DNA of 64,000 bases, from the NCBI GenBank assembly GCA_030706745.1, contig JAUZNX010000001.1:248001-312000 (forward strand), given 5' to 3'. The notes under the pieces were generated by a model that saw only the letters and a program-made list of their open reading frames with translations, searched no databases and had not been told where the DNA came from. Made by a program: the position numbers and the translations under genes. Shown in pieces: positions 1 to 64,000 of the stretch. Each line of letters begins with the position of its first letter. The stretch's first letter is position 1. The DNA is from Bacteroidota bacterium (lineage in GTDB: Bacteria; Bacteroidota; Ignavibacteria; Palsa-1295).

Positions 1-182
1 GATGAACTACGGGCTTTGGAGGCTGGATCGTTACGGAGTGTCGGAGTGAATCCCACGAAATGACATCAGGTGCTGATTCGACAACACGATAGTTTGTGCT
101 ACAGGCGCTAAGCAATAGCGTGCCCGAGACCAACAGTAGACATAAGCTGATATTCATTGTGACTCTTGAAAAACACATTGAA

Positions 183-213
183 AAGGCAGAAGTTACAATC
201 ACTCTTCTGCCTT
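183..213 (-). terminator. Intrinsic terminator of the glycine-rich T9SS gene
   Basis: A perfect 10-bp stem (AAGGCAGAAG with CTTCTGCCTT) encloses an 11-nt loop. On the minus strand it is followed by a TTTT run. It lies 35 bp beyond the stop codon of the minus-strand gene ending at 248, so it most likely ends that transcript. The rest of 1-247 shows no convincing gene. Confidence 0.75.
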
Positions 214-247
214 CACGATTTATTGTCCTAAACATTGGCTGCTCCGC

Positions 248-3200
248 TCACCGCTGGATGACTATACTTCGAGTCACTATTAACCCGCCACCCGCGATGC
301 GGAGGTGATAAAAGCCGTCCGGGAGTTGAGAGACATCAAAGCGGAGTGTAGTGCTATGCCCGTCCGATTCATGAGTCATAGAATCTGGCGCAGACAATGC
401 GATCGAGCGGCCAAGCATATCATACATCTCGACAGCAACTCCCGAAAGCCCTGAACCCGAAACCTGAATTTCGTTTCGCGCCGGATTCGGTGCAATGCGA
501 TCGATGTAGAACGTACCGGTCCGCAATTGATCCTGAATGAGGCGATCGGTGCAAGCAAAAACGTATCGCACACTGGAAGCCGATTGCTCCAGGGATTGCG
601 GACAGACTCCAGAGGCAGTGCACGTATCCTCCGAAGAGATCACCGAAAGCAACAGCGGAGTCGAATCCTTACTCGCAAGAAACATTTGGTATACGATTGA
701 AGCAACAACTCCGGCGTTGCCGCTCAACTGGAGCGTCACGTAATCGATCGTTCCATCCGCGGTGGTGCTATCGAGTTGAAGGCCCGAGCCACCAGCATAC
801 CGAAGAAGATCGCCATCGTGCGCAATCGAAATATGAAGCTTCGTGAGACACGCCGCTACGCCTCGGACAAGACGAATCGGGAATGCAATCGTATCCTCGG
901 CCCGTGCAGTTCTTCCGCTGTCCGGAAGCATCTCGAGCTGTACCGAAGGCGATTTGGCAATCGTATGGACCGAGAAGATCGCTGAGTCGATTCCCCCGCC
1001 AAGTGTTGCGCCGCAGGAATCCGTAAAGTAGTACGCGACATGATAATCCTTCGCGGAGCCATCCGTAACGAGCGTGTCTCCGATGCGCTGTGTCTCGTTC
1101 GGCGCAAGCACGATCGTATCCGGAATCCCGTGAAAGCCGCTGGACGTAATGGAGTGTGCAACGATCGCTTGCGTCCGAGGCAAGTGATTCGTAAATTGGA
1201 TCTGTCGCACACAACTCATGCCCGAATCGGCACAGATTGTTGTGTCACTCTGGGATGAAATCGTAACCAGCGGAGACTGCCATCGAACCGCGACCGGTTT
1301 CGAGCGCGCCGAGCAGCCATTAGAATCGGTGACAAGCACTGAATACAATCCGGTATCAGAGACAACAATCGACGACGTATTCGCGCCGTTGCTCCACAGA
1401 TATGAATTGCCACCTGTAGCCGCAATTGTCGCTGCCTGGTTAGCGCAATCTAGCGTGATGGTATCCGAAGGTGCGATCCCTGCAATCGGCAAGGGATTGA
1501 GAATAACCTGGACCGACGCGGTGTCTGTACAACCTGCTGCTTTCGAGACGATCACAGAGTACTGCCCTGAGTCACCGATCGTTATCGAGTCTTGAGCGAC
1601 CTGAATATCAGATCCGTCTTTCAACCACATGAACTGCACACCAGCGTCTGTCGATGATGCATGGATCGTGGCACTATCACCAGCGCATAGTCTTATTGGG
1701 CTATTGGCTGTGATCTGCACTTTGGGTTTCGCCGTTACCGACGCAGTAACGATTGCCGTGTCCGCACAGCCATTGGTCGTGGAAACTACAACACTGTAGA
1801 GTCCGGACTCGGAGATGACAAGCGAGTCCGAGGCAACTCCCATATCCACACCGTCCTTCAGCCACTTATGCACGAGTCCGATCGGCCGCGCGATGATGGT
1901 GCGTGTTTCGCCATCGCAGAATTCCAGCGGACCACTTGTATCGAGCTGCAAGACGGGAGGAATACACTCGCTGACATGGAATATATTTGCGGCAGCCTGC
2001 GAAAGCACCCAGCCCGGTTCAGCAGCAAATGTGTCCGCGCTCGGTGAAGGAACCTGTTGCGCAGCCGCTAAAAGATATAGTGTGTCGCTTCCTGGTAGCG
2101 TAATCTTCCGACTCCAATTCGTAGCATAACCCGTGATGGTCGCAATCAACGACCAGGTATCGGACAGAGGCTTGAGATAGAGCTGAATATCTTTGCCATT
2201 GCCAGTCCCGGTGATCGTAAACGTGCGATTCACCTCGTGCGAGGTATCGGTTGAGGGCCCTGCGTATCGCGTGGCATCGTTTGGTGACACGGTAATCGAG
2301 GAGACTACAAGTCCATCAAGACGCACACGACCAGCACCGCCATTGCCTCCATCCTGTCCGCTATGTTGCGGAACACCCTGTCCACCGCTTCCGCCATGAA
2401 CATCCTCGCTCGGCGCTGAGAGTGAAATCTTACTTCCGAGTATAATCGCACCACCGCTTCCGCCACCGCCGGCCCCGTCCGAAAAGGAGCTTGTATCATC
2501 GCTGCCGATCGCGCCTTTGGCGATCAATCCCGAGATAGCGATACTTCTGGCATTGATCGCCAAGCATCCGCCACCTCCGCCGCCATTTCCCGCGCCAACT
2601 TCCCCGCCATTGTCATTTCCACCACCACCGCCCGAGCCTCCAGCCATCGGGACAAGCTCCAGATTTCCATTGACATAACCACCAGAGGGAAAGCCCTGCC
2701 AAAATCCTCCACTGGATCCGGCCGTTGCGAATCCGCCGCCACCACCACCGCCTTGAACCGGTGGCACGCAGCACTCGGGTCCGCCGGATCCGCCACCGTA
2801 TCCTGGAAATCCCCCTCCATAGTCCCCGGCGCCACCAGCCGCTCCGCCAGTCCCGAAGGCATGGCCCGTCCCGCCTCCGCCACCTTCATTGGCGCCGCTG
2901 GATACGCCACCCGGCGCAAAATTGAGGCTATTCTGAAGCGGACCCGTCCCAATACCTGCCGGACGATCGCCGCACCCGGATTGCCAGTCCGCGTCGCCCC
3001 CGCCGCCGGTAAATCCATTACCGCCTCGCGTGCCACACGTGAGCCCATTACCGCCGCCGCCACCGCCGGGACCGGCATCGACGCCATTCGCACTTGCATC
3101 GAGTTGCGCACTGGGAATAGTACGAACTGGTCCAAGACTAATCAGGGTAAACGGCAAATAGCCTTGAATGCCCGGCATCGTAGGATCGCAATCCGAAGTG

Positions 3201-3787
3201 CTGACACCATACATCCCGCTGCCGGTCAATATCATACTATCGACGATCATGGCCCCGCGACGTGAACGAAAGCCATACGCGCCACCCGAACCGAGCAAGC
3301 CAGCCGTGGAAAGCACTCCAAGCGATTGCGGCTTTACGATATAGAATGTATCCGTATTTGATTGTGAGCCGCCAACGATCACGCAAATGGGAATCTTGAT
3401 CCCCAACCTCCAATCGGTTGCATTGGCCTGTACCCAGGGCATAACGAATACCTGAGTGGCTATCATCCGGCCATTCCAGCTTACAACGCAGGGTCCGAAC
3501 TTGACACGGTTCGTATCCGAGGGATTCTTGCAGATGACCTGGACCCGATCGCCCGGATTATTGGCATAAATGCTATCCGTTCCGAAGTTTCCGAATGCTT
3601 TGTTCGGCCCGATGATCTCGATGTACGTGTTCATGCCGGGCGTGCCGATGTCCGGAAGCAGATAGGTAATCGCCTGAGCGGAAGATGTGGATGGCCGAAG
3701 CGAGACAAGTGCGAGAACTGCCAAGCAGAGCGCACGAACGCGATTTGCGCTCCGTTGGCGCCATCGCTCGAGTATCATACAACTCAT
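248..3787 (-). CDS. Large glycine-rich secreted protein with Ig-like repeats and T9SS sorting domain
   Basis: This is a probable cell-surface or secreted protein of about 1179 residues. I chose the ATG at 3787 because a signal peptide follows at once (hydrophobic LCLAVLALVSL, ending SSAQA); the reading frame stays open upstream to 3889. Roughly residues 230-530 are extremely glycine-rich (runs such as GPGGGGGGNG), broken by short GGAG-type turns. Then come several Ig/PKD-like modules with the recurring pattern CxDTAxVT. The last ~80 residues (from APNPARNE, through VEMYDMLGRS, to LPDGFYHLRI) match a T9SS type-A sorting domain, so export by T9SS is inferred. The enzymatic or binding function is unknown. 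The gene is divergent from yidC. Confidence 0.85.
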   Translation of the reverse strand: MSCMILERWRQRSANRVRALCLAVLALVSLRPSTSSAQAITYLLPDIGTPGMNTYIEIIGPNKAFGNFGTDSIYANNPGDRVQVICKNPSDTNRVKFGPCVVSWNGRMIATQVFVMPWVQANATDWRLGIKIPICVIVGGSQSNTDTFYIVKPQSLGVLSTAGLLGSGGAYGFRSRRGAMIVDSMILTGSGMYGVSTSDCDPTMPGIQGYLPFTLISLGPVRTIPSAQLDASANGVDAGPGGGGGGNGLTCGTRGGNGFTGGGGDADWQSGCGDRPAGIGTGPLQNSLNFAPGGVSSGANEGGGGGTGHAFGTGGAAGGAGDYGGGFPGYGGGSGGPECCVPPVQGGGGGGGFATAGSSGGFWQGFPSGGYVNGNLELVPMAGGSGGGGGNDNGGEVGAGNGGGGGGCLAINARSIAISGLIAKGAIGSDDTSSFSDGAGGGGSGGAIILGSKISLSAPSEDVHGGSGGQGVPQHSGQDGGNGGAGRVRLDGLVVSSITVSPNDATRYAGPSTDTSHEVNRTFTITGTGNGKDIQLYLKPLSDTWSLIATITGYATNWSRKITLPGSDTLYLLAAAQQVPSPSADTFAAEPGWVLSQAAANIFHVSECIPPVLQLDTSGPLEFCDGETRTIIARPIGLVHKWLKDGVDMGVASDSLVISESGLYSVVVSTTNGCADTAIVTASVTAKPKVQITANSPIRLCAGDSATIHASSTDAGVQFMWLKDGSDIQVAQDSITIGDSGQYSVIVSKAAGCTDTASVQVILNPLPIAGIAPSDTITLDCANQAATIAATGGNSYLWSNGANTSSIVVSDTGLYSVLVTDSNGCSARSKPVAVRWQSPLVTISSQSDTTICADSGMSCVRQIQFTNHLPRTQAIVAHSITSSGFHGIPDTIVLAPNETQRIGDTLVTDGSAKDYHVAYYFTDSCGATLGGGIDSAIFSVHTIAKSPSVQLEMLPDSGRTARAEDTIAFPIRLVRGVAACLTKLHISIAHDGDLLRYAGGSGLQLDSTTADGTIDYVTLQLSGNAGVVASIVYQMFLASKDSTPLLLSVISSEDTCTASGVCPQSLEQSASSVRYVFACTDRLIQDQLRTGTFYIDRIAPNPARNEIQVSGSGLSGVAVEMYDMLGRSIALSAPDSMTHESDGHSTTLRFDVSQLPDGFYHLRIAGGGLIVTRSIVIQR

Positions 3788-3913
3788 AGAGGGAGCAAGA
3801 GAATAGCCGATTTGCAATCTTCGTTTTATGACATGTGGGCCCTTGGATTCGTGCCCTCCTTGCGCGTCGCGCCAAACCTTCTCCGGCAACTCGGCGTTTC
3901 CGGCTCGCCTAAA

Positions 3914-5776
3914 ATGAAATCCTCAACACAGACAACGATTGGCGTTTCGCTGATCATTCTTATCTTTGCCGGCTGGCTCTACATGATGAGCGAACAGCAG
4001 GCGAAGATCGCCAAAAATCAGCCAAAACCAGTGGCGGCTGATACGACTCGCTCCACCGCGCCGACCGACACGTCTCAAGTTACACATGAGACCGAAGCGT
4101 CGCATGGGGCCACTGCATCGCAGAAGTCCGATACGGCAAGCGGCATTTTTGCTTCGGCTGCGGCCGTGCCCGAAGTTTTCAAGACTGTCGAGACTCCGCT
4201 CTTCACTGCGACGATCTCCTCGCATGGCGGAGCGATCTCCAGCTTCGTGCTAAAGCATTACCTGACCTGGGACAAGAAGCCTCTCGATCTCGTCGATCCG
4301 ACGGAACATCAGGGTGCGGACATCAACTTGCGATTTGTCACCTCTGATGGCAAGCTTGCACAGACCAATAATTTTCCGTTTATTCTCGACCCAAAACCAA
4401 ACGTCCTTGCCGAGGGTGATAGCATTACCTTTAGTGCATTCTATCGATTGGATAGTGGACGCTCGATCGAGAAGGTCTTCCATTTCAGCGGCAAGAATTA
4501 TTTAGTCGGCATCGAGTATAAGCTAAACGGTCTTGAAAATTCCGTCTCGGGTTATCACTACACCGCCGCACTAGACAATCCCCTTCCGTTCGTCGAGCAA
4601 CGGAGCCAGGATGACCTCACTAACGCGAAGGTCTTTGCCGGTATTGCCGGAGAGATCGAGGATCTCGCGGTTTCGAAAGCGAAGCAATCCGAATCCAAGT
4701 CGGTCAATGGTGATATCACCTATGCCGGCATGCGCAATCAGTACTTCGAGAAAGCGATGATGCCGGTGGGAATGAAGTCGATCGGCGCCCTTTTGACTGC
4801 GAAGGCCGATACTGTTGCGGGCGGCGCTATCGTTGCCAAGTATATGGCCTCGATCAATGTGCCGATCGGACGCACGTCGAAAGAAGATCTCGCATTCAAT
4901 CTTTATTTCGGTCCGCTCGAATACGATCGCATTTCGGCGCTTGGTGTTGGGCTCGATCAGTCGATGTACTTTGGCTGGCCCGTCGTTCGGCCCATCGCGG
5001 TCCATTTGCTGATGCCGTTCTTCTTATGGCTGCATGGGTTCATCACCAACTGGGGCCTGGTCATTATTGTCTTTTCCATCGTCATTAAGCTGGTGACGAT
5101 TCCGCTCTCGACCGGACAAATGCGATCGATGCGTAAGATGCAAGTGCTGGCGCCGATGGTGACCGAAGTCCGCGACAAGTATAAGGACGATCAGAAGAAG
5201 ATGAACGAGGAGATGATGAAGTTGTATCGGACCTACGGCGTGAATCCCGCCGGAGGATGCTTGCCGATGGTGCTTCAGATGCCGATCCTCTTTGCGCTCT
5301 ATCAGGTACTGAAGAATGTGATCCAATTGCGGCAGGCGCCGTTCGCCCTCTGGATCACCGATCTTTCGACCCCGGATTTTGTCATTCATCTCGGCAAAAA
5401 TATCCCCTTGCTTCCCGATGCGATCAGCGGACTTACCCTGTTCCTTGTCGCCACGATGTTCTTGCAGCAGTTTTTCATGGTGACCGACCCGCGACAGAAA
5501 ATGATGGCGTATATCATGCCATTCATGTTCCTGTTCATGTTTAACAATCTGCCCTCCGGCGTCGCCCTATATTACTTCATGTTCAATATTTTCGGACTCG
5601 CGCAACAGTTCTATCTCACGAAGATCGCAACTCCGCTGAATATCGAAGATATGAAGAAAGACCCGAAAAAGGGCGGCGGAATCATGGCGCGTCTTCAGGA
5701 TATGGAAAAGCAACAGCGTTCGACCCGGCAGCAGCAATACACCGGTAAAGGACAGACGGGCAAGAAGAAGAAATAA
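3914..5776 (+). CDS. yidC: Membrane protein insertase YidC
   Basis: YidC inserts and folds proteins in the inner membrane, alone or with SecYEG. The 620-residue protein starts at the ATG at 3914, directly before an N-terminal membrane segment (VSLIILIFAGWLYMM). The frame is open further upstream to 3755, but that part overlaps the divergent gene and is not family-like. A large periplasmic beta domain (about 30-350) is followed by the conserved Oxa1 domain with its hydrophobic segments (GCLPMVLQMPILFALYQVL is typical) and a basic tail ending GKKKK. The usual rpmH-rnpA-yidD neighbours are missing upstream. A strong terminator follows. Confidence 0.96.
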   Translation: MKSSTQTTIGVSLIILIFAGWLYMMSEQQAKIAKNQPKPVAADTTRSTAPTDTSQVTHETEASHGATASQKSDTASGIFASAAAVPEVFKTVETPLFTATISSHGGAISSFVLKHYLTWDKKPLDLVDPTEHQGADINLRFVTSDGKLAQTNNFPFILDPKPNVLAEGDSITFSAFYRLDSGRSIEKVFHFSGKNYLVGIEYKLNGLENSVSGYHYTAALDNPLPFVEQRSQDDLTNAKVFAGIAGEIEDLAVSKAKQSESKSVNGDITYAGMRNQYFEKAMMPVGMKSIGALLTAKADTVAGGAIVAKYMASINVPIGRTSKEDLAFNLYFGPLEYDRISALGVGLDQSMYFGWPVVRPIAVHLLMPFFLWLHGFITNWGLVIIVFSIVIKLVTIPLSTGQMRSMRKMQVLAPMVTEVRDKYKDDQKKMNEEMMKLYRTYGVNPAGGCLPMVLQMPILFALYQVLKNVIQLRQAPFALWITDLSTPDFVIHLGKNIPLLPDAISGLTLFLVATMFLQQFFMVTDPRQKMMAYIMPFMFLFMFNNLPSGVALYYFMFNIFGLAQQFYLTKIATPLNIEDMKKDPKKGGGIMARLQDMEKQQRSTRQQQYTGKGQTGKKKK

Positions 5777-5801
5777 TCGATTCCCGAGGCGATCTTGATG
5801 A

Positions 5802-5838
5802 CTCCCGGAAGCGCACCCTGCTTCCGGGAGTTTTTGTT
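5802..5838 (+). terminator. Rho-independent terminator after yidC
   Basis: A perfect 10-bp stem (CTCCCGGAAG / CTTCCGGGAG) has a 9-nt loop and is followed at once by TTTTTGTTT. It lies 26 bp after the yidC stop and just before the mnmE start, so mnmE probably has its own promoter or depends on readthrough. Confidence 0.9.
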
Positions 5839-5864
5839 TGACGTCAGGACTTAGGGTTTACGCC

Positions 5865-7145
5865 ATGCCCCTCGGACTTTTTCACGATACCATCGCAGCG
5901 ATCGCCACGCCGGAAGGCCGTAGCGCATTGGCGATCGTTCGGATTTCCGGGCCGGATGCGATCGGCATCGTCTCTCGTATGGTCGAGGACCCCGCAGACT
6001 TATGGGTGGCAAAATCCGCAAGTTCGGTTTATGCGAAGATTACGGACATCGACGATGTGGTGATTCATATCAACCGCGCACCCCGATCGTTTTCTGGTGA
6101 GGACCTTTGCGAGATTACGCCGCATGGCTCGCCGATTATCGCTCGCCAGATACTGGAATTGCTTTACGCGGGTGGGGCTCGGCAAGCTGAGCCTGGAGAG
6201 TTTTCGCGCCGCGCGTTTTTCAATGGCAAGATTGGAATTGAGGATGCGGAGTTGATTTCCGTGAAGGTCGACGCTCAATCCGTGCACGAATTGCGCGGCT
6301 CGGAGCTGGCTCTTCATGAGAAGTTCGAGCGTCTGCACGGCGCATACGAACAGCTTATTTCTCTGATCGCGCATGTTGATGCGGAGATTGATTTTGGCGA
6401 ATCGGACCATATTCAAATCAAGGATTTTGATTTGCGCGTCGAATCCGTTCGTGCCTCGCTCGCGCAGCTACTACGCGATTCCCTCACTCGTCGCGCAAAC
6501 GCGGGTTTCTTTACTGTTGCTTTGACGGGTCCACCGAATGTTGGAAAGAGTAGCGTCTTCAATGCGCTCTTGAATTTCGAGCGAAGCATAGTTAGTGATA
6601 TTCCCGGGACCACGCGTGACTATGTCGAGGCCTTTATCAATATTGATGGTTTTCGAGTCAAGCTGATCGATACCGCCGGGGTCCGCGATGCCGAGGAGTT
6701 TATTGAAGGTCGTGGCATCGAGCTTGGCGCAAACGCGGCGCAGCATGCCGATATTTCGCTTCGAGTGACGGAGCCAGGCGATCGGCTTCCGAGCATGCCC
6801 AATGGCTCCCTTCTCTTGCACAATAAGCGTGATCTGGATGGATGGAGCGAGGGTCTGAGTGTATCGGCCATTACTGGCGAAGGCGTTTCCAGAATTCACG
6901 GGTGGCTCGCTGGCGAGCTTCGTTCGCGATCGTCCGAATATAATATGCTCACATTGTCTGATCTTGAGCAGTCTACGATTTCAGAGGTCTTGTTGTCCCT
7001 TTCGGGCGTGACTCTTGAATCTGAGCCTGCTATTCTGTCAGATGACCTTAGACGATGCGCCAGCGGTATTTCGGAATTGCTTGGTGAAAACATATCTGAT
7101 AACAGTCTTGATTACATATTCGCTAAGATGTGCATAGGAAAATAG
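5865..7145 (+). CDS. mnmE: tRNA modification GTPase MnmE
   Basis: With MnmG, MnmE makes the 5-carboxymethylaminomethyl modification at U34 of certain tRNAs. The 426-residue protein begins at the ATG at 5865 (MPLGLFHDTIAAIATP, typical of the family); the TTG at 5838 is in frame but lies in the terminator tail. An N-terminal tetrahydrofolate-binding domain is followed by a helical domain and the G domain: GPPNVGKSS (G1), GTTRD (G2), DTAGV (G3), NKRD (G4). It ends in the diagnostic CIGK with its conserved cysteine. It is slightly shorter than the ~454-residue E. coli protein. mnmG follows after 25 bp, so the two probably form an operon. Confidence 0.96.
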   Translation: MPLGLFHDTIAAIATPEGRSALAIVRISGPDAIGIVSRMVEDPADLWVAKSASSVYAKITDIDDVVIHINRAPRSFSGEDLCEITPHGSPIIARQILELLYAGGARQAEPGEFSRRAFFNGKIGIEDAELISVKVDAQSVHELRGSELALHEKFERLHGAYEQLISLIAHVDAEIDFGESDHIQIKDFDLRVESVRASLAQLLRDSLTRRANAGFFTVALTGPPNVGKSSVFNALLNFERSIVSDIPGTTRDYVEAFINIDGFRVKLIDTAGVRDAEEFIEGRGIELGANAAQHADISLRVTEPGDRLPSMPNGSLLLHNKRDLDGWSEGLSVSAITGEGVSRIHGWLAGELRSRSSEYNMLTLSDLEQSTISEVLLSLSGVTLESEPAILSDDLRRCASGISELLGENISDNSLDYIFAKMCIGK

Positions 7146-7170
7146 TAAAGTCGGCAAAGATATTTATGAT

Positions 7171-9060
7171 ATGATTTCTGAATTGTTCCACGTGGAACCA
7201 ACTGATATCCTCGTAATCGGTGGCGGCCATGCCGGCATCGAAGCGACGAATGCGGCCCATAGGATGGGTCTGAGCGTTCGGCTTGTCTCTATGTCGGCGG
7301 ATAAGGTCGGAACACTTTCATGCAATCCGGCAGTCGGCGGTACCGGAAAGGGTCAGGTTGTCAAGGAGATCGATGCTTTAGGTGGACTGATGGGTGAGAT
7401 CACGGATGAATGCTCGCTGCAGTTCAAAATGCTAAACAGCTCCAAAGGAGCAGCCGTATGGTCGCCTAGATCTCAGGTTAGCCGTAGCCTCTATCCTATT
7501 GTTGCTCAGAGGCGTTTGCGTGAACTGGATCCGAACATCATCATCGAAGGATCGGTCGAACGTATTTGGATCGAAGGAAGCCGAGTCGCCGGAGTCATTC
7601 TTTCAGATGGCAGACACCTCCGATCCAAGGCTGTCATTATTTGCGCGGGCACATTCCTGAACGGCGTCATGCACACAGGTATGACACAATCATCTGGCGG
7701 TCGATATGGTGAGCAATCTGCATTTCTTACGACTGAACCCGAAGCTGCTCTAAAGCTTCGGACCGCCCGACTCAAAACTGGGACGCCGCCTCGAGTATCA
7801 TTGGCCTCGATAGATACCTCAAATCTTGAATCGCAGCCCGGCGACCCAATAATTGTCCCGTTCTCTTCGAGAACGCTTCTCCCACCGGTGAATCATATCA
7901 CCTGTTGGTTGACGGCAACTTCTCGGATTACGCATGATGTCCTATCAAGAGGCTTCGACCAGTCACCGATGTTCACGGGCCGGATAATTGGCAAAGGGCC
8001 TCGCTATTGTCCTTCGATCGAGGACAAGATAGTCAGGTTTGCGGAGAGAGACTCGCACCATATCTTTCTGGAACCGGAAGAGGCAGATGGCGATACGGTC
8101 TATGTCAATGGCTTCTCCACGAGCTTACCTGCAGATATTCAGGTAGCGGCGCTCCGAACCATGCCGGGACTTGAAACGGTCGAACTGCTACGCCCTGGGT
8201 ATGCCGTCGAATATGATTACTTCCCAGCCTACCAGCTAAAACACACCCTGGAAAGCAAGGAAATCGAGGGACTGTATTTCGCCGGTCAGGTAAATGGTAC
8301 CTCTGGCTACGAAGAAGCAGCTGGCCAGGGCTTGGTCGCTGGGATTAACGCTGCCTCCAAAGTCATCGGGAAGCCGGACTTCATCCTTGGCCGGGAGGAA
8401 GCGTACGTCGGTGTAATGATAGACGATCTCATCAGCAAAATCCAGGAAGAGCCTTATCGTCTCTTCACTTCAAGCGCCGAGCATCGGCTTCTGCTTCGCC
8501 AGGATAATGCAGATCTTCGCCTTTCGGATAAGGCATTCGCATACGGGCTTATTTCGCGGTCGGAGTATGAGAAGGCCAATGACAAGCGGGCATTGATAAG
8601 GCATGCGCTTGAATGGGCCGAGACGGAGCGAGTGGAGGTAAGCACATATCCATTGGTCCGAGACAGCGTGCTTAATAGAATACGATCCAAGAATGGCTCC
8701 TTTGAGAGCTTCCTGCGAGATAGCCAGGAAGAAGGGCTCAAAGGGCGAATTCTTCATCGGCGAGACCTATTGCATACTATCGAAACGGAAATAGCCTACG
8801 AAGGCTACGTCAGACAGCACCGACAACAGATAATTCGACTCAAGGAAAGCACGGACCGCGCGATTCCACTATCGTTCGATTATTCCAATCTCCTCTCCAT
8901 CAGTAAGGAGAGTCGGGAGGCACTCTCTCGAGTAAGACCCTCAACCGTCGGGCAGGCATCCAGACTTGCCGCCGTGACACCATCAGACGTCGCAATGCTG
9001 ATGATTGCTGTTCGCAAACACGAAATGTTCCACGTGGAACATTCAGCTATTCTACAATAA
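7171..9060 (+). CDS. mnmG: tRNA uridine-5-carboxymethylaminomethyl modification enzyme MnmG
   Basis: MnmG is the FAD- and NADH-dependent partner of MnmE in wobble-uridine modification. The 629-residue protein has the dinucleotide-binding motif GGGHAGIEATNAA near the N-terminus, the family blocks SCNPAVGGTGKG and PRYCPSIEDKIVRF, and NGTSGYEEAAGQGL in the C-terminal half. Length is normal. Both ends are odd: residues FHVE near the N-terminus and MFHVEH near the C-terminus are each encoded by a parS-like palindrome, so the gene also appears to carry ParB sites. rsmG and parAB do not follow; murQ does. Confidence 0.97.
   Translation: MISELFHVEPTDILVIGGGHAGIEATNAAHRMGLSVRLVSMSADKVGTLSCNPAVGGTGKGQVVKEIDALGGLMGEITDECSLQFKMLNSSKGAAVWSPRSQVSRSLYPIVAQRRLRELDPNIIIEGSVERIWIEGSRVAGVILSDGRHLRSKAVIICAGTFLNGVMHTGMTQSSGGRYGEQSAFLTTEPEAALKLRTARLKTGTPPRVSLASIDTSNLESQPGDPIIVPFSSRTLLPPVNHITCWLTATSRITHDVLSRGFDQSPMFTGRIIGKGPRYCPSIEDKIVRFAERDSHHIFLEPEEADGDTVYVNGFSTSLPADIQVAALRTMPGLETVELLRPGYAVEYDYFPAYQLKHTLESKEIEGLYFAGQVNGTSGYEEAAGQGLVAGINAASKVIGKPDFILGREEAYVGVMIDDLISKIQEEPYRLFTSSAEHRLLLRQDNADLRLSDKAFAYGLISRSEYEKANDKRALIRHALEWAETERVEVSTYPLVRDSVLNRIRSKNGSFESFLRDSQEEGLKGRILHRRDLLHTIETEIAYEGYVRQHRQQIIRLKESTDRAIPLSFDYSNLLSISKESREALSRVRPSTVGQASRLAAVTPSDVAMLMIAVRKHEMFHVEHSAILQ
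7184..7199. promoter_or_regulatory. parS-like ParB binding site 1 (inside mnmG)
   Basis: The sequence TGTTCCACGTGGAACC is a 16-bp palindrome with one mismatch at the final base relative to the ideal TGTTCCACGTGGAACA. Its core resembles the widely conserved bacterial parS consensus TGTTTCACGTGAAACA. It lies inside the first codons of mnmG and encodes FHVE in frame. The role as a chromosome-segregation site is inferred from the match and from the second copy near the end of the gene. Confidence 0.75.
9026..9041. promoter_or_regulatory. parS-like ParB binding site 2 (inside mnmG)
   Basis: TGTTCCACGTGGAACA is a perfect 16-bp palindrome matching parS. It is placed in the last codons of mnmG, 1842 bp from the first site and in the same reading frame, encoding MFHVEH. 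I saw no further copy in the window, so the pair is specific to this gene. Confidence 0.85.
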
Positions 9061-9105
9061 CTACACTTTCTCTACCTTTTTTCACTCTTCTTATCTTTCT
9101 TAACA

Positions 9106-10035
9106 GTGAATAGCCAAAGCTTATTTGACGAAGTTAGACTTCTTGCGACAGAACAGCGCAACCCTGATTCGCTAAAGTTGGATGAAATGAGCACTGAAGA
9201 AGTGCTCAGACTGATTAATAGGGAAGACGCGAAAGTCGCGAAGGCTGTTGAGAGCGAAATTCCGCACATCACCGCAGTCGTGGATGAATTGGTGAGGCGC
9301 TTCAAACGTGGCGGGAAGTTGTTTTACGTTGGAGCAGGCACGAGCGGGCGAATGGGGGTGGTCGATGCCGCAGAATGTCCTCCAACGTTCGGAACGCCCC
9401 GGGACCAGATTGAAGCCATCATCGCTGGTGGCCATCTGGCCGTCTTTCAAGCACAGGAAGGCGCCGAAGACAGACCCGAATTCGGCGCACACGCAATCCA
9501 GCAAGCTGGCGCCGCCGACACCGATATGGTAATCGGTATCGCGGCAAGCAAGCGTACTCCATTCGTTCTTGGGGCTCTTGAACGCGGCTTTACGCTCAAT
9601 GCCTATACGGTTTTGCTCACCACGAATCCCCGCGAATCGGTAGGGTATCCTTATTTGAGCGAGACTATTTGTCCCGTCGTCGGACCTGAAGTGCTTATGG
9701 GCTCAACCCGCATGAAGTCTGCTCTTGCGCAAAAGATGGTCCTCACGATGATCACGACAACCGCGATGGTCCGCATGGGGAAGGTGTATCAGAACATGAT
9801 GGTCGATCTGCAGCTTACAAACAGGAAGTTGGAGGAGCGCGCAAAACGAATCGTTATGATTGCCACCGACTGCGATTACGAGCAGGCGAAAGAACTGCTG
9901 GAGCAAAGCGGCGGACACGTCAAGAGTGCGATCATCATGAGAATCGCTGGCTCCAACAAAGCAGAAGCTGACAGAGTACTTGCGGAGTCGGATGGATTCG
10001 TCAAGCGAGCGATTGAGAAGCTCCGCTCCAAGTGA
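9106..10035 (+). CDS. murQ: N-acetylmuramic acid 6-phosphate etherase MurQ
   Basis: MurQ cleaves the lactyl ether of MurNAc-6-phosphate to give GlcNAc-6-phosphate in cytoplasmic peptidoglycan recycling. The 309-residue SIS-domain protein has the phosphosugar-binding motif GAGTSGRMG, then DAAECPPTFGTP and the later block GPEVLMGSTRMKSALAQKM, all characteristic. A GTG start at 9106 gives an N-terminus that aligns with the family (SLFDEVRLLATEQRNPDS). No recycling partner such as murK, anmK or nagZ is next to it. The 45-bp gap after mnmG is pyrimidine-rich with no clear ribosome binding site. Confidence 0.95.
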   Translation: MNSQSLFDEVRLLATEQRNPDSLKLDEMSTEEVLRLINREDAKVAKAVESEIPHITAVVDELVRRFKRGGKLFYVGAGTSGRMGVVDAAECPPTFGTPRDQIEAIIAGGHLAVFQAQEGAEDRPEFGAHAIQQAGAADTDMVIGIAASKRTPFVLGALERGFTLNAYTVLLTTNPRESVGYPYLSETICPVVGPEVLMGSTRMKSALAQKMVLTMITTTAMVRMGKVYQNMMVDLQLTNRKLEERAKRIVMIATDCDYEQAKELLEQSGGHVKSAIIMRIAGSNKAEADRVLAESDGFVKRAIEKLRSK

Positions 10036-10047
10036 CACGCCTGTCGC

Positions 10048-10689
10048 TCACGGGACGTTGATCCCATGCTGAAATTCCTCACGACGTGCTTCCCACTCTT
10101 CGAGCGTGATCGCAAAGACATGGGTATCCTGCCATTTCCCTCCAAGGAACAGTGCTCGCTGAACCGTGCCTTCACGTCGAAGACCAAGCTTCTCAGGAAT
10201 CCGAAGACTCGCCAGATTATCTACACCTATCCAGAGTGATGCGCGGTGTAGCTTCAAATGCTCGAATGCGAATGTGAGTGCAAGCTTCGTGGCTTCAGTT
10301 GCATATCCCTGACCGATATAAGACTTGCCGATCCAGTATCCAATAAAACAGGATTGCAGGACACCACGCACCAGATTAGTCAAGCCGATTTGCCCGACAA
10401 TCGCATTGGGTGGCTCGGTATCTTTTGCGTAAATGAAAAACCGGTAGTCCGTCCCTTCATCCCACTTCTCGAGCGCGGCCATGATATAATCGCGTGCATA
10501 CCTCCGCGCCTTATCGGCATAAGCCTCTGGTGGAGTAGGAGGTGACCATGCATCGAGATGGCCGACAAAAGAATCGGCAAAGAGGGCGGAGTATTCATCG
10601 GCGTCTGAAACATGAATCTTTCGGATCGTCAGACGTGGTGATGCGAGCGAAGTAGGCACCCGCACGGGCGGGCGATAGAAATCGAGCAT
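10048..10689 (-). CDS. GNAT-family N-acetyltransferase (RimJ/RimL type)
   Basis: A 213-residue acetyl-CoA-dependent acetyltransferase. The segment LTIRKIHVSDADEYSALF near the N-terminus, GYWIGKSYIGQGYATEA (acetyl-CoA-binding motif A) and the closing NLASLRIPEKLGLRREGTV (the usual N-x-x-S-x-x-x-x-E-K-x-G-F/L block) are typical of RimJ/RimL ribosomal-protein or small-molecule acetylases. The substrate is unknown. The start codon overlaps the stop of the upstream peroxiredoxin gene by one base (TAATG), indicating translational coupling. Confidence 0.88.
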   Translation of the reverse strand: MLDFYRPPVRVPTSLASPRLTIRKIHVSDADEYSALFADSFVGHLDAWSPPTPPEAYADKARRYARDYIMAALEKWDEGTDYRFFIYAKDTEPPNAIVGQIGLTNLVRGVLQSCFIGYWIGKSYIGQGYATEATKLALTFAFEHLKLHRASLWIGVDNLASLRIPEKLGLRREGTVQRALFLGGKWQDTHVFAITLEEWEARREEFQHGINVP

Positions 10690-11150
10690 TACAGTGCGGC
10701 AAGTGCCTCCAAGACTTCATCGACATGGCCGGTCACTTTCACCTTCGGGAAGATTTTCGCGATCTTCCCTTTCTTATCAATCACGAATGTCGTCCGCTCA
10801 ACACCGATATATTTCCGGCCATACATGGATTTCTCCTTCCACACGCCGTAGTCGTTCACGATCTTCTTGTCCTCATCGGCAAGAAGCGTGAAGGGCAGCT
10901 CGTACTTCTCCTTGAACTTCCCATGGCTCTTCTCACTATCGGGACTCACGCCGAGCACGACGGCATCCTTCCGCTCGACACGCGCGAAGTTATCGCGGAA
11001 GTCACATGCTTCTCTCGTGCAACCGGAAGTCATGTCCTTTGGATAGAAATAGAGTACGACGTTCTTGCCGCGAAAGTCGTTGAGTGAGATGGTGTTGCCC
11101 GCATCATCTTTCGCAGTTATCTCAGGAGCCTTGTCACCTTCTTTAAGCAT
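10689..11150 (-). CDS. bcp: Thioredoxin-dependent thiol peroxidase (Bcp/PrxQ peroxiredoxin)
   Basis: This cytoplasmic enzyme reduces hydrogen peroxide and organic hydroperoxides using thioredoxin. The 153-residue sequence has the Bcp signature YPKDMTSGCTREACDFRD. Cys44 is the likely peroxidatic cysteine and Cys49 the resolving one, with Pro37 and Thr41 completing the active site. The family usually has TPGCT; here it is TSGCT, a mild variation. The gene ends on the GNAT start codon and begins 3 bp after the lipoprotein gene stops, so 12413 to 10048 looks like one transcript. Confidence 0.95.
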   Translation of the reverse strand: MLKEGDKAPEITAKDDAGNTISLNDFRGKNVVLYFYPKDMTSGCTREACDFRDNFARVERKDAVVLGVSPDSEKSHGKFKEKYELPFTLLADEDKKIVNDYGVWKEKSMYGRKYIGVERTTFVIDKKGKIAKIFPKVKVTGHVDEVLEALAAL

Positions 11151-11152
11151 CG

Positions 11153-11644
11153 CTATTTGAAATTAACCTTCGTTTCACCCTTTGTCACGACAGCTACGCG
11201 CCATGGTTTGCCGCGCTGATGCACCATCCAGAAGAATGCGGCATCCTCGCTCGGGTCTTTCGGTTTCACTTTGACCATTCCCGTCTCCTCGATCTCAGTC
11301 GTGTCGATCAATGCGCCTTGCAGGTCAGGCTTCAAATCGCGCTCGACATCCGCCGAGCTCGTGCCGCTAAAATGGCCTTCTTTGTAATCGTAAAACGTGC
11401 CGAACCAGATTCGCATGTCATGGCCGACGTATGCGTTATCGAAATACTCTTTGAATTTCGCAGTCGCGATCATGGAGTCGCGACCCGTCTGATCGTTTCG
11501 CACAACGGCTTCCGAAAACTTTCGGGCAGCTCCGATTTCATCTGAAGCGCCGCGATCGCAGCCGGCCAGAATTGGGAGGACTGAACTAAGTGCGAGCGTC
11601 GTGCCGCAAATCGACGCCAACCAGCGTTCGTTTTTCTTTGACAT
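11153..11644 (-). CDS. Predicted lipoprotein of unknown function
   Basis: The start at 11644 yields a 163-residue protein with a lipoprotein signal peptide: MSKKNERW, a hydrophobic stretch, and the lipobox LAGC, making the cysteine the probable lipidated residue. The mature part contains no domain I recognise; it is acidic and basic mixed and ends in an MVHQRGKPWRVAVVTKG segment resembling the beta strand of NTF2-like or DUF4878-type lipoproteins. The frame is open to 11755, but that extension is not signal-like. The start lies 59 bp inside the 3' end of the upstream gene. Confidence 0.75.
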   Translation of the reverse strand: MSKKNERWLASICGTTLALSSVLPILAGCDRGASDEIGAARKFSEAVVRNDQTGRDSMIATAKFKEYFDNAYVGHDMRIWFGTFYDYKEGHFSGTSSADVERDLKPDLQGALIDTTEIEETGMVKVKPKDPSEDAAFFWMVHQRGKPWRVAVVTKGETKVNFK

Positions 11645-12413
11645 AAAGTAAAATATTGTGGGAGACAAAGAAATTTTCCGGGAGCGGTAAGGGAGTTTCG
11701 GCCTGTATGGTTTCGCGAAAGACAAGTCGGCCCTTTTTGAAGATGATGAGTTCATTCATTAGGAGCTTAGTATCCGGGTGATCGCCGATTCTATGCAATC
11801 CATAGATTTCATAGAAACCATGCCGCAGGACATCAATCGGCCCTCGAATGTCCTCGACCTTGATCGCTGATCTTAGTGCGATTGGTATCTCCTGAATCGG
11901 GTCCGCAAAAAAGGTATCAGGCAACTCATCACCCTCCGGGAAGATCGGCTGTTCCACGCCAAAATCCTGCACGATCTCACCGGTCATCGCATCGAGAGCA
12001 CAATACTCACGATGGGTGAAGCCCTGACGCATCACAAGCACACGGTTTAGGGTGGTGCCGAGAATCGAAAAATCCGGCTGATGCCAGCGTATATTCCCGG
12101 TGTGCAGATCAATCGCAATAATGCCCTTTGGCTCCGGGAGGTCCGGCTTCCGAAAAGTCTGTACGAAAAGAGTGTCGTTCGTCACACGATCCGAATTGAA
12201 CCACCAGGCCTCACCAAGCGTGATGCCTCGCCAGAGCACTCGCCCAGTCAGTACTTCGATGGCAAACAGCGAGCCGGTCTTCGACTCAATATTGCGCTCT
12301 TCGCCTGTCAGGATGCCGCTGCTGCTGATCAACAGTTTCCAAAAGATCGTGTTATCATTTGAGGATTCCAGGGACCATAAAGGTTTAAGGATTCGACGGA
12401 AACCGAGGTGCAT
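11586..12413 (-). CDS. PQQ-like beta-propeller protein of unknown function
   Basis: A protein of about 275 residues (ATG at 12413; frame open to 12491) with repeated beta-propeller blades: LFAIEVLTGRVLWRG, IIAIDLHTGNIRWHQP, YCALDAMTGEIV. This AID-x-x-TG-x-x-W pattern is typical of PQQ-like repeats as in quinoprotein and BamB folds. It resembles DUF4905-type proteins of Bacteroidota, but that assignment is tentative. No signal peptide is evident, so a cytoplasmic location is likely. Its 3' end overlaps the downstream lipoprotein start by 59 bp in another frame. Confidence 0.7.
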   Translation of the reverse strand: MHLGFRRILKPLWSLESSNDNTIFWKLLISSSGILTGEERNIESKTGSLFAIEVLTGRVLWRGITLGEAWWFNSDRVTNDTLFVQTFRKPDLPEPKGIIAIDLHTGNIRWHQPDFSILGTTLNRVLVMRQGFTHREYCALDAMTGEIVQDFGVEQPIFPEGDELPDTFFADPIQEIPIALRSAIKVEDIRGPIDVLRHGFYEIYGLHRIGDHPDTKLLMNELIIFKKGRLVFRETIQAETPLPLPENFFVSHNILLYVKEKRTLVGVDLRHDART

Positions 12414-12522
12414 CACTACAAATTTACCTCGCACGGAGGTCACAGTTTGAATTTCGTCGTAATTTTGTAGTGCCCCGCATCCATAACTCATTGCCAGTTA
12501 CTCGTTACTCATCCACTATTCA

Positions 12523-13848
12523 ATGCGAATTCTTGTCCTTGGCGGCGGCGCCCGTGAACACGCGATCGCGTGGAAGCTCAATCAATCCGAGGCACTCGGC
12601 GGTCGTGTTCAGAAAATTTTCTGCGCGCCCGGCAATGCCGGCATCGCGCAAGTTGCTGAACTCGTCGAAATCATTCCGACCGATGCAAAGGCCGTCGTGG
12701 GCTTCGCAATGCGCGAGCGTATCGATCTCGTCGTCATCGGTCCTGAAGGTCCGCTCGCGATGGGTGTGGCCGATGCGCTGGATAAAGAGCGCATCCCGGT
12801 GTTCGGTCCTCGACGCAATGCAGCATTGCTCGAAAGTTCGAAGGCCTTTGCCAAGGACTTCATGCATCGCCATGGCATTCCGACCGCGCGCTATGCCGTG
12901 TTTTCGTTCGAGGAGCAGGTGGAATGCCGCGCCTTTTTGCGGCATGTGAACTATCCCGCTGTCATCAAGGCCGATGGACTTGCCGCCGGCAAAGGTGTGA
13001 TGATCTGCGAGACGGAAGCCGAAGCCACGCACGCACTCGATGAAGTCTTTACGCATCGCATCTTCGGCGAAGCCGGCTCGAGAATCGTCGTCGAGGAATT
13101 CATGCATGGCGAAGAGGCGAGTGTCTTTGCCATCACCGATGGTGCCGATTACGATGTGCTTGCACCGGCGCAGGACCACAAACGGATTCTCGATGGCGAT
13201 CGCGGCAAGAACACTGGCGGCATGGGCGCGTACGCTCCCGCGCCAATCGTCACCGAAGAGATCATGGAGCAGGTCAAGCGAGAGATCATCGAGCCAACAC
13301 TCAAAGGGCTTGCGAGCGAGAGCCGCCTCTACCGCGGGGTACTCTATGTTGGTCTCATGATTGCCAATGGCCGCGCGCGCGTCGTCGAGTTCAACGTCCG
13401 CTTTGGCGATCCCGAAGCAGAAGTTGTGATTCCACTCATCGATGGCGATCTCGCGGAGATTCTACTTGCCGCAGCGGAAGGCCGCCTCAAGGATGTCCTG
13501 CCGATCAAGCAATTTCCGGCGAGTGCGGTTACGGTCGTAATGGCAAGCCAGGGTTATCCTGAGAGCTATCAGACCGGCGAAGTCATCAGCGGACTTGAAG
13601 ACTTCACACAAAAGCGCGAGATCGATGAGGGCACCGTCGTCTTCCACGGCGCGACTAAAGTCGATGATCGAGGGCGCTTTCTCACAAGTGGCGGACGTGT
13701 GTTGGCAGTGACCGCCGTCGGCTACGAAGATGATCTTCGCAAAACCATCTCGCAAGCATACAATGCCGTCTCGCAAATCAGCTTCAACGGGGCATATTAC
13801 CGGAGCGATATCGGAGCGAAAGCACTACGGGCGGAAGCGGCTGTCTGA
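12523..13848 (+). CDS. purD: Phosphoribosylamine-glycine ligase PurD
   Basis: PurD (GAR synthetase) catalyses the ATP-dependent joining of glycine to phosphoribosylamine in purine synthesis. The 441-residue protein starts MRILVLGGGAREHAIAWKL. It contains the ATP-grasp blocks PAVIKADGLAAGKGV, DHKRILDGDRGKNTGGMGAY and NVRFGDPEAEVV. Length is usual. purC lies 8.6 kb away on the other strand, so purine genes are scattered. The gene is divergent from the 12413 gene with about 110 bp between. Confidence 0.96.
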   Translation: MRILVLGGGAREHAIAWKLNQSEALGGRVQKIFCAPGNAGIAQVAELVEIIPTDAKAVVGFAMRERIDLVVIGPEGPLAMGVADALDKERIPVFGPRRNAALLESSKAFAKDFMHRHGIPTARYAVFSFEEQVECRAFLRHVNYPAVIKADGLAAGKGVMICETEAEATHALDEVFTHRIFGEAGSRIVVEEFMHGEEASVFAITDGADYDVLAPAQDHKRILDGDRGKNTGGMGAYAPAPIVTEEIMEQVKREIIEPTLKGLASESRLYRGVLYVGLMIANGRARVVEFNVRFGDPEAEVVIPLIDGDLAEILLAAAEGRLKDVLPIKQFPASAVTVVMASQGYPESYQTGEVISGLEDFTQKREIDEGTVVFHGATKVDDRGRFLTSGGRVLAVTAVGYEDDLRKTISQAYNAVSQISFNGAYYRSDIGAKALRAEAAV

Positions 13849-14179
13849 ACCTGGGTTTTTGGGATTAGTGAGATTATTGCGATACGCGCTCCGCCGCCTG
13901 TAACAAACTCGCAAAACGGCGATTGTTACTACCGGCGGCCGGCTCCGGGTAAACGTGTTGGTTGGTTCATCATACGTGTTACTACAGTCCATTCCGGGCC
14001 GGGCGCCAAAACTTTCTGCTATTTTCCCCGGCAGCTTCATCCTCACTCGCATCGTGGCCTTCGCGCTGGATAGAACGGCGCGCCATAATTCATTCATGAA
14101 CAGTGCCGATTCTGAGCCGGTCCGAAAGAATTCTGAAGATATTTTTGTAACCGGAGGCACCCTCGAGCGTTTTAGATAC
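13849..14179. other. Gene-free spacer between purD and the T9SS gene at 14180
   Basis: This stretch of 331 bp has open frames, but none has a signal peptide, recognisable motif or credible ribosome binding site. A purine-rich GGAGG at about 14152 lies too far from the ATG at 14180 to be its binding site. I see no terminator or repeat. Confidence 0.5.
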
Positions 14180-15436
14180 ATGAGACACTTCCATTCGACC
14201 AACATCGCGTTCATTGGTTTCCTGATCTCCTCGGCCGCTGCGAGCCAAACAATTTCTGTGAGTCCGATCGCACGACTCGCTTATTGCACGGGTGACACCG
14301 TGCGGGTTGCTTACACAGCGACAGGGCCGTTCAACACTGGCAATCATTTTTATGCCGAGCTTTCCGATTCATCGGGATCGTTTGGGAGCTTTACATCAAG
14401 CGCCGCGCAAAGTTCGGCAATGAGCGGCACGTTGTCGATTCCAGTTACTGGCCCTGGTACCCACTATCGCGTTCGAGTTGCCGCGAGCGCGCCGTATGCC
14501 ATCTCACCCGATAATGGCGTCAACATTACGGCTTCGACGCTTAAATTCGGTGGTACCTTCTGTGACGCTCCCCACAGGCTTCAAGTCTATGCGTCATCAT
14601 ATCCTGGCGGCGCGCAGAGTATTCCGGTCACGCTTGGATTCACGGGTCAGAGCATTACAATCGACGGGGGCTATTCAAACGATCCTGGTCTGACTTATTC
14701 CTGGCAATTCGAATCCGATGCTACCGTGGACACTTCGTTTCAGTATGCGCCGAGAGTGGTTCATAGCACAAGCGGACTAAAACGCGCGACGCTGGTCAAC
14801 TCCAATGCATCGGGATGCTCGATCGTGTGGCCGTTCTGGTATGTGGTTGTGGATTGCAGGCCGACGATCCCACGAAACGCGCATGTGGTGACCGGAACAG
14901 AATCCGGTTCGGATTCCATTCTTTGGATTCAGGCCGGCGGCAATTACGAAATCAACACGCTGAGTCACCACGCGCTTGTTTTCGTTGAACCCGGAGGTGT
15001 CCTCACTGCGCTCGGAGGGTACGGGCAGTGCTATATCAAGGCCGGCGGTTCCGTTGTTCGCTCGCAGACGCCACAAGGCTTGACAGGGCTGACGGCAATC
15101 ATCACTCCCGGCGTCACGCTCACGAGAGCGAATACGAACATCTTCGATACATTTTATTGTCCCACGCTCGATTTTGACTATTCTCTCGCCGGGGTCGATG
15201 ACCCGCATGTGAACCCTGGGCTCACAATGCATCAAGTTGGAGACCGGCTTCTTGTTAACGCGGATGCAGAATCAATCGCGGTTCGTGTTGCGAATGTCCT
15301 CGGAGGAGAAGTTCTTGCAATGGAAGGCGAGAGAGAACTCGACCTGGATCTCTCATCGCTTCCTGCCGGGCTCTACATAGCGGTCGCACAAGCTGGCCGG
15401 GAGCGTCAGGTGGGGCGAGTGCTTATTACGCACTAA
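14180..15436 (+). CDS. Secreted T9SS-sorted protein of unknown function
   Basis: The 418-residue protein starts at the ATG at 14180, giving a clean signal peptide (NIAFIGFLISSAAASQ). The frame is open to 13955 without signal features. The mature protein begins with an Ig-like segment (YCTGDTVRVAYTATGPFNTGN) found in other secreted Bacteroidota proteins. A later part (NHALVFVEPGGVLTALGG-like) resembles a short beta-helix, and the tail (VRVANVLGGEVLAM ... LSSLPAGLYIAVAQ ... VLITH) fits a T9SS type-A sorting domain. Function is unknown. It converges with the htrA gene, the stop codons being 1 bp apart. Confidence 0.8.
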   Translation: MRHFHSTNIAFIGFLISSAAASQTISVSPIARLAYCTGDTVRVAYTATGPFNTGNHFYAELSDSSGSFGSFTSSAAQSSAMSGTLSIPVTGPGTHYRVRVAASAPYAISPDNGVNITASTLKFGGTFCDAPHRLQVYASSYPGGAQSIPVTLGFTGQSITIDGGYSNDPGLTYSWQFESDATVDTSFQYAPRVVHSTSGLKRATLVNSNASGCSIVWPFWYVVVDCRPTIPRNAHVVTGTESGSDSILWIQAGGNYEINTLSHHALVFVEPGGVLTALGGYGQCYIKAGGSVVRSQTPQGLTGLTAIITPGVTLTRANTNIFDTFYCPTLDFDYSLAGVDDPHVNPGLTMHQVGDRLLVNADAESIAVRVANVLGGEVLAMEGERELDLDLSSLPAGLYIAVAQAGRERQVGRVLITH

Positions 15437-15437
15437 C

Positions 15438-16658
15438 CTATTTCCCCGGCAACCGCACGCTAACCGCAACTGAGCGGTCATCGCGCAGTACGTGAAAGAC
15501 GACGACATCGCCGACTTCATGGTCGAGTAATGCGCTTTGGAGTTGATCGGTACTGCGGATCTTCTCCTTATCCAGGGCAACGACCAAGTCGCCAGCCTGG
15601 ATGCCGGCTTTATCGGCGATGCCACCACGATTGAGCGCCATCACGACCACACCGATATCGCTCGTGAGATTGTAATAGTCTTTTATCTGCGGCGTCACAT
15701 CCTGCGCCTGCATCCCAAGCTTTCCAAGATCGATATTGCGATCGAGTTTGTCGCCAGAGCGCAACCGATCGACGACCTCTTTGATCTTATTAATCGGAAT
15801 TGCAAAGCCAAGCCCGATCGATCCCGCGCCTTCATTGCTCTGCGCCGTCGAACGAATGACTGAGTTCATTCCGATGACATCACCATTCGCGTTGAGCAGC
15901 GGACCGCCGGAGTTTCCGCTCGAGATCGCCGCATCGGTTTGGATCATGTCGCGGTAGTTGCGCCCATTCTCCAAGCCCAGATTTACTCCGGTGTTACTAA
16001 TCACGCCGACCGTCACCGTTGGTTTATCGTTGATCGAAAACAGTCCGAACGGATTACCCATCGCAATGGCCCATTCGCCGACATCGAGATCGCCCGAGTT
16101 GCCAAGCTTCAGATACGGCAAGTTGGATTTGCCTTCGATCTTGAGCAGGGAAATATCATCGTTATGGTCGGTGCCGATAAGCTTTGCATCGTATTCCGAG
16201 CCATCGGTTGTGGTCACGATTATTTTGGAGGCATTGCCGGCAACGTGATCGTTCGTCAAGATGTAGCCATCGGCCGAGATGATAAAGCCGGAGCCCAGCG
16301 CCTTGACTTCATACTTCTGAGTATGGACACCGCCACGACTTTGGCCCCCATAATCCGGGAAGAATTGCCGGAAAAACGGATCGTTACCGAAGGCGCTGAA
16401 CGGGTCCCATTCCCGATATTGCTGTTCGTGGATCTCCGTGACATTGATCCCGACGACAGCAGGGCTTGCCTTCGCGACAGCGACTGTGATCGCGTTGCGC
16501 CGACCACCACTTACGGACTGATTAATCGAATCGCGGTTCGGTCCATGCTGATCGACGGAATAGACTGGGGTCGCGCCGTTCCGATTGCAGGAGGCAAGCG
16601 GCGTCGCAAGTGAAAAAAGGCTGAGAATATGAATGAGTAAGATTTGCATGCGTCTCAT
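15438..16658 (-). CDS. htrA: HtrA/Deg-family serine protease, probable lipoprotein
   Basis: An envelope quality-control protease of 406 residues. The N-terminus has a hydrophobic stretch and lipobox LASC (Cys24), so membrane anchoring by lipid is likely. The trypsin-like domain carries the triad His138 (ILTNDHVAG), Asp168 (DHNDDISLLKI) and Ser250 (SSGNSGGPL). Only one PDZ domain follows (about 310-400, with GGIADKAGIQAGDLVVALD), as in DegS-type proteins rather than the two of DegP. Such proteases degrade misfolded periplasmic proteins, relevant here because many large secreted proteins are encoded nearby. Confidence 0.94.
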   Translation of the reverse strand: MRRMQILLIHILSLFSLATPLASCNRNGATPVYSVDQHGPNRDSINQSVSGGRRNAITVAVAKASPAVVGINVTEIHEQQYREWDPFSAFGNDPFFRQFFPDYGGQSRGGVHTQKYEVKALGSGFIISADGYILTNDHVAGNASKIIVTTTDGSEYDAKLIGTDHNDDISLLKIEGKSNLPYLKLGNSGDLDVGEWAIAMGNPFGLFSINDKPTVTVGVISNTGVNLGLENGRNYRDMIQTDAAISSGNSGGPLLNANGDVIGMNSVIRSTAQSNEGAGSIGLGFAIPINKIKEVVDRLRSGDKLDRNIDLGKLGMQAQDVTPQIKDYYNLTSDIGVVVMALNRGGIADKAGIQAGDLVVALDKEKIRSTDQLQSALLDHEVGDVVVFHVLRDDRSVAVSVRLPGK

Positions 16659-16703
16659 ATTACCGAATCAGCGGCTCAGAGGCCGCCGAAAAGCAAACGG
16701 ATT

Positions 16704-17354
16704 TTATTCGCCTGAGTTTCGCACCCCGATCAGCTCAAGAAACGGCCCGATGTGTCGCGACAGAATGATTAACAGGACCACCGATAGCGAGAGGAAAACC
16801 TGCGTACCGTGATCGGAGAGACCGGAAAATGGAAGCGTCGTTCGGCCAAGGAAGTCGGCTGGTAGCCCCAAGACCACTGCCAGCGCCAGGCCGGTTGCCA
16901 AAATGGAAGCGAACCGAATATCGGGTTTGATGCGCTTGCCGATCATATACGTCACGCACCAAAGAAAGACCGCACCCGGGTTCACAAGCAGCAGTGCGCC
17001 CGTAGCGGTCGCGAGTCCGCGTCCGCCCCGAAAGCCGAGCCAGACCGGATAGCAGTGCCCGAGTATCAGAGCGGGCAGGAGCACAACCAACGGAGCGGAC
17101 AGGCCGAGCAGTTCGAACACCGCCACGGGAAGAAATCCCTTCAGCATATCGAGTACGAGCACGGTCCTGGCAATGGTTCTCTGGCCTGTGACCTGTAATG
17201 TATTCGCTGCGCCGACATTGCCCGTACCGTACTTTCGGATATCCATTCCCGTCCGGCGCTTCGTAACAATGTAAGCGAACGGAATCGAACCGATCATGTA
17301 GCCCGTAAGGCCACCGAGTAGTAAAGACTGGGGCGAAAGTACCAAGTCTGTCAC
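16704..17354 (-). CDS. plsY: Glycerol-3-phosphate acyltransferase PlsY
   Basis: PlsY moves an acyl group from acyl-phosphate to glycerol-3-phosphate, the first step of phospholipid synthesis, in the inner membrane. The 216-residue protein has several hydrophobic segments and the three family motifs: GSIPFAYIVTK, KYGTGNVGAANT and GHCYPVWLGFRGGRGLAT. The normal pattern GSGNxGATN is here GTGNVGAANT, a conservative change. Neither plsX nor plsC is nearby. Confidence 0.95.
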   Translation of the reverse strand: MTDLVLSPQSLLLGGLTGYMIGSIPFAYIVTKRRTGMDIRKYGTGNVGAANTLQVTGQRTIARTVLVLDMLKGFLPVAVFELLGLSAPLVVLLPALILGHCYPVWLGFRGGRGLATATGALLLVNPGAVFLWCVTYMIGKRIKPDIRFASILATGLALAVVLGLPADFLGRTTLPFSGLSDHGTQVFLSLSVVLLIILSRHIGPFLELIGVRNSGE

Positions 17355-17454
17355 GCTGAAGAAACGAGTATTGTATAACGATTTATAGAGAGCCCGGCAA
17401 TCAGAAAAAGGTAACGGAATCCGCCTGCCACTCGTTACCCGTTACTCACAATCA

Positions 17455-18150
17455 ATGGCTGACGCACGTAAACTCCATCGCTTCGCCACGCTCGATCACG
17501 ATCGCGAGCGGCGGCAGGGCTTTCCCGAAGTGATTTATTCTGAGGGCAAGACTGCATATGAAGTCGCTGCTATCGCCGAAAGTATTTACGAGCGCAGTGG
17601 GCGCATGCTTGCAACCCGCGCAACTCTGGAGCAATTCAACGCAGTAAAAGAGAAGGTGCCAGCGAGCGCATACAACGAGCGCGCGCGAGCAGTCTATGCG
17701 TTGCCTGATCCAGCCACGGTTTCCCCGTCACTCCAGGCCGCGACGATCGCCGTGATCGCCGCAGGCACGAGCGATCAGCCAGTAAGCGAAGAAGCGGCAA
17801 TCACGCTCGAAGTCGCCGGCATCGGGCATGTCGAACGCATCTACGATGTCGGTGTCGCTGGCATTCATCGGCTGCTGGAGCGAACGAATGATTTCGGCAG
17901 AGCTCAGACGATTATTGTTTGTGCCGGTATGGAAGGAGCGCTTCCTTCCGTTGTTGGTGGTCTGGTTCGTGTCCCGGTGATTGCGGTACCGACCAGTGTT
18001 GGATACGGCGCGAGCTTTGGTGGCGTAGCGGCGCTGCTGGGCATGCTAAACTCATGCGCGTCGGGGATTACGGTCGTGAATATCGATAACGGATTTGGCG
18101 CAGCGATGGCTGCCATACGAATCCTCGGGGCGATAACGAACGGAGAATGA
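17455..18150 (+). CDS. larB: Nickel-pincer cofactor biosynthesis protein LarB
   Basis: LarB carboxylates and hydrolyses nicotinic acid adenine dinucleotide at the start of nickel-pincer nucleotide synthesis, the cofactor of lactate racemase LarA and relatives. The 231-residue protein begins with the family pattern ARKLHRFATLDHDRERRQGFPEVIY. It ends in an AIR-carboxylase (PurE-like) domain: VVCAGMEGALPSVVGGLV-type segment, PVIAVPTSVGYGASFGG and VVNIDNGFGAA. larA, larC and larE are not in the window. suhB follows after 7 bp, suggesting cotranscription. Confidence 0.93.
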   Translation: MADARKLHRFATLDHDRERRQGFPEVIYSEGKTAYEVAAIAESIYERSGRMLATRATLEQFNAVKEKVPASAYNERARAVYALPDPATVSPSLQAATIAVIAAGTSDQPVSEEAAITLEVAGIGHVERIYDVGVAGIHRLLERTNDFGRAQTIIVCAGMEGALPSVVGGLVRVPVIAVPTSVGYGASFGGVAALLGMLNSCASGITVVNIDNGFGAAMAAIRILGAITNGE

Positions 18151-18157
18151 TGCGGTA

Positions 18158-18961
18158 ATGGGATTGATCGAGGAATATTTGGCGCTTGCGGTGGAGATGG
18201 CACAGGAGGCCGGTGATTACGCCAATGCGATCAACCGAAGCGAGTTGCTCATCATGACGAAGTCCAATCCCATGGACCTTGTGACCGAAGTGGACAAGCG
18301 GAATGAGGATGTGATCCGCGAAGCGATTCACATGCGCTACCCGGATCACGAATTTCTCGGAGAGGAAAGTGCCGACCTCTCTCCTAAATCCGACCGTAAT
18401 GATGTCGTTCGATGGATCGTCGATCCAATCGATGGAACGGTGAACTATGCCCATGGACTACCGATCTGGTGTGTCTCGATCGGTGTGGAAGTGAATGGTC
18501 GGGTGGAATGCGGTGCGATCTACAATCCGAACCTGCATGAAATGTTCGCCACGCAACGCGGACATGGCGCGTATCTCAATGGCAAGCGGTTACATGTGTC
18601 GCAACAAAACAATCCGTCGCAATCGCTGTTCGTGACGGGCTTTCCCTACAATGTGAACGAAGATCCCGAGCACGTGATCGAGCAGTTTGTCGCCTTCCTT
18701 CGTCAGGGACTCGTCGTCCGACGGCTGGGCAGTGCGGCGCTGGATCTCGCGAATGTCGCGGCCGGTCGATTCGACGGGTTCTGGGAGGTCGGACTTTCGC
18801 CCTGGGATACTTCGGCGGGTCAGCTGATGGTCCGCGAGGCAGGCGGGCGCGTCACACATTACGATGGCAGCGATTACGACATTCATCGCCGGTCCATCGT
18901 CGCAACAAGTGGGGTTCATCACGAGAAGATCATGAGTATCCTCAAGAAGGGACAGCACTAG
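18158..18961 (+). CDS. suhB: Inositol-1-monophosphatase family protein (SuhB-like)
   Basis: A Mg2+-dependent phosphomonoesterase of 267 residues acting on inositol phosphates or related sugar phosphates. The metal-binding motifs are present in order: EFLGEES, then WIVDPIDGTVNYAHGLP and, near the C-terminus, WDTSAGQLMVREAGGRV. The family also includes 3'-phosphoadenosine 5'-phosphate and fructose-bisphosphate phosphatases; the DPIDGTVNF/Y form with GLPIWCVSIG favours SuhB. It is 7 bp downstream of larB and 50 bp upstream of uppP on the same strand. Confidence 0.92.
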   Translation: MGLIEEYLALAVEMAQEAGDYANAINRSELLIMTKSNPMDLVTEVDKRNEDVIREAIHMRYPDHEFLGEESADLSPKSDRNDVVRWIVDPIDGTVNYAHGLPIWCVSIGVEVNGRVECGAIYNPNLHEMFATQRGHGAYLNGKRLHVSQQNNPSQSLFVTGFPYNVNEDPEHVIEQFVAFLRQGLVVRRLGSAALDLANVAAGRFDGFWEVGLSPWDTSAGQLMVREAGGRVTHYDGSDYDIHRRSIVATSGVHHEKIMSILKKGQH

Positions 18962-19011
18962 AGACGTAGCACAATCCACTGTTTATAATTACCTATCCAC
19001 GATAGAAGCGG

Positions 19012-19836
19012 ATGAATATTACTATTGTCGCCACATTGCTCGGAATTGTTGAGGGTCTGACAGAATTCCTGCCGATCTCCTCGACGGGCCACCTCATTAT
19101 CGCCGATCGCGTGTTCCGATTTCAGGAATTGCTCGCAAGCGCGGATAAGGCTGAGATGTTCGAGATCGTGATCCAACTCGGAGCAGTCCTCGCCGTCGGC
19201 TTTCTCTATCGTGCGAGACTGATGTCAACGTTCTCGACGAAGAGCGGCGAATCCCAAGGCGGTCGTCTGCGACTGAATCTGATCATCGCATTTCTGCCGG
19301 CTGCGATCATCGGCTTCCTGACACATCACTGGATCAAGACCTATCTCTTCTCACCCCTGACGGTCGGGATCTCGCTCGTGATCGGCGGCATCATTATCAT
19401 CTGGATCGAACGGCGGACGGTTGAGGAAGACCGGGAAATAACCGTCGATACGATGACCACCAAGGATTCGCTTGTTGTTGGTCTGGCCCAATCTCTCTCG
19501 CTCATTCCGGGGACCTCGCGGGCAGCAGCCACGATCATGGGCGGAATGTTGCGCGGCATCAAACGCTCGGCCGCAACAGAATTCTCATTTCTTCTCGCCT
19601 TCCCTACGATGGTCGCCGCGAGCCTCTTCGAATTAGTCAAGTACCGTCACTTGCTCACAAAGGATGTGATCGGCATTGTCGCAATCGGATTCATCACGTC
19701 GTTTGTCGTTGCGCTTGCTATTGTTGCATGGTTCATCCGCTATGTGCAACGGCATCCGTTCACCGGCTTTGGCGTCTATCGCATTGTCTTTGGGGCGGCC
19801 GTAATCGCACTAGCCTTATCAGGCTTTTTGTCCTGA
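19012..19836 (+). CDS. uppP: Undecaprenyl-diphosphate phosphatase UppP (BacA)
   Basis: UppP recycles the lipid carrier undecaprenyl diphosphate to the monophosphate for peptidoglycan and polysaccharide export. The 274-residue polytopic membrane protein has both signature motifs: EGLTEFLPISSTGHLI at the N-terminus and PGTSRAAATIMGGMLRG in the second half. Length and hydrophobic profile are normal. A hairpin just downstream probably ends the larB-suhB-uppP transcript. Confidence 0.96.
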   Translation: MNITIVATLLGIVEGLTEFLPISSTGHLIIADRVFRFQELLASADKAEMFEIVIQLGAVLAVGFLYRARLMSTFSTKSGESQGGRLRLNLIIAFLPAAIIGFLTHHWIKTYLFSPLTVGISLVIGGIIIIWIERRTVEEDREITVDTMTTKDSLVVGLAQSLSLIPGTSRAAATIMGGMLRGIKRSAATEFSFLLAFPTMVAASLFELVKYRHLLTKDVIGIVAIGFITSFVVALAIVAWFIRYVQRHPFTGFGVYRIVFGAAVIALALSGFLS

Positions 19837-19856
19837 GATTTCTGCCAATAAATGAA

Positions 19857-19880
19857 AGAGGCGGGGTCATCCCCGCCTCT
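19857..19880. terminator. Bidirectional hairpin between convergent uppP and T9SS genes
   Basis: A perfect 10-bp GC-rich stem (AGAGGCGGGG / CCCCGCCTCT) with a TCAT tetraloop. The uppP stop lies on one side and the stop of the minus-strand gene on the other. Read on the minus strand it is followed by TTTCATTT, a usable U-rich tail; on the plus strand the tail is weak. Confidence 0.8.
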
Positions 19881-19904
19881 CGTGCTTCAAGATTGCACTG
19901 ATCC

Positions 19905-22262
19905 TCAGCGCGTCAATATGATCCGCCGGGTTGTGATGAACTCGTGCCCAGTCGCGTCGCGGCCATCTGCGCGGACGTAATACGTACCGTCGGCAACGTT
20001 CTCAGGATTCCATTGCCAGGGGCCAGCGCCGTGATACGTCGCGATCACGGTTCCCAGCATATCGAGCACCTCATAGGTTGCCGTGGATACACCGGCAAGA
20101 TCGAGAGATGTTGTACCCCGTGTTGGATTCGGATAGATTCGAAGCTCTGCCCAAGCAGATGTGCTGGTGGCAACGCCGGATGTGCGAATCACTGGTGACT
20201 GCCCCTTGACATACACATAGAATGAGGTCAACGCATGATCGATATCAACGACGATCGTATCTCTAAACGTGGTCCCTGATGAATCGCCATAGAAATGCAC
20301 AATCACGGATATCTTCTTCCCCGGCGTGACCGTATCCGGCGTCGCAGGAAGCGTCTGCGCGATATAGAAGTGACTCGTATTTGTAAGTACGATACTATGG
20401 ACCAGCAACGAGACACTCGCGTTGTTTACGAACTCGATGCGGTGCGAATACCAACCGGAATCACCCGAGAGATTTACAGTGGCTGTTCCAGTATCATTGA
20501 AATTCACTGTTTGTGTATCGTTGGCATAGAGGGCGGAATGTCCGGCAAGGGAAGCGGTCGCCGCCTTGCAATGCGTCGTGTCATTGCTGGTAAAGAGTCC
20601 AGTGATTGTAGCGGGGAAGTAGTTCGAAGTCCCTGCGGTGGGAATGAACGCGATCCACAAGCTATCATAATGATGTCCCGCAATTGTATGCGGGAATGTG
20701 GAGGAATCGACGCGGTACGCGGCATCTCCGGAGCCGCCAATGTGCAGCGCTGTAAGATTGACCGAAGAATCGAGACGGTTCGAGATATATACGTGGATAT
20801 AGCTTGTGTCCCCAACTTCGGTGATGCGACTCGTCTGCGGATAGATGTAGTAGCAATCCTGCAAGCTCGAATCCACCGCGTGCGCCGTAACAACTCGCGA
20901 GAAGTAGCGCGTTTGGCTATAAGCATCGTGATAGTACACTACGAAGGTATCGCGATAGACGTTGGTGTCATTCGGCGCATTGAAGCAGAAATTCCAAAGC
21001 AGAGTATCGTGAGAAGTAAGCGTGGTCGGCAGACTGATGTTCGAAGTATCCCATGCAAAGATTCCATTCGAGTTGTGCGTCCATCCAGCGCTGACGATCG
21101 TGTCCATATCGTTGCCGGTATTGATCATACGCATGGTCGTACAGCCGGTCGAGCCCTCTTTCGTTGTTGGGAAATATGGCCCAACGCCTGAGATATAGCC
21201 ATCTGGTGCCGGCGATGCGGCGCGTCCATAGACAACACGCGTGATCGAGCGTGTCTGGCTCGCCGAGTCGTGGTAATAAACAATGAATGTGTCGATGCGG
21301 TAACTGGTGTCGCTCGGAGCATGAAAGCAGAAATTCCAAAGGAGCGTATCATGAGAGTTGAGGGTCCGAGGAAGTGTGACGTTTGACGTATCCCAGATGA
21401 AGACCCCATTCGGATTGTGCGCCCAGCCTGCGCTGACGATCGTATCGCGGTCCGCTCCCGTGTTGATCAGCCGAAGCGTGGTGCAGCTTGTCGAATCCAT
21501 CTGCGTGCTCGAAAAGTATGGACCATACCCTGAAATTTCTCCATCCGGCGCGGGGCCGGTTGCCTTCGCCATAACCACACGCGAGACAGACCGCGTCTGG
21601 CTGGCCGAATCGTGATAGTACACTACGAATGTATCGATATGATAATTAGTATCGTGCGGAGCGTGGAAGCAGAAATTCCAGCGCACTGTGTCGTGCGAAG
21701 GGATCGTCAACGGGAAGCTAATGTTCGAGGTATCCCATGTGAATATCCCGTTCGGATTGTGGGTCCATCCCGCACTTACGATCGTATCCAGATCGGAGCC
21801 AGTATTGATCATTTGCAGATACGTGCAGCTTGTCGAATCCTCATGCGTCGTCGAGAAGTACGGGCCGACACCTGTAAGGTACCCATCCGGCGCCGGGGTC
21901 GGCGCATGAGCGATAAGCACGACGTGCTGCGTCGCAGTGTCGTCCGAAAGCGCGACGGCACCCGTAACCGCGGAAGATTGGACGTGGTAGGTTACGAGCC
22001 AATAATACATCGATTTGAAGTAGTGACGATTGGTATCGACACTGAAATAGCTGTTGCCGGAAGAGATCCAGGCATGCACCGTGGTCCCAGGCTGAGTCGT
22101 GTCGCCGTTGTAGGCAGCGCGAACGTACGCCGTGAGGGATGTCTGCCCCTGTTGCGGGCTAAACGTGACGGTGTCAGGAGTATGGCTGAAGGAATCAGCA
22201 CGGACCAGGCCCGAAGCGAACAAGATCATCGCCGCCGCCGAAAGAAGTCTCAAAGTATGCAT
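19905..22262 (-). CDS. T9SS-sorted secreted protein with three tandem 114-residue repeats
   Basis: The ATG at 22262 gives 785 residues beginning with a signal peptide (LLSAAAMILFASGLVRA). Three tandem modules of exactly 114 residues follow, each starting PAPDG, containing a YF ... TSC pair and DTIVSAGW, and ending WNFCFHAP ... YHDSASQTR. They look like beta-sandwich ASH/Ig-type domains with paired cysteines. Further Ig-like domains come next, and the tail (LRIYPNPTRG ... YEVLDMLGTVI ... VADGTYYVRAD) is a T9SS type-A sorting domain. Function is unknown, probably structural or adhesive. Confidence 0.85.
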   Translation of the reverse strand: MHTLRLLSAAAMILFASGLVRADSFSHTPDTVTFSPQQGQTSLTAYVRAAYNGDTTQPGTTVHAWISSGNSYFSVDTNRHYFKSMYYWLVTYHVQSSAVTGAVALSDDTATQHVVLIAHAPTPAPDGYLTGVGPYFSTTHEDSTSCTYLQMINTGSDLDTIVSAGWTHNPNGIFTWDTSNISFPLTIPSHDTVRWNFCFHAPHDTNYHIDTFVVYYHDSASQTRSVSRVVMAKATGPAPDGEISGYGPYFSSTQMDSTSCTTLRLINTGADRDTIVSAGWAHNPNGVFIWDTSNVTLPRTLNSHDTLLWNFCFHAPSDTSYRIDTFIVYYHDSASQTRSITRVVYGRAASPAPDGYISGVGPYFPTTKEGSTGCTTMRMINTGNDMDTIVSAGWTHNSNGIFAWDTSNISLPTTLTSHDTLLWNFCFNAPNDTNVYRDTFVVYYHDAYSQTRYFSRVVTAHAVDSSLQDCYYIYPQTSRITEVGDTSYIHVYISNRLDSSVNLTALHIGGSGDAAYRVDSSTFPHTIAGHHYDSLWIAFIPTAGTSNYFPATITGLFTSNDTTHCKAATASLAGHSALYANDTQTVNFNDTGTATVNLSGDSGWYSHRIEFVNNASVSLLVHSIVLTNTSHFYIAQTLPATPDTVTPGKKISVIVHFYGDSSGTTFRDTIVVDIDHALTSFYVYVKGQSPVIRTSGVATSTSAWAELRIYPNPTRGTTSLDLAGVSTATYEVLDMLGTVIATYHGAGPWQWNPENVADGTYYVRADGRDATGHEFITTRRIILTR
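20874..21899 (-). repeat. Three tandem 342-bp coding repeats
   Basis: The motif encoding PAPDG recurs with its CCAT at 21883, 21541 and 21199, so the period is exactly 342 bp (114 codons) twice. The copies are clearly similar along their length but have drifted at many third positions and some amino acids, so the duplication is old or under divergent selection. Confidence 0.9.
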
Positions 22263-22477
22263 GGCAAGTTTCTTAGTGATTCGAGGACAAGCAGGAATCT
22301 TCCCCCAAAAGTCGGTCAAATACCGGTACCATCCTCGGGGGGAATAACACACCATCCCCTAGAAACTCACATTCGGCACCCCCTATTTTCTTTTATCTAG
22401 CTGCGGCCGCAGATCTTCACCGCTCCAGACACAACCGGGTCAGGGCGCGAAATGTGCGTGAACGGCACAACCAGGAG

Positions 22478-23206
22478 CTACGCCACAGGCTCGGTCACAC
22501 GGCGGAGCATTTCAGCGTAGGCTTCTTCGACGCCGCCCAGGTCCTGACGGAATCGGTCTTTGTCGAGTTTCTGGCGGGTCTTCGCGTCCCAGAATCGGCA
22601 GGTATCGGGAGAGATTTCATCGCCCAAAAGAATTTCGCGTTTGCTACTGCCTACGGTGCGACCGAACTCGAGCTTGAAATCTACGAGCAATATTCCGCGA
22701 GCGTGGAAGAACGCCTTCAGAATGTCGTTGATCTTGAGTGCGGTATGGCGGATGTGGTCGATCTCGTCCTCGGTCGCAAGGCCCATCGCAAGCGCGTGAC
22801 TATCGTTGATGAGTGGATCGCCAAGATCATCCCGCTTGTAAGAGAATTCGAAAGTCGGTTGGGCGAACTCCATTCCTTCCTTCACGCCATATCGTTTGAC
22901 GAACGAGCCCGCCGCGATATTTCGCACGATGACTTCAAGCGGCACGATCTCGAGCTTTTTGATCAGCATGTCGATCGGCGAGAGCTTCTCGATGAAGTGC
23001 GTGTGAATGCCGCTCTTCTCGAGCATGGTAAAGAGGGCGCTCGCCATGGCGTTGTTCACTTCGCCCTTATGTGCCCAGCTTCCGCGCTTCTCGCCGTTGA
23101 AGGCGGTCGCGTCATCCTTGAATTCCTGAATTACGCGGTCCTCATAACCGCGAACGGAGAAGAGCTTTTTGGCTTTGCCTTCGTAGAGTAGACGATCCTT
23201 TTCCAT
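22478..23206 (-). CDS. purC: Phosphoribosylaminoimidazole-succinocarboxamide synthase PurC
   Basis: PurC (SAICAR synthetase) joins aspartate to CAIR using ATP in purine synthesis. The 242-residue protein starts with the family hallmark LLYEGKAKKLF and contains DDATAFNGEKRG, PLEVIVRNIAAGSFVKRYG and LVDFKLEFG. Length is standard. A repeat of the AATCCGCGT word family lies upstream between it and the outer-membrane protein gene. Confidence 0.96.
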   Translation of the reverse strand: MEKDRLLYEGKAKKLFSVRGYEDRVIQEFKDDATAFNGEKRGSWAHKGEVNNAMASALFTMLEKSGIHTHFIEKLSPIDMLIKKLEIVPLEVIVRNIAAGSFVKRYGVKEGMEFAQPTFEFSYKRDDLGDPLINDSHALAMGLATEDEIDHIRHTALKINDILKAFFHARGILLVDFKLEFGRTVGSSKREILLGDEISPDTCRFWDAKTRQKLDKDRFRQDLGGVEEAYAEMLRRVTEPVA

Positions 23207-23324
23207 AGTTTAGCCGGATTATGCTGATGATGCCGATTGCGAGGGTTGATTCTTCGGATGGCGGCTTGCCTGAAGAATTTGAGAGCTCTCTAACATACCT
23301 TGACGATGAATTGCGCCGATAAAT

Positions 23325-23394
23325 CGGATTACGCGAATAAGTCTAATCAATCCTGAAAATCAATCCGCGTAATCCGCATCATCCGTGTAATCCA
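23325..23394. repeat. Word-palindrome repeat, family A, copy 1
   Basis: A perfect 11-bp inverted repeat, CGGATTACGCG (23325-23335) with CGCGTAATCCG (23366-23376). The right arm continues with near-tandem copies of an AATCCGCGT-like word up to 23394. It lies between the stop of the outer-membrane protein gene and the purC start. The right arm is clearly similar to those at 34331 and 35181. Confidence 0.8.
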
Positions 23395-23402
23395 GGTTCT
23401 CC

Positions 23403-24218
23403 TTATTGAAATAATCCCAGAAACACTCCCAGACTTGCCACGAGTCCCGATCCATTGATGCCATCGAAAATCGGTCCGGGTCCAAGTGAAAGCCCCTGAT
23501 CGACAGTCCATGTCCCCATCGAGGTCCCCTGATAGCCTGCACTCAGACGAAGCATCATGTAACCCGTTGGCGAGTACTCGAATTGGATCTGCGGCATGTA
23601 GAGAAAGAAGTGCGACGTGTAGGTGTGGGTACGATAGAGATTCGAAGAATCGAACTCCTTGGTGAACTGGCCCACATCAAAATTCGATCGGTTCTGCGCC
23701 TGGCGGGCATAAATATCGACGCCGCCATAGCCAAGCGCCACGCCGGGTATGATATGAAACCGCCCGGTGCGGAGCGGCAACACGTAGTCGATCGTGAGCG
23801 CGGCGTACCCCACACTGTATGTCAGGTAGCGGTTCACGGCGATTCCCTGAATCGTATCATTTGTGCAACCGCAATCGCTACTGGTTCCACTCATACCCAT
23901 GCCACCGACGCGGACATTCTTGATCCACGGCAGTGTCACGAACCCGGCGCCGCCGATCATCCAGACCTGCTGGCGATAGTTCTGTTTGACGAACGGCTGG
24001 GCGACGTTCGTGTTGAACGTGGAGAAGTCCGGCATAAAATAGCCGCCTAACAATCCGCCGCCCACCGAGAAAAACGATGGCGACGTCTTATCTTCCTGAT
24101 ACAACTCTTCGTCATTCCAATGCGTCGTATCGCGCGTAATCTGCGCATGAACGCCGCGTGGAATGAAAGCCGCGAACGCGATCGCGATGACATAAATGGA
24201 ACGTCTGGAGAGATTCAT
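23403..24218 (-). CDS. Predicted outer-membrane beta-barrel protein
   Basis: The ATG at 24218 gives 271 residues with a signal peptide (RRSIYVIAIAFAAFIPRGVHAQ). The mature protein has alternating aromatic and glycine-rich strands (FFSVGGGLLGGYF, LTYSVGYAALTIDYVLPL, IIPGVALGYGGVDIY, PQIQFEYSPTGYMMLRL) and ends in ASLGVFLGLFQ with a terminal aromatic segment, as in PorT- or OMP_b-brl-type barrels. The specific role is unknown. It is divergent from the methyltransferase gene. Confidence 0.75.
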   Translation of the reverse strand: MNLSRRSIYVIAIAFAAFIPRGVHAQITRDTTHWNDEELYQEDKTSPSFFSVGGGLLGGYFMPDFSTFNTNVAQPFVKQNYRQQVWMIGGAGFVTLPWIKNVRVGGMGMSGTSSDCGCTNDTIQGIAVNRYLTYSVGYAALTIDYVLPLRTGRFHIIPGVALGYGGVDIYARQAQNRSNFDVGQFTKEFDSSNLYRTHTYTSHFFLYMPQIQFEYSPTGYMMLRLSAGYQGTSMGTWTVDQGLSLGPGPIFDGINGSGLVASLGVFLGLFQ

Positions 24219-24238
24219 AGCCTTTAGCGTGCTCCTAA

Positions 24239-25807
24239 TTGATGAAACGACCAACAAATTTACGCAACTCCGCCGTTCAATCCGCGGATACTGAAATCTT
24301 CATGGCAGATACCGCGCCAAAGCAACCCGCCGAACGCCTTCCAAAACCGGAACGCGGAGCCCGATTGGAGCTCCGGACCGAATCGTTGGCCTTTGAAGGA
24401 AAGGCCGTAGCACGGCGGCCTGAGGATGGATATGTGGTTTTCATCGAAGGCGCTCTTGGCCAGGAGCGCGTTGTGGCCGAAATCCTGAAGGCCAAAGGGA
24501 ATTTCGCCGAAGCGAAGCTCATCGACATTCTCGAACCCTCCGCGGACCGTCGCGCTCCCATCTGTCCATACTTCGGCACGTGCGGCGGCTGCGCATTGCA
24601 GCACATGACGTACCCGGCCCAGCGCTCGGCAAAGCGCGAACAGGTCCGCGATCTCTTCCGAAAGATTGGCAAGATTGATGAGCCGCCGGTCCGTGAAGCG
24701 ATCGCGGCGGAATCGGAATTTTATTACCGTAACAAGATGGAGTTCTCGTTTTCGGATGAACGATGGCTCTCCGATGAAGAGATCGCAAGCGGCGATGTAG
24801 TCGACCGGTTCGCGCTCGGACTTCACGTCCGCAACCGATTCGATCGTGTGATCGATACCGAAGTCTGCTTTCTGCCGAAAACAGTCGCGGTAGATGTGAT
24901 GAATTTTACGCGGCAATTTGCCAGAGAGCATCGCATCGGAGTCTTTGACCCGGACTTCGGAACGAGCAAAGAGGAATCGCTCGCTGGAAGTACTCCCGAT
25001 TCTGCGATTCTTATCCCGAGTTTTCTGAGATTTTTGGTAGTAAAGACAAGCTATTCGACTGGCGAAGTCATGGTCAATCTCGTCACTAGCCGCGACGATG
25101 CCAGCATCATGGAGACCTATACCCGTGAGTTGCTCGCAGCAGCGCCATCCGTGACGACAGTAGTAAATAACGTGAACATGCGGCGCGCGCAAGTCGCGGT
25201 AGGAGATTTCGAGAAGGTCTATCACGGTTCAGGTTCGATCACCGACCGCATTGGCCGCGCCACGTTCCGCATTTCCGCCAACAGCTTCTTCCAGGCCAAT
25301 ACCGCGCAGGCGGAGCGGCTCTATGCCGTTGCAGCGGAGTTTGCAGATCTCCATGCGGATGATACACTCTGGGACTTATACTGCGGAACCGGCACGATCT
25401 CGCTGTTCGTCGCCGATCGAGTAAAGAGCGTCCTGGGCATCGAACTGGTGCAAAGCGCCATTGCGGACGCCGAATCGAATGCACAGGCAAATGGGATCGC
25501 GAATGTCCAGTTTGTCGCAAGCGATTTGCGGAAGGCCCTGACAACGCCGGAATTCCTATCGGATCATCCCCGACCGAGCGTGATGATCATCGATCCGCCC
25601 CGAAGCGGGATGCACCCCGATGTCATCCGCGAAATTCTTCGGCTTCAGCCGGAGCGGATCGCATACGTGAGCTGCAATCCTGCCACGCAAGCGCGCGATG
25701 TCCAATTACTCGCTGAAGGCTACGATCTACTCGATCTCCAGCCCGTCGATATGTTTCCGCAGACGTTCCACATCGAGTGCGTGGCTAAGCTACGGCGAAA
25801 TTCATAA
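24239..25807 (+). CDS. rlmD: 23S rRNA (uracil-C5)-methyltransferase, RlmD/RumA family
   Basis: A SAM-dependent methyltransferase that most likely makes m5U in 23S rRNA. An N-terminal TRAM RNA-binding domain (LELRTESLAFEGKAVAR) is followed by an iron-sulfur motif C-x5-C-x2-C (Cys109, 115, 118, in CPYFGTCGGCALQ) with a later cysteine in DTEVCFLP. The SAM site is LYCGTGTISLFVAD. The catalytic part is DPPRSGMHPD with the nucleophile in YVSCNPATQARD. The frame begins at 24239; the ATG at 24302 (MADTAPKQ) may be the true start. Family members RlmC, RlmD and TrmA are hard to separate; the 4Fe-4S motif argues against TrmA. Confidence 0.9.
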   Translation: MMKRPTNLRNSAVQSADTEIFMADTAPKQPAERLPKPERGARLELRTESLAFEGKAVARRPEDGYVVFIEGALGQERVVAEILKAKGNFAEAKLIDILEPSADRRAPICPYFGTCGGCALQHMTYPAQRSAKREQVRDLFRKIGKIDEPPVREAIAAESEFYYRNKMEFSFSDERWLSDEEIASGDVVDRFALGLHVRNRFDRVIDTEVCFLPKTVAVDVMNFTRQFAREHRIGVFDPDFGTSKEESLAGSTPDSAILIPSFLRFLVVKTSYSTGEVMVNLVTSRDDASIMETYTRELLAAAPSVTTVVNNVNMRRAQVAVGDFEKVYHGSGSITDRIGRATFRISANSFFQANTAQAERLYAVAAEFADLHADDTLWDLYCGTGTISLFVADRVKSVLGIELVQSAIADAESNAQANGIANVQFVASDLRKALTTPEFLSDHPRPSVMIIDPPRSGMHPDVIREILRLQPERIAYVSCNPATQARDVQLLAEGYDLLDLQPVDMFPQTFHIECVAKLRRNS

Positions 25808-26016
25808 GGGCATCGAAAGACGAAGCTTGTAGGGTACCCTGGTTGCGCGCTTTTGGAGGGGCTGCCGCGCCATCGCAGCCATCCCGCGATTTTGGAACGT
25901 GAGTGACACCTGCTGAGTTGTGGCGCCTCACAATCTTTGGACGTGAGGGTGAGTGAATTACCACGACCAGGGAGGATGAACGAGCGTCCCGGATGCCCGA
26001 TCATCCAAATGCATTC

Positions 26017-26101
26017 GGAGAGGTGGCAGAGTGGTCGAATGCGGCGGTCTCGAAAACCGTTATACCTTCGGGTATCGAGAGTTCGAATCTCTCCCTCTCC
26101 G
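26017..26101 (+). tRNA. tRNA-Ser (anticodon CGA)
   Basis: An 85-nt cloverleaf with acceptor stem GGAGAGG / CCTCTCC. The anticodon stem is GCGGT / ACCGT with loop CTCGAAA, giving anticodon CGA, which reads UCG. A long variable arm (ATACC TTCG GGTAT), typical of class II serine tRNAs, and the T arm GAGAG TTCGAAT CTCTC follow. The discriminator is G. The CCA end is not fully encoded (GCAC follows), so it would be added by the CCA-adding enzyme. Confidence 0.95.
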
Positions 26102-26177
26102 CACGTAACGTGTCTTGGCATCCTCCTTCGGGGGTTGGTGCCGGTTATCGCCTTGTGTCGCATCGCCTGTTATCACA

Positions 26178-26945
26178 ATGGAACAACTTCCCGTTGCCGT
26201 TCTTGGATCGGTTTCGATTGCCGTGGCCGTTATTTTGGCTCTCGTTGGTCTTGCGCTCTTCCACCACTTCACCAAAGCGGAGGACCTTCGCGCCTCGCAC
26301 GATGTCACCGGATTCGTCTATGCCGTCGTCGGCGTGATCTATGCGGTAATCCTTGCCTTTGTCGTCGTCGTGGTCTGGGAGCAGTTCAACGATGCCGAGA
26401 CTTACAGTGAAACCGAGGCCGGCCACATTGGCGATCTTCGCCGGCTCGCGCAGGCGTTTCCCGATTCCGTGCAGGCCCGGCTGGAAGGACTCACGATGGA
26501 TTACGTGCGCTCCGTCGTCGATCGTGAATGGATCACCATGCAGCATGGCAAGGAGGACTCCGCGACTTACCGGAAAATGGTCGCAATGTGGCAGGCGTAC
26601 CGCTCGTTCCGACCCAGACCCGAGGATGAGCCCTATTATCAAGAATCGCTTCGACAGATGAGCGCGTTCAACGATGCACGACGCGAGCGCATTCTTTCGA
26701 GTCGCGCGAAGGTGCCGAAAATCATGTGGGTCCTTCTAATTGGCGGCGGTGTGATCGTAGTCGGATTCACATTCCTCTTTTGGCCACCAAAAACCTGGCC
26801 CCAGTATGTCACCGTCGCGCTTCTGACGGCCACGATCACGATGACGTTAGTTTTGATCCTCTCTCTGGATCATGCTTTCGCAGGCGATGTCAAAGTGCAT
26901 CCCGACGCATTTCAATATCTGATCGATCAAGCGAACGTCCGTTAG
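26178..26945 (+). CDS. Membrane protein with DUF4239 (bestrophin-like) domain
   Basis: The ATG at 26178 begins 255 residues; the frame is open to 26115 but that part overlaps the tRNA trailer. There are two N-terminal membrane segments (VLGSVSIAVAVILALVGLALF; GFVYAVVGVIYAVILAFVVVVVW). A soluble middle part (about 75-180) with WEQFNDAETYSETEAGHIGDL follows, then two C-terminal segments (IMWVLLIGGGVIVVGFTFLFW and a VALLTATITMTLVLILSL run). This is the layout of DUF4239 proteins, for which channel activity has been proposed but not shown in general. Confidence 0.8.
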   Translation: MEQLPVAVLGSVSIAVAVILALVGLALFHHFTKAEDLRASHDVTGFVYAVVGVIYAVILAFVVVVVWEQFNDAETYSETEAGHIGDLRRLAQAFPDSVQARLEGLTMDYVRSVVDREWITMQHGKEDSATYRKMVAMWQAYRSFRPRPEDEPYYQESLRQMSAFNDARRERILSSRAKVPKIMWVLLIGGGVIVVGFTFLFWPPKTWPQYVTVALLTATITMTLVLILSLDHAFAGDVKVHPDAFQYLIDQANVR

Positions 26946-27040
26946 TTGGCGTTCATCGTGTGGGCCCATCATGAGGTCCCGGCGTAACTTCCGCAGCCGG
27001 CATCCGTTTGCACCGATACCCATTATTTTCTCAATTCATC

Positions 27041-28396
27041 ATGAAGCATCTCATTTGGGTCTTCCTATCCTCGTTTCTCGCTACGTCCTCGTTCGCTCAG
27101 CAGGTGGACAATCGACAGTCGGTCGCGCTCACTGTTTATAATAACGATCTCGGTGTCGTGCGCGATGTTCGGCGATTCGATCTCAAGCAAGGCACCGGTG
27201 AAGTCCGCATGACGGATGTGCCAAGCCGCATCGATCCGACCACAGTGAAGATCACCGATCTTGCACATCCGAAGGATGTCGATGCCATCGAGCAGAACTA
27301 CGAGTATGATCTCATCAGTCAGGATAAACTGCTCGAGAAGTATATCGACAAGACGATCACCCTGACATCCACAGCGGGCAAGAGACTAACCGGCACGCTG
27401 CTCGCCGTCGAGACCGGCAAGCTGATGATCATGACCGATTCCGGCATCATCTCGCTCTCGGGACTCACAGGCTACACACTGAACATGCCGCAACTTGGAG
27501 GACTCTACACCAAGCCGTCACTCGTTTGGCAAATGCACGCTGCTCGCACGATGACCGGCGAGCCGCTCGAAGTGATGTATCAGACTGGCGGCATTTCATG
27601 GCATGCCGAATACATCGCGGCGCTTGCTGACGATGATAGATCAGTCGATCTCACCGGATGGGTCTCGATTGACAATAAAAGCGGCATGTCGTATCCCGAT
27701 GCGAAACTCAAACTCGTGGCCGGCGCGATAAACCGCGTGCAGCCTCCTCCCATCTCATTCCATGGTTCGCGAGGAACCGCAAATGCGATCACAATGAACG
27801 ATGTTCAATTTCAGGAGCATGGTATGTTCGAGTATCACGTCTACGATCTCGGAAGGCAGACCACAATCGGCAACAATGAGGTAAAACAAATTTCACTACT
27901 GAGCGCGGATAAGGTTGCAGTTGAGAAGCAGTACACATACGAAGGCGGCAAGTCCGTTGCAGTTACGATTGCGCTGCAAAACTCGGAAGCCAATCATCTG
28001 GGAATGCCAATTCCAATGGGGACCGTCCGCGTGATGAAACGCGACAAAGATGGATCGCTCGAATTCGTTGGCGAAGATCACATCGAGCACACACCACGAG
28101 ACGAAAAGATCACGCTCCACGTCGGGAATGCGTTCGATCTGACCGGCGAACGGACGGTCACAAATCAGCAAAGCTTAGGACCGAACGCTAACGAAGAGAC
28201 GGTCGAGATTACGCTGAAGAACCACAAGGATGAACCGGTGACGATCGACGCCATCGAAAATCTCGGTACGAACTGGGAGATCGCACAGTCATCCATGAGT
28301 TACGAGAAGAGAGATGCATATCATATTGTCTTCCATGTGCCAGTGAACTCACATGGCGAGGAGAAGATCACTTACACGGTGCGGCACCGATGGTAA
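27041..28396 (+). CDS. Secreted DUF4139-type protein
   Basis: The ATG at 27041 gives 451 residues with signal peptide MKHLIWVFLSSFLATSSFAQQ. Starting VALTVYNNDLGVVRDVRRFDL, it continues with segments like MTDVPSRIDPTTVKI, ISWHAEYIA and GWVSIDNKSGMSYPDAKLKLVAG, all typical of DUF4139 proteins. It ends in a beta domain (VTIDAIENLGTNWEI ... EEKITYTVRHRW). Function is unknown. A lipoprotein follows after a short inverted repeat. Confidence 0.85.
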   Translation: MKHLIWVFLSSFLATSSFAQQVDNRQSVALTVYNNDLGVVRDVRRFDLKQGTGEVRMTDVPSRIDPTTVKITDLAHPKDVDAIEQNYEYDLISQDKLLEKYIDKTITLTSTAGKRLTGTLLAVETGKLMIMTDSGIISLSGLTGYTLNMPQLGGLYTKPSLVWQMHAARTMTGEPLEVMYQTGGISWHAEYIAALADDDRSVDLTGWVSIDNKSGMSYPDAKLKLVAGAINRVQPPPISFHGSRGTANAITMNDVQFQEHGMFEYHVYDLGRQTTIGNNEVKQISLLSADKVAVEKQYTYEGGKSVAVTIALQNSEANHLGMPIPMGTVRVMKRDKDGSLEFVGEDHIEHTPRDEKITLHVGNAFDLTGERTVTNQQSLGPNANEETVEITLKNHKDEPVTIDAIENLGTNWEIAQSSMSYEKRDAYHIVFHVPVNSHGEEKITYTVRHRW

Positions 28397-28426
28397 CCGG
28401 AGGATTGTGGCGCGGACTTTGAAGCG

Positions 28427-28454
28427 ATTGCCGGAGCATTAATGCTCCAGCAAT
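28427..28454 (+). promoter_or_regulatory. 28-bp inverted repeat abutting a start codon
   Basis: The centre GGAGCATTAATGCTCC (28433-28448) is a perfect 16-bp palindrome. Flanking ATTGC and GCAAT extend the pairing to 28 bp with one mismatched pair. The element ends one base before the ATG at 28455. In RNA it would form a strong hairpin that includes the only GGAG near the start, so it could control translation or be a binding site. This role is inferred. Confidence 0.55.
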
Positions 28455-29054
28455 ATGAAAAAACAATCCATCAATCTTAGCTCATTTCTCTTACTCATCC
28501 TTACGCTCGCCGCGTGCACGCTGATTGCTTGCGGCACATCGCAAACCGCTTCCACACCACCGAGCTGGGCTCCGCTCTATACCGATGGTGCCTATGCGCC
28601 GTATTATTACTTTCCGGACTACGGGATATATTATGATGCCGCAGCTCAGCAGTATTACTACTTGAACAACGGCTCATATGTCCCGAACCCCGCGCCGCCA
28701 TACAATGTGGACCTTGACCATTCCTATGTCGTTATGCTCAATCGCAATACGTCACGGCCGTGGATGAATCATGAGTATTACGAAAGGAATTACCCGGCGC
28801 ACGCATACGATCGGTATGGCCAGATCGTCACGCAAAATCGGATCATACAGACTGTTCCTCCAGATCACGTAATCACGCCCCGTGCATATAACGAGAACAA
28901 CGACAGGGTATTATTCGAAGAGCGCGACCGGGCCGCCGCAAACGCACGAGAGGCACGCGTTGCAACGCATGAGGTACCGATGCGGACAATTGCCCCGAAC
29001 ATGCCGCCCGAAGCAAGAAACTATAAATACGGCGGTGCGCAAAAGGGGAGATAA
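28455..29054 (+). CDS. Tyrosine-rich lipoprotein
   Basis: A 199-residue protein with signal MKKQSINLSSFLLLILTL followed by possible lipoboxes LAAC (Cys21) and LIAC (Cys26). The first mature segment is rich in tyrosine (APYYYFPDYGIYYDA, QQYYYLNNGSYV), resembling short YXQ-type surface lipoproteins. The C-terminal half is polar (ENNDRVLFEERDRAAANAREA) and may be helical. No known enzyme domain is seen. The start is preceded by a hairpin-forming palindrome. Confidence 0.8.
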   Translation: MKKQSINLSSFLLLILTLAACTLIACGTSQTASTPPSWAPLYTDGAYAPYYYFPDYGIYYDAAAQQYYYLNNGSYVPNPAPPYNVDLDHSYVVMLNRNTSRPWMNHEYYERNYPAHAYDRYGQIVTQNRIIQTVPPDHVITPRAYNENNDRVLFEERDRAAANAREARVATHEVPMRTIAPNMPPEARNYKYGGAQKGR

Positions 29055-29057
29055 TAA

Positions 29058-29113
29058 TGGATAGTTGATAGTTGATAGTGGGCAGCGCACTTTCCACTAT
29101 CCACTATCAACTA
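29058..29113. repeat. Word-palindrome repeat, family C, copy 1
   Basis: Inverted repeat built from GATAGT(T/G)G words. The left arm TAGTTGATAGTTGATAGTGG (29062-29081) pairs with 29094-29113 at 19 of 20 positions. It fills the space between two convergent genes, and its last three bases (CTA) are the stop codon of the minus-strand gene. The hairpin may act as a terminator, though there is no U-tract. Confidence 0.8.
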
Positions 29114-32100
29114 ATTAGAGTAGAGCACCATCTTACCTACAAAGGTACCATGGTGCTGGGTCTCGATCGTATAGAAGTATGCACCGCTCGGGGCGATCGC
29201 GCCATCGCTGGCGTGGCCATCCCAGAAGGCAGAGTTCGTGCCCGCCTGCTGTGCGAGATTATTGACCTGGACGCCATTCGGATCGACTGCGTAACTCACG
29301 AATTTGCCGAGTGAGTTGTAGACCTTGACGGAGATCTGATCGCCTTCGGTCGTCTCATCATACGGTAATTCATAGTCGATCCGCGTCGCGAGTGCCGGCT
29401 GGACAACCGGTGTATTATCCTGTCCGAATGGTTGGAAAGAACTCGCGATTTGTCCGGACGGTGTGCCGATCAGCAGCGGGTTCGGATAGTTTTGATACAC
29501 GATCATCTGGTTGCCGCCCCAGTGAACTTCGATATGATTCGAGAAATGGAGCGAGCCATCAAGATCGAGCTGTTTGAGTTGATATAGATATGTGCCCGGC
29601 TGCTTCATCGTATCCGTAGGAGCAACATAATCGATTCTTGAATTCGAGTTGCCACTGATCGCCTTCGACGCGACGTATGAAATATCTTCGAACGGAGCAC
29701 CGTTGAAGGACCGCTGAACATAGAACCCGGCATCGCCGCGCTCGCTATCGGTAAACCACTTCAGGACCGTGCCCGATTGCGTCTTCAAGTAGGAGAGGGA
29801 GCCTAATTCGATGGGCAGCGAGTTTGTGCTGCCTTCCCAGATACCCCGGCCAAACGTCGCAACACGAATCGTTGTCTTGTTCGCCTGCACCTCTACGTCA
29901 TAACACGGGACGAGGCCCAATCCCGAGCCGGCCACCGACCACGTATTTCCGGAGTCGATCGTGTAGTAAATGCCGTTGTCGGTTCCAGCATACCAAATAC
30001 GAACCGGATCGACAGAGTCGAGAGCCACACAGTTAATTCCAACAGCAGGGAGCGTGTGTCCCGTCGAGCCATTGCGCGCTATCCAATGTGCACCATTATC
30101 AGTGGAAGACATGACGTGATTCGCAGCACCGGTATAGAAGCTTGCCAGTACAAAATTCGGATCGTGACCGGTCGTCACAATCGATGACACCCAGGATGAT
30201 GGGATGTTGCTCGATCTCGATACCCACGATGTCCCGGCATCGGTTGAAAATTCGATCTGCCCGAAGCTGCCGACATACATATTGCCCGCCGGAGTCGCGG
30301 AAAGACCGATTGCATGGATATTGTTCGAGAACGATGTGGTCGACGTCATTCCCCATGTCGTGCCATCATCGGTCGAGCGCCACAAATGCTGCCGGCCAGC
30401 ATAGAAAACATGATAAGCCGGCGTAGATCCAAACGCCGCAATGGACTGCTTGAACGGCGTATTCCAGTCCGCATTGTCATTGAAGTAGCTTGTGCCGATC
30501 TGGGTGAAGTTATTTCCCGAGCTATTGGAGCGATAGAGATCGCCATTCGGAAGCTCGGCATAATATGGATATGATAGACTAATCGAATTCACGATCGGCT
30601 GGAGCCCATCACCACCGACAAGCAGTGTGGGAGTTTGCGTCCCCTGGATTTTCCACGTCCCCTGATCTTGTGCGCCACCCAATGTGGTCACCGCATTAGC
30701 TGTTAGGATGTCAAGCCCGATATGATAGAAGCGCCCGGTCACCATTTGGTTGGAGCGATACTCCCACGATCCCGGATATCCTGCTGTAGTCGACCAATAC
30801 AAACCACCATCACAGCCATCATAGACGATGGTTGGGTCCAGCGGATTGAATGCGATCGTGTGGTGATCGACGTGCGAGTAGGCCCAATTCCAGTTGTTGT
30901 CGCTATAGTCCTGCCATCCCGCGCCGTCATTAAAATTGACCCACCCTTCGACGCCTCCGATGAATATTGTGTCCGAGCCCGTCGTGCCATTGGAATACGG
31001 CGTGACTCCCATCATGCAATCGTACCAGCCCTGTGGCGCCTGATTTCCCGCGCCGTGAAAGACTGTGGTAGGAATCGCGATCGGGCTCCAAGTCAGACCG
31101 TTATCCACCGAGCGAAAGAGCGAGCGCCGGCCACCGGAAATGGTATCGCCGGCGGGGTTCGCCATAAATACAAAAATGCGTCGCGGATCACCTTTCGATG
31201 CGGCCAGAACGCACCGGCCAACGGTATCGCCACGCGGAAACTGGGAGGGATACTTGGCCCACGTCACACCATCATCGATCGATTTGTAGATTCCGCACTC
31301 CGTGGAGTTACCGCCAACGTTATTTCCTTCCGCGAAATAGAGATAGGGTGTTCCGCCGACGACTGTGGCCAGGACATCCCAGACGACACCCGCCGAATTA
31401 CCTGATGTCGGAAACACTTTCGACCAGGTCACACCCGAATCCGAAGAACGATACAGACCTCGGAAACCGCTGTATTCTGCAGCAAAAATCACATTACTGC
31501 GGACTGGATCGACGAGGACTTTTACCACCGTCGCATTAAGCGTCGTCGCACCAATATGCGTCCACGTTCCACCGCCGTCGGTCGATTTATAAAGGCCCGT
31601 GCCGGTCAATTCATCGATGGCCGCATATCCATTACCGGTACCGACATAGAGCGTATTGGGATTCTTCGGATCGATTGCGATGGAAGCGATGGCGAGACTT
31701 GGGATCGCATTGTCGGTCAGAGGGACCCAATGCCCACCCGCATCGGTCGATTTCCACACACCGCCGCTCGTCGCGCCCGCATACATGATGTTCGGATTGC
31801 TCGGGTTAATCGCGATTGCTGTTACGCAACCGGCTGAGAACACTCCATTGGCAGAAGAACCGATAAGACCGATATTCCTCCATGCATCGGCAAGCGGCTT
31901 CATGGGCGCGCCAATACCGCTCGCTTTTTCCGCCACACTGGATTCCTGAAGATCTCTTTGCGACTGCTCGTAAGCCCGAACCCGCGCCTCGACATCGAAC
32001 GTACCGTCAAGGCCGGCGCGGCGGGTCATCTCGTAAAGTCCGCGCGCGAATGGGGCCGACCGGCGGATCGATTCCGTCACATTCTGAAGCTCCTTGTAAA

Positions 32101-32239
32101 GACCCACAGGCGGCGGCAGATCTATCAGCTTCGAAAGGGTCTCCGGATCACCGGTTTCTTGCCTGGGCTGAGAATGCTCCTGTGCAAAAAGAACCGTTGG
32201 CGCGGAAAATAGCAGTAGAAATATTACAAATCGCAGCAT
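29111..32239 (-). CDS. T9SS-sorted Asp-box (BNR) beta-propeller protein
   Basis: A 1042-residue secreted protein with signal peptide LRFVIFLLLFSAPTVLFAQ. The body has many Asp-box repeats of the S-x-D-x-G-x-T-W type (STDGGGTW, SSDSGVTW, SIDDGVTW, SVDNGLTW, STDAGTSW, TIDSGNTW), as in sialidases and VPS10/YCF48-like propellers, though no sialidase catalytic set is apparent. The C-terminus (DQISVKVYNSLGKFVSYAV ... AFWDGHASDG ... SGAYFYTIET ... KMVLYSN) is a FlgD-Ig-like sorting domain. Its stop codon TAG is provided by a palindromic repeat. Confidence 0.85.
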   Translation of the reverse strand: MLRFVIFLLLFSAPTVLFAQEHSQPRQETGDPETLSKLIDLPPPVGLYKELQNVTESIRRSAPFARGLYEMTRRAGLDGTFDVEARVRAYEQSQRDLQESSVAEKASGIGAPMKPLADAWRNIGLIGSSANGVFSAGCVTAIAINPSNPNIMYAGATSGGVWKSTDAGGHWVPLTDNAIPSLAIASIAIDPKNPNTLYVGTGNGYAAIDELTGTGLYKSTDGGGTWTHIGATTLNATVVKVLVDPVRSNVIFAAEYSGFRGLYRSSDSGVTWSKVFPTSGNSAGVVWDVLATVVGGTPYLYFAEGNNVGGNSTECGIYKSIDDGVTWAKYPSQFPRGDTVGRCVLAASKGDPRRIFVFMANPAGDTISGGRRSLFRSVDNGLTWSPIAIPTTVFHGAGNQAPQGWYDCMMGVTPYSNGTTGSDTIFIGGVEGWVNFNDGAGWQDYSDNNWNWAYSHVDHHTIAFNPLDPTIVYDGCDGGLYWSTTAGYPGSWEYRSNQMVTGRFYHIGLDILTANAVTTLGGAQDQGTWKIQGTQTPTLLVGGDGLQPIVNSISLSYPYYAELPNGDLYRSNSSGNNFTQIGTSYFNDNADWNTPFKQSIAAFGSTPAYHVFYAGRQHLWRSTDDGTTWGMTSTTSFSNNIHAIGLSATPAGNMYVGSFGQIEFSTDAGTSWVSRSSNIPSSWVSSIVTTGHDPNFVLASFYTGAANHVMSSTDNGAHWIARNGSTGHTLPAVGINCVALDSVDPVRIWYAGTDNGIYYTIDSGNTWSVAGSGLGLVPCYDVEVQANKTTIRVATFGRGIWEGSTNSLPIELGSLSYLKTQSGTVLKWFTDSERGDAGFYVQRSFNGAPFEDISYVASKAISGNSNSRIDYVAPTDTMKQPGTYLYQLKQLDLDGSLHFSNHIEVHWGGNQMIVYQNYPNPLLIGTPSGQIASSFQPFGQDNTPVVQPALATRIDYELPYDETTEGDQISVKVYNSLGKFVSYAVDPNGVQVNNLAQQAGTNSAFWDGHASDGAIAPSGAYFYTIETQHHGTFVGKMVLYSN

Positions 32240-32313
32240 GCTTTGAAATATGACAAATAAGGAAAGACCAATGACAACCTGCGCCGCGAATCGGTGCCCG
32301 AACTAACTGATCG

Positions 32314-32997
32314 TCATTTGCCATTTTGGCGATCCACGATCGCCAAGAGGTCCGTGATGTCGTGGAGATCGAAATCTGCGCCGTGCTCGATGACGCCGGT
32401 CACATCCCCATATCGGGCAAAGGCGGTCTGCATGCCGACGGCTTTGGCGCCGGCAATGTCGCGCTCGGCCCAATCGCCGACCATGAGGGCATCGGCGGGC
32501 ACAGTCCCCACGCGCTCAAGCACTTTGAGAAATGGTTTGGCCGATGGCTTGCGCTCACCCGTCTCATCAAATGTGACAGCGACACCAAAGATATGATGAA
32601 ACCCGATATGACAGAGTCGTAGCCATGCTTCGCGGCTGGGAGCGTCGGTGAGCACGGCGAGTTTGATACCCCGCTGCAGCAATTGCATAAGCGTGGCGGT
32701 CACATGCGGATACGGCTTGAGTGCTGCCTCGCGCGCGCGTCGATAGGCAATCACACCAGCAGCAAGAATCCGGTGATCGAGTTTCTGGAAGACCCCAAAC
32801 AGGAGATCATCAAAGACTTGCTGGTACTCGATGCCGCGTTCTTTATAAATGGCATCGATCCGCTGACGGATGTCCGCACGTTCGAGATCGAGTCCGGCAT
32901 CGAGCATGGCGTCAATGGCAGCCTCGATGGCCTGCCGTTTCATTGCCATAAAATCGACGAGCGTGTTATCGAGATCGAAAACGATAGACTTGATCAT
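32314..32997 (-). CDS. HAD-superfamily hydrolase (subfamily IA)
   Basis: A 227-residue phosphatase-like enzyme. Motif I is FDLDNTLVDFMAMK, with the two aspartates that take and donate the phosphate. Motif II is the threonine of VLTDAPSREAW, motif III the lysine of KPSAKPF, and motif IV GDWAERDIAGAKAVGM. The helical cap after DFMAMKRQAIEAAIDAML is the subfamily IA C1 cap. The substrate is unknown; phosphoglycolate or nucleotide phosphatases are possible. Confidence 0.9.
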   Translation of the reverse strand: MIKSIVFDLDNTLVDFMAMKRQAIEAAIDAMLDAGLDLERADIRQRIDAIYKERGIEYQQVFDDLLFGVFQKLDHRILAAGVIAYRRAREAALKPYPHVTATLMQLLQRGIKLAVLTDAPSREAWLRLCHIGFHHIFGVAVTFDETGERKPSAKPFLKVLERVGTVPADALMVGDWAERDIAGAKAVGMQTAFARYGDVTGVIEHGADFDLHDITDLLAIVDRQNGK

Positions 32998-33001
32998 AGT
33001 G

Positions 33002-33060
33002 GGGAATGACGAATGACTATTGCTTCAACCATTTTTTGTCATGTGTCATTCGTTATTCCC
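33002..33060. repeat. Word-palindrome repeat, family B, copy 1
   Basis: GGGAATGACGAATGAC (33002-33017) pairs with 33045-33060 at 15 of 16 positions, with a 27-nt spacer. The word AATGACG is repeated within each arm. It fills the whole gap between the HAD gene start and the stop of the metallo-hydrolase gene upstream on the minus strand. Confidence 0.8.
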
Positions 33061-33831
33061 TCAACTCGTTACTTCAAATGCGAGTCCATCAAATCCCAAT
33101 TTGACATGCGGAGGCAGCTCCCGCTCGACCGCCTCGTGCAGAACATCGTGATTCATGTGGGTGAGATACGTAATGCGCGGCGCGATCCGTCCGGCCTGCA
33201 ACACGGCTTCCTCAATGGAAAAGTGGGTCGGATGCGGCTTTGGCCGGAGGCCATCGAGGATGAGTGTATCCAAGCCCTCGAGCAGCGCGAAGGACGCCTC
33301 CGGAATCTCGCTGCAATCGGTGAGATACGCGAAGCCGCCAATGCGAAATCCAAGAATGGACATTCGGCCATGAATGAGAGGCACGGGAATAACACGTAGA
33401 CCAAACACGTCGAATGGTTGCTCGTCGATGATTGTGAACCGGACTTCTGGAAGTCCGCCACCCAATTGCGTCGCGGCGCCGAAGGCGTAGTCAAAGGTCC
33501 GGCGAATATGGTTCGTGGTCACCTCGTCGGCATAGCAGGGCGGGGCTTTACGTCTTAAGAACTGGAACGCGCGAATATCGTCGAAGCCCGCGATATGGTC
33601 GTAGTGATTGTGGGTATAGAGAATTGCTTCGAGATGTGTTACGCCATGCGAAAGCATCTGCTGGCGAAAGTCGGCGCTGGTATCGATGAGGATGTTTTTG
33701 CCGTCGTGCTCGATAAGGACGCTTACACGGAGCCGTTTATCACGAGAGTCTTCTGAGCGGCACGTGCGGCAATCGCAGCCGATCATCGGTACACCCGTCG
33801 AGGTACCGGTGCCTAAGAGCGTGACCTTCAT
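33061..33831 (-). CDS. MBL-fold metallo-hydrolase (PhnP-like)
   Basis: The ATG at 33831 gives 256 residues starting MKVTLLGTGTSTGVPMIGC, typical of PhnP/RNase-Z-like phosphodiesterases. An upstream in-frame ATG at 33864 only translates a repeat arm. The metal site is THNHYDHIAG, with later histidines in PLIHGRMS and LTHMNHD, and the aspartate in LTDCSEI. CDCRTCRS resembles the extra zinc cysteines of PhnP. Likely a cyclic-phosphodiester or nucleic-acid phosphodiesterase; the substrate is unknown. Confidence 0.9.
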   Translation of the reverse strand: MKVTLLGTGTSTGVPMIGCDCRTCRSEDSRDKRLRVSVLIEHDGKNILIDTSADFRQQMLSHGVTHLEAILYTHNHYDHIAGFDDIRAFQFLRRKAPPCYADEVTTNHIRRTFDYAFGAATQLGGGLPEVRFTIIDEQPFDVFGLRVIPVPLIHGRMSILGFRIGGFAYLTDCSEIPEASFALLEGLDTLILDGLRPKPHPTHFSIEEAVLQAGRIAPRITYLTHMNHDVLHEAVERELPPHVKLGFDGLAFEVTS

Positions 33832-33843
33832 CCGAAACGACAA

Positions 33844-33915
33844 ATGACGAATGACAAATGACACATGAATACGCGTTCGAGTCTCATACTAAGCTCCCAA
33901 TATGTCATTCGTCAT
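33844..33915. repeat. Word-palindrome repeat, family B, copy 2
   Basis: A perfect 13-bp inverted repeat: ATGACGAATGACA (33844-33856) with TGTCATTCGTCAT (33903-33915). The left arm contains three AATGAC-like words. It lies between the metallo-hydrolase start and the stop of the small gene ending at 33919. Confidence 0.8.
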
Positions 33916-33918
33916 CAA

Positions 33919-34191
33919 TTAGGCATTTTCCTTCATTTCCTTCGCGATCTCATCTTCAATCGCTTCTCGCAAAGCTGGGCGAATGAAGATAGTACCCAAA
34001 CCATACTCCGAGAGTCCACGGGCAAGCGTCCGAATCTTTTTCGGCACGGTGGCGCGGCGATTAAGCACGAGCAGCCGCTCCTCGCGTAACAGGCAATAGC
34101 CGCCATCGAAATTGCCGTTTTCGAACCGCAACTTGATGCCGAGTTCGGCCGCGAGCGATTTCAATTCTTCGAATAATTCTTCGTGAGTCAT
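33919..34191 (-). CDS. Small conserved-looking protein of unknown function
   Basis: A 90-residue soluble protein without signal or membrane segments. It contains LAAELGIKLRFENGNFDGGYC followed by LLREERLLVLNRRA and a helical tail LREAIEDEIAKEMKENA. The pattern GIKxRxExGxFDGGYCxxxxxxxxxxN recalls uncharacterised small proteins of the Chlorobi/Bacteroidota group, from memory only. It has coding-type composition and sits between two repeat elements in the minus-strand gene row. Confidence 0.65.
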   Translation of the reverse strand: MTHEELFEELKSLAAELGIKLRFENGNFDGGYCLLREERLLVLNRRATVPKKIRTLARGLSEYGLGTIFIRPALREAIEDEIAKEMKENA

Positions 34192-34202
34192 TTATGGAAG
34201 CT

Positions 34203-34386
34203 GGATTACGCGCATGATGCCGGCGCCAACTACGGCTTCGCCGGAATTCGCCGATTGATTTACAAGATTTTGTCGGAAGGCGTTCATCGGAATTTCCACC
34301 AAATCGCAAAGCGCGAGACCGAATCCGGAGAATCAATGCGCGAATTCCGGCGCAACCATGGTTGCGTTGCCACCATCTGCATAATC
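34203..34386. repeat. Word-palindrome repeat, family A, copy 2 (long, nested)
   Basis: The segments 34203-34260 and 34331-34386 are imperfect inverted copies about 57 bp long (for instance CCGGAATTCGC near the inner end of both). The right arm contains the inner palindrome GGCGCAACCATGGTTGCG, which is absent from copy 1. The element fills the gap between two minus-strand genes. Confidence 0.75.
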
Positions 34387-34392
34387 GTGGTT

Positions 34393-35103
34393 CTATTCCC
34401 CCAAATAGCGGACCGGAATCGGCGTCTCGAGAATAGCACTGTCTGCAAGTTCGACTTTGAAGGCTCTGGCACCGGCAACGGAACTGACCGCTTCGGCAAA
34501 TTTACCATCGATAAAGTGCAGCGCGGCGCCATCGTCGGCCGCGTATCCGGCCGGAAGGCCTTCCTGAATGAACTTGTGATACTGCGGCACTCGGTTTGGC
34601 TCGGTGTTGTAGTGTGGACAGTTGCTGCCGTTCACAAAACCGAGGCCATCATACAGGGGATCGAGATCGAGACTGAATGAATCGGTCACGCCACACTCGA
34701 ACCAGCAGAGCGATCCGGCGCTGGTGCCGCACATCACGATGCCCCGTTCATATGCTTCGCGCAGGATCTTATCCACTCCATGGACACGCCAGATCGCGAG
34801 CATATTCGCGGTGTTGCCGCCACCGACATAAATAGCGTCCTGCGCGAGCAGGAAGGAGCGAAGATCCTTAATGGTGCGAGCAAACAACTCCAGATGAGTC
34901 GCTTCGCAAAGATCCGGAGAGTACCGAGCGTAGAACCCTTGGATATATGACTGCGGGTCTCCGCTGGCGGTCGGAAGAAAACAGGCTCGCGGTCGCGACT
35001 TGCCGGTCAGACCGAGTATGAATTTTGCGGATAGTTTATTGGTCGGATCGGCCTGTAGCGAATCGCCGCCGAACGCAACAACATTCTTGAGCCTGGATTT
35101 CAC
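34393..35103 (-). CDS. Peptidase E-like protein (S51 family)
   Basis: A 236-residue protein of the dipeptidase E / class-I glutamine-amidotransferase-like fold. NVVAFGGDSLQ is followed by YVGGGNTANMLAIW and the nucleophile elbow GTSAGSLCWF, whose serine is the expected catalytic residue. NCPHYN may hold the catalytic histidine. S51 enzymes cut Asp-X dipeptides or cyanophycin. The GTG start at 35103 and codons for the first few residues fall inside a palindromic repeat arm. Confidence 0.88.
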   Translation of the reverse strand: MKSRLKNVVAFGGDSLQADPTNKLSAKFILGLTGKSRPRACFLPTASGDPQSYIQGFYARYSPDLCEATHLELFARTIKDLRSFLLAQDAIYVGGGNTANMLAIWRVHGVDKILREAYERGIVMCGTSAGSLCWFECGVTDSFSLDLDPLYDGLGFVNGSNCPHYNTEPNRVPQYHKFIQEGLPAGYAADDGAALHFIDGKFAEAVSSVAGARAFKVELADSAILETPIPVRYLGE

Positions 35104-35246
35104 GGATTGATTTATCGGATTGATTCGAGAACAATTCTGCTTCTATGATTCAACGGATAGCCATAATCGGTTATTCCGAAAAATCAATCCGCGAAATCCC
35201 GTGCAACTATGGTTGCGCGGCCATCATCTGCGTAATCCAGGTTCAG
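35095..35246. repeat. Word-palindrome repeat, family A, copy 3
   Basis: GGATTTCACGGATTGATTT (35095-35113) pairs with 35181-35199 at 18 of 19 positions. The right arm runs on to 35246 and is closely similar to 34331-34390, including a GCAACTATGGTTGC inner palindrome. The element lies between two divergent genes and overlaps the first codons of the peptidase E-like gene, so it cannot be a simple terminator. Confidence 0.8.
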
Positions 35247-35252
35247 CTTCTT

Positions 35253-36833
35253 ATGAAAGGTAATATTCTCTGGGTCGACGATGAAATCGATCTTCTCAAG
35301 CCGCATATTTTGCTGCTCGAAGGTCGTGGCTACGCGGTGCACACTGCCATGAGCGGTGAGGATGCACTCGCCATGGCGCAGGCCGAGACGCCGGATCTCG
35401 TGTTCCTGGATGAGAACATGCCGGGCATGGGCGGACTCGAAACGCTCGAAGCGCTCAAAGCCCAGCATCCCGATTTGCCGGTAGTGATGGTCACGAAGTC
35501 CGAAGAAGAAGACCTGATGGAGCAGGCGATCGGCAAGAAGATTTCGGATTACCTGACGAAGCCGGTCAATCCGACGCAAGTCCTGATCGCTGTCAAAAAG
35601 TTTTTGGAAGGCCGGCAGATTGTCGGGGAAGCCGTCTCACGCGATTACACGCAAGAGTTCGCGCGGACGGCCGTCGAGATGATGAACGCTCGCAACGCCG
35701 CAGATTGGACGCAACTCTATGCGAAGCTCGTTGGATGGGAAATGGAGCTTGATGAACATGGCGGGTTGGGCCTCAAACAAACGCTGCTCGACCAAAAGCG
35801 CGAGATGAATTCCGAGTTCGGAAAGTTCGTCGAGCGACATTATCAGTCTTGGGTCAACACAATCTACGTCGAGTCCAATCGGGACGAGCGCCCGGCAATG
35901 TCACCCGACCTGATCGATCAGTGGGTATTGCCGCCGCTCCAATCCGAAGTCAAGCAAAACGTGGTGTTCTTCGTGATCGACTGCCTCCGGTTGGATCAGT
36001 GGATCATCATGGAAAACGAGCTGCGCAATCTGTTCAAGATTACGCGCGATTATCACTTTGGCATTCTGCCGAGTGCGACACCGTATGCGCGCAATGCGAT
36101 CTTCTCCGGACTCTTCCCGTCCGAATTTGGCAAACTCTTCCCGCTAACATGGTCCTCGAGCGATGACGACGAGAACTCTCACAATCGCGATGAAGCGGCG
36201 ATGCTCCAGAAGTTGCTCGAGCGCAAGCGGATCAAGCTGCGACAAGAGCCGAAGTATATCAAGATCATCGATCGCGAGTATGGCGCGGGCATTGCCGATA
36301 ACATCACGCAACACGCCAAGAACCATCTGACCGCGATCGTCGTGAATTTCGTGGATATGCTCGCACATACTCGGAGCGACTCGCCAATCCTAAAGGAAAT
36401 TGCGCCGGACGAAAGCGCATATCGCTCGCTGACGCGCTCGTGGTTTTTGCATTCGAGCTTATTCGACATGTTCAAGGCGCTCGCCACCGTGCCGAACCTC
36501 AAGATTATTGTTTCGACCGATCATGGCTCTATTCGCAGCCTGCGCGGCGCGAAAGTTCTGGGGGACCGCGAGACTTCTACCAGTCTTCGCTATAAATATG
36601 GCCGCAATGTGAAAGCCGAAGAGAAGCAAGCGATGATCATCAAGCGGCCGGAAGACTTCAAGCTGCCACACCGAGGCGCAGCATCGAACTATATTATCGC
36701 CAAGGAAGACTACTATTTCATCTATCCGACCGATTACCATAAGTACTTGAACTACTACCGCGACACCTTCCAGCACGGCGGCATCTCGATGGAGGAAATG
36801 ATTTTGCCGGTGGTGACACTAGAAGGGAAATAG
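35253..36833 (+). CDS. porX: T9SS response regulator PorX (receiver plus PglZ domain)
   Basis: PorX controls expression of T9SS genes in Bacteroidota together with the kinase PorY and the sigma factor SigP. The ATG at 35253 gives 526 residues: a CheY-type receiver (1-120) with acidic pair WVDDE, phospho-acceptor Asp53 (VFLDENMPGMGG), Thr81 and Lys103 (YLTKPV). A linker and a PglZ/alkaline-phosphatase-like domain follow (VVFFVIDCLRLDQW with its metal aspartate; IVSTDHGSIRS). The frame is open to 35145, but this is the repeat. No porY is in the window. tsaE follows after 23 bp. Confidence 0.93.
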   Translation: MKGNILWVDDEIDLLKPHILLLEGRGYAVHTAMSGEDALAMAQAETPDLVFLDENMPGMGGLETLEALKAQHPDLPVVMVTKSEEEDLMEQAIGKKISDYLTKPVNPTQVLIAVKKFLEGRQIVGEAVSRDYTQEFARTAVEMMNARNAADWTQLYAKLVGWEMELDEHGGLGLKQTLLDQKREMNSEFGKFVERHYQSWVNTIYVESNRDERPAMSPDLIDQWVLPPLQSEVKQNVVFFVIDCLRLDQWIIMENELRNLFKITRDYHFGILPSATPYARNAIFSGLFPSEFGKLFPLTWSSSDDDENSHNRDEAAMLQKLLERKRIKLRQEPKYIKIIDREYGAGIADNITQHAKNHLTAIVVNFVDMLAHTRSDSPILKEIAPDESAYRSLTRSWFLHSSLFDMFKALATVPNLKIIVSTDHGSIRSLRGAKVLGDRETSTSLRYKYGRNVKAEEKQAMIIKRPEDFKLPHRGAASNYIIAKEDYYFIYPTDYHKYLNYYRDTFQHGGISMEEMILPVVTLEGK

Positions 36834-36856
36834 GACTTATTGGTCATCTCGGTCCA

Positions 36857-37321
36857 ATGATTCAACCCCTAATGTCCAAGTCACCTGAAGATACCCTCGC
36901 GCTTGGCGAAGCCTTCGGCCGCGAGTTCGTCCGGGCTGGAGTCGTCGTGACGGTTCGCGGCGAGCTTGGCGCCGGAAAGACACACTTCATCAAAGGTATC
37001 GCCCGGTCGCTTGGGATCGATGAGCGCGACATCACGTCGCCGACATTTACCCTGGCCAATGAGTTTGAAGTCTCCGCAGCCGGAAATGCACAGACTGAAA
37101 GCTTACCGCGGCGAGCGCCACGCGTTCTTTTCCATTTGGATTGCTATCGCTTCGAGAAGCCGGAGGAATTGTTGGCACTGGGTGTCGAAGATTATCTGTA
37201 TCCGAAAAATGCAGCAACGATCATCGAGTGGCCGGAGCGGATCGCGGGGCTGATACCTGCCGATGCCATGAATGTTACGATCGAAATCATAGGCGATACC
37301 GAACGGAATATCGCATGGTAG
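36857..37321 (+). CDS. tsaE: tRNA threonylcarbamoyladenosine biosynthesis ATPase TsaE
   Basis: TsaE is the P-loop ATPase that supports the TsaB-TsaD complex making t6A37 in tRNA. The 154-residue protein has Walker A GELGAGKT (35-42), the SPTFTLANEFE segment, the HLDCYRFEKPEEL block and IEWPERI. All are family hallmarks. It may instead start at the ATG at 36872 (MSKSPEDTLAL). tsaB is 88 bp downstream, so two t6A genes are together; tsaC and tsaD are not here. Confidence 0.95.
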   Translation: MIQPLMSKSPEDTLALGEAFGREFVRAGVVVTVRGELGAGKTHFIKGIARSLGIDERDITSPTFTLANEFEVSAAGNAQTESLPRRAPRVLFHLDCYRFEKPEELLALGVEDYLYPKNAATIIEWPERIAGLIPADAMNVTIEIIGDTERNIAW

Positions 37322-37323
37322 TC

Positions 37324-37346
37324 GTAGCCTTTAGGCCACGCGGACT
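37324..37346. repeat. Single-unit copy of a GTAGCC-TTTAGGCC repeat
   Basis: The stretch GTAGCCTTTAGGCC followed by CGCGGACT resembles one unit of the inverted repeat at 59738-59798 (GTAGCCCGGCCTTTAGGCC). It lies just after the tsaE stop. This is only a weak similarity of about 23 bp. Confidence 0.35.
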
Positions 37347-37409
37347 GTTTCGCAATTCCTGCAAGTTTATTGGCAACCGAATCGCGTACCCTAAAGTGGA
37401 CGACTGCTA

Positions 37410-37982
37410 ATGATTCTCATCTTCGATACATCGTCTTCACATATCGCGATCGGCGTTGCCGATAATGCGGGCCATGTGCTTTGCGAATTCCATGCGGATG
37501 CCTCGGCAGATGAGCGCGGCATTCATGATGCTCGTTTGGCATCAGAAGTCGAGACGTTGTTGACCACAACCAGCACACCAGCAAGTGCAATCGAGCGCAT
37601 TGGGCTTATCATCGGCCCTGGCAGCTTCACCGGCCTCCGGATCGGACTGTCCTTCGCGAAGGGCCTGGCGCTTGCCACAGGAGCCATCCTTGTGCCGCTG
37701 ACTCAGCATGAAGTGATTGCAGCCGAAGGGATTCGTGATTCACCGATTGTGACGGCGAGCTACCGTGATGACTCGTTCTATTTCGCCAAGTCAACTTCGC
37801 CGCGCGATATTCGGCTTGTGTCTCGGGAGGAACTTCCATCACCCGTCGTACTACATTCGGCATTCATTTCCCTCGCGATCATGGCGCGCCTCACGGCCGA
37901 ATCGGGTGAAACGATTCACGGCGAGGAAATGGATGCGCTGGAACCGCTCTATCTTACTGACTTCAAAACAGGGACCTGCTGA
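37410..37982 (+). CDS. tsaB: tRNA threonylcarbamoyladenosine biosynthesis protein TsaB
   Basis: TsaB is the inactive Gcp/YgjD-like scaffold that pairs with TsaD in t6A synthesis. The 190-residue protein starts MILIFDTSSSHIAIGV, with IIGPGSFTGLRIGLSFAKGLA as the defining motif. It is about 40 residues shorter than usual, mainly in the C-terminal subdomain, though the closing ALEPLYLTDF matches the normal end. The last codons overlap a hairpin that seems to serve the gene on the other strand. Confidence 0.92.
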   Translation: MILIFDTSSSHIAIGVADNAGHVLCEFHADASADERGIHDARLASEVETLLTTTSTPASAIERIGLIIGPGSFTGLRIGLSFAKGLALATGAILVPLTQHEVIAAEGIRDSPIVTASYRDDSFYFAKSTSPRDIRLVSREELPSPVVLHSAFISLAIMARLTAESGETIHGEEMDALEPLYLTDFKTGTC

Positions 37983-37992
37983 AGCAGGCCCC
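37971..37992 (-). terminator. Hairpin overlapping the tsaB stop codon
   Basis: GGGACCTGCT / AGCAGGCCCC forms a 10-bp stem with one mismatch and a GA loop. On the minus strand the stem is followed by TGTTTTG, so it can serve as terminator of the DUF3108 gene that ends at 38016. It includes the TGA stop of tsaB on the plus strand. Confidence 0.6.
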
Positions 37993-38015
37993 ACATGTCC
38001 TTGGTTGGAATAGCT

Positions 38016-38798
38016 CTATTTGGCGGCAGTCCAATCGGGACGCTTGACTTTGTCGAGCACGATTGAGATCGAGCCGACAGCAATACTCATGTCAATGCGA
38101 ACGGGAATCGCGGCGGCATCGTCGGAGATGTAAGCCGTGAACGCACCGTTGGCACCGAGCGGCGAGGAGGAGCCCATGTCCGCATTCCCTTGAAGGATAC
38201 GCGTGCGTACTTCCTTATCATCGAGTGCGGCAACCTGCTCGTTGGAAAATTGATTGGTGAATTGCACTGTGACTGGTCGCGCCCCATCCTTGCCACGCAA
38301 ATGGAAGAGGTACTTCTTGCCAGCCGCACCACTCCAGGCGCGCATATTGAAGAGCAATCCCAGCGCATCATCGAATGGATCGATCCCTGTTGTTACCTTA
38401 TTCTTAATCTGATCGTCCGAATACGTCAGCGATTTCGCTTCGGGATCGTAGGTCATGTACTTATTGGTCTTCTCATCGCCGTTCTGCGAATGTTCCTCGA
38501 AACTTCGGAGCGTCAGATCGCGCGTATCGAATTGATCGGTCACCCCGGTCTTTGTATTGAGGAATGGCACGTCTGCCGTCCAAAATTGCATGTGAGCGGT
38601 GGCCTTTCCGTTGGCAATGGCCCCGGTCTGGACAACAAGCGTCCCCAGTTTGATAAAACCGTATTTCACATTGTAAACAAGCTGCTCTCCGGTTTGGAAT
38701 GCATCCTTTCGGCCCGCCTGGGCGTGAGTGGCGGACGCGATTGAAAACATCGTCGCAATTGCGACCAGACCCATGAAGTACGATTTAATCTTTTTCAT
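38016..38798 (-). CDS. Secreted DUF3108 protein
   Basis: A 260-residue protein with signal peptide MKKIKSYFMGLVAIATMFSI ending THAQA. The mature part has the DUF3108 pattern: FQTGEQLVYNVKYGFIKLGTL, then DQFDTRDLTLRSFEEH, DDALGLLFNMRAW and VPVRIDMS-type IPVRIDM near the end. DUF3108 proteins are periplasmic or outer-membrane associated with unknown function and a predicted lipocalin-like beta barrel. Confidence 0.87.
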   Translation of the reverse strand: MKKIKSYFMGLVAIATMFSIASATHAQAGRKDAFQTGEQLVYNVKYGFIKLGTLVVQTGAIANGKATAHMQFWTADVPFLNTKTGVTDQFDTRDLTLRSFEEHSQNGDEKTNKYMTYDPEAKSLTYSDDQIKNKVTTGIDPFDDALGLLFNMRAWSGAAGKKYLFHLRGKDGARPVTVQFTNQFSNEQVAALDDKEVRTRILQGNADMGSSSPLGANGAFTAYISDDAAAIPVRIDMSIAVGSISIVLDKVKRPDWTAAK

Positions 38799-39557
38799 AT
38801 TGACTCTCTACTATCGAATCGGAAATAACGTTTCAGCTTGCAAGAAGCGAAATCCGCTTACTTTATGCTTCACCAAATAGTACGCCGAACTCGCCTATAA
38901 GCTACGCATCCATGAATTGAATGATTCGAGAGTTCTAGTTCATGTGTGGAGACCCGCGAGCCCGATGCCCTCAAAACCCCCGAATTGCAATGGTTGAGCT
39001 ATTCAGCGTGGTTGGAAACATTCCTAAGCCACATCCGCTACAATCAACCAGTGAATGAGAACTCATTTCTCATTCGCGCTCACCGTCAATAACTGCGGTT
39101 GCCGCGCTTGAATGCGCAGTTGCTCGTCGCCCCTGCCCCCTGGCGAGACTCAGCCCATGGCTCACGCGGCTTGTTCATTGACCTTGTGGACTGTAGAAGG
39201 TCCACGTGTGGATTGTGATGCAATCCCGATTGGCGAGGAATTTGATTAAACAGAAATTACTCAGCCAGTGGGTTTCGCATTCACGCGAATTCCATGACGC
39301 ACGAGGCTTCTCTCAATGGAGAACTTCGGACCGAGTGGCTTCCGCAGTTTCGCAACGGCATTGGCCAGCGGATCGCCAGTGAGTTTTGTCAACTAAATCA
39401 CCCTCATCGGAGCCTCCGGGAGATTCTCGCCGATTGGCGCGTCGTAATGTCGTGTCTGCTGGCGAAACCCTCGCGGGCGCTGTGGATGATAGATCGCGAA
39501 AGCGATGGATGATCCACGCGATGAGATACTTACAACTGAAAAGTAGGACAGAGAGTC
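38799..39557. other. Long gene-free region upstream of the OmpA-family gene
   Basis: This stretch of 759 bp contains only short frames without recognisable features (such as 39294-39512). A few small inverted repeats occur, e.g. GATCGC GAAA GCGAT at about 39493-39505. No tRNA, rRNA or known riboswitch was recognised. The AGGACAGAGAG just before 39558 is a plausible ribosome binding site. It may hold the promoter and a long 5' leader of the porin gene. Confidence 0.5.
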
Positions 39558-41576
39558 ATGTTACCTAAAACAATTCGAATGATCGGTCATCGAATGACCA
39601 TCGGCGCATCCGCGATCGCTCTCGTAGCGATGGCGCTGCTTGCGCCCCGCTCGTATGCCCAGAAGGGCGGTACGGGACTGATGAATGATGAAGTCACCTG
39701 GCCAACCACATTTACCCTTGGTTTTGGTGGAGCTGCTAACGCGAACTGGCAGGGATCCGGCACATTTTCCTCGATGCCCACCGATGGTAGCGTCAATACT
39801 GACCCACAAGGCACCGCCGCCGGGCAGTATGGCTACAACCAGAGCCATGTGCTCGTGCAGCCGGAATTCCATATTCTCGCGGAGATTCCGATCGCGAAGA
39901 ACTGGATGTTCGCACCGCGGATTTCGTACAATGACTACAGCCTTCGATGGGACCAGCAAGCTTCCACCGCCGTAGCAGGTGTTGGCAATCAGGCGCTCGT
40001 TGCTTCCATCGCGAATATTGGCGCGGACTTGCTGTTTAAGTATGCGTTCAGCAACTTCCATGTGATGGCGGGAGCGAATCTTGCGACCCCGATCCATGAC
40101 ATGTGGTACGCACACAGCCAAAACATTTCGGATGCCGTGGACCAAAAGAATGTGGTCCCGAATGAGGCCAAATTCCTCGCGGCACTCAAAGGCGGCGTCG
40201 GATATGACATTCCGCTCAATGCCGGAAATACGATTTGGCTGACGCCGGAAGCGTTCTTCAGCTATCCTGTTACCGATTACGTACAGGACCCGAATCCTCC
40301 GAGCAACAACCGTGAGTTGTTCCCGGTCACGCTTTCTGGTGGTGCGAGCTTGAAATTCGCACTTGGTGGTGGCACTCCACCGCCTCCGCCGCCGGTCGCA
40401 CTTGCCGCCAGCATTACGGCTCACGGTATTATGCCGGATGGCTCAATCACGGCCGAACCGGTATCCCCGCAGCAGGCGCTACACACGCGGAGCTCTATTC
40501 CATTATTGCCATACATCTTCTTTGACGACAATTCGTCAGTCATTAGCGCGCGGTACTCGCGCACCGGTGCCACTGGCTATAGCGAGCAAAGCTCCCTCAG
40601 TGGCAAAGATGCTCTCCAGGCAAACCATGAACTGCTGGATGTCGTCGGCGAGCGCATGAAGAACAATCCTTCGCTGACGCTCCGGTTGACAGGTACGAAT
40701 GCCAATGCCAAGGAAGAGAAGAATAACATCGCACTTTCGAAGGCACGTGCAACGGCCGTTGCGGATTACCTGACGTCCACATGGGGAATTGATCGTAGCC
40801 GGATCACGGTCGATCAGCGCAATCTTCCCGAGTTGCCGACCAATCCTGTGACGAAAGCAGGAATGCAGGAAAACCGCCGCGTAGAAATCAGTTCGACCTC
40901 GACCGATCTCACGGCTCCTGTAAAGATCGAAAACCGTCAGGCGCTCAGCGTTGGACCGACGGAAGTGCGTTACGATATGACCGTTACGCCAGACCCTTCG
41001 ACCCACACGTATGCGAACTGGACTGTAACACTCGATAAGGATGGCGTGCAACTCGGCACACCGATCTCCGGAACCGGCGCTCCGCCTGCCTCGACCACTA
41101 CCGAAGTTCCGGATGCCTCGAAGTACATGAACCAACCCGTGCATTATACACTCGTCGTCACGGACGCTCAGGGTCAGACGGCCAAGGCCGATGGCTACAC
41201 ACGCATCGTTCCGAAGACCGTCGATCGTGACGATCTCGAGAAATTCGCGATGTTGTCATTCGATTTCGACCGCGCCGACATCAACCAACGCGCACATCAG
41301 ATGCTCCAGTTGATCAGTGAGAGCGTCAGCCGCGATGCCACCGGTGTCAAGATCGATGGCTATTGCGACCAGACTGGTACTGCCGAGTACAACCAAACAC
41401 TCAGTGAGGCCCGCGCGAACGCTGCTGTCACCGCGCTTCGCTCGATGACCAGCTTGCCAGCGAACGTCACCGTTCACGGACATGGCTTCCGCGACCTCCG
41501 CTTTGACAATGACCTTCCAGAAGGCCGTCAATTGGATCGCCGCGTTGAGATCACAATTGAGAAATCGAGCCGATAA
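39558..41576 (+). CDS. OmpA-family outer-membrane protein with two OmpA-like domains
   Basis: A 672-residue envelope protein. Signal peptide (ALVAMALLAPRSYAQ) is followed by a beta-barrel domain (about 40-270) and a proline hinge (GGGTPPPPPPVAL). A first OmpA-like region comes next (LPYIFFDDNSSVIS, then ALSKARATAVADYL and ENRRVEIS). After an Ig-like segment the last 110 residues form a second OmpA domain (LSFDFDRADINQRAHQML, DGYCDQTG, LSEARANAAV, RQLDRRVEI). OmpA domains bind peptidoglycan, so it probably ties the outer membrane to the wall. A strong terminator follows. Confidence 0.92.
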   Translation: MLPKTIRMIGHRMTIGASAIALVAMALLAPRSYAQKGGTGLMNDEVTWPTTFTLGFGGAANANWQGSGTFSSMPTDGSVNTDPQGTAAGQYGYNQSHVLVQPEFHILAEIPIAKNWMFAPRISYNDYSLRWDQQASTAVAGVGNQALVASIANIGADLLFKYAFSNFHVMAGANLATPIHDMWYAHSQNISDAVDQKNVVPNEAKFLAALKGGVGYDIPLNAGNTIWLTPEAFFSYPVTDYVQDPNPPSNNRELFPVTLSGGASLKFALGGGTPPPPPPVALAASITAHGIMPDGSITAEPVSPQQALHTRSSIPLLPYIFFDDNSSVISARYSRTGATGYSEQSSLSGKDALQANHELLDVVGERMKNNPSLTLRLTGTNANAKEEKNNIALSKARATAVADYLTSTWGIDRSRITVDQRNLPELPTNPVTKAGMQENRRVEISSTSTDLTAPVKIENRQALSVGPTEVRYDMTVTPDPSTHTYANWTVTLDKDGVQLGTPISGTGAPPASTTTEVPDASKYMNQPVHYTLVVTDAQGQTAKADGYTRIVPKTVDRDDLEKFAMLSFDFDRADINQRAHQMLQLISESVSRDATGVKIDGYCDQTGTAEYNQTLSEARANAAVTALRSMTSLPANVTVHGHGFRDLRFDNDLPEGRQLDRRVEITIEKSSR

Positions 41577-41601
41577 GCTACGAATTTCTTTGGTAGGCTT
41601 G

Positions 41602-41632
41602 AAGGGCACGTCCGGCGGACGTGCCCTTTCTG
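41602..41632 (+). terminator. Rho-independent terminator after the OmpA-family gene
   Basis: A near-perfect palindrome (AAGGGCACGTCCG and its complement, 41602-41628) followed by TTTCTGT. It lies 25 bp after the stop codon. The GC-rich stem of over 10 bp and short U-tract fit an intrinsic terminator. Confidence 0.85.
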
Positions 41633-41731
41633 TATGGGTCGGGAAAAAACGATAAGGAAAACGAGAATACGCCTCCTCAAAAGCGAAAGAGGATCACATT
41701 TTGAAGAGCCAATAGACTTTACTGCGGGAAA

Positions 41732-41941
41732 TCAGCGCAATCCTTGCATGGGTGGCGGAGCAGGCTGCGGATGAGGAAGCGGGTTGCCGGGCACTGGTTT
41801 AGGCGTCGGATCGGGCATGGTGCCGGGCGTCGAGGGCTGATGCGGCGGATTTGGCTGCATGGGTGGAGTGGTCGGCTCCGATGGAGGCGTGATTGGCTGT
41901 GGTGCCGCCGGACTCGAGAAATGTGGGTCTGTGCTTCGCAT
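41732..41941 (-). CDS. Possible small proline-rich protein
   Basis: A 69-codon frame with about one third proline (TPPSEPTTPPMQPNPPHQP, PLPHPQPAPPPMQGLR). It has no signal peptide or known domain, and the opposite strand is open too, so coding status is uncertain. It could be a real low-complexity peptide or a by-product of GC-rich repeated DNA. Confidence 0.25.
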   Translation of the reverse strand: MRSTDPHFSSPAAPQPITPPSEPTTPPMQPNPPHQPSTPGTMPDPTPKPVPGNPLPHPQPAPPPMQGLR

Positions 41942-42352
41942 TATGGTAGGAATCCAATGGGTATCTTAAACCCATGAACGGGCGCATTCGTGCAAGCAGC
42001 GTGCCGCGGCAGTGCGGTGGCAGTGCCGTGGCAGTGCCGCGATATGGTGATGGGGGCAAGCTGAAAAAACCCTCACGAACTTTCGCCAAAAGGGCCGCTG
42101 TTGAGAGTCGGAGTCATTACGGTGGGGAGCACCATCGGCCTCGATCTCAACTACGCAAGTTCGATTTACACAATCGATGCGATGGGAGAGGCGGTGTATT
42201 AGCAAGAAGTCATTGCGGCACACGGCTTGTTCGAAACTTCATTGCACGCCAAAACGTATCCAAAAGAACACGAAATGGGAAAGCATTTGAGCGTCGTCAT
42301 TCGGATCGAGGTCTCGTTTAGTTAATCAACACCAGCCTTACGGCTTATCATC
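41942..42352. other. Gene-free region with GGCAGTGCC word repeats
   Basis: At 42005-42041 the word GGCAGTGC(C)G occurs three times at 11-12 bp spacing, and the block begins and ends with CGCGGCA / TGCCGCG, forming an inverted repeat. The overlapping frames (for example 41974-42321) have no recognisable motif and unusual composition. No promoter was identified with confidence for the protease gene that follows. Confidence 0.5.
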
Positions 42353-43978
42353 ATGTCAAAGTTTTACTATAACCCACGCCGACTGGCCATGACCGGGGCC
42401 ATCCTCATAGTTGTGAGCGCCCTACTCGGCACCCGCATCGAACGCGCCATGAGCGATGATAACATCATGGAGCAAATCGACAAGTACGGCGAAGTGCTGA
42501 ATATGGTCCAGCACTATTACGTCGATAAGGTCGATGTTTCCGAACTGAACGACGCGGGAATCGTCGGCTTGCTGGGTAAACTCGATCCCCACTCGGTCTA
42601 TATGCCGCCGAAGAACGTCAAGGAACAAGATGAGTCCTTCCGTGGCAATTTCGAAGGCATCGGCGTTTCCTTTATGATTTTGAAGGATACCATCACCGTG
42701 GACTCACCCGTTCCGGGTGGACCGAGCGAACAGCTTGGCATTCGCGCTGGTGATAAGATTGTGACGATCGATGGACACTCCGCGCTGAAATTGCATGAAG
42801 AGGATGTGCGCAAGGAACTCCGCGGTCCGAAGGGGACGAAAGTTACAGTTGGTATTGTGCGCTATGGACAGCCGCAACCCATGAACTTTACGATCACCCG
42901 TGACGTGATCCCGTTGGTCAGTGTCATGGCGCATTTCATGGTCGATCCCACGACAGGCTATGTGGATGTTGGCCGGTTTGCCGGTACAACCCACGCTGAA
43001 TTACTCGATGCACTCAATGATTTGAAATCGAAAGGAATGCAGCGCGTAATCCTCGACTTGCGAGGAAACCCCGGTGGATACTTGGAACAGGCCGTTCAGG
43101 TGGCCGATGAGTTTATCGGTGGCAACAAGACCATCGTATATACCAAGGGTCGCGTTTCGAATTTTGACGACGTGCAAGTTTCACAACCCGGACAAGCGTT
43201 CGAGAGGACCCCGCTCGTTGTACTGGTCGATAATGGATCGGCCAGCGCCAGTGAGATCGTCAGCGGTGCCTTGCAGGATTTGGACCGCGCGCTCATCGTC
43301 GGTCAGACGACCTTTGGCAAGGGACTTGTCCAACGGCAATTCCCACTCAAGGATGGCAGCGCCGTGCGGCTCACGATCTCTCGGTATTACACTCCGAGTG
43401 GTCGCTCGATTCAACGGCCGTATGAAGGTGCACACTACATGAAGTCCACGACGTATCAGGATGAAGATGAGGATAACTACTCTCATTCATACGACGTAAC
43501 TACTGATACATCACGACCGAAATTCAAGACGGCTGCCGGGCGTACTATTTATGGTGGTGGTGGAATCACACCGGACTTCATCGTCCGCAACGACACCCTG
43601 CAGACCGCCACCAAGCGGCTTCGTGCGGCGGGCATTCTTGCGGATTATGTCGAGGACTATGTGACCGAGCATGTCGGTGAGATCAAGGCACACGATAGCG
43701 CTTACTTCATTACGAACTTCAAGCTGGAATCGAACTGGGCGGACAAGATCCTTGCGATGGCGAAGGAAGAGAAGAATGGTAAGCCACGGGCCGAGGTGGA
43801 TATGAAGGAATTCAATATCGACCGCGCCTGGATCGGAACGGAACTCAAAGCCGCGATTGGCGGTCGGATCTATGGCTACAACGTCGCAACGATCGTCCTG
43901 CTGCCGTTCGATCGGCAATACCAAAAGGCATATAATGTGCTCGGTGAAGCAGGGCATCTTGCGCAGGCATTTAAGTAA
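42353..43978 (+). CDS. ctpA: Carboxy-terminal processing protease CtpA (S41)
   Basis: A periplasmic serine protease that trims C-termini of envelope proteins. The 541-residue protein has an N-terminal membrane or signal segment (MTGAILIVVSALLGT) and a PDZ domain (about 95-185, with IRAGDKIVTIDG). The S41 catalytic domain has Ser298 (NGSASASEIVSG) and Lys323 (TFGKGLVQ) as the catalytic dyad. A C-terminal extension of about 150 residues follows the protease core. In a T9SS organism its substrates are unknown. Confidence 0.94.
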   Translation: MSKFYYNPRRLAMTGAILIVVSALLGTRIERAMSDDNIMEQIDKYGEVLNMVQHYYVDKVDVSELNDAGIVGLLGKLDPHSVYMPPKNVKEQDESFRGNFEGIGVSFMILKDTITVDSPVPGGPSEQLGIRAGDKIVTIDGHSALKLHEEDVRKELRGPKGTKVTVGIVRYGQPQPMNFTITRDVIPLVSVMAHFMVDPTTGYVDVGRFAGTTHAELLDALNDLKSKGMQRVILDLRGNPGGYLEQAVQVADEFIGGNKTIVYTKGRVSNFDDVQVSQPGQAFERTPLVVLVDNGSASASEIVSGALQDLDRALIVGQTTFGKGLVQRQFPLKDGSAVRLTISRYYTPSGRSIQRPYEGAHYMKSTTYQDEDEDNYSHSYDVTTDTSRPKFKTAAGRTIYGGGGITPDFIVRNDTLQTATKRLRAAGILADYVEDYVTEHVGEIKAHDSAYFITNFKLESNWADKILAMAKEEKNGKPRAEVDMKEFNIDRAWIGTELKAAIGGRIYGYNVATIVLLPFDRQYQKAYNVLGEAGHLAQAFK

Positions 43979-44019
43979 TAGGTATTTAAGTAATCGATTA
44001 TCATATCTGAGGTTGTTAG

Positions 44020-44056
44020 CAGCCGGCGCCATTCTCAAGCGCCGGCTGTTGATTTT
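44020..44056 (+). terminator. Rho-independent terminator after ctpA
   Basis: CAGCCGGCGC / GCGCCGGCTG, a perfect 10-bp stem with a 9-nt loop, followed by TTGATTTTT. It lies about 40 bp after the ctpA stop. Confidence 0.88.
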
Positions 44057-44088
44057 TACAATTGTGTAATCGATAGCCGTAATGGATC

Positions 44089-44688
44089 ATGCCAACCGTC
44101 ATCAGCCACAGTATTGTCGGCATGGGGATCGCCCAATGGCCGCGCTTCGTCAAAGGACGGAGACTTCTGTTCGCCAGCATTATTCTTGCGGCATTACCGG
44201 ATACCGACACCATCCTGATGGGTATCTTCGGGCACGATTCGATCTTTCGCCATCGAGGGATCCTGCACTCCGTGTTCTTCGCGATCGTTTCGGCAGGGAT
44301 CACCGTATGGCTCTTCAGGCACAAGCAATGGATCTCGCATGACGCGGTGTGGAAGCTCTTCGCCGTCCTCTTCCTCATTGCGTTTTCTCACCCTTTGCTC
44401 GATGGCTATAGTACTGGCGGATATATCGGTGTTGCATACCTGGCGCCGTTCGATAACACGCGGTACGTCCTCGGCGACTTGCTGCCGCTGGCGCCGCTCG
44501 GCCCAGCAAAACTATTGAGTGAGCGTGGAATTAGCCTGTTCCTTGCGGAGGCCGGTATGCTCTGGACGTTCGCAATCGGCTCGTATTATTGGAATCGAGT
44601 CAGTACCGATCGCTCGCGCTTCCGAACGATTGCCGCATGCTTCTGGCTGTTCGAGATGATCCTCTGGGTTCATGCCGGTCTTGCCTAG
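44089..44688 (+). CDS. Membrane-bound metal-dependent hydrolase (YdjM/DUF457 family)
   Basis: A 199-residue polytopic membrane protein. The conserved metal-binding residues of the YdjM family are present: SHSIVGMG near the start, ALPDTDT, HRGILHS, and SHPLLDGYSTGG. These histidines and aspartates cluster between membrane helices. Members are induced by DNA damage in E. coli (YdjM) or regulate lipid enzymes, but the reaction here is unknown. Confidence 0.88.
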   Translation: MPTVISHSIVGMGIAQWPRFVKGRRLLFASIILAALPDTDTILMGIFGHDSIFRHRGILHSVFFAIVSAGITVWLFRHKQWISHDAVWKLFAVLFLIAFSHPLLDGYSTGGYIGVAYLAPFDNTRYVLGDLLPLAPLGPAKLLSERGISLFLAEAGMLWTFAIGSYYWNRVSTDRSRFRTIAACFWLFEMILWVHAGLA

Positions 44689-44772
44689 CATCGCGTCGGC
44701 ATCCCACCAGAATATTTCGCCGGAACGAACACGAGTGTGGCCCTGGATGTAATTGCCAACTAATCTATACCT

Positions 44773-45501
44773 GTGAAATCCAAAGCGCCAAGAGTCATAC
44801 CTGACGAACCTGCTCCCATCTTTGAAGGCTTCTCGAACGAGACATTCAAATTCCTGCACGGCCTGAAAAAGCACAACAACAAGGAGTGGTTCGAAGCACA
44901 CCGCGATGACTATGAGCGGCACCTGTGCGAACCATCGAAGGCGCTCGCCTATGCAATGGGCCGGTACTTCAAAGAGCATGATCTGCCGCTCGTTGGCAAC
45001 GCGAAGACGTCGCTCTTTCGCATCAATCGCGACATTCGATTCAGCAAAGACAAATCGCCGTATAAGACCCACATCGGCCTCTCGTTTCCACTCGAAGGAA
45101 CAAAGAAGGAAGAATGGTGTGGGTATTACATCGGATTCGAACCGGCAAAGACCGGCAAGGGTATGCACGTGTACGTTGGCGGCGGCGTGTACATGCCGAT
45201 GCCGCCACAACTCAAGCGCATTCGCGCGAAGATCGCCAGCAACCATAAGGAGCTGACGAAGATTATCGGATCACCTGCTTTCAAGAGACTATACCCAAAG
45301 GGGCTCGAAGGGGAATCGCTAAAGCGAATTCCCATCGGCTATGAAGAAGGGCATCCCGCTGCGCAGTGGCTCAAGCTCAAGAGCTTTTTGTTCGGATTCG
45401 ATCTTGCAGACAGTGAGTTGTTGAACGAAGAGCTTCCGGATGTTCTTGGAAAGAAGTTCAAGGTAGCACTGCCTGTTGTGTTATTTTTGGGAAGCGCCTG
45501 A
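44773..45501 (+). CDS. DUF2461 family protein
   Basis: A 242-residue soluble protein, GTG start. The DUF2461 pattern is complete: FSNETFKFLHGLKKHNNKEWFEAHRDDYE near the N-terminus, SLFRINRDIRFSKDKSPYKTHIG in the middle, and GYYIGFEP with GGGVYMPMP later. The family is widespread in bacteria and some fungi; its function is unknown. The LFRINRD-x-RF-x-KDKSPYK block suggests a nucleic-acid or phosphate-binding surface, as inference. Confidence 0.88.
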   Translation: MKSKAPRVIPDEPAPIFEGFSNETFKFLHGLKKHNNKEWFEAHRDDYERHLCEPSKALAYAMGRYFKEHDLPLVGNAKTSLFRINRDIRFSKDKSPYKTHIGLSFPLEGTKKEEWCGYYIGFEPAKTGKGMHVYVGGGVYMPMPPQLKRIRAKIASNHKELTKIIGSPAFKRLYPKGLEGESLKRIPIGYEEGHPAAQWLKLKSFLFGFDLADSELLNEELPDVLGKKFKVALPVVLFLGSA

Positions 45502-45516
45502 TTCGGAAGAATGCAC

Positions 45517-45552
45517 TCTATAGAATCTATATAATCTAGAGATTGTATAGAA
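45517..45552. repeat. AT-rich word-palindrome
   Basis: CTATAGAAT and CTATATAAT are tandem words, and TCTATATAATCT (45526-45537) pairs with AGATTGTATAGA (45540-45551) at 11 of 12 positions. It has the same design as the other intergenic repeats here, but the sequence is unrelated. It lies between the DUF2461 gene and the PLP enzyme gene. Confidence 0.6.
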
Positions 45553-45585
45553 GTTAATAACGCAAGGGAAAGTTACCCGCTTCAA

Positions 45586-46752
45586 ATGGACCAACTCGCC
45601 GCCAAATACCGCTCTCACTTTCCGATTCTGGAAACATCCAGCTATCTGATCTCGAACTCGCTTGGCGCCATGCCGCGCGAAGTCGAGTCTGAGCTGAAAC
45701 AATACACGGACATCTGGCAGACCGAGGGCGTCGAGGCCTGGCATGCATGGTTTCCGTTCGTCGACGAAGTGAGCGGTCTCATCGCGAATCTCATCGGCGC
45801 CGATTCCAGCAATGTCACGCTGATACATAACCTTACGATTGGCTCTGCGCTGATCGCAAGTTGCCTCGACTTCACTGGCAAGCGAAACGAGATCGTCTAT
45901 TCCGATCTCCACTTCCCGACCATTTCTTATCTGTGGCAAGGCTGGCGCAAGTATGGTGCGGTGCCACATGTCATCGAAAGCGATGGTATCTGGACCGAGA
46001 CTGAGAAGTACATCGAAGCGATCGACGAAACGACGAAGCTCGTCGCGCTCTCGCATGTCTACTTCCGGTCAGGTGGCTTGCAGAATATCAAGCCGATTAT
46101 CGAGCACGCACACAAGATGGGAGCGCTCGTCATGGTCGATTCGTATCAGGCAGCCGGTGTTGTGCCGATCGATGTCAAGGCTCTGGACTGCGACATTCTT
46201 GCGACCGGCGTTCTGAAGTGGTTGTGTGGCGGACCCGGCGCGGCATTTATGTACGTACGACCCGAATTACAGGAGCAGTTCCGGCCCGCCATTCGCGGCT
46301 GGCTCGGTGACCGGGAGCCATTCGAGTTTCACATGCCAGATGTTACATTCGAAAGCGGCATGCACCGCTTCCTGACTTCGAGCATTCAGGTCCCGTGTCT
46401 GCACACGGCGCGGCCAGCGCTTCGGATGTTCAACGAGATCGGTATTGCGGCGATTCGAGAAAAATCACTTCAGCTTACCGGCCGGCTGATCGTGAAAGCA
46501 GACGAGCACGGATTCACCATCAACTCACCGCGCGAAGCCGCGAAGCGAGGCGGCGCGCTCACAATCGATCCGCTGGGAAACAGGAAACATCCAAAGCTCA
46601 CGACCAAGGACATCTGCGATGAATTGATTCGCCGCCGCTTTATTGTGGACTATCGTCCGCCGCTCGGCATCCGTATCGCGCCACATTTCTATAACACGAT
46701 GGACGAAATCGATGCCGTAACCGAAGAAATCGAGCGGATTTTAGCAGCGTGA
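45586..46752 (+). CDS. Class-V PLP-dependent enzyme, kynureninase-like
   Basis: A 388-residue fold-type-I PLP enzyme. Near the N-terminus is YLISNSLGAMPREV, as in kynureninase (LNGNSLG). The cofactor aspartate lies in VMVDSYQAAGVVPIDV, and the Schiff-base lysine is in ATGVLKWLCGGPGAAFMYV, a kynureninase-like form of the SHKWLCGGPG motif. ESGMHRFLTSSIQVPCLHTA fits too. Kynureninase makes anthranilate from kynurenine, but cysteine desulfurase-like relatives share the fold. No tryptophan-catabolism neighbours are seen. Confidence 0.82.
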   Translation: MDQLAAKYRSHFPILETSSYLISNSLGAMPREVESELKQYTDIWQTEGVEAWHAWFPFVDEVSGLIANLIGADSSNVTLIHNLTIGSALIASCLDFTGKRNEIVYSDLHFPTISYLWQGWRKYGAVPHVIESDGIWTETEKYIEAIDETTKLVALSHVYFRSGGLQNIKPIIEHAHKMGALVMVDSYQAAGVVPIDVKALDCDILATGVLKWLCGGPGAAFMYVRPELQEQFRPAIRGWLGDREPFEFHMPDVTFESGMHRFLTSSIQVPCLHTARPALRMFNEIGIAAIREKSLQLTGRLIVKADEHGFTINSPREAAKRGGALTIDPLGNRKHPKLTTKDICDELIRRRFIVDYRPPLGIRIAPHFYNTMDEIDAVTEEIERILAA

Positions 46753-46754
46753 GG

Positions 46755-48065
46755 CTATCTCTCGATCAGGATTTTGCTGAATTCGCCATCCACTTCAATC
46801 ACATATAATCCAGCGGCAAGATCGTGAACGTCGATCGATACCGATCGTACGCCGGATCCAATTTGTTCGCGAGCGACAGCGCGACCCAGCAAATCGCAAA
46901 GCGTGAGCATGCGGGGACCATTACTCGGTTCGAGTCCAACCGTTGCGGTATTGCTTGCGGGATTCAATGAGATCGAAATATTGGATTTCGGCACTTGAGA
47001 GAGCGCGACACCAAGTCCTCCCGCCACCCGCGATCGAAACAGCCCTCTACTCGTCGCATAATAAAGAGTGTTTCGGTCACCGGCATAGGCCGTTGGGTTC
47101 GGAAGCGTATCCGGTGTTTCAAGCCGTTCCCAGATCAAGCCGTTCGAGGTGCCATAAAAGTACGGAGCGCCATCCCCTGGCAGAAGAAACCCCAGGTGCC
47201 TAGACGAATTGCAGGTTGCCATCCCCCACGGAAACGGGATGCGCATGCTATCGCACCACGTTTGGCCATCGTCTGTCGTCGAGTATACGAGCGAGTCCTG
47301 CACGGCGAACCAGGTTTCCCACTTAAGATACTTAACGGACCAATACCCGCCTTGCGACCAGGGCAGACGTTGGTGCATGATGGTGTCCCAATGGATTCCG
47401 CCATCGGTTGTCCGGATCAGCTCGGTGCTCCCGACCCATGCCATTCCGGTCGATTCGTCGCGGAAGTCGAAAATGCCGATCTGTTTACCCGGATTGCCAA
47501 GCAGGGTCGTTATTTTCCCCTGATCGACGAGCAACAGCGACGGCCAGCCTACGACATCCGTGTTCGTGTTCCAAATAATATTACCCGAGGGCATCAATTT
47601 GATATTGAAAAAATAGTCTCCGGAGCTTCGATCGAGCAGGCCAGCCTTGATCGTGACATAATCGGTCCACGTCTTACCGCGGTCCGTTGTATGGCGGATC
47701 GCCGGATAGACCTCCTCCCGCCAATCGGGATCGTAGATGATCGAATCGACATACCCTCCGACATAGCAATCATTGACCGAAGACCCCTCCACGGTAACGG
47801 GGAGAAATCCGCCCGGGTGATCATGGAAGCAATAGCCGACCTCGGAGCTGTCCCATGTTTGACCGCCATTCGTTGAGGACATCACCGCATACTCGCTGAC
47901 CGTCGCGGATTTGATGTAGAGGAGGGTATCGGACGTGAGAGCGCGAAAGCTTGCGCCGTAGTAGCCCGAGAGAACAGTCGTCCATGAGCCACCTTGCGCA
48001 TGCGCCGGATGGGAACTGGCAACGAAACACAGCAATGCAAGGTGCGTTGAGAGGAGTCGTTTCAT
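46755..48065 (-). CDS. T9SS-sorted Asp-box protein
   Basis: A 436-residue secreted protein with signal peptide STHLALLCFVASSHPAHAQ. Asp-box repeats (SSTNGGQTW, HTTDRGKTW, RTTDGGIHW, STTDDGQTW) form a likely beta-propeller. The end (NISISLNPASNTATVGL ... LTLCDLLGRAVA ... VHDLAAGLYVIEVDGEFSKI) is a T9SS type-A sorting domain. It is a shorter relative, in design, of the protein at 29111. Its stop is 2 bp from that of the convergent PLP enzyme. Confidence 0.85.
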   Translation of the reverse strand: MKRLLSTHLALLCFVASSHPAHAQGGSWTTVLSGYYGASFRALTSDTLLYIKSATVSEYAVMSSTNGGQTWDSSEVGYCFHDHPGGFLPVTVEGSSVNDCYVGGYVDSIIYDPDWREEVYPAIRHTTDRGKTWTDYVTIKAGLLDRSSGDYFFNIKLMPSGNIIWNTNTDVVGWPSLLLVDQGKITTLLGNPGKQIGIFDFRDESTGMAWVGSTELIRTTDGGIHWDTIMHQRLPWSQGGYWSVKYLKWETWFAVQDSLVYSTTDDGQTWCDSMRIPFPWGMATCNSSRHLGFLLPGDGAPYFYGTSNGLIWERLETPDTLPNPTAYAGDRNTLYYATSRGLFRSRVAGGLGVALSQVPKSNISISLNPASNTATVGLEPSNGPRMLTLCDLLGRAVAREQIGSGVRSVSIDVHDLAAGLYVIEVDGEFSKILIER

Positions 48066-48180
48066 ACGGAATTGAACTGGCGATTTCTCTGCAAAGATAC
48101 GTTGGTTCTGGGGGTATCATTTTATGACCTTCCTGCCGTGGGAGCAAACCCTTCCCGAGACTGTTTAGGGCGACCGTAAC

Positions 48181-48257
48181 GGATAGTGGATAGTGGATCG
48201 TGGAATCGATAGTCTTCGGTTCACTTTTCGTTCTCCTCTATCCACTATCAACTATCC
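48181..48257. repeat. Word-palindrome repeat, family C, copy 2
   Basis: GGATAGTGGATAGTGGAT (48181-48198) pairs with 48240-48257 at 17 of 18 positions, the same GATAGTG words as at 29058. It lies between divergent genes and ends 8 bp before the GTG start of ugd, so it would be in the 5' leader of that gene. Read in the ugd frame it adds a false N-terminal extension. Confidence 0.8.
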
Positions 48258-48265
48258 ACTACTCC

Positions 48266-49573
48266 GTGAACATCTCAATTATTGGAACCGGCTACGTCGG
48301 CCTTGTGACGGGCGCCGGATTCGCCGAGACTGGCAACCAGGTCCTCTGCATGGACATCATCCCCGAGAAGGTCGAGAACCTCCGTAAGGGGATCATTCCG
48401 ATTTTCGAGCCGGGCCTCGAAGAACTCGTGAAGTTCAATGTCCAGGAAGGGCGTCTGAAATTCACGCTCGATCTCAAGGAGGCCGTCGATCATGCCGAGG
48501 TAATCTTCCTCGCACTGCCGACGCCGCCCGGTGCCGATGGCGCTGCCGATCTTTCGATGGTGCTCGAGACAGCGAAGGGTATTGCACAACTGGTGACCGA
48601 GCCGAAGGTCGTCGTGAATAAGTCCACGGTGCCGGTCGGTACGGCCGACCGCGTTCGCGCCATCTTCGAAAGCAATACCGATATTCCGATCGCCGTCGTA
48701 TCGAACCCGGAATTCCTGAAAGAGGGCGCGGCGGTGCAGGACTTTATGAAGCCGGACCGCATTGTCGTCGGCTCTCGCGATCCAGGCGCGATTATGATTA
48801 TGAAGGAGCTGTACGAGCCGTTCGTCCGCACCGGAAATCCGATTTATATCATGGACGAAAAATCGTCCGAGTTGACGAAGTACGCGGCGAATTCACTGCT
48901 CGCGACGAAGATCAGCTTTATGAATGAGATCGCAAACCTCTGCGATCTTGTCGGCGCGGATGTCGAGCACGTTCGCATCGGCGTTGGGTCCGATGGACGC
49001 ATTGGTCCGCAGTTTCTCTTCCCAGGCGTCGGCTACGGTGGGAGCTGTTTCCCAAAAGATATCAAGGCGCTGGTCAAGACCGCGGAAGAAATGGGACATG
49101 ACTTTGCGATTCTGAAAGCAGTCGAGGACGCCAACAACCGGCAAAAGACCCAACTGCTTCGCAAGATTCTGCTCCACTATAACGGCGACATTACCGGCAA
49201 AACATTTGCCGTCTGGGGCCTTGCGTTCAAGCCGCGCACCGATGACATCCGCGAAGCGCCGGCTATCGAGATCATCACGGGCCTCATCGCTCGTGGCGCA
49301 CGCGTCCATGCCTCGGACCCGGCAGCGATCGCGCCGATGAAAAATGTATTGCCGGAGTCCGAGAGTCTCAAGTATTTCCGTAAAAACACCGATGCGCTCG
49401 AAGGCGCGGATGCGTTAGTCGTCGTGACGGAGTGGAATGAATTCCGCAATCCGAATTTCGAACTCATCGCCACCAAAGTCCGCGACAAAGTCATCTTCGA
49501 TGGCCGCAATATCTATGACCCCGAGCGCATGCGAGAGTTCGGATTTACATACTTCGGGATCGGAAGGCGGTAG
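48266..49573 (+). CDS. ugd: UDP-glucose 6-dehydrogenase
   Basis: Oxidises UDP-glucose to UDP-glucuronate with two NAD+. The GTG at 48266 gives 435 residues starting VNISIIGTGYVGLVTGAGFAE, the Rossmann motif; the frame open to 48200 only reads the repeat upstream. The catalytic cysteine is Cys261 in GVGYGGSCFPKD. Other hallmarks are KSTVPVGTAD, SNPEFLKEGAA and FAVWGLAFKPRTDD. Its product is the substrate of the decarboxylase encoded 107 bp downstream. Confidence 0.96.
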   Translation: MNISIIGTGYVGLVTGAGFAETGNQVLCMDIIPEKVENLRKGIIPIFEPGLEELVKFNVQEGRLKFTLDLKEAVDHAEVIFLALPTPPGADGAADLSMVLETAKGIAQLVTEPKVVVNKSTVPVGTADRVRAIFESNTDIPIAVVSNPEFLKEGAAVQDFMKPDRIVVGSRDPGAIMIMKELYEPFVRTGNPIYIMDEKSSELTKYAANSLLATKISFMNEIANLCDLVGADVEHVRIGVGSDGRIGPQFLFPGVGYGGSCFPKDIKALVKTAEEMGHDFAILKAVEDANNRQKTQLLRKILLHYNGDITGKTFAVWGLAFKPRTDDIREAPAIEIITGLIARGARVHASDPAAIAPMKNVLPESESLKYFRKNTDALEGADALVVVTEWNEFRNPNFELIATKVRDKVIFDGRNIYDPERMREFGFTYFGIGRR

Positions 49574-49680
49574 GCTCGTCTAGGGCCAGCGCAGAATCCT
49601 TCTGCGACTGGGAAGAGAAGACGCTCTGCGATACTGAGACGAGATGAATTCAAAACACGAGGAGTGGCGTTCTTAGGCCC

Positions 49681-50646
49681 ATGCCACGAACCCTCATCAC
49701 CGGCGGCGCCGGATTTCTCGGAAGTCATTTGTGCGACCGCTTCATCTCCGAAGGCCACGAAGTTATCTGCATGGATAATCTTTCAACCGGCTCGATGGAG
49801 AATATTTCGCACCTCATCGGAGTCCCAAGTTTCCGGTTCATCCATTACGATGTGACGCAGTTCGTCTATGTCGATGGCCCGGTCGATTACATCCTGCACT
49901 TTGCGTCACCGGCAAGTCCGATCGACTACCTGAAGCTGCCGATCCAAACGCTGAAAGTGGGTTCGCTCGGTACGCACAAAACGCTTGGACTTGCGAAGGC
50001 GAAGAACGCGCGATTCCTCATCGCTTCGACCAGCGAGACCTATGGCGATCCAGCCATTCATCCACAGCCGGAGAGTTACTGGGGCAACGTCAACCCCATC
50101 GGTATCCGCGGCGTATATGATGAAGCGAAACGATTTGCCGAGGCGCTGACGATGGCGTACCATCGCTATCATGGCGTCGATACACGGATTATTCGCATCT
50201 TCAACACGTATGGCGAGCGGATGCGCCTGCACGATGGTCGCGCGATTCCGGCCTTTATGTCGCAGGCCTTGCGCAGCGAGCCGATCACAGTGTTCGGCGA
50301 CGGCTCGCAAACGCGTAGCGTCTGTTACGTAAGCGATCTCATCGAAGGTATCTACCGTCTGCTGATGTCGGATTACAATCTGCCGGTTAATATCGGCAAT
50401 CCGGATGAAGTGACGATGCTGGAACTTGCAAAAGAGATTCTGGCGATGGTGCCGAAGAGTGGAAGCGCAATTGTGTTCGAGGAATTGCCACAGGACGATC
50501 CAAAAATTCGGCAGCCAGATATTACACTGGCAAAATCGTTGCTTGGGTGGGAGCCACGCGTGCCGCGCGCGGAAGGATTGAAACGAACGCTGACATATTT
50601 TCGGCAGGCTGTGAAGGCGGAACAGACCGCCTCGGCCCGCACCTGA
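49681..50646 (+). CDS. uxs: UDP-glucuronate decarboxylase (UDP-xylose synthase)
   Basis: Converts UDP-glucuronate to UDP-xylose with bound NAD+. The 321-residue extended SDR protein has [12 protein letters not shown], the substrate block [18 protein letters not shown]-type, catalytic YDEAKR (Tyr and Lys) and the STSETYGDP serine region. [18 protein letters not shown] and [12 protein letters not shown] are also family-specific. With ugd it makes UDP-xylose from UDP-glucose; no glycosyltransferase is next to it. It converges with the STAND gene, with stop codons 1 bp apart. Confidence 0.94.
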
Positions 50647-50647
50647 A

Positions 50648-53600
50648 TCAGGCGGTGACGGCTCGTTCTTTGGAAATTAACTTTTCGATGCGGCCGCGCA
50701 GCACCTCAGTGAGGCTTGCTTTGTCAGCCGGCACGAGCGATTCCGCAATGATCTGTTGAGCGCGATCGATAAGCGAGAGTTCGAGCAGGATTTCGGCAAG
50801 CTCGGTCGCAACAGGAATGGTGTCGCGATGGGTAAGCCCGCGATGTTCTCTGTAAATTGGATAGGCGCGATCGAGAAGATCGAGTGCGCCGGCGAGATCG
50901 CCTGTGATTCGGAGGAGTTGACCGTACGCCGCATAGGAAAAGCCTGTGTAGATATGATCGGCGCCAAGTGTCGCGATTCGAATCCGCAATACTTCTTTGT
51001 AGTATTCACCGGCTTCATCGAGATTTCGTCCAGCCCGTCGAAGTACATTGGCCAGATTGTTAAGGCTGATGACCGTCTCGGGATGTTCGGCGCCGAACAC
51101 TGTTTGGCGAATCTCAAGGGCCCTTCGGAAATAGGGCTCGGCGCGATCGAAGGCCTGCTGCCCGTAGAGCATGCTCGCGTAGTTGTTCAGGATCGTCGCC
51201 GTCTTTGGATGTTGCGGTCCGTAGGCCCGCTCGCCAACTTCAAGACAGCGGAGAAACAGTGGTTCCGCTTTCAGGGCTTGGCCGCGCTCGTTATGCAGCG
51301 AAGCCAGGTTGTTCAGCAAGGTACAGAGATCGGGATGATACGCACCAAGCCGGGCTTCGATGATATTTCCGGCACGCTCGAGCAGGCGCTTGGCTTCTTC
51401 GTAATCTCCCTGATAGAGCCTCAGGATTGTTCCGAGATCGTTCAGGGACTCCGCCGTCTCCAAGCTTTGTGCTCCGGATGATGCCTCGACTTTTTTCAGG
51501 ACGCTTCGATACATGGCTTCGGCTTCGCTCCGCTTTCCCTGAAGCGCTTGTGCATCCGCCAGGTAGCGCATGGCTTTCAGAGTCGTATGATGCTCGTTGC
51601 CGAAGCGTCGCGCGGCAGCGTCCATCGCAATTCGTGCTGCGCTTTCCGCTTCGTCATATTTGCCAAGCTGCCGGAGTAGAAACGCATGCTGAGTCTTTAC
51701 CAGGATCTCCCGGAGACTTGAAGACGATCGCCCAGTCGATCGCGTTGGATTGGCAGCGACCAACTGCATTGCTGTTTCGAGCGAGTCGGCGGCCTGTTTG
51801 AGATCACCGCTATCCATGTATGCGATACCAAGCTCGAGGCGAATATCAATCGACATGTCAAGAGCATCGGGGTCGTTTTGATATGTATCACTCTTTGGAG
51901 CAACTGCTGGGCAAAGATCGAGCGCTCGCGTACCACTCCGGACCGCTCCTTGCAGCCATCCGGCATTATGAAAGAACAGCGCGAGTGCATACAGCAGCTT
52001 CCGTTCTTTCGATCGATCGAGCTTCGAGGCCTCAACGCCGGTAGCGCGATAGCGTTCGAGTGCTGTCTCATATTCTGAGACGACATCGATGTTCCAGGAA
52101 TTCTTTGTTGATGCTTCGGGCCTGGCAACGGAAGTTTGTAGCTTTTCCAGTGTAAGCCAATATCCGAGCAGATCGTATGTGCGCGAGCCTTCGGTCAGAT
52201 GAGGAAGAAGCTCCACATCGAGGAGCGTTTCTTTGAGTTCGGTCCAACTTTCTGCCCGGCTTAATAACCAGGGCAGCGAATGGGCTTTGATTGCGGACGC
52301 TTCCGTGGTTTGGAAGAAAGCAGCCAGAATCTTCCAGGCGTTTCTCTTCTCCAAAGCCGAGCCCAGGTAGCGACGTTCGATCGCAAAGCGGAGGTGATCG
52401 TGAAAAAAGCTTAAGCGGCCGCGCAGCCGGACAAAATGAAAATCGAATGCATGTAGCAGCAGCGAAAGTGTGCTGCGGTCCAACTCGCTTGCAGCTAATA
52501 ATTCGGATTCTGATAACCCATGGGGTGCGGCCCACAAGCGCGTGAGCAAGCGATGGATTTCTTCTTTCCCGTAGTCGTTCTCCAATCGCTCGAGAATTCT
52601 GGTAAACAGATCGGGAATATCTTTTGAAGCAAGGTAATGCTCGATCTGCCGATCCAACTCCTCGTGCATGCCTTGCAGTCGCAATTCTTCAAGTAGCGTC
52701 CGCAAAAAAAGCGGGCTCGAAGATTTTGGATCGCTGACGATTCTGTTTTCCTGCGAGCGAGCGAGCTTCTTCCGATACCCCGCGAGATATTCTCGTAAGA
52801 CTCTTCGCCGGACATCTGGCGTGATCGGCATCACGGCAACCTCGGGCCACCCGCGGTCTCGCAAGCGGCCAAGTGCACCGCTCTTTGTCGATGACAGCAC
52901 CCATTTGATGTTGCTCGGCATGTGCTCCGGCAGCCAACTCAGGAATTGACCGTCTTCCGTAAGCTGATTCATCGCATCGACCAGAATCAACAGGCGCTCA
53001 CCCGTGACACGCGCCAGCCACGATGGAAACACTCGCTTGAGTTCTTCGGATGATTGCGGCACTGGATCTTCCGAGTGCGTCCGCTCTCGAATCTCTTCGA
53101 TGATCCGCCGCATCAGCGTGTCCGGATCGGTGCTCGCCGCGGTCACCCCGATATAGTGCTCGATGATAAAAAGATTCGGATCTTGCGAGCGCAGCTTCTC
53201 GGCCCAATATGCAAGCAGCGAGCTTTTGCCGCCGCCAGATTCGCCAGTCAAGACGAGAACCGGTTGCGGCGCTCGCAAGTGAACGTTCAAGCGGTCCGTC
53301 AGCGCAAGATCGGGCACATACGCCTTTCGACGGCTTTGCGCGAATGCCGAATGGCCGGCTCGCTCCTGATCCAGCCATGAGGTCGTTTTCGAGCTTGGCC
53401 AATGTGTTTCGATCAGAGCCGTCAGATCCTGCTCGATCAGAAACCCAAGTTCCTGAGGCGATTTAAAAGTAGGAACTCTGCCGACATGCCCTGTCACTTC
53501 TCGCTTCAGCCGAGTCAGTCGTGGATCCTCTTTTGTCGCGCCTGAGGGCCGAAAATAGACAAGCGGTTTACTACGACCCGGACTGTGATTGAGGAATGCG

Positions 53601-53974
53601 TGACGAAACTCTAATTCCGTTACACTCTGGCCATTCCGAATAGCGGTCTCGAGCCAAGGCTGATCCTCGCGCAACTCCGGATCCTTTTCCAGCTCTTCGA
53701 TTGGTGGCACCCAGCCGTAACGCTCGCCCAGCAACCCGATGAAGAACGGATGGCAACTATTGATCTCTTCAAGACACGTTCGAATGATCCGGCCCTTCTG
53801 ACTGTCTTCTGCCGTGAGCCCCCATCGAAGATCGATTTCGGTGAACTCCAAACCCCTTTCGCGGCAAAGGCTCCGAAGTGCCGGAAAGACTTTCTTCGCA
53901 AGGTAATCCCGCTCACCGAGAAAATCGGTGAACGTGGAAGAAACGAATAGCCGAAGTTCAGTTGAGGAGTCCAT
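50648..53974 (-). CDS. DUF4062-NACHT-TPR STAND protein
   Basis: The ATG at 53974 (with GGAAG 8 bp upstream) gives 1108 residues; a TTG at 54034 is in frame. The order is: N-terminal DUF4062 domain (LRLFVSSTFTDFLGERDYL, EFTEIDLRWGLT, IGLLGERYGW); NTPase with Walker A GESGGGKSS (about 244-252) and Walker B LLILVDAMNQL; a helical region with FFHDHLRFAIERRYL; and C-terminal TPRs of the kinesin-light-chain type (HPKTATILNNYASM, HPETVISLNNLANVL). The layout is like animal NPHP3/TEP1-type proteins. STAND proteins sense ligands by repeats and act on activation. The role here, signalling or defence, is unknown. Confidence 0.88.
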   Translation of the reverse strand: MDSSTELRLFVSSTFTDFLGERDYLAKKVFPALRSLCRERGLEFTEIDLRWGLTAEDSQKGRIIRTCLEEINSCHPFFIGLLGERYGWVPPIEELEKDPELREDQPWLETAIRNGQSVTELEFRHAFLNHSPGRSKPLVYFRPSGATKEDPRLTRLKREVTGHVGRVPTFKSPQELGFLIEQDLTALIETHWPSSKTTSWLDQERAGHSAFAQSRRKAYVPDLALTDRLNVHLRAPQPVLVLTGESGGGKSSLLAYWAEKLRSQDPNLFIIEHYIGVTAASTDPDTLMRRIIEEIRERTHSEDPVPQSSEELKRVFPSWLARVTGERLLILVDAMNQLTEDGQFLSWLPEHMPSNIKWVLSSTKSGALGRLRDRGWPEVAVMPITPDVRRRVLREYLAGYRKKLARSQENRIVSDPKSSSPLFLRTLLEELRLQGMHEELDRQIEHYLASKDIPDLFTRILERLENDYGKEEIHRLLTRLWAAPHGLSESELLAASELDRSTLSLLLHAFDFHFVRLRGRLSFFHDHLRFAIERRYLGSALEKRNAWKILAAFFQTTEASAIKAHSLPWLLSRAESWTELKETLLDVELLPHLTEGSRTYDLLGYWLTLEKLQTSVARPEASTKNSWNIDVVSEYETALERYRATGVEASKLDRSKERKLLYALALFFHNAGWLQGAVRSGTRALDLCPAVAPKSDTYQNDPDALDMSIDIRLELGIAYMDSGDLKQAADSLETAMQLVAANPTRSTGRSSSSLREILVKTQHAFLLRQLGKYDEAESAARIAMDAAARRFGNEHHTTLKAMRYLADAQALQGKRSEAEAMYRSVLKKVEASSGAQSLETAESLNDLGTILRLYQGDYEEAKRLLERAGNIIEARLGAYHPDLCTLLNNLASLHNERGQALKAEPLFLRCLEVGERAYGPQHPKTATILNNYASMLYGQQAFDRAEPYFRRALEIRQTVFGAEHPETVISLNNLANVLRRAGRNLDEAGEYYKEVLRIRIATLGADHIYTGFSYAAYGQLLRITGDLAGALDLLDRAYPIYREHRGLTHRDTIPVATELAEILLELSLIDRAQQIIAESLVPADKASLTEVLRGRIEKLISKERAVTA

Positions 53975-54072
53975 AGCACTTCCACTCGGCCGACCATCTG
54001 GCGAAAGATCGCGTTCGAACTTCTCGAATCGCAATTCTTGCTTCAGATCGATCCGATCGTTCGCATCCGGAA

Positions 54073-56949
54073 TTAATGCCAGCCATTCATCAGATAAATA
54101 AATTGCGCGTATGAACCAACACCGGAGCTGTTTGGGATAGAGGTGCCAACCTGGGTTGTCCCATCACTTTGATAGATGTTCAAGTTAGCCGTTCCATCTG
54201 CATCATTGAGATTATTATATACCCATACGATCTGGCCGTTTGTGCCGGGTGGCAATACGACTTTCGTGTCCTGCGTGTTGTCCCAATCACCACCTTCCTT
54301 CAGCACGAGAACTGTCCCATACGTAAACGTAGCCAAATGCACACCGCCAGTCGAGGCCGTTGACTCTTCTTCGTAGGGTAGTACCGTGATGCCTTGTAGC
54401 GTTGTCGTCGTGGGCTGCGTATTATTACCGATGGTTGTCGTCCCATCGTTCGATGCAGTATTGATTGCAGTATTGCCCGCGACAGTCAGCGTGTGTGTGC
54501 GATAGCCAATCGAAGTAGTGCCATCACCGGAAGCGGTATTCATCGTTGCAGCACTGGCGTGCAGATCGGTAGTGTTGGAGGCATTGCCGATTGTTGTCGC
54601 GCCGTCCGCTGCCGTCGTATTAATGTCAGCAGCTCCATGCGTCGTCAGCGCACCCGTTATAGTGGTGGTTCCAGTTGCATTACCAATATGCGTCGAGGCG
54701 CTCCCGGCAGAGTTGATATTTGCAGTTCCAACAACATCCAGCGTCGTCGTTGTTGTCGCTTGAAGCGTGGCATCGCCGGTACTGGCAATACGCGTGGTCG
54801 ATCCAGTCTTAAAGTCGCCACCAGATGTTTTAATGTCGCCAGTTATGCCGAGATTCGTGCCGGAAAGCGTTAGCGATGGCGTTGCACTCGCGTCATCAAA
54901 TAGTTTATATCCTCCCGAAGCCCGTGCCATGAACTGGTTCGCCGCATCGTTGGATGTGGAGGTACTGCCATCGCCATAGACGAGCGAGTTGGCCTGACCG
55001 TTCGTCGATGCGTTGCTGCCGAGTGCGGTCGAGTAGTTGCCACTCGCTGTGTTATTGGCGCCGATCGCCACGCTATAGTTGCCGTTGGCAGTGCTGCCAT
55101 TGCCCATCGCGGTGCTGCTCGAACCGCCAGCAGTGGTTTGAAAGCCGAGCGCGGTGCTATTGTTTCCGCTTGCGGTCACATACGCTCCGATGGCGGCAGA
55201 GTTGCTACCGTTTGCCATAGCATTGTCACCGACAGCTAAAGAAATCTCTCCAGTTGCGGACGATTGATTGCCAAACGCGGTCGAGGACTCGCCACTGGCA
55301 ACATTGTCGCTCCCGGCCGAAATCGACCATGCTCCGACACTTGCGTCATCCCACGCTGTTCCACTGACTTGTCCCGCGCGGAATGCCGCTTTCGCCGGAA
55401 TCCACTCAAGCCGTGTGCCTGCGCCGCTGGCCGGCGTTGTACCGGTTGAACCGCTGGCAAGAATGCTTTGGCCGTTGGGGATCCCGATGGCCGTGGCGCT
55501 CATCGTTGCGAACGTTGTGGTGCCCGCACCTGTGCTGCCGCCGAGCGTAATCGTCCCGCTTGGCGCCGCCGAATTGTTCGTGGTCAGCAGACTAAGGTTC
55601 GAGCCTGCGGATGTCCCACCATAGATGGTGGGCGAGAAAAGAGACGTGTTAAAGGTCGCCGTCGAAAATGTGGCGTTGGTATTGATCGTAACGCCAATGG
55701 TCGGGTCGATCGTGATCTGCGGTGTGCCAGAGGTACCGCCAGTTTTTAGATAGATGGATCCATTGGCCGCCGAGCCGCCACCGCTGACTCCGGAAGCGAG
55801 CGTCAGGTTACCGCCATTGCCGGGGACTGCACCACCACCACCCGGACCCGCGTAGACGGTGAGTGGTCCACCTGTCGCACCGGGTGGATTAGTCCCACCA
55901 TCTAATGTGGGGTCAACATAGATAATCAATTGGGCATCCGATTGGATCGTACGCGGATTGGATGTACCATCAATCTTGACACTGAGACCGGAGGTGATTG
56001 CGCCAGATTGCAGATCGGTCGTGGTCATTCCGTATGGATCGAGCGTCAAAGGAGAGGCTGTCGTGCTTCCATCGGTAACGGTAAACGTCGCCGTTCCACC
56101 GAAGCACTCGAGCTGGGTTTGGGTCGAGCCATCAATCATCGTAAGCGAACCGCCGCCCAAATTCAGATCTTTCCAACGGTGCGTGGGGTTACCGAGGCTC
56201 TGCGTGTTATCTCCAACAGGCAGGATATCTTTCGAGGCATTCAAGACGCCGTACACATTCGTAGGCGACGTAGCCGAACCAAGGAATGTCGATCCGGTAA
56301 CCGTGAGCGATCCGGAGATCGTCGTGTTGCCTTGCACCTCTCCGCCCTTGGAGCCATCGAGCGAGGCGCTGCTGCCTTTGAGCAGGATCGTATTGGTCGC
56401 GGGATCGACGGTGGCAACCATGCCATCACCAGTCTGGATATTCAAATTCTTACCATTGCCAGAAACAGTCTGACCGTTGAGCGTCACAGATTTGATATAG
56501 TCGGCCGAAATCTTGCTCTCGGAGATCGACTTATCCGCGACATTGAGCGCGTATGCCGTTGCCGAAAGTGGAGCGAGCGGACGCATTTCTTCGCCATCGC
56601 CCACTTGCGCGCCCAGCCAGAGCGGACGATCCAACATCGGAGCTTCCGGGAGTGGTATGCTGCCGGAGCCCAGCGCGATCGTGAATACTCCACCGGTCGT
56701 CCGCGTGACATAACTATCCCGCCAAACCTCTTGCGTGCCGGCCTCGTCCGAATAGAGACGAATGGTGACCTGATAATCGTTATCGGTCGCTGGCGAGCCG
56801 TCGGCCATTCGCAGCACGCCCTGATAGCTGATCGTTCTTGGCGTGCTCGCGGACAAGTTGCGAGTTTGCGCTCGGAGCGACGACAGGCTCGAGTCCAATA
56901 GTAGCAGCGTCGCTATCAAAAGCGCCACGGCATTAGAGTTGTGTTTCAT
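54073..56949 (-). CDS. Secreted fibre-like protein with YadA-type head repeats
   Basis: A 958-residue protein with signal peptide AVALLIATLLLLDSSLSSLRAQ. The N-terminal module (about 38-140: PRTISYQGVLRMADG, YQVTIRLYSDEAGTQ, GGVFTIALG, RPLWLGAQV, LSATAYALN) is shared with three other proteins at 59894-63916. A long Thr/Ser/Gly beta region follows, then seven or eight 14-residue YadA-like head repeats (GNNSTALGFQ, GNYSVAIGAN). The end is LPPGTNGQIVWVYNN ... FIYLMNGWH. There is no YadA anchor and no T9SS tail. It is probably a trimeric fibre; export and function are unknown. Confidence 0.82.
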   Translation of the reverse strand: MKHNSNAVALLIATLLLLDSSLSSLRAQTRNLSASTPRTISYQGVLRMADGSPATDNDYQVTIRLYSDEAGTQEVWRDSYVTRTTGGVFTIALGSGSIPLPEAPMLDRPLWLGAQVGDGEEMRPLAPLSATAYALNVADKSISESKISADYIKSVTLNGQTVSGNGKNLNIQTGDGMVATVDPATNTILLKGSSASLDGSKGGEVQGNTTISGSLTVTGSTFLGSATSPTNVYGVLNASKDILPVGDNTQSLGNPTHRWKDLNLGGGSLTMIDGSTQTQLECFGGTATFTVTDGSTTASPLTLDPYGMTTTDLQSGAITSGLSVKIDGTSNPRTIQSDAQLIIYVDPTLDGGTNPPGATGGPLTVYAGPGGGGAVPGNGGNLTLASGVSGGGSAANGSIYLKTGGTSGTPQITIDPTIGVTINTNATFSTATFNTSLFSPTIYGGTSAGSNLSLLTTNNSAAPSGTITLGGSTGAGTTTFATMSATAIGIPNGQSILASGSTGTTPASGAGTRLEWIPAKAAFRAGQVSGTAWDDASVGAWSISAGSDNVASGESSTAFGNQSSATGEISLAVGDNAMANGSNSAAIGAYVTASGNNSTALGFQTTAGGSSSTAMGNGSTANGNYSVAIGANNTASGNYSTALGSNASTNGQANSLVYGDGSTSTSNDAANQFMARASGGYKLFDDASATPSLTLSGTNLGITGDIKTSGGDFKTGSTTRIASTGDATLQATTTTTLDVVGTANINSAGSASTHIGNATGTTTITGALTTHGAADINTTAADGATTIGNASNTTDLHASAATMNTASGDGTTSIGYRTHTLTVAGNTAINTASNDGTTTIGNNTQPTTTTLQGITVLPYEEESTASTGGVHLATFTYGTVLVLKEGGDWDNTQDTKVVLPPGTNGQIVWVYNNLNDADGTANLNIYQSDGTTQVGTSIPNSSGVGSYAQFIYLMNGWH
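54985..55310 (-). repeat. 14-residue YadA-head-like coding repeats
   Basis: Within the fibre gene, the pattern (A/S)xGxxSxAxGxx(S/A)xA recurs every 14 residues (42 bp) at least seven times. This is the left-handed beta-roll pattern of trimeric adhesin heads. Confidence 0.85.
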
Positions 56950-57278
56950 AATGAGATTCTAAGAAAGAAACAGCGCTTCTGAGAAGCTCAGATAGGACGA
57001 GAAAAACAATTTCCTAACCGCAGAACAGCCAGACTCAGAGCGGCGAACACTCCAAAGATACAACATTTACTGGGGCAAATAATGAATTGCACTCAGAGGC
57101 CGCAAAATCGTCAAATTTGAGCGTATATGCAACCATGGTGGGGATTAGCGGAGCGCCGTGGGAAGAGGTGTTGGCTGACCAAACAATGACAGGTCACAAA
57201 TTAAATGCGTAGTTTTGCAGCGACCGATCCAATCCTATTCCGACGATCCACACGGTCCCCTCGACCATTTGTTTAGAT
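56950..57278. other. Divergent promoter region, fibre gene / PDZ protein
   Basis: This 329-bp region has no open frame worth calling. It must hold promoters for both divergent genes. TAGTTTTG at 57210-57217 fits the Bacteroidota -7 element TAnnTTTG, 62 bp upstream of the ATG at 57279, but no clear -33 TTTG partner was found. A GCAACCATGG at 57129-57138 is reminiscent of the palindrome nested in family A repeats. Confidence 0.4.
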
Positions 57279-59720
57279 ATGAAGAAATCTCCTTTGATCC
57301 TACTGGTGACGGCGCATTGCGTGCTGCTCTTGCTCTGCTGGGCATCGACTACTATTCGCGCGCAGATGACGAGCGATAGTCTAATCAATCGCACACTGAA
57401 CCTCGTGGATTATCCTCCCTTCGTTCGCCATGGCGAACCGCCGCCGATGAAGCCACGTCTTGGCATTTACATGCGCGATATTTCCGCTGATTCCGTTCGC
57501 ACGCTTACCCATGGAAAAGACTCAATGAAGGGAAGCCCGATCTGGCATGTCGCGCCGCATTGGTCTGCTGATGATGCTGGTCTGATGTTAGGTGATGTCG
57601 TCCTCCGAGTGAACGGCCGGACTCTTGCAGACTCTGTCTATGGACCGGACGACGTTCTGAATACTCGGATCAGCACGATGCACGGTGGTGATACCCTGCA
57701 GTTTCAAATCATTCGCAACGGTGAAATCCGGGAGATTCCCGTTCCGCTTCATACCGGCAAACGCTCGCCGATGGCATACTCGGAACCAGCAGGACTTGGG
57801 CCCCTTCGTGTCAATTCCTGGATGCAACGGACCATCGCCGCGAACGGCCTCACTGGCTGGGCCGATACCATCGCCGAGCAAATCGCCAATGCCGCGGACA
57901 TAGATTTTTGCGATTTGCCATTCACGAGCCGGCCGAGTCCGTTTCGGTTGAATGCCATCACCTACCTGGAACATCATCCCACGCGCGTCGGCGCCCTCTC
58001 GCGATTGATCGATCAAAGTGTCTGGGATAGTCTCGATCGCGGGCAAGCCTCGGAACAAGGAGTGGCTGGAGCCATCGATGCCGCGGCATTCCAGTTGGGT
58101 TGCCTGCCAAGCGAGCATGCACGCGTAAGAGCACCGGAATCCGTGGAGGATCTGAACGCATATTTCGCCAAAGTACAATCGCTTCTCGATCGTGCCTATG
58201 CGCCCGTCGGTGGGAGGAACGAACGTGGACCGTCTCATCTCGATTCGCTGGCGCGCGGACTTTCAGAGTTGCTCAATGTCGATCATAATTGGGAGGACCC
58301 GGTCGATTCTACCACGGATCCGCTGAAGCAACTGGCGGTTCGCAAGAGTGCGGAGAAGATGCTCGCCGGGTTGCTTGGCGATGCGGACAAGGTCCATCTT
58401 GCGGATATCGTCAGCGCAGCGCGCATGCTTGCCGCTCTGGCGGATACCAACTGGGTGCGCGGATTTGAGCTCGATGCGACAAAAAGTTTGAAGTGGTCCG
58501 GCAAGCCGTTCGGCCCAATGACCGATGTTCCCGGCGTCGATGGGGTCGTGCTTATGCAATGGGTGACGCCGCAGGGACGTTGCGTCATTGGCGGCACCGG
58601 ACGAAACCGCTATTATGGTGACGACTTTGCACTCATCATCGATCTCGGCGGAGATGATGTGTACGATCTTCCGCCCTGCAGGACGGGGACGTTCCGAGTT
58701 GTGGCCGACATTGCCGGCAACGACATCTATAATGGCCCCATTGCTGCCGGCATTGGATGCGTCGATCTGCTCGTCGACTGCAGCGGCAACGATGTCTATC
58801 GCGGCACAAGCTGGACGCAAGGCGCGGGATGCCTTGGAATCGGCATGCTCGCCGATTTTGGCGGCGACGATATTTACGCCTCGCATTGGTGCTCGCAAGG
58901 CGCCGCGTTTCTCGGCATTGGCCTGCTCTACGATCATGCCGGTGACGATCAATACCGCGCCGATGTGTATTCCCAAGGATTCGCATATGCAAAGGGTTTT
59001 GGGATGCTGCTCGAGCGTTCGGGCAATGACGCATATCGTGCCGGATGGAAATACCCTGATGACCGGTGGCCGAATCGCGCGCATGTTGCGATGTCACAGG
59101 GCTTTGGATTTGGCATGCGGCCCTGGAGCACTGGAATTGGGACCGATGGCGGAATCGGGCTACTCAGCGATGTTCATGGCGACGATGTGTATGACGCCGG
59201 TATTTTCAGTCAGGGCGGAAGCTACTGGTATGCGCTCGGCATCCTTCACGATTGGCAAGGGGCGGACCGATACTCTGCCGGACAATACTCACAGGGCAGC
59301 GGAATCCATCTCTCCTTCGCTGCACTGCTCGACGATTCTGGCGATGATAGTTACGATGCGTATGCGTGGCTCGAGCAAGGAAATGCTCACGATTGGTCCA
59401 GCGGGTGTTTAGAAGATTGGGCCGGCAACGACACGTACCGATCCTCCGGTGCCTCGCAGGGATGCGGATTCTTCGTCTCCTTCGCTTATCTCCTGGATGG
59501 TCATGGCGACGATCGCTACTATATAAAGCAATCGGATACCACGAACTCGCAGGGTGGTGGCAATTTCATCCCGCCACGCCATAGCGGCTCGCTCGGAATG
59601 CTCATCGATTTAGGACACGGCGAGGACTGGTACTCCGACACCCGAGTTAAACCTGGCACGGCCGTCGTCAAAAGCTACCGAGGGATTCTGTTCGATGATG
59701 GAAACCCGGAGAAGAAGTAG
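57279..59720 (+). CDS. Secreted PDZ protein with GDDxY-type solenoid repeats
   Basis: An 813-residue protein with signal peptide ILLVTAHCVLLLLCWASTTIRAQ. A PDZ-like domain (about 60-170) contains DDAGLMLGDVVLRVNGRTLAD. A helical middle part of unknown type follows. From about residue 455 to 750, eleven repeats of about 26 residues occur, each with (G/S)(D/N)DxY followed by SQG and a hydrophobic L-x-D end (GGDDIYASHWCSQG, AGDDQYRADVYSQG, SGNDAYRA, HGDDVYDAGIFSQG). The acidic turns suggest calcium binding, as inference. No T9SS tail is evident. Confidence 0.78.
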   Translation: MKKSPLILLVTAHCVLLLLCWASTTIRAQMTSDSLINRTLNLVDYPPFVRHGEPPPMKPRLGIYMRDISADSVRTLTHGKDSMKGSPIWHVAPHWSADDAGLMLGDVVLRVNGRTLADSVYGPDDVLNTRISTMHGGDTLQFQIIRNGEIREIPVPLHTGKRSPMAYSEPAGLGPLRVNSWMQRTIAANGLTGWADTIAEQIANAADIDFCDLPFTSRPSPFRLNAITYLEHHPTRVGALSRLIDQSVWDSLDRGQASEQGVAGAIDAAAFQLGCLPSEHARVRAPESVEDLNAYFAKVQSLLDRAYAPVGGRNERGPSHLDSLARGLSELLNVDHNWEDPVDSTTDPLKQLAVRKSAEKMLAGLLGDADKVHLADIVSAARMLAALADTNWVRGFELDATKSLKWSGKPFGPMTDVPGVDGVVLMQWVTPQGRCVIGGTGRNRYYGDDFALIIDLGGDDVYDLPPCRTGTFRVVADIAGNDIYNGPIAAGIGCVDLLVDCSGNDVYRGTSWTQGAGCLGIGMLADFGGDDIYASHWCSQGAAFLGIGLLYDHAGDDQYRADVYSQGFAYAKGFGMLLERSGNDAYRAGWKYPDDRWPNRAHVAMSQGFGFGMRPWSTGIGTDGGIGLLSDVHGDDVYDAGIFSQGGSYWYALGILHDWQGADRYSAGQYSQGSGIHLSFAALLDDSGDDSYDAYAWLEQGNAHDWSSGCLEDWAGNDTYRSSGASQGCGFFVSFAYLLDGHGDDRYYIKQSDTTNSQGGGNFIPPRHSGSLGMLIDLGHGEDWYSDTRVKPGTAVVKSYRGILFDDGNPEKK
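58645..59530 (+). repeat. Eleven GDDxY-type coding repeats
   Basis: Repeat units of roughly 78 bp (26 codons) encoding the pattern GxDxY ... SQG ... LxD. One unit carries an insertion after RAGWKYPDD. The copies are diverged at nucleotide level. The turn recalls RTX nonapeptides, but the period is nearly three times longer. Confidence 0.85.
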
Positions 59721-59737
59721 CGGCAGGCACGATGGCC

Positions 59738-59798
59738 GGTGTGGCACGGCCTTCAGGTCGCAGTCAGAATAAGTCCGGCCTAAAGGCCGGGCTACACC
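59738..59798. repeat. Inverted repeat of the GGTGTAGCCCGGCC family
   Basis: GGTGTGGCACGGCCTTCAGG at the left (59738-59759) pairs with 59777-59798 at 18 of 22 positions. The right arm itself contains CCGGCC TAAA GGCCGG (59775-59790). It lies between the PDZ protein gene and the fibre gene at 59894. It resembles common dispersed bacterial repeats of the CCGGCCTTTAGGCCGG type, from memory. Confidence 0.7.
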
Positions 59799-59893
59799 GA
59801 GGCGTATTTTCGAACCGGCCGCCGACTATTGTGTACTTTTGTGAGTCCCGCGTGGCTGATGGGTCACCCACCAATGGACGATTGGAGAAACAT

Positions 59894-60682
59894 ATGAATC
59901 AAACGCTCGCTCGGCTTGCCGGTTGTGTCGTCCTTTGGGCATGCACGTTCAGCGTGTCCGCATCGCTCGCACAACCACCGATGTCGATTGGTAGCGGTCC
60001 GCGTCTCATCAGCTATCAGGGCTTCATGATGGACAAGGATCAGCGGCCTGTGAATGGCACACACACGATTGCCATAAACTATTACAGCGAAACCAGTGGA
60101 GGCAATTTAGCCGGCGGCGAGACCTTTCGCAATGTCGTCTTCACCATGGGAGTTTTCGAAGTCGTGCTTGGAGGTGGATTTGTTCCACCTCAGTTTCCTG
60201 CCTCCATGACTTTTGCCGAACCCGTTTGGATTGAGTTCACACTTGACCCGGGTGCGCCTACTGAGCAAGTATTTCCGAGGGTAGAGCTATCCGCCGTGCC
60301 GTATGCATTGAACTCAGAGCGAGTGAATGGGCTTCAGGTTTTCGATCATCCAATCAACGGTGCGCTTTGGCCGCTTCCACTCGACGCGAGTGGACGAATC
60401 GACACCTCGATCTTGCCGATCCCGCAACGGTCAGTTCAAACGATAAACAATATCGCGTCCGATGCTGGCGGCAACCTCGCGCTCACGGCAAACGGCAGTG
60501 TCGGACTTTTTCCAGATCCAAGTACGCATTCGATAATGATCTCATCGCCGCCCGCAGGGATGGTACCCGTTGGCACAACGGCCCAGCGACCCGCGACATC
60601 AGCGCAGGGGATGATCCGATTCAACACCGATACGAATAAGTTCGAAGCCTTCGATGGCAGCGTGTGGCATAACCTTAATTAG
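59894..60682 (+). CDS. Small fibre-module protein 1 with tail-fibre-type C-terminus
   Basis: The ATG at 59894 gives 262 residues; the upstream open frame to 59732 only reads the repeat. The signal peptide is LAGCVVLWACTFSVSASLAQ. The shared N-terminal module follows (PRLISYQGFMMDKDQRPVNG, INYYSETSGG, GVFEVVLGGG, EPVWIEFTL, LSAVPYALNSE). The end is PVGTTAQRP then GMIRFNTDTNKFEAFDG and VWHNLN, a motif common at the C-terminus of phage-like tail fibres. It is a close paralogue of the next gene and lies 8 bp upstream of it, so the pair came from duplication. Confidence 0.82.
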   Translation: MNQTLARLAGCVVLWACTFSVSASLAQPPMSIGSGPRLISYQGFMMDKDQRPVNGTHTIAINYYSETSGGNLAGGETFRNVVFTMGVFEVVLGGGFVPPQFPASMTFAEPVWIEFTLDPGAPTEQVFPRVELSAVPYALNSERVNGLQVFDHPINGALWPLPLDASGRIDTSILPIPQRSVQTINNIASDAGGNLALTANGSVGLFPDPSTHSIMISSPPAGMVPVGTTAQRPATSAQGMIRFNTDTNKFEAFDGSVWHNLN

Positions 60683-60690
60683 CAATCATC

Positions 60691-61467
60691 ATGAAATCAC
60701 GTATTGCTTCGCAGATTGGTGTGCTTGTGTTTACGGCGATCATGCTCGCCACAACGGTTGGTAATGCGCAGATACAGATACCGCACCTCATCAGCTATCA
60801 GGGGCTGATGGTGGACGGCAATCAAAAGCCAGTCATCAACAAACATACTGTTACGGTCAATTATTATGATGCGGCGTCCGGAGGCAACTCTTTTGGAACG
60901 GAAGTCTTTAAATCGGTCTCATTCGTGGGAGGAGTGTTCGATCTAATCCTCGGATCAAGTTTTGGTCCGATACAACAATTTCCGGCTACCCTCAAATTCG
61001 ACAAGCCCATTTGGATCGAGCTTATTTTCGACCAAGGGGCAGCCGATGAGCAAGTCTTCGAACGGCAACTACTCCTTTCGGCACCATACGCGATGAACTC
61101 AGAGCGCGCAAACGGCCTTGAGGTTTTCGATCGTCCGGTCAACGGCGCGCTTTGGCCGGTGCCACTCGATACGAGCGGTCGGATTGATGCTTCGATCTTA
61201 CCAGTCCCTCAACAATCGATTCAAACCGTAAGTAGCATTGGACCCGATGCCGGTGGCAATCTTCTTCTCACGGCTGGCGGTGGAATTACACTTACTCCGG
61301 ATGCAAGCACGCATTCGATTGCGATCTCATCTCCTCCCCAGGGCATGATGCCGGTCGGCACAACGGCCCAGCGACCCGCGGTGCCACCGCAAGGGATGAT
61401 CCGGTTCAACACCGACACCGGCAAGTTCGAAGGATTTGATGGGACGGCCTGGGTGAACCTGAATTAG
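60691..61467 (+). CDS. Small fibre-module protein 2 with tail-fibre-type C-terminus
   Basis: A 258-residue paralogue of the preceding gene. Signal peptide IGVLVFTAIMLATTVGNAQ, then PHLISYQGLMVDGNQKPV, VNYYDAASGG, GVFDLILGSS, KPIWIELIF, LLLSAPYAMNSE, and FDRPVNGALWPVPLD, almost identical to the equivalent part of its neighbour. The end GTTAQRPAVPPQGMIRFNTD ... FEGFDGTAWVNLN is the same tail motif. A hairpin follows. Function unknown; probably secreted. Confidence 0.82.
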   Translation: MKSRIASQIGVLVFTAIMLATTVGNAQIQIPHLISYQGLMVDGNQKPVINKHTVTVNYYDAASGGNSFGTEVFKSVSFVGGVFDLILGSSFGPIQQFPATLKFDKPIWIELIFDQGAADEQVFERQLLLSAPYAMNSERANGLEVFDRPVNGALWPVPLDTSGRIDASILPVPQQSIQTVSSIGPDAGGNLLLTAGGGITLTPDASTHSIAISSPPQGMMPVGTTAQRPAVPPQGMIRFNTDTGKFEGFDGTAWVNLN

Positions 61468-61486
61468 ATATCGAGACCCATTCTTC

Positions 61487-61516
61487 AGAATTCCCGGGAG
61501 GCTTCCCGGGAATTCT
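61487..61516. terminator. Hairpin between convergent fibre genes
   Basis: A perfect 13-bp stem AGAATTCCCGGGA / TCCCGGGAATTCT with a GGCT loop. It sits between the stops at 61467 and 61526. No U-tract follows on either strand, so it may be a roadblock or RNA-stability hairpin rather than a classical terminator. Confidence 0.6.
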
Positions 61517-61525
61517 CAGGACAGA

Positions 61526-63916
61526 TTAATGCTCCGAACGCCAGCCTTTGCCACCAAAGACAAAGTGATACGCACCGCTGAGCGGGACCAACACGTTGGC
61601 ACCTCCCACATAGACGCTGACGCCATCGAGGTCATCTGTCATCACAATCATTTCCTGGCCATTCACCACTTGGGATAATGGAAGGCTGAGTGTTGCCGGA
61701 GAACCAGGAATACCATTCGACTGCACGTTCGTCACAACCGAGGTAGCGGCTATAACTGCGCCGCTCGCGACAGATTGATAGTTGTGGTATAGCCCGCCAT
61801 TGCCTCCCGAGACCGTCGCGATCTGTTGGTCCACATAAAGCTTTGTTGCGGCGTCGCTATCGTTGATCGGTGTGGCAAGCTCCGTGATCGAATGGTGGTT
61901 CATGTTGAAGTTGCCACCAAAGATCGAAGTCCCAAAGACATTGAGCGTACCACCAATAAACGTGTTGCCTGTCAGCGCATTAACGACGAACTGGTTATTG
62001 GAAATCGAAATATTGCCAGTCGAAATCAGTGTACCGCCGATATAGGTGTTACCATTCGATGCGTTGATATTAAACATATTGTTCGCCACCGAGAAGTTGC
62101 CCCCAAGGTTGAAGATGCCTCCAACGCTGATCGTGTTCGTCAGATTGGTGATCGCGAACATTCCGTTGTTGATGTTGATATCACCAGCAATCGAAGTCGT
62201 ATGGTTCGCAACATTCACAATAAACTGGTTATTCGCAACGGAGAAGTTGCCTCCGGAATTGAGCGTTCCGAACACGTTGGTATTGCCAGTGGCGCCAAAC
62301 ACGGTGAACATGCCATTGTTGATATTCAGGTTTCCGGCGAAGGAGGTGTTGCCGGTCAACGCGTTAACGATAAACATGTTGTTCGCGACCGACAAGTTGC
62401 CGACAGTGTTGAATGTGCCGAAGACGTTCGTGTTGCCCGTCGCACCAAACACCGTGAACATGCCATTGTTGATGTTCAAGTTTCCGGCAAACGAAGTATT
62501 GCCGGTCAGTGCATTGACGATGAACATGTTGTTTGCGACCGACAAGTTGCCGCCCGAGTTGAACGTGCCGAACACATTCGTGTTGCCAGTCGCGCCGAGC
62601 ACGGTAAACATCCCATTGTTGATCGTCAGATTGCCAAGGAACGACGTGTTGCCATTCAGTGCATTGACGATGAACATGTTGTTCGCAACCGACAGATTGC
62701 CGACGGAGTTGAATGTGCCGGAGACATTCGTATTTCCGGTTGCTCCGAGCACGGTGAACATCCCGTTGTTGATCGTGAGATTGCCGTGAAAGGACGTGTT
62801 GCCGTTCAAGGCATTGACGATGAACATGTTGTTTGCGACCGACAGGTTGCCGATAGAGTTGAACGTGCCGGAAACATTCGTATTTCCAGTCGCTCCAAAA
62901 ACGGTGAACATGCCGTTATTGATGTTCACGTCGCCCGTCGAAGCGATGATGCTGATCATCCCGTTATTGATGTTCAAATCGCCCAGGAATGAGGTGTTTC
63001 CATTGAGCGCATTGACAATGAACATGTTGTTCGCGACCGAAAGATTGCCGCCAGAGTTGAACGTCCCGAAAATGTTCGTATTGCCCGTGCCTCCGAACAC
63101 GGTGAACATCCCGTTGTTAATATTCACATCGCCGGTCGAGCCAAGCACCGTGAACATGCCATTATTGATGTTCAAATCGCCGAAGAATGATGTGTTGCCG
63201 TTAAAGGCGTTGACGATGAACTGATTATTCGCGACGGAGAAATTACCGCCGGAGTTGAACGTACCCGAGACATTCGTATTTCCGGTTGCGCCCAATACAG
63301 TGAACATCCCATTGTTAATTGTAAGGTTGTTCGTGAGCGAAAGATTGAAGAAGCCCGGTGATGAGGTGATCGCGATGTCCTGCGGCGTGCCGAAGGTGAT
63401 CGTTCCGGCGGAGTCGGTCAGCAGCAACTGATTCGGCGTGCCGCCAATCATCAGATCGGAACCGACGCCAGATAGCGGATGGCCGTTGATCATGACGTCC
63501 GCAATGTAGTCCGTTGCCATCTTGCTCGCCGTGATCGAACTATCGACGATGGACAGAGCATACGGTGAGGAGGACAGCGCAGTTCGTGGAAACAGCTCCG
63601 CTCCACCATCGATGGAAATGCCCAGCCACAGTGGCACCGACATCTGCGGCAGTGGCTGTTGCGAACCGAGCTGGACCATGAAGAGGCCCGACTGAATGGA
63701 CGCGCTGAATGTGTCCTCCCACACCAGGTCCGAGCCTGTCGCCGAACTGTAGAGCCGGATCGTCAAGGAATACGAGCCATTGACCGGAAGTCCGGAACTC
63801 TGGATGACCCCTTGATAGGTAATCGTGCGAGGCACATTCTGTGATTGCGCGGCATGAGTCAGAAAAAGGGCGATACATGCTACGCAATACGAGGCAACTC
63901 GTGAAAGCTTGAACAT
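61526..63916 (-). CDS. Fibre-like protein with 50-residue NNGMF repeats
   Basis: A 796-residue secreted protein (signal SYCVACIALFLTHAAQSQ) with the shared module PRTITYQGVIQSSGLPVNG, IRLYSSATGS, VPLWLGISI, LSSSPYALS and, like the gene at 54073, TDYIADVMINGHPLSG. It has eight or so 50-residue units containing INNGMFTVLGATGNTN and VANNMFIVNALNGNTSF. Two half-units of 16 residues and degenerate units occur too. Near the end SITELATPINDSDAATKLYV matches a phage tail-fibre segment. The C-terminus is YHFVFGGKGWRSEH. Probably a trimeric beta-fibre. No T9SS tail. Confidence 0.85.
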   Translation of the reverse strand: MFKLSRVASYCVACIALFLTHAAQSQNVPRTITYQGVIQSSGLPVNGSYSLTIRLYSSATGSDLVWEDTFSASIQSGLFMVQLGSQQPLPQMSVPLWLGISIDGGAELFPRTALSSSPYALSIVDSSITASKMATDYIADVMINGHPLSGVGSDLMIGGTPNQLLLTDSAGTITFGTPQDIAITSSPGFFNLSLTNNLTINNGMFTVLGATGNTNVSGTFNSGGNFSVANNQFIVNAFNGNTSFFGDLNINNGMFTVLGSTGDVNINNGMFTVFGGTGNTNIFGTFNSGGNLSVANNMFIVNALNGNTSFLGDLNINNGMISIIASTGDVNINNGMFTVFGATGNTNVSGTFNSIGNLSVANNMFIVNALNGNTSFHGNLTINNGMFTVLGATGNTNVSGTFNSVGNLSVANNMFIVNALNGNTSFLGNLTINNGMFTVLGATGNTNVFGTFNSGGNLSVANNMFIVNALTGNTSFAGNLNINNGMFTVFGATGNTNVFGTFNTVGNLSVANNMFIVNALTGNTSFAGNLNINNGMFTVFGATGNTNVFGTLNSGGNFSVANNQFIVNVANHTTSIAGDININNGMFAITNLTNTISVGGIFNLGGNFSVANNMFNINASNGNTYIGGTLISTGNISISNNQFVVNALTGNTFIGGTLNVFGTSIFGGNFNMNHHSITELATPINDSDAATKLYVDQQIATVSGGNGGLYHNYQSVASGAVIAATSVVTNVQSNGIPGSPATLSLPLSQVVNGQEMIVMTDDLDGVSVYVGGANVLVPLSGAYHFVFGGKGWRSEH
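61900..63340 (-). repeat. 150-bp tandem coding repeats (NNGMF solenoid)
   Basis: The segment encoding VANNMFIVNAL recurs at about 62370, 62520, 62670 and 62820 (period 150 bp), then at about 63020 and 63220 where a half-unit is inserted. Copies are very similar at nucleotide level, suggesting recent expansion or gene conversion. Confidence 0.9.
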
Positions 63917-64000
63917 TGGTTTTTTGGTAAGTGGGGAACTATGAATTGACGGAAAAAGCGAATAAGACGCTGTGAAAACTATTTGGATTAATGAAACGTG

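Follow-up and report, generated by a model that had tools for sequence, protein, structure and literature searches.

A very small, probably mobile palindrome nested in several unrelated hairpin-forming repeats of a Bacteroidota lineage

The means by which very short palindromes spread through bacterial chromosomes are a long-standing question, and the locus considered here poses it in a compact form: two of three copies of an intergenic inverted repeat, family A, contain a palindrome at the same place, whereas the third reads straight through. Was one insertion multiplied together with its host, as an earlier note on this DNA had proposed, or did the palindrome enter repeats that were already there? 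The copies lie in the window, by which we mean the whole stretch of 64,000 nucleotides analysed (contig JAUZNX010000001.1, positions 248,001 to 312,000), from a lineage of soil bacteria related to the Kapabacteria. We consider it probable that the palindrome is a very small mobile hairpin, of some 20-24 bp, which has made many separate entries into pre-existing hairpin-forming intergenic repeats.

Copy 1 (23307-23398; arms 23307-23338 and 23363-23394) is an empty inverted repeat with a DNA fold z of -2.35. Copy 2 (34197-34392) is intergenic; its left end is touched by the start codon of a minus-strand gene taken from the open reading frame list (33919-34191), and between it and copy 3 runs a Peptidase_S51 gene, also on the minus strand (34393-35103; PF03575, 3.5e-48). 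Copy 3 (35095-35244), the arms of which are 92% complementary and the fold z of which is -4.80, fills the divergent spacer between the S51 peptidase gene and a plus-strand gene of PorX-like architecture encoding a response regulator and a PglZ domain (35253-36833; PF00072, 1.1e-26; PF08665, 8.4e-16), which begins 9 bp beyond the repeat. In the alignment of the right arms, one block (D11) joins 23351-23375, 34324-34348 and 35175-35199 of copies 1, 2 and 3, respectively, and a second (D15) joins 23377-23407 of copy 1 to 35222-35252 of copy 3. Between the two blocks, copy 1 has a single base (23376) and copy 3 has 22 (35200-35221, CGTGCAACTATGGTTGCGCGGC), and there are likewise 22 bases at the matching place in copy 2 (34349-34370, GGCGCAACCATGGTTGCGTTGC); the extra stretch of about 22 bp that had been noticed at one site of copies 2 and 3, and that copy 1 lacks, is therefore confirmed by the block alignment. 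Its core reads GCAAC(C/T)ATGGTTGC, and lies at 34352-34365 in copy 2 (GCAACCATGGTTGC; model match E = 2.7e-5) and at 35203-35216 in copy 3 (GCAACTATGGTTGC; E = 2.3e-5). Copy 2 bears the palindrome in both arms (the arm pair 34227-34274/34317-34364, of 48 nt, is 75% complementary), that of the left arm being decayed: at 34220-34244 (CCGGCGCCAACTACGGCTTCGCCGG), the outer stem CCGGCG/CGCCGG is intact and the core has diverged. Allowing up to two mismatches, the palindromic 14-mer occurs six times in the window (both strands) against 0.81 expected, and none of 100 shuffles reached six.

The unit consists of a conserved 14-bp dyad core and three to five variable outer pairs, giving about 20-24 bp in all. 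The outer stems vary from copy to copy (GGC/GCC, GTC/GAC and CTTTC/GAAAG), and the six flank positions contain 72 Watson-Crick pairs as against 50.5 after shuffling (P = 5e-5), with a covariation score of 0.208 against 0.109 and slid controls of 0.073 or less; related copies inflate these tests, and a reduced set of 19 copies gave the same Watson-Crick outcome. The host and palindrome between rpmF and plsX fold together into a hairpin that bears a side branch. In the decayed copies at 34220-34244 and on C25 of the window genome (G000), the core drifts whereas the outer stem stays perfect, which suggests that the stem is corrected by template switching.

The genomes compared are metagenome-assembled. 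The exact 15-mer GCAACCATGGTTGCG is found in G000, in its sister species (G001) and in G006, with zero occurrences in G002-G005, and it gave one match, in coding DNA, among 54 other relatives; one-mismatch control counts are low, and they rule out chance for the exact core. Copy number is also low, at about 12 per genome. With host types and insert ends classified by eye, 18 of the 23 copies on our non-coding list lie in repeat hosts of five types: ten in family A, three in GTGGATGA/ATGAT-type hairpins, two in GTGCTGA heptamer repeats, two in one GAGTAAC repeat and one in an AATGATG repeat. This tally leaves five copies without a host type, C11 and C19 having been given no host. The search for the palindrome away from family A that the earlier note had proposed thus finds it in four unrelated host types, and a few copies stand alone outside any host repeat. 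Within family A, the insert site is constant, at the boundary of words 2 and 3. In the element L084, the left arm is filled and the right arm empty. One of the listed GTGCTGA copies actually lies in coding sequence, in frame, where methionyl-tRNA synthetase (MetRS) has the linker between its anticodon and tRNA-binding domains (L065 1470-1560, G001 C149; L298 280-345, G000 C6); repeat and palindrome are kept there in both sister species and are absent from the other congeners. The covariance model recovers further decayed copies, among them one in a family A arm (G000 C25) and one following GTGCTGA words on G000 C12. It also gives a strong match on G003 C37 that falls in what seems to be the end of a gene, and this match is not counted. 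Close to an apparent gene end on the same contig (L281 198-223), G003, a congener without the exact core, has a perfect palindrome of 26 bp (TCGAACGCAACCGAGGTTGCGTTCGA). Near-matches in coding DNA (e.g. L107, L060, L164-L166, L175, L176 and L178) were left out of account, being probably due to chance. In Rfam, only a tRNA was matched in the window, and the palindrome matched no curated RNA family; a viral origin was considered and discarded, the 20-bp palindrome being absent from IMG/VR.

The intergenic inverted repeat of family A, with the arm consensus GAACCTGGATTACGCGGATTnnnnGGATTACGCGGACGATTTTnGGATT, is common to a genus of Kapabacteria-type Bacteroidota; in one search, it was present in every genus member examined but G002, and the named relatives of its lineage are metagenome-assembled genomes labelled Kapaibacterium, Ignavibacteriae or Bacteroidetes. 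A GTDB scan, which took in four of the genus's species and also genomes outside it, gave about 44 family A copies containing the exact 20-mer, and only one of them carries the palindrome; in its canonical form the host is thus empty, and the palindrome is a separate unit, younger than family A. As a separate observation, family A-like 20-mer arms are also seen in L130 and L137, from a metagenome-assembled genome that carries the label Fibrobacteres; either the bin could be mixed or this type of host repeat could cross phyla.

Filled and empty orthologous sites were located by flank mapping between G000 and G001, sisters in which MetRS is 90% identical; the window loci compared are copies 2 and 3. 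For copy 3, the host is present in the sister (G001 C194) with a 20-bp gap in place of the palindrome, and for copy 2 the left arm is present at C194 and empty, the right arm not being recognizable. The host at C1:219494 is likewise empty in the sister, with a gap of 19 bp; at C12 and C3, it is present in G001 and the palindrome is absent, and at C4 the sister retains a rearranged family A arm, also empty. The reciprocal case is seen between rpmF and plsX, where both sisters have the AATGATG hairpin and only G001 has the palindrome, leaving a clean 15-bp gap. None of the pairs compared between the sisters shows a target duplication. The loci upstream of greA and in MetRS are filled in both sisters, with decay; thus, not all insertions are recent. 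Two outgroups have the host without the palindrome: family A at the C12 locus in G003, and the GTGCTGA hairpin upstream of greA in G004. Since the host itself is absent at most outgroup loci, polarity rests on these two loci and the wide survey. Gain of the palindrome is the simplest reading of the orthologous sites, and these sequence comparisons support the view that the hosts came first and that the palindrome reached several loci separately. Because the sister species hold the same host repeats without it, even units of about 20 letters can spread. In two further intergenic slots, the sisters carry hairpin repeats that are unrelated to each other (L217, G000 C21, and L174, G001 C61; L220, G000 C1, and L067, G001 C175).

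The proposal that the palindrome was inserted once, into a single family A copy, and that the composite was then amplified draws on its identical position in copies 2 and 3. However, the sister's hosts at both window loci are present and empty, hosts of five types are involved and no filled subfamily is apparent: in a small hand-made alignment, the identity of family A hosts is 0.776 among filled copies and 0.804 between filled and empty copies (permutation P = 0.79). As filled hosts are no closer to each other and their orthologues are empty, single insertion followed by amplification is not supported, and we regard it as highly improbable. The idea of a small hairpin inserted into another repeat is supported, and the palindrome does occur outside family A; the further idea that it was inserted before copying is not supported. 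Gene conversion would require few initial entries, after which homologous exchange within a family would carry the palindrome from filled to empty copies, entries into other families being rare separate events. It would accommodate both the constant words 2/3 boundary in family A and the flank TCTGR..YCAGA shared by the two known GTGCTGA composites of G000 and G001 (greA and MetRS), but the outer stems are unlike between copies, filled family A copies are no more alike than empty ones, and entry into unrelated hosts is left unexplained; overall, we think it unlikely.

Palindromes are prone to deletion, and an ancestral palindrome that was repeatedly lost, as the earlier note had allowed for copy 1, might be read into the greA and MetRS loci, filled in both sisters and decayed in one. 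Many precise losses would then be required, with only one filled family A copy in about 44 and an empty outgroup host at C12, and this history appears very doubtful. Equally hard to credit is a protein-binding site, a dyad operator that separate selection would have produced at each location without any movement: the dyad core is indeed conserved between variable flanks, and some copies lie near gene starts (35203-35216 in the window has a start codon about 37 bp away), yet the copies sit in repeat hosts rather than at fixed promoter distances, one is in frame in a tRNA synthetase linker, and the gaps in the sister species are clean and length-matched.

Returning to a mobile hairpin that enters existing repeats, such a unit would belong to the lineage that the window species shares with its sister, entering at the boundaries of host words, without visible target duplication, and adding 15-22 bp. 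Because no target duplication, GTAG or CGTC tag or adjacent transposase was found, its mode of movement is something that we infer. It may move as a folded single strand, joining or being copied at places where, as the chromosome replicates, host hairpins expose single-stranded DNA; the outer stem would then be kept palindromic by template switching inside the hairpin. We suggest, tentatively, that the target could be a structure (an opened hairpin or word-repeat DNA) and not a sequence, the unit being perhaps a parasite of other repeats, about 20 nt long, that enters unrelated families and whose stem template switching then keeps perfect. No fixed target tetranucleotide was found at the insertions, and GTAG and CGTC each occur within 10 bp of one of the 23 copies (2.4 expected), i.e. 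at chance level. The resident Y1/HUH transposases are candidate movers. Y1 genes are present in all seven genomes, palindrome-bearing or not, and a Y1/RAYT link was rejected: no compared Y1 gene obviously tracked the presence of the palindrome, and none of 20 Y1 loci is flanked by it, the sole near-match being inside the gene itself.

The closest parallels are with other small repeats. REP families, the GTAG- and CGTC-tagged palindromes, and the REPINs with RAYTs comprise extragenic palindromes of 20-40 bp (PMC3733652, PMC3116915), and some, e.g. GTAG-23 of T. roseum, are nested in other palindromes that are also found empty (PMC3733652). The present palindrome resembles them in its size, its dispersal (about 12 copies in each genome, most of them non-coding) and its nesting in palindromes that occur empty; however, it has neither tetranucleotide at one end, flanks no RAYT gene and is low in copy number, unlike REPs and REPINs with RAYTs. 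MITEs have terminal inverted repeats and target-site duplications, which are not seen here, the filled/empty pairs having no duplicated target. By description, it is like the very small mobile repeats of SDR (small dispersed repeat) type in having filled and empty orthologous sites: as summarized in PMC4390886, which cites Elhai et al. 2008, Nostoc SDR5 appears mobile and inserts between bases 3 and 4 of HIP1. In that summary, SDR5 is similarly tiny and has a fixed site within a second repeat, but it differs in phylum and apparently in sequence, and the palindrome described here occupies a number of unrelated hosts, each of them a hairpin repeat. The GC clusters of yeast mitochondria and the hairpin elements of sponge mitochondria are also small palindromes that are present or absent between relatives (PMC4478555, PMC2800124); the yeast clusters have AG/ACT duplications (PMC4478555), whereas none is seen in ours, which is on a bacterial chromosome. 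The palindrome behaves like nested REPs, SDR5 and yeast GC clusters, yet lacks the tag and the RAYT that define REPs. Palindromic elements of Rickettsia, which are longer, can sit in frame in coding genes. The MetRS linker copy is comparable, but is a single locus and includes the host repeat. In the sister pair, orthologous sites are filled in one species and empty in the other, in both directions; together with the several unrelated hosts and the covarying stem, this makes transposase, gene conversion and template switching models testable by sequencing close strains.

Other repeats were observed in the same DNA. The heptamer-word repeat TAGTTGATAGTTGATAGTGG and its complement occur in opposite orientation at 29055-29081 and 48235-48261 of the window, and a long minus-strand open reading frame contains, at 62055-63332, 150/198-bp units repeated in tandem with 70-80% similarity. 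About 20 places in G000 match another, separate dispersed repeat, some 90 bp long (...GGGTCGAACAACGTTGTAATAGATGGAAGGGGT...; L075, about 1120-1230).
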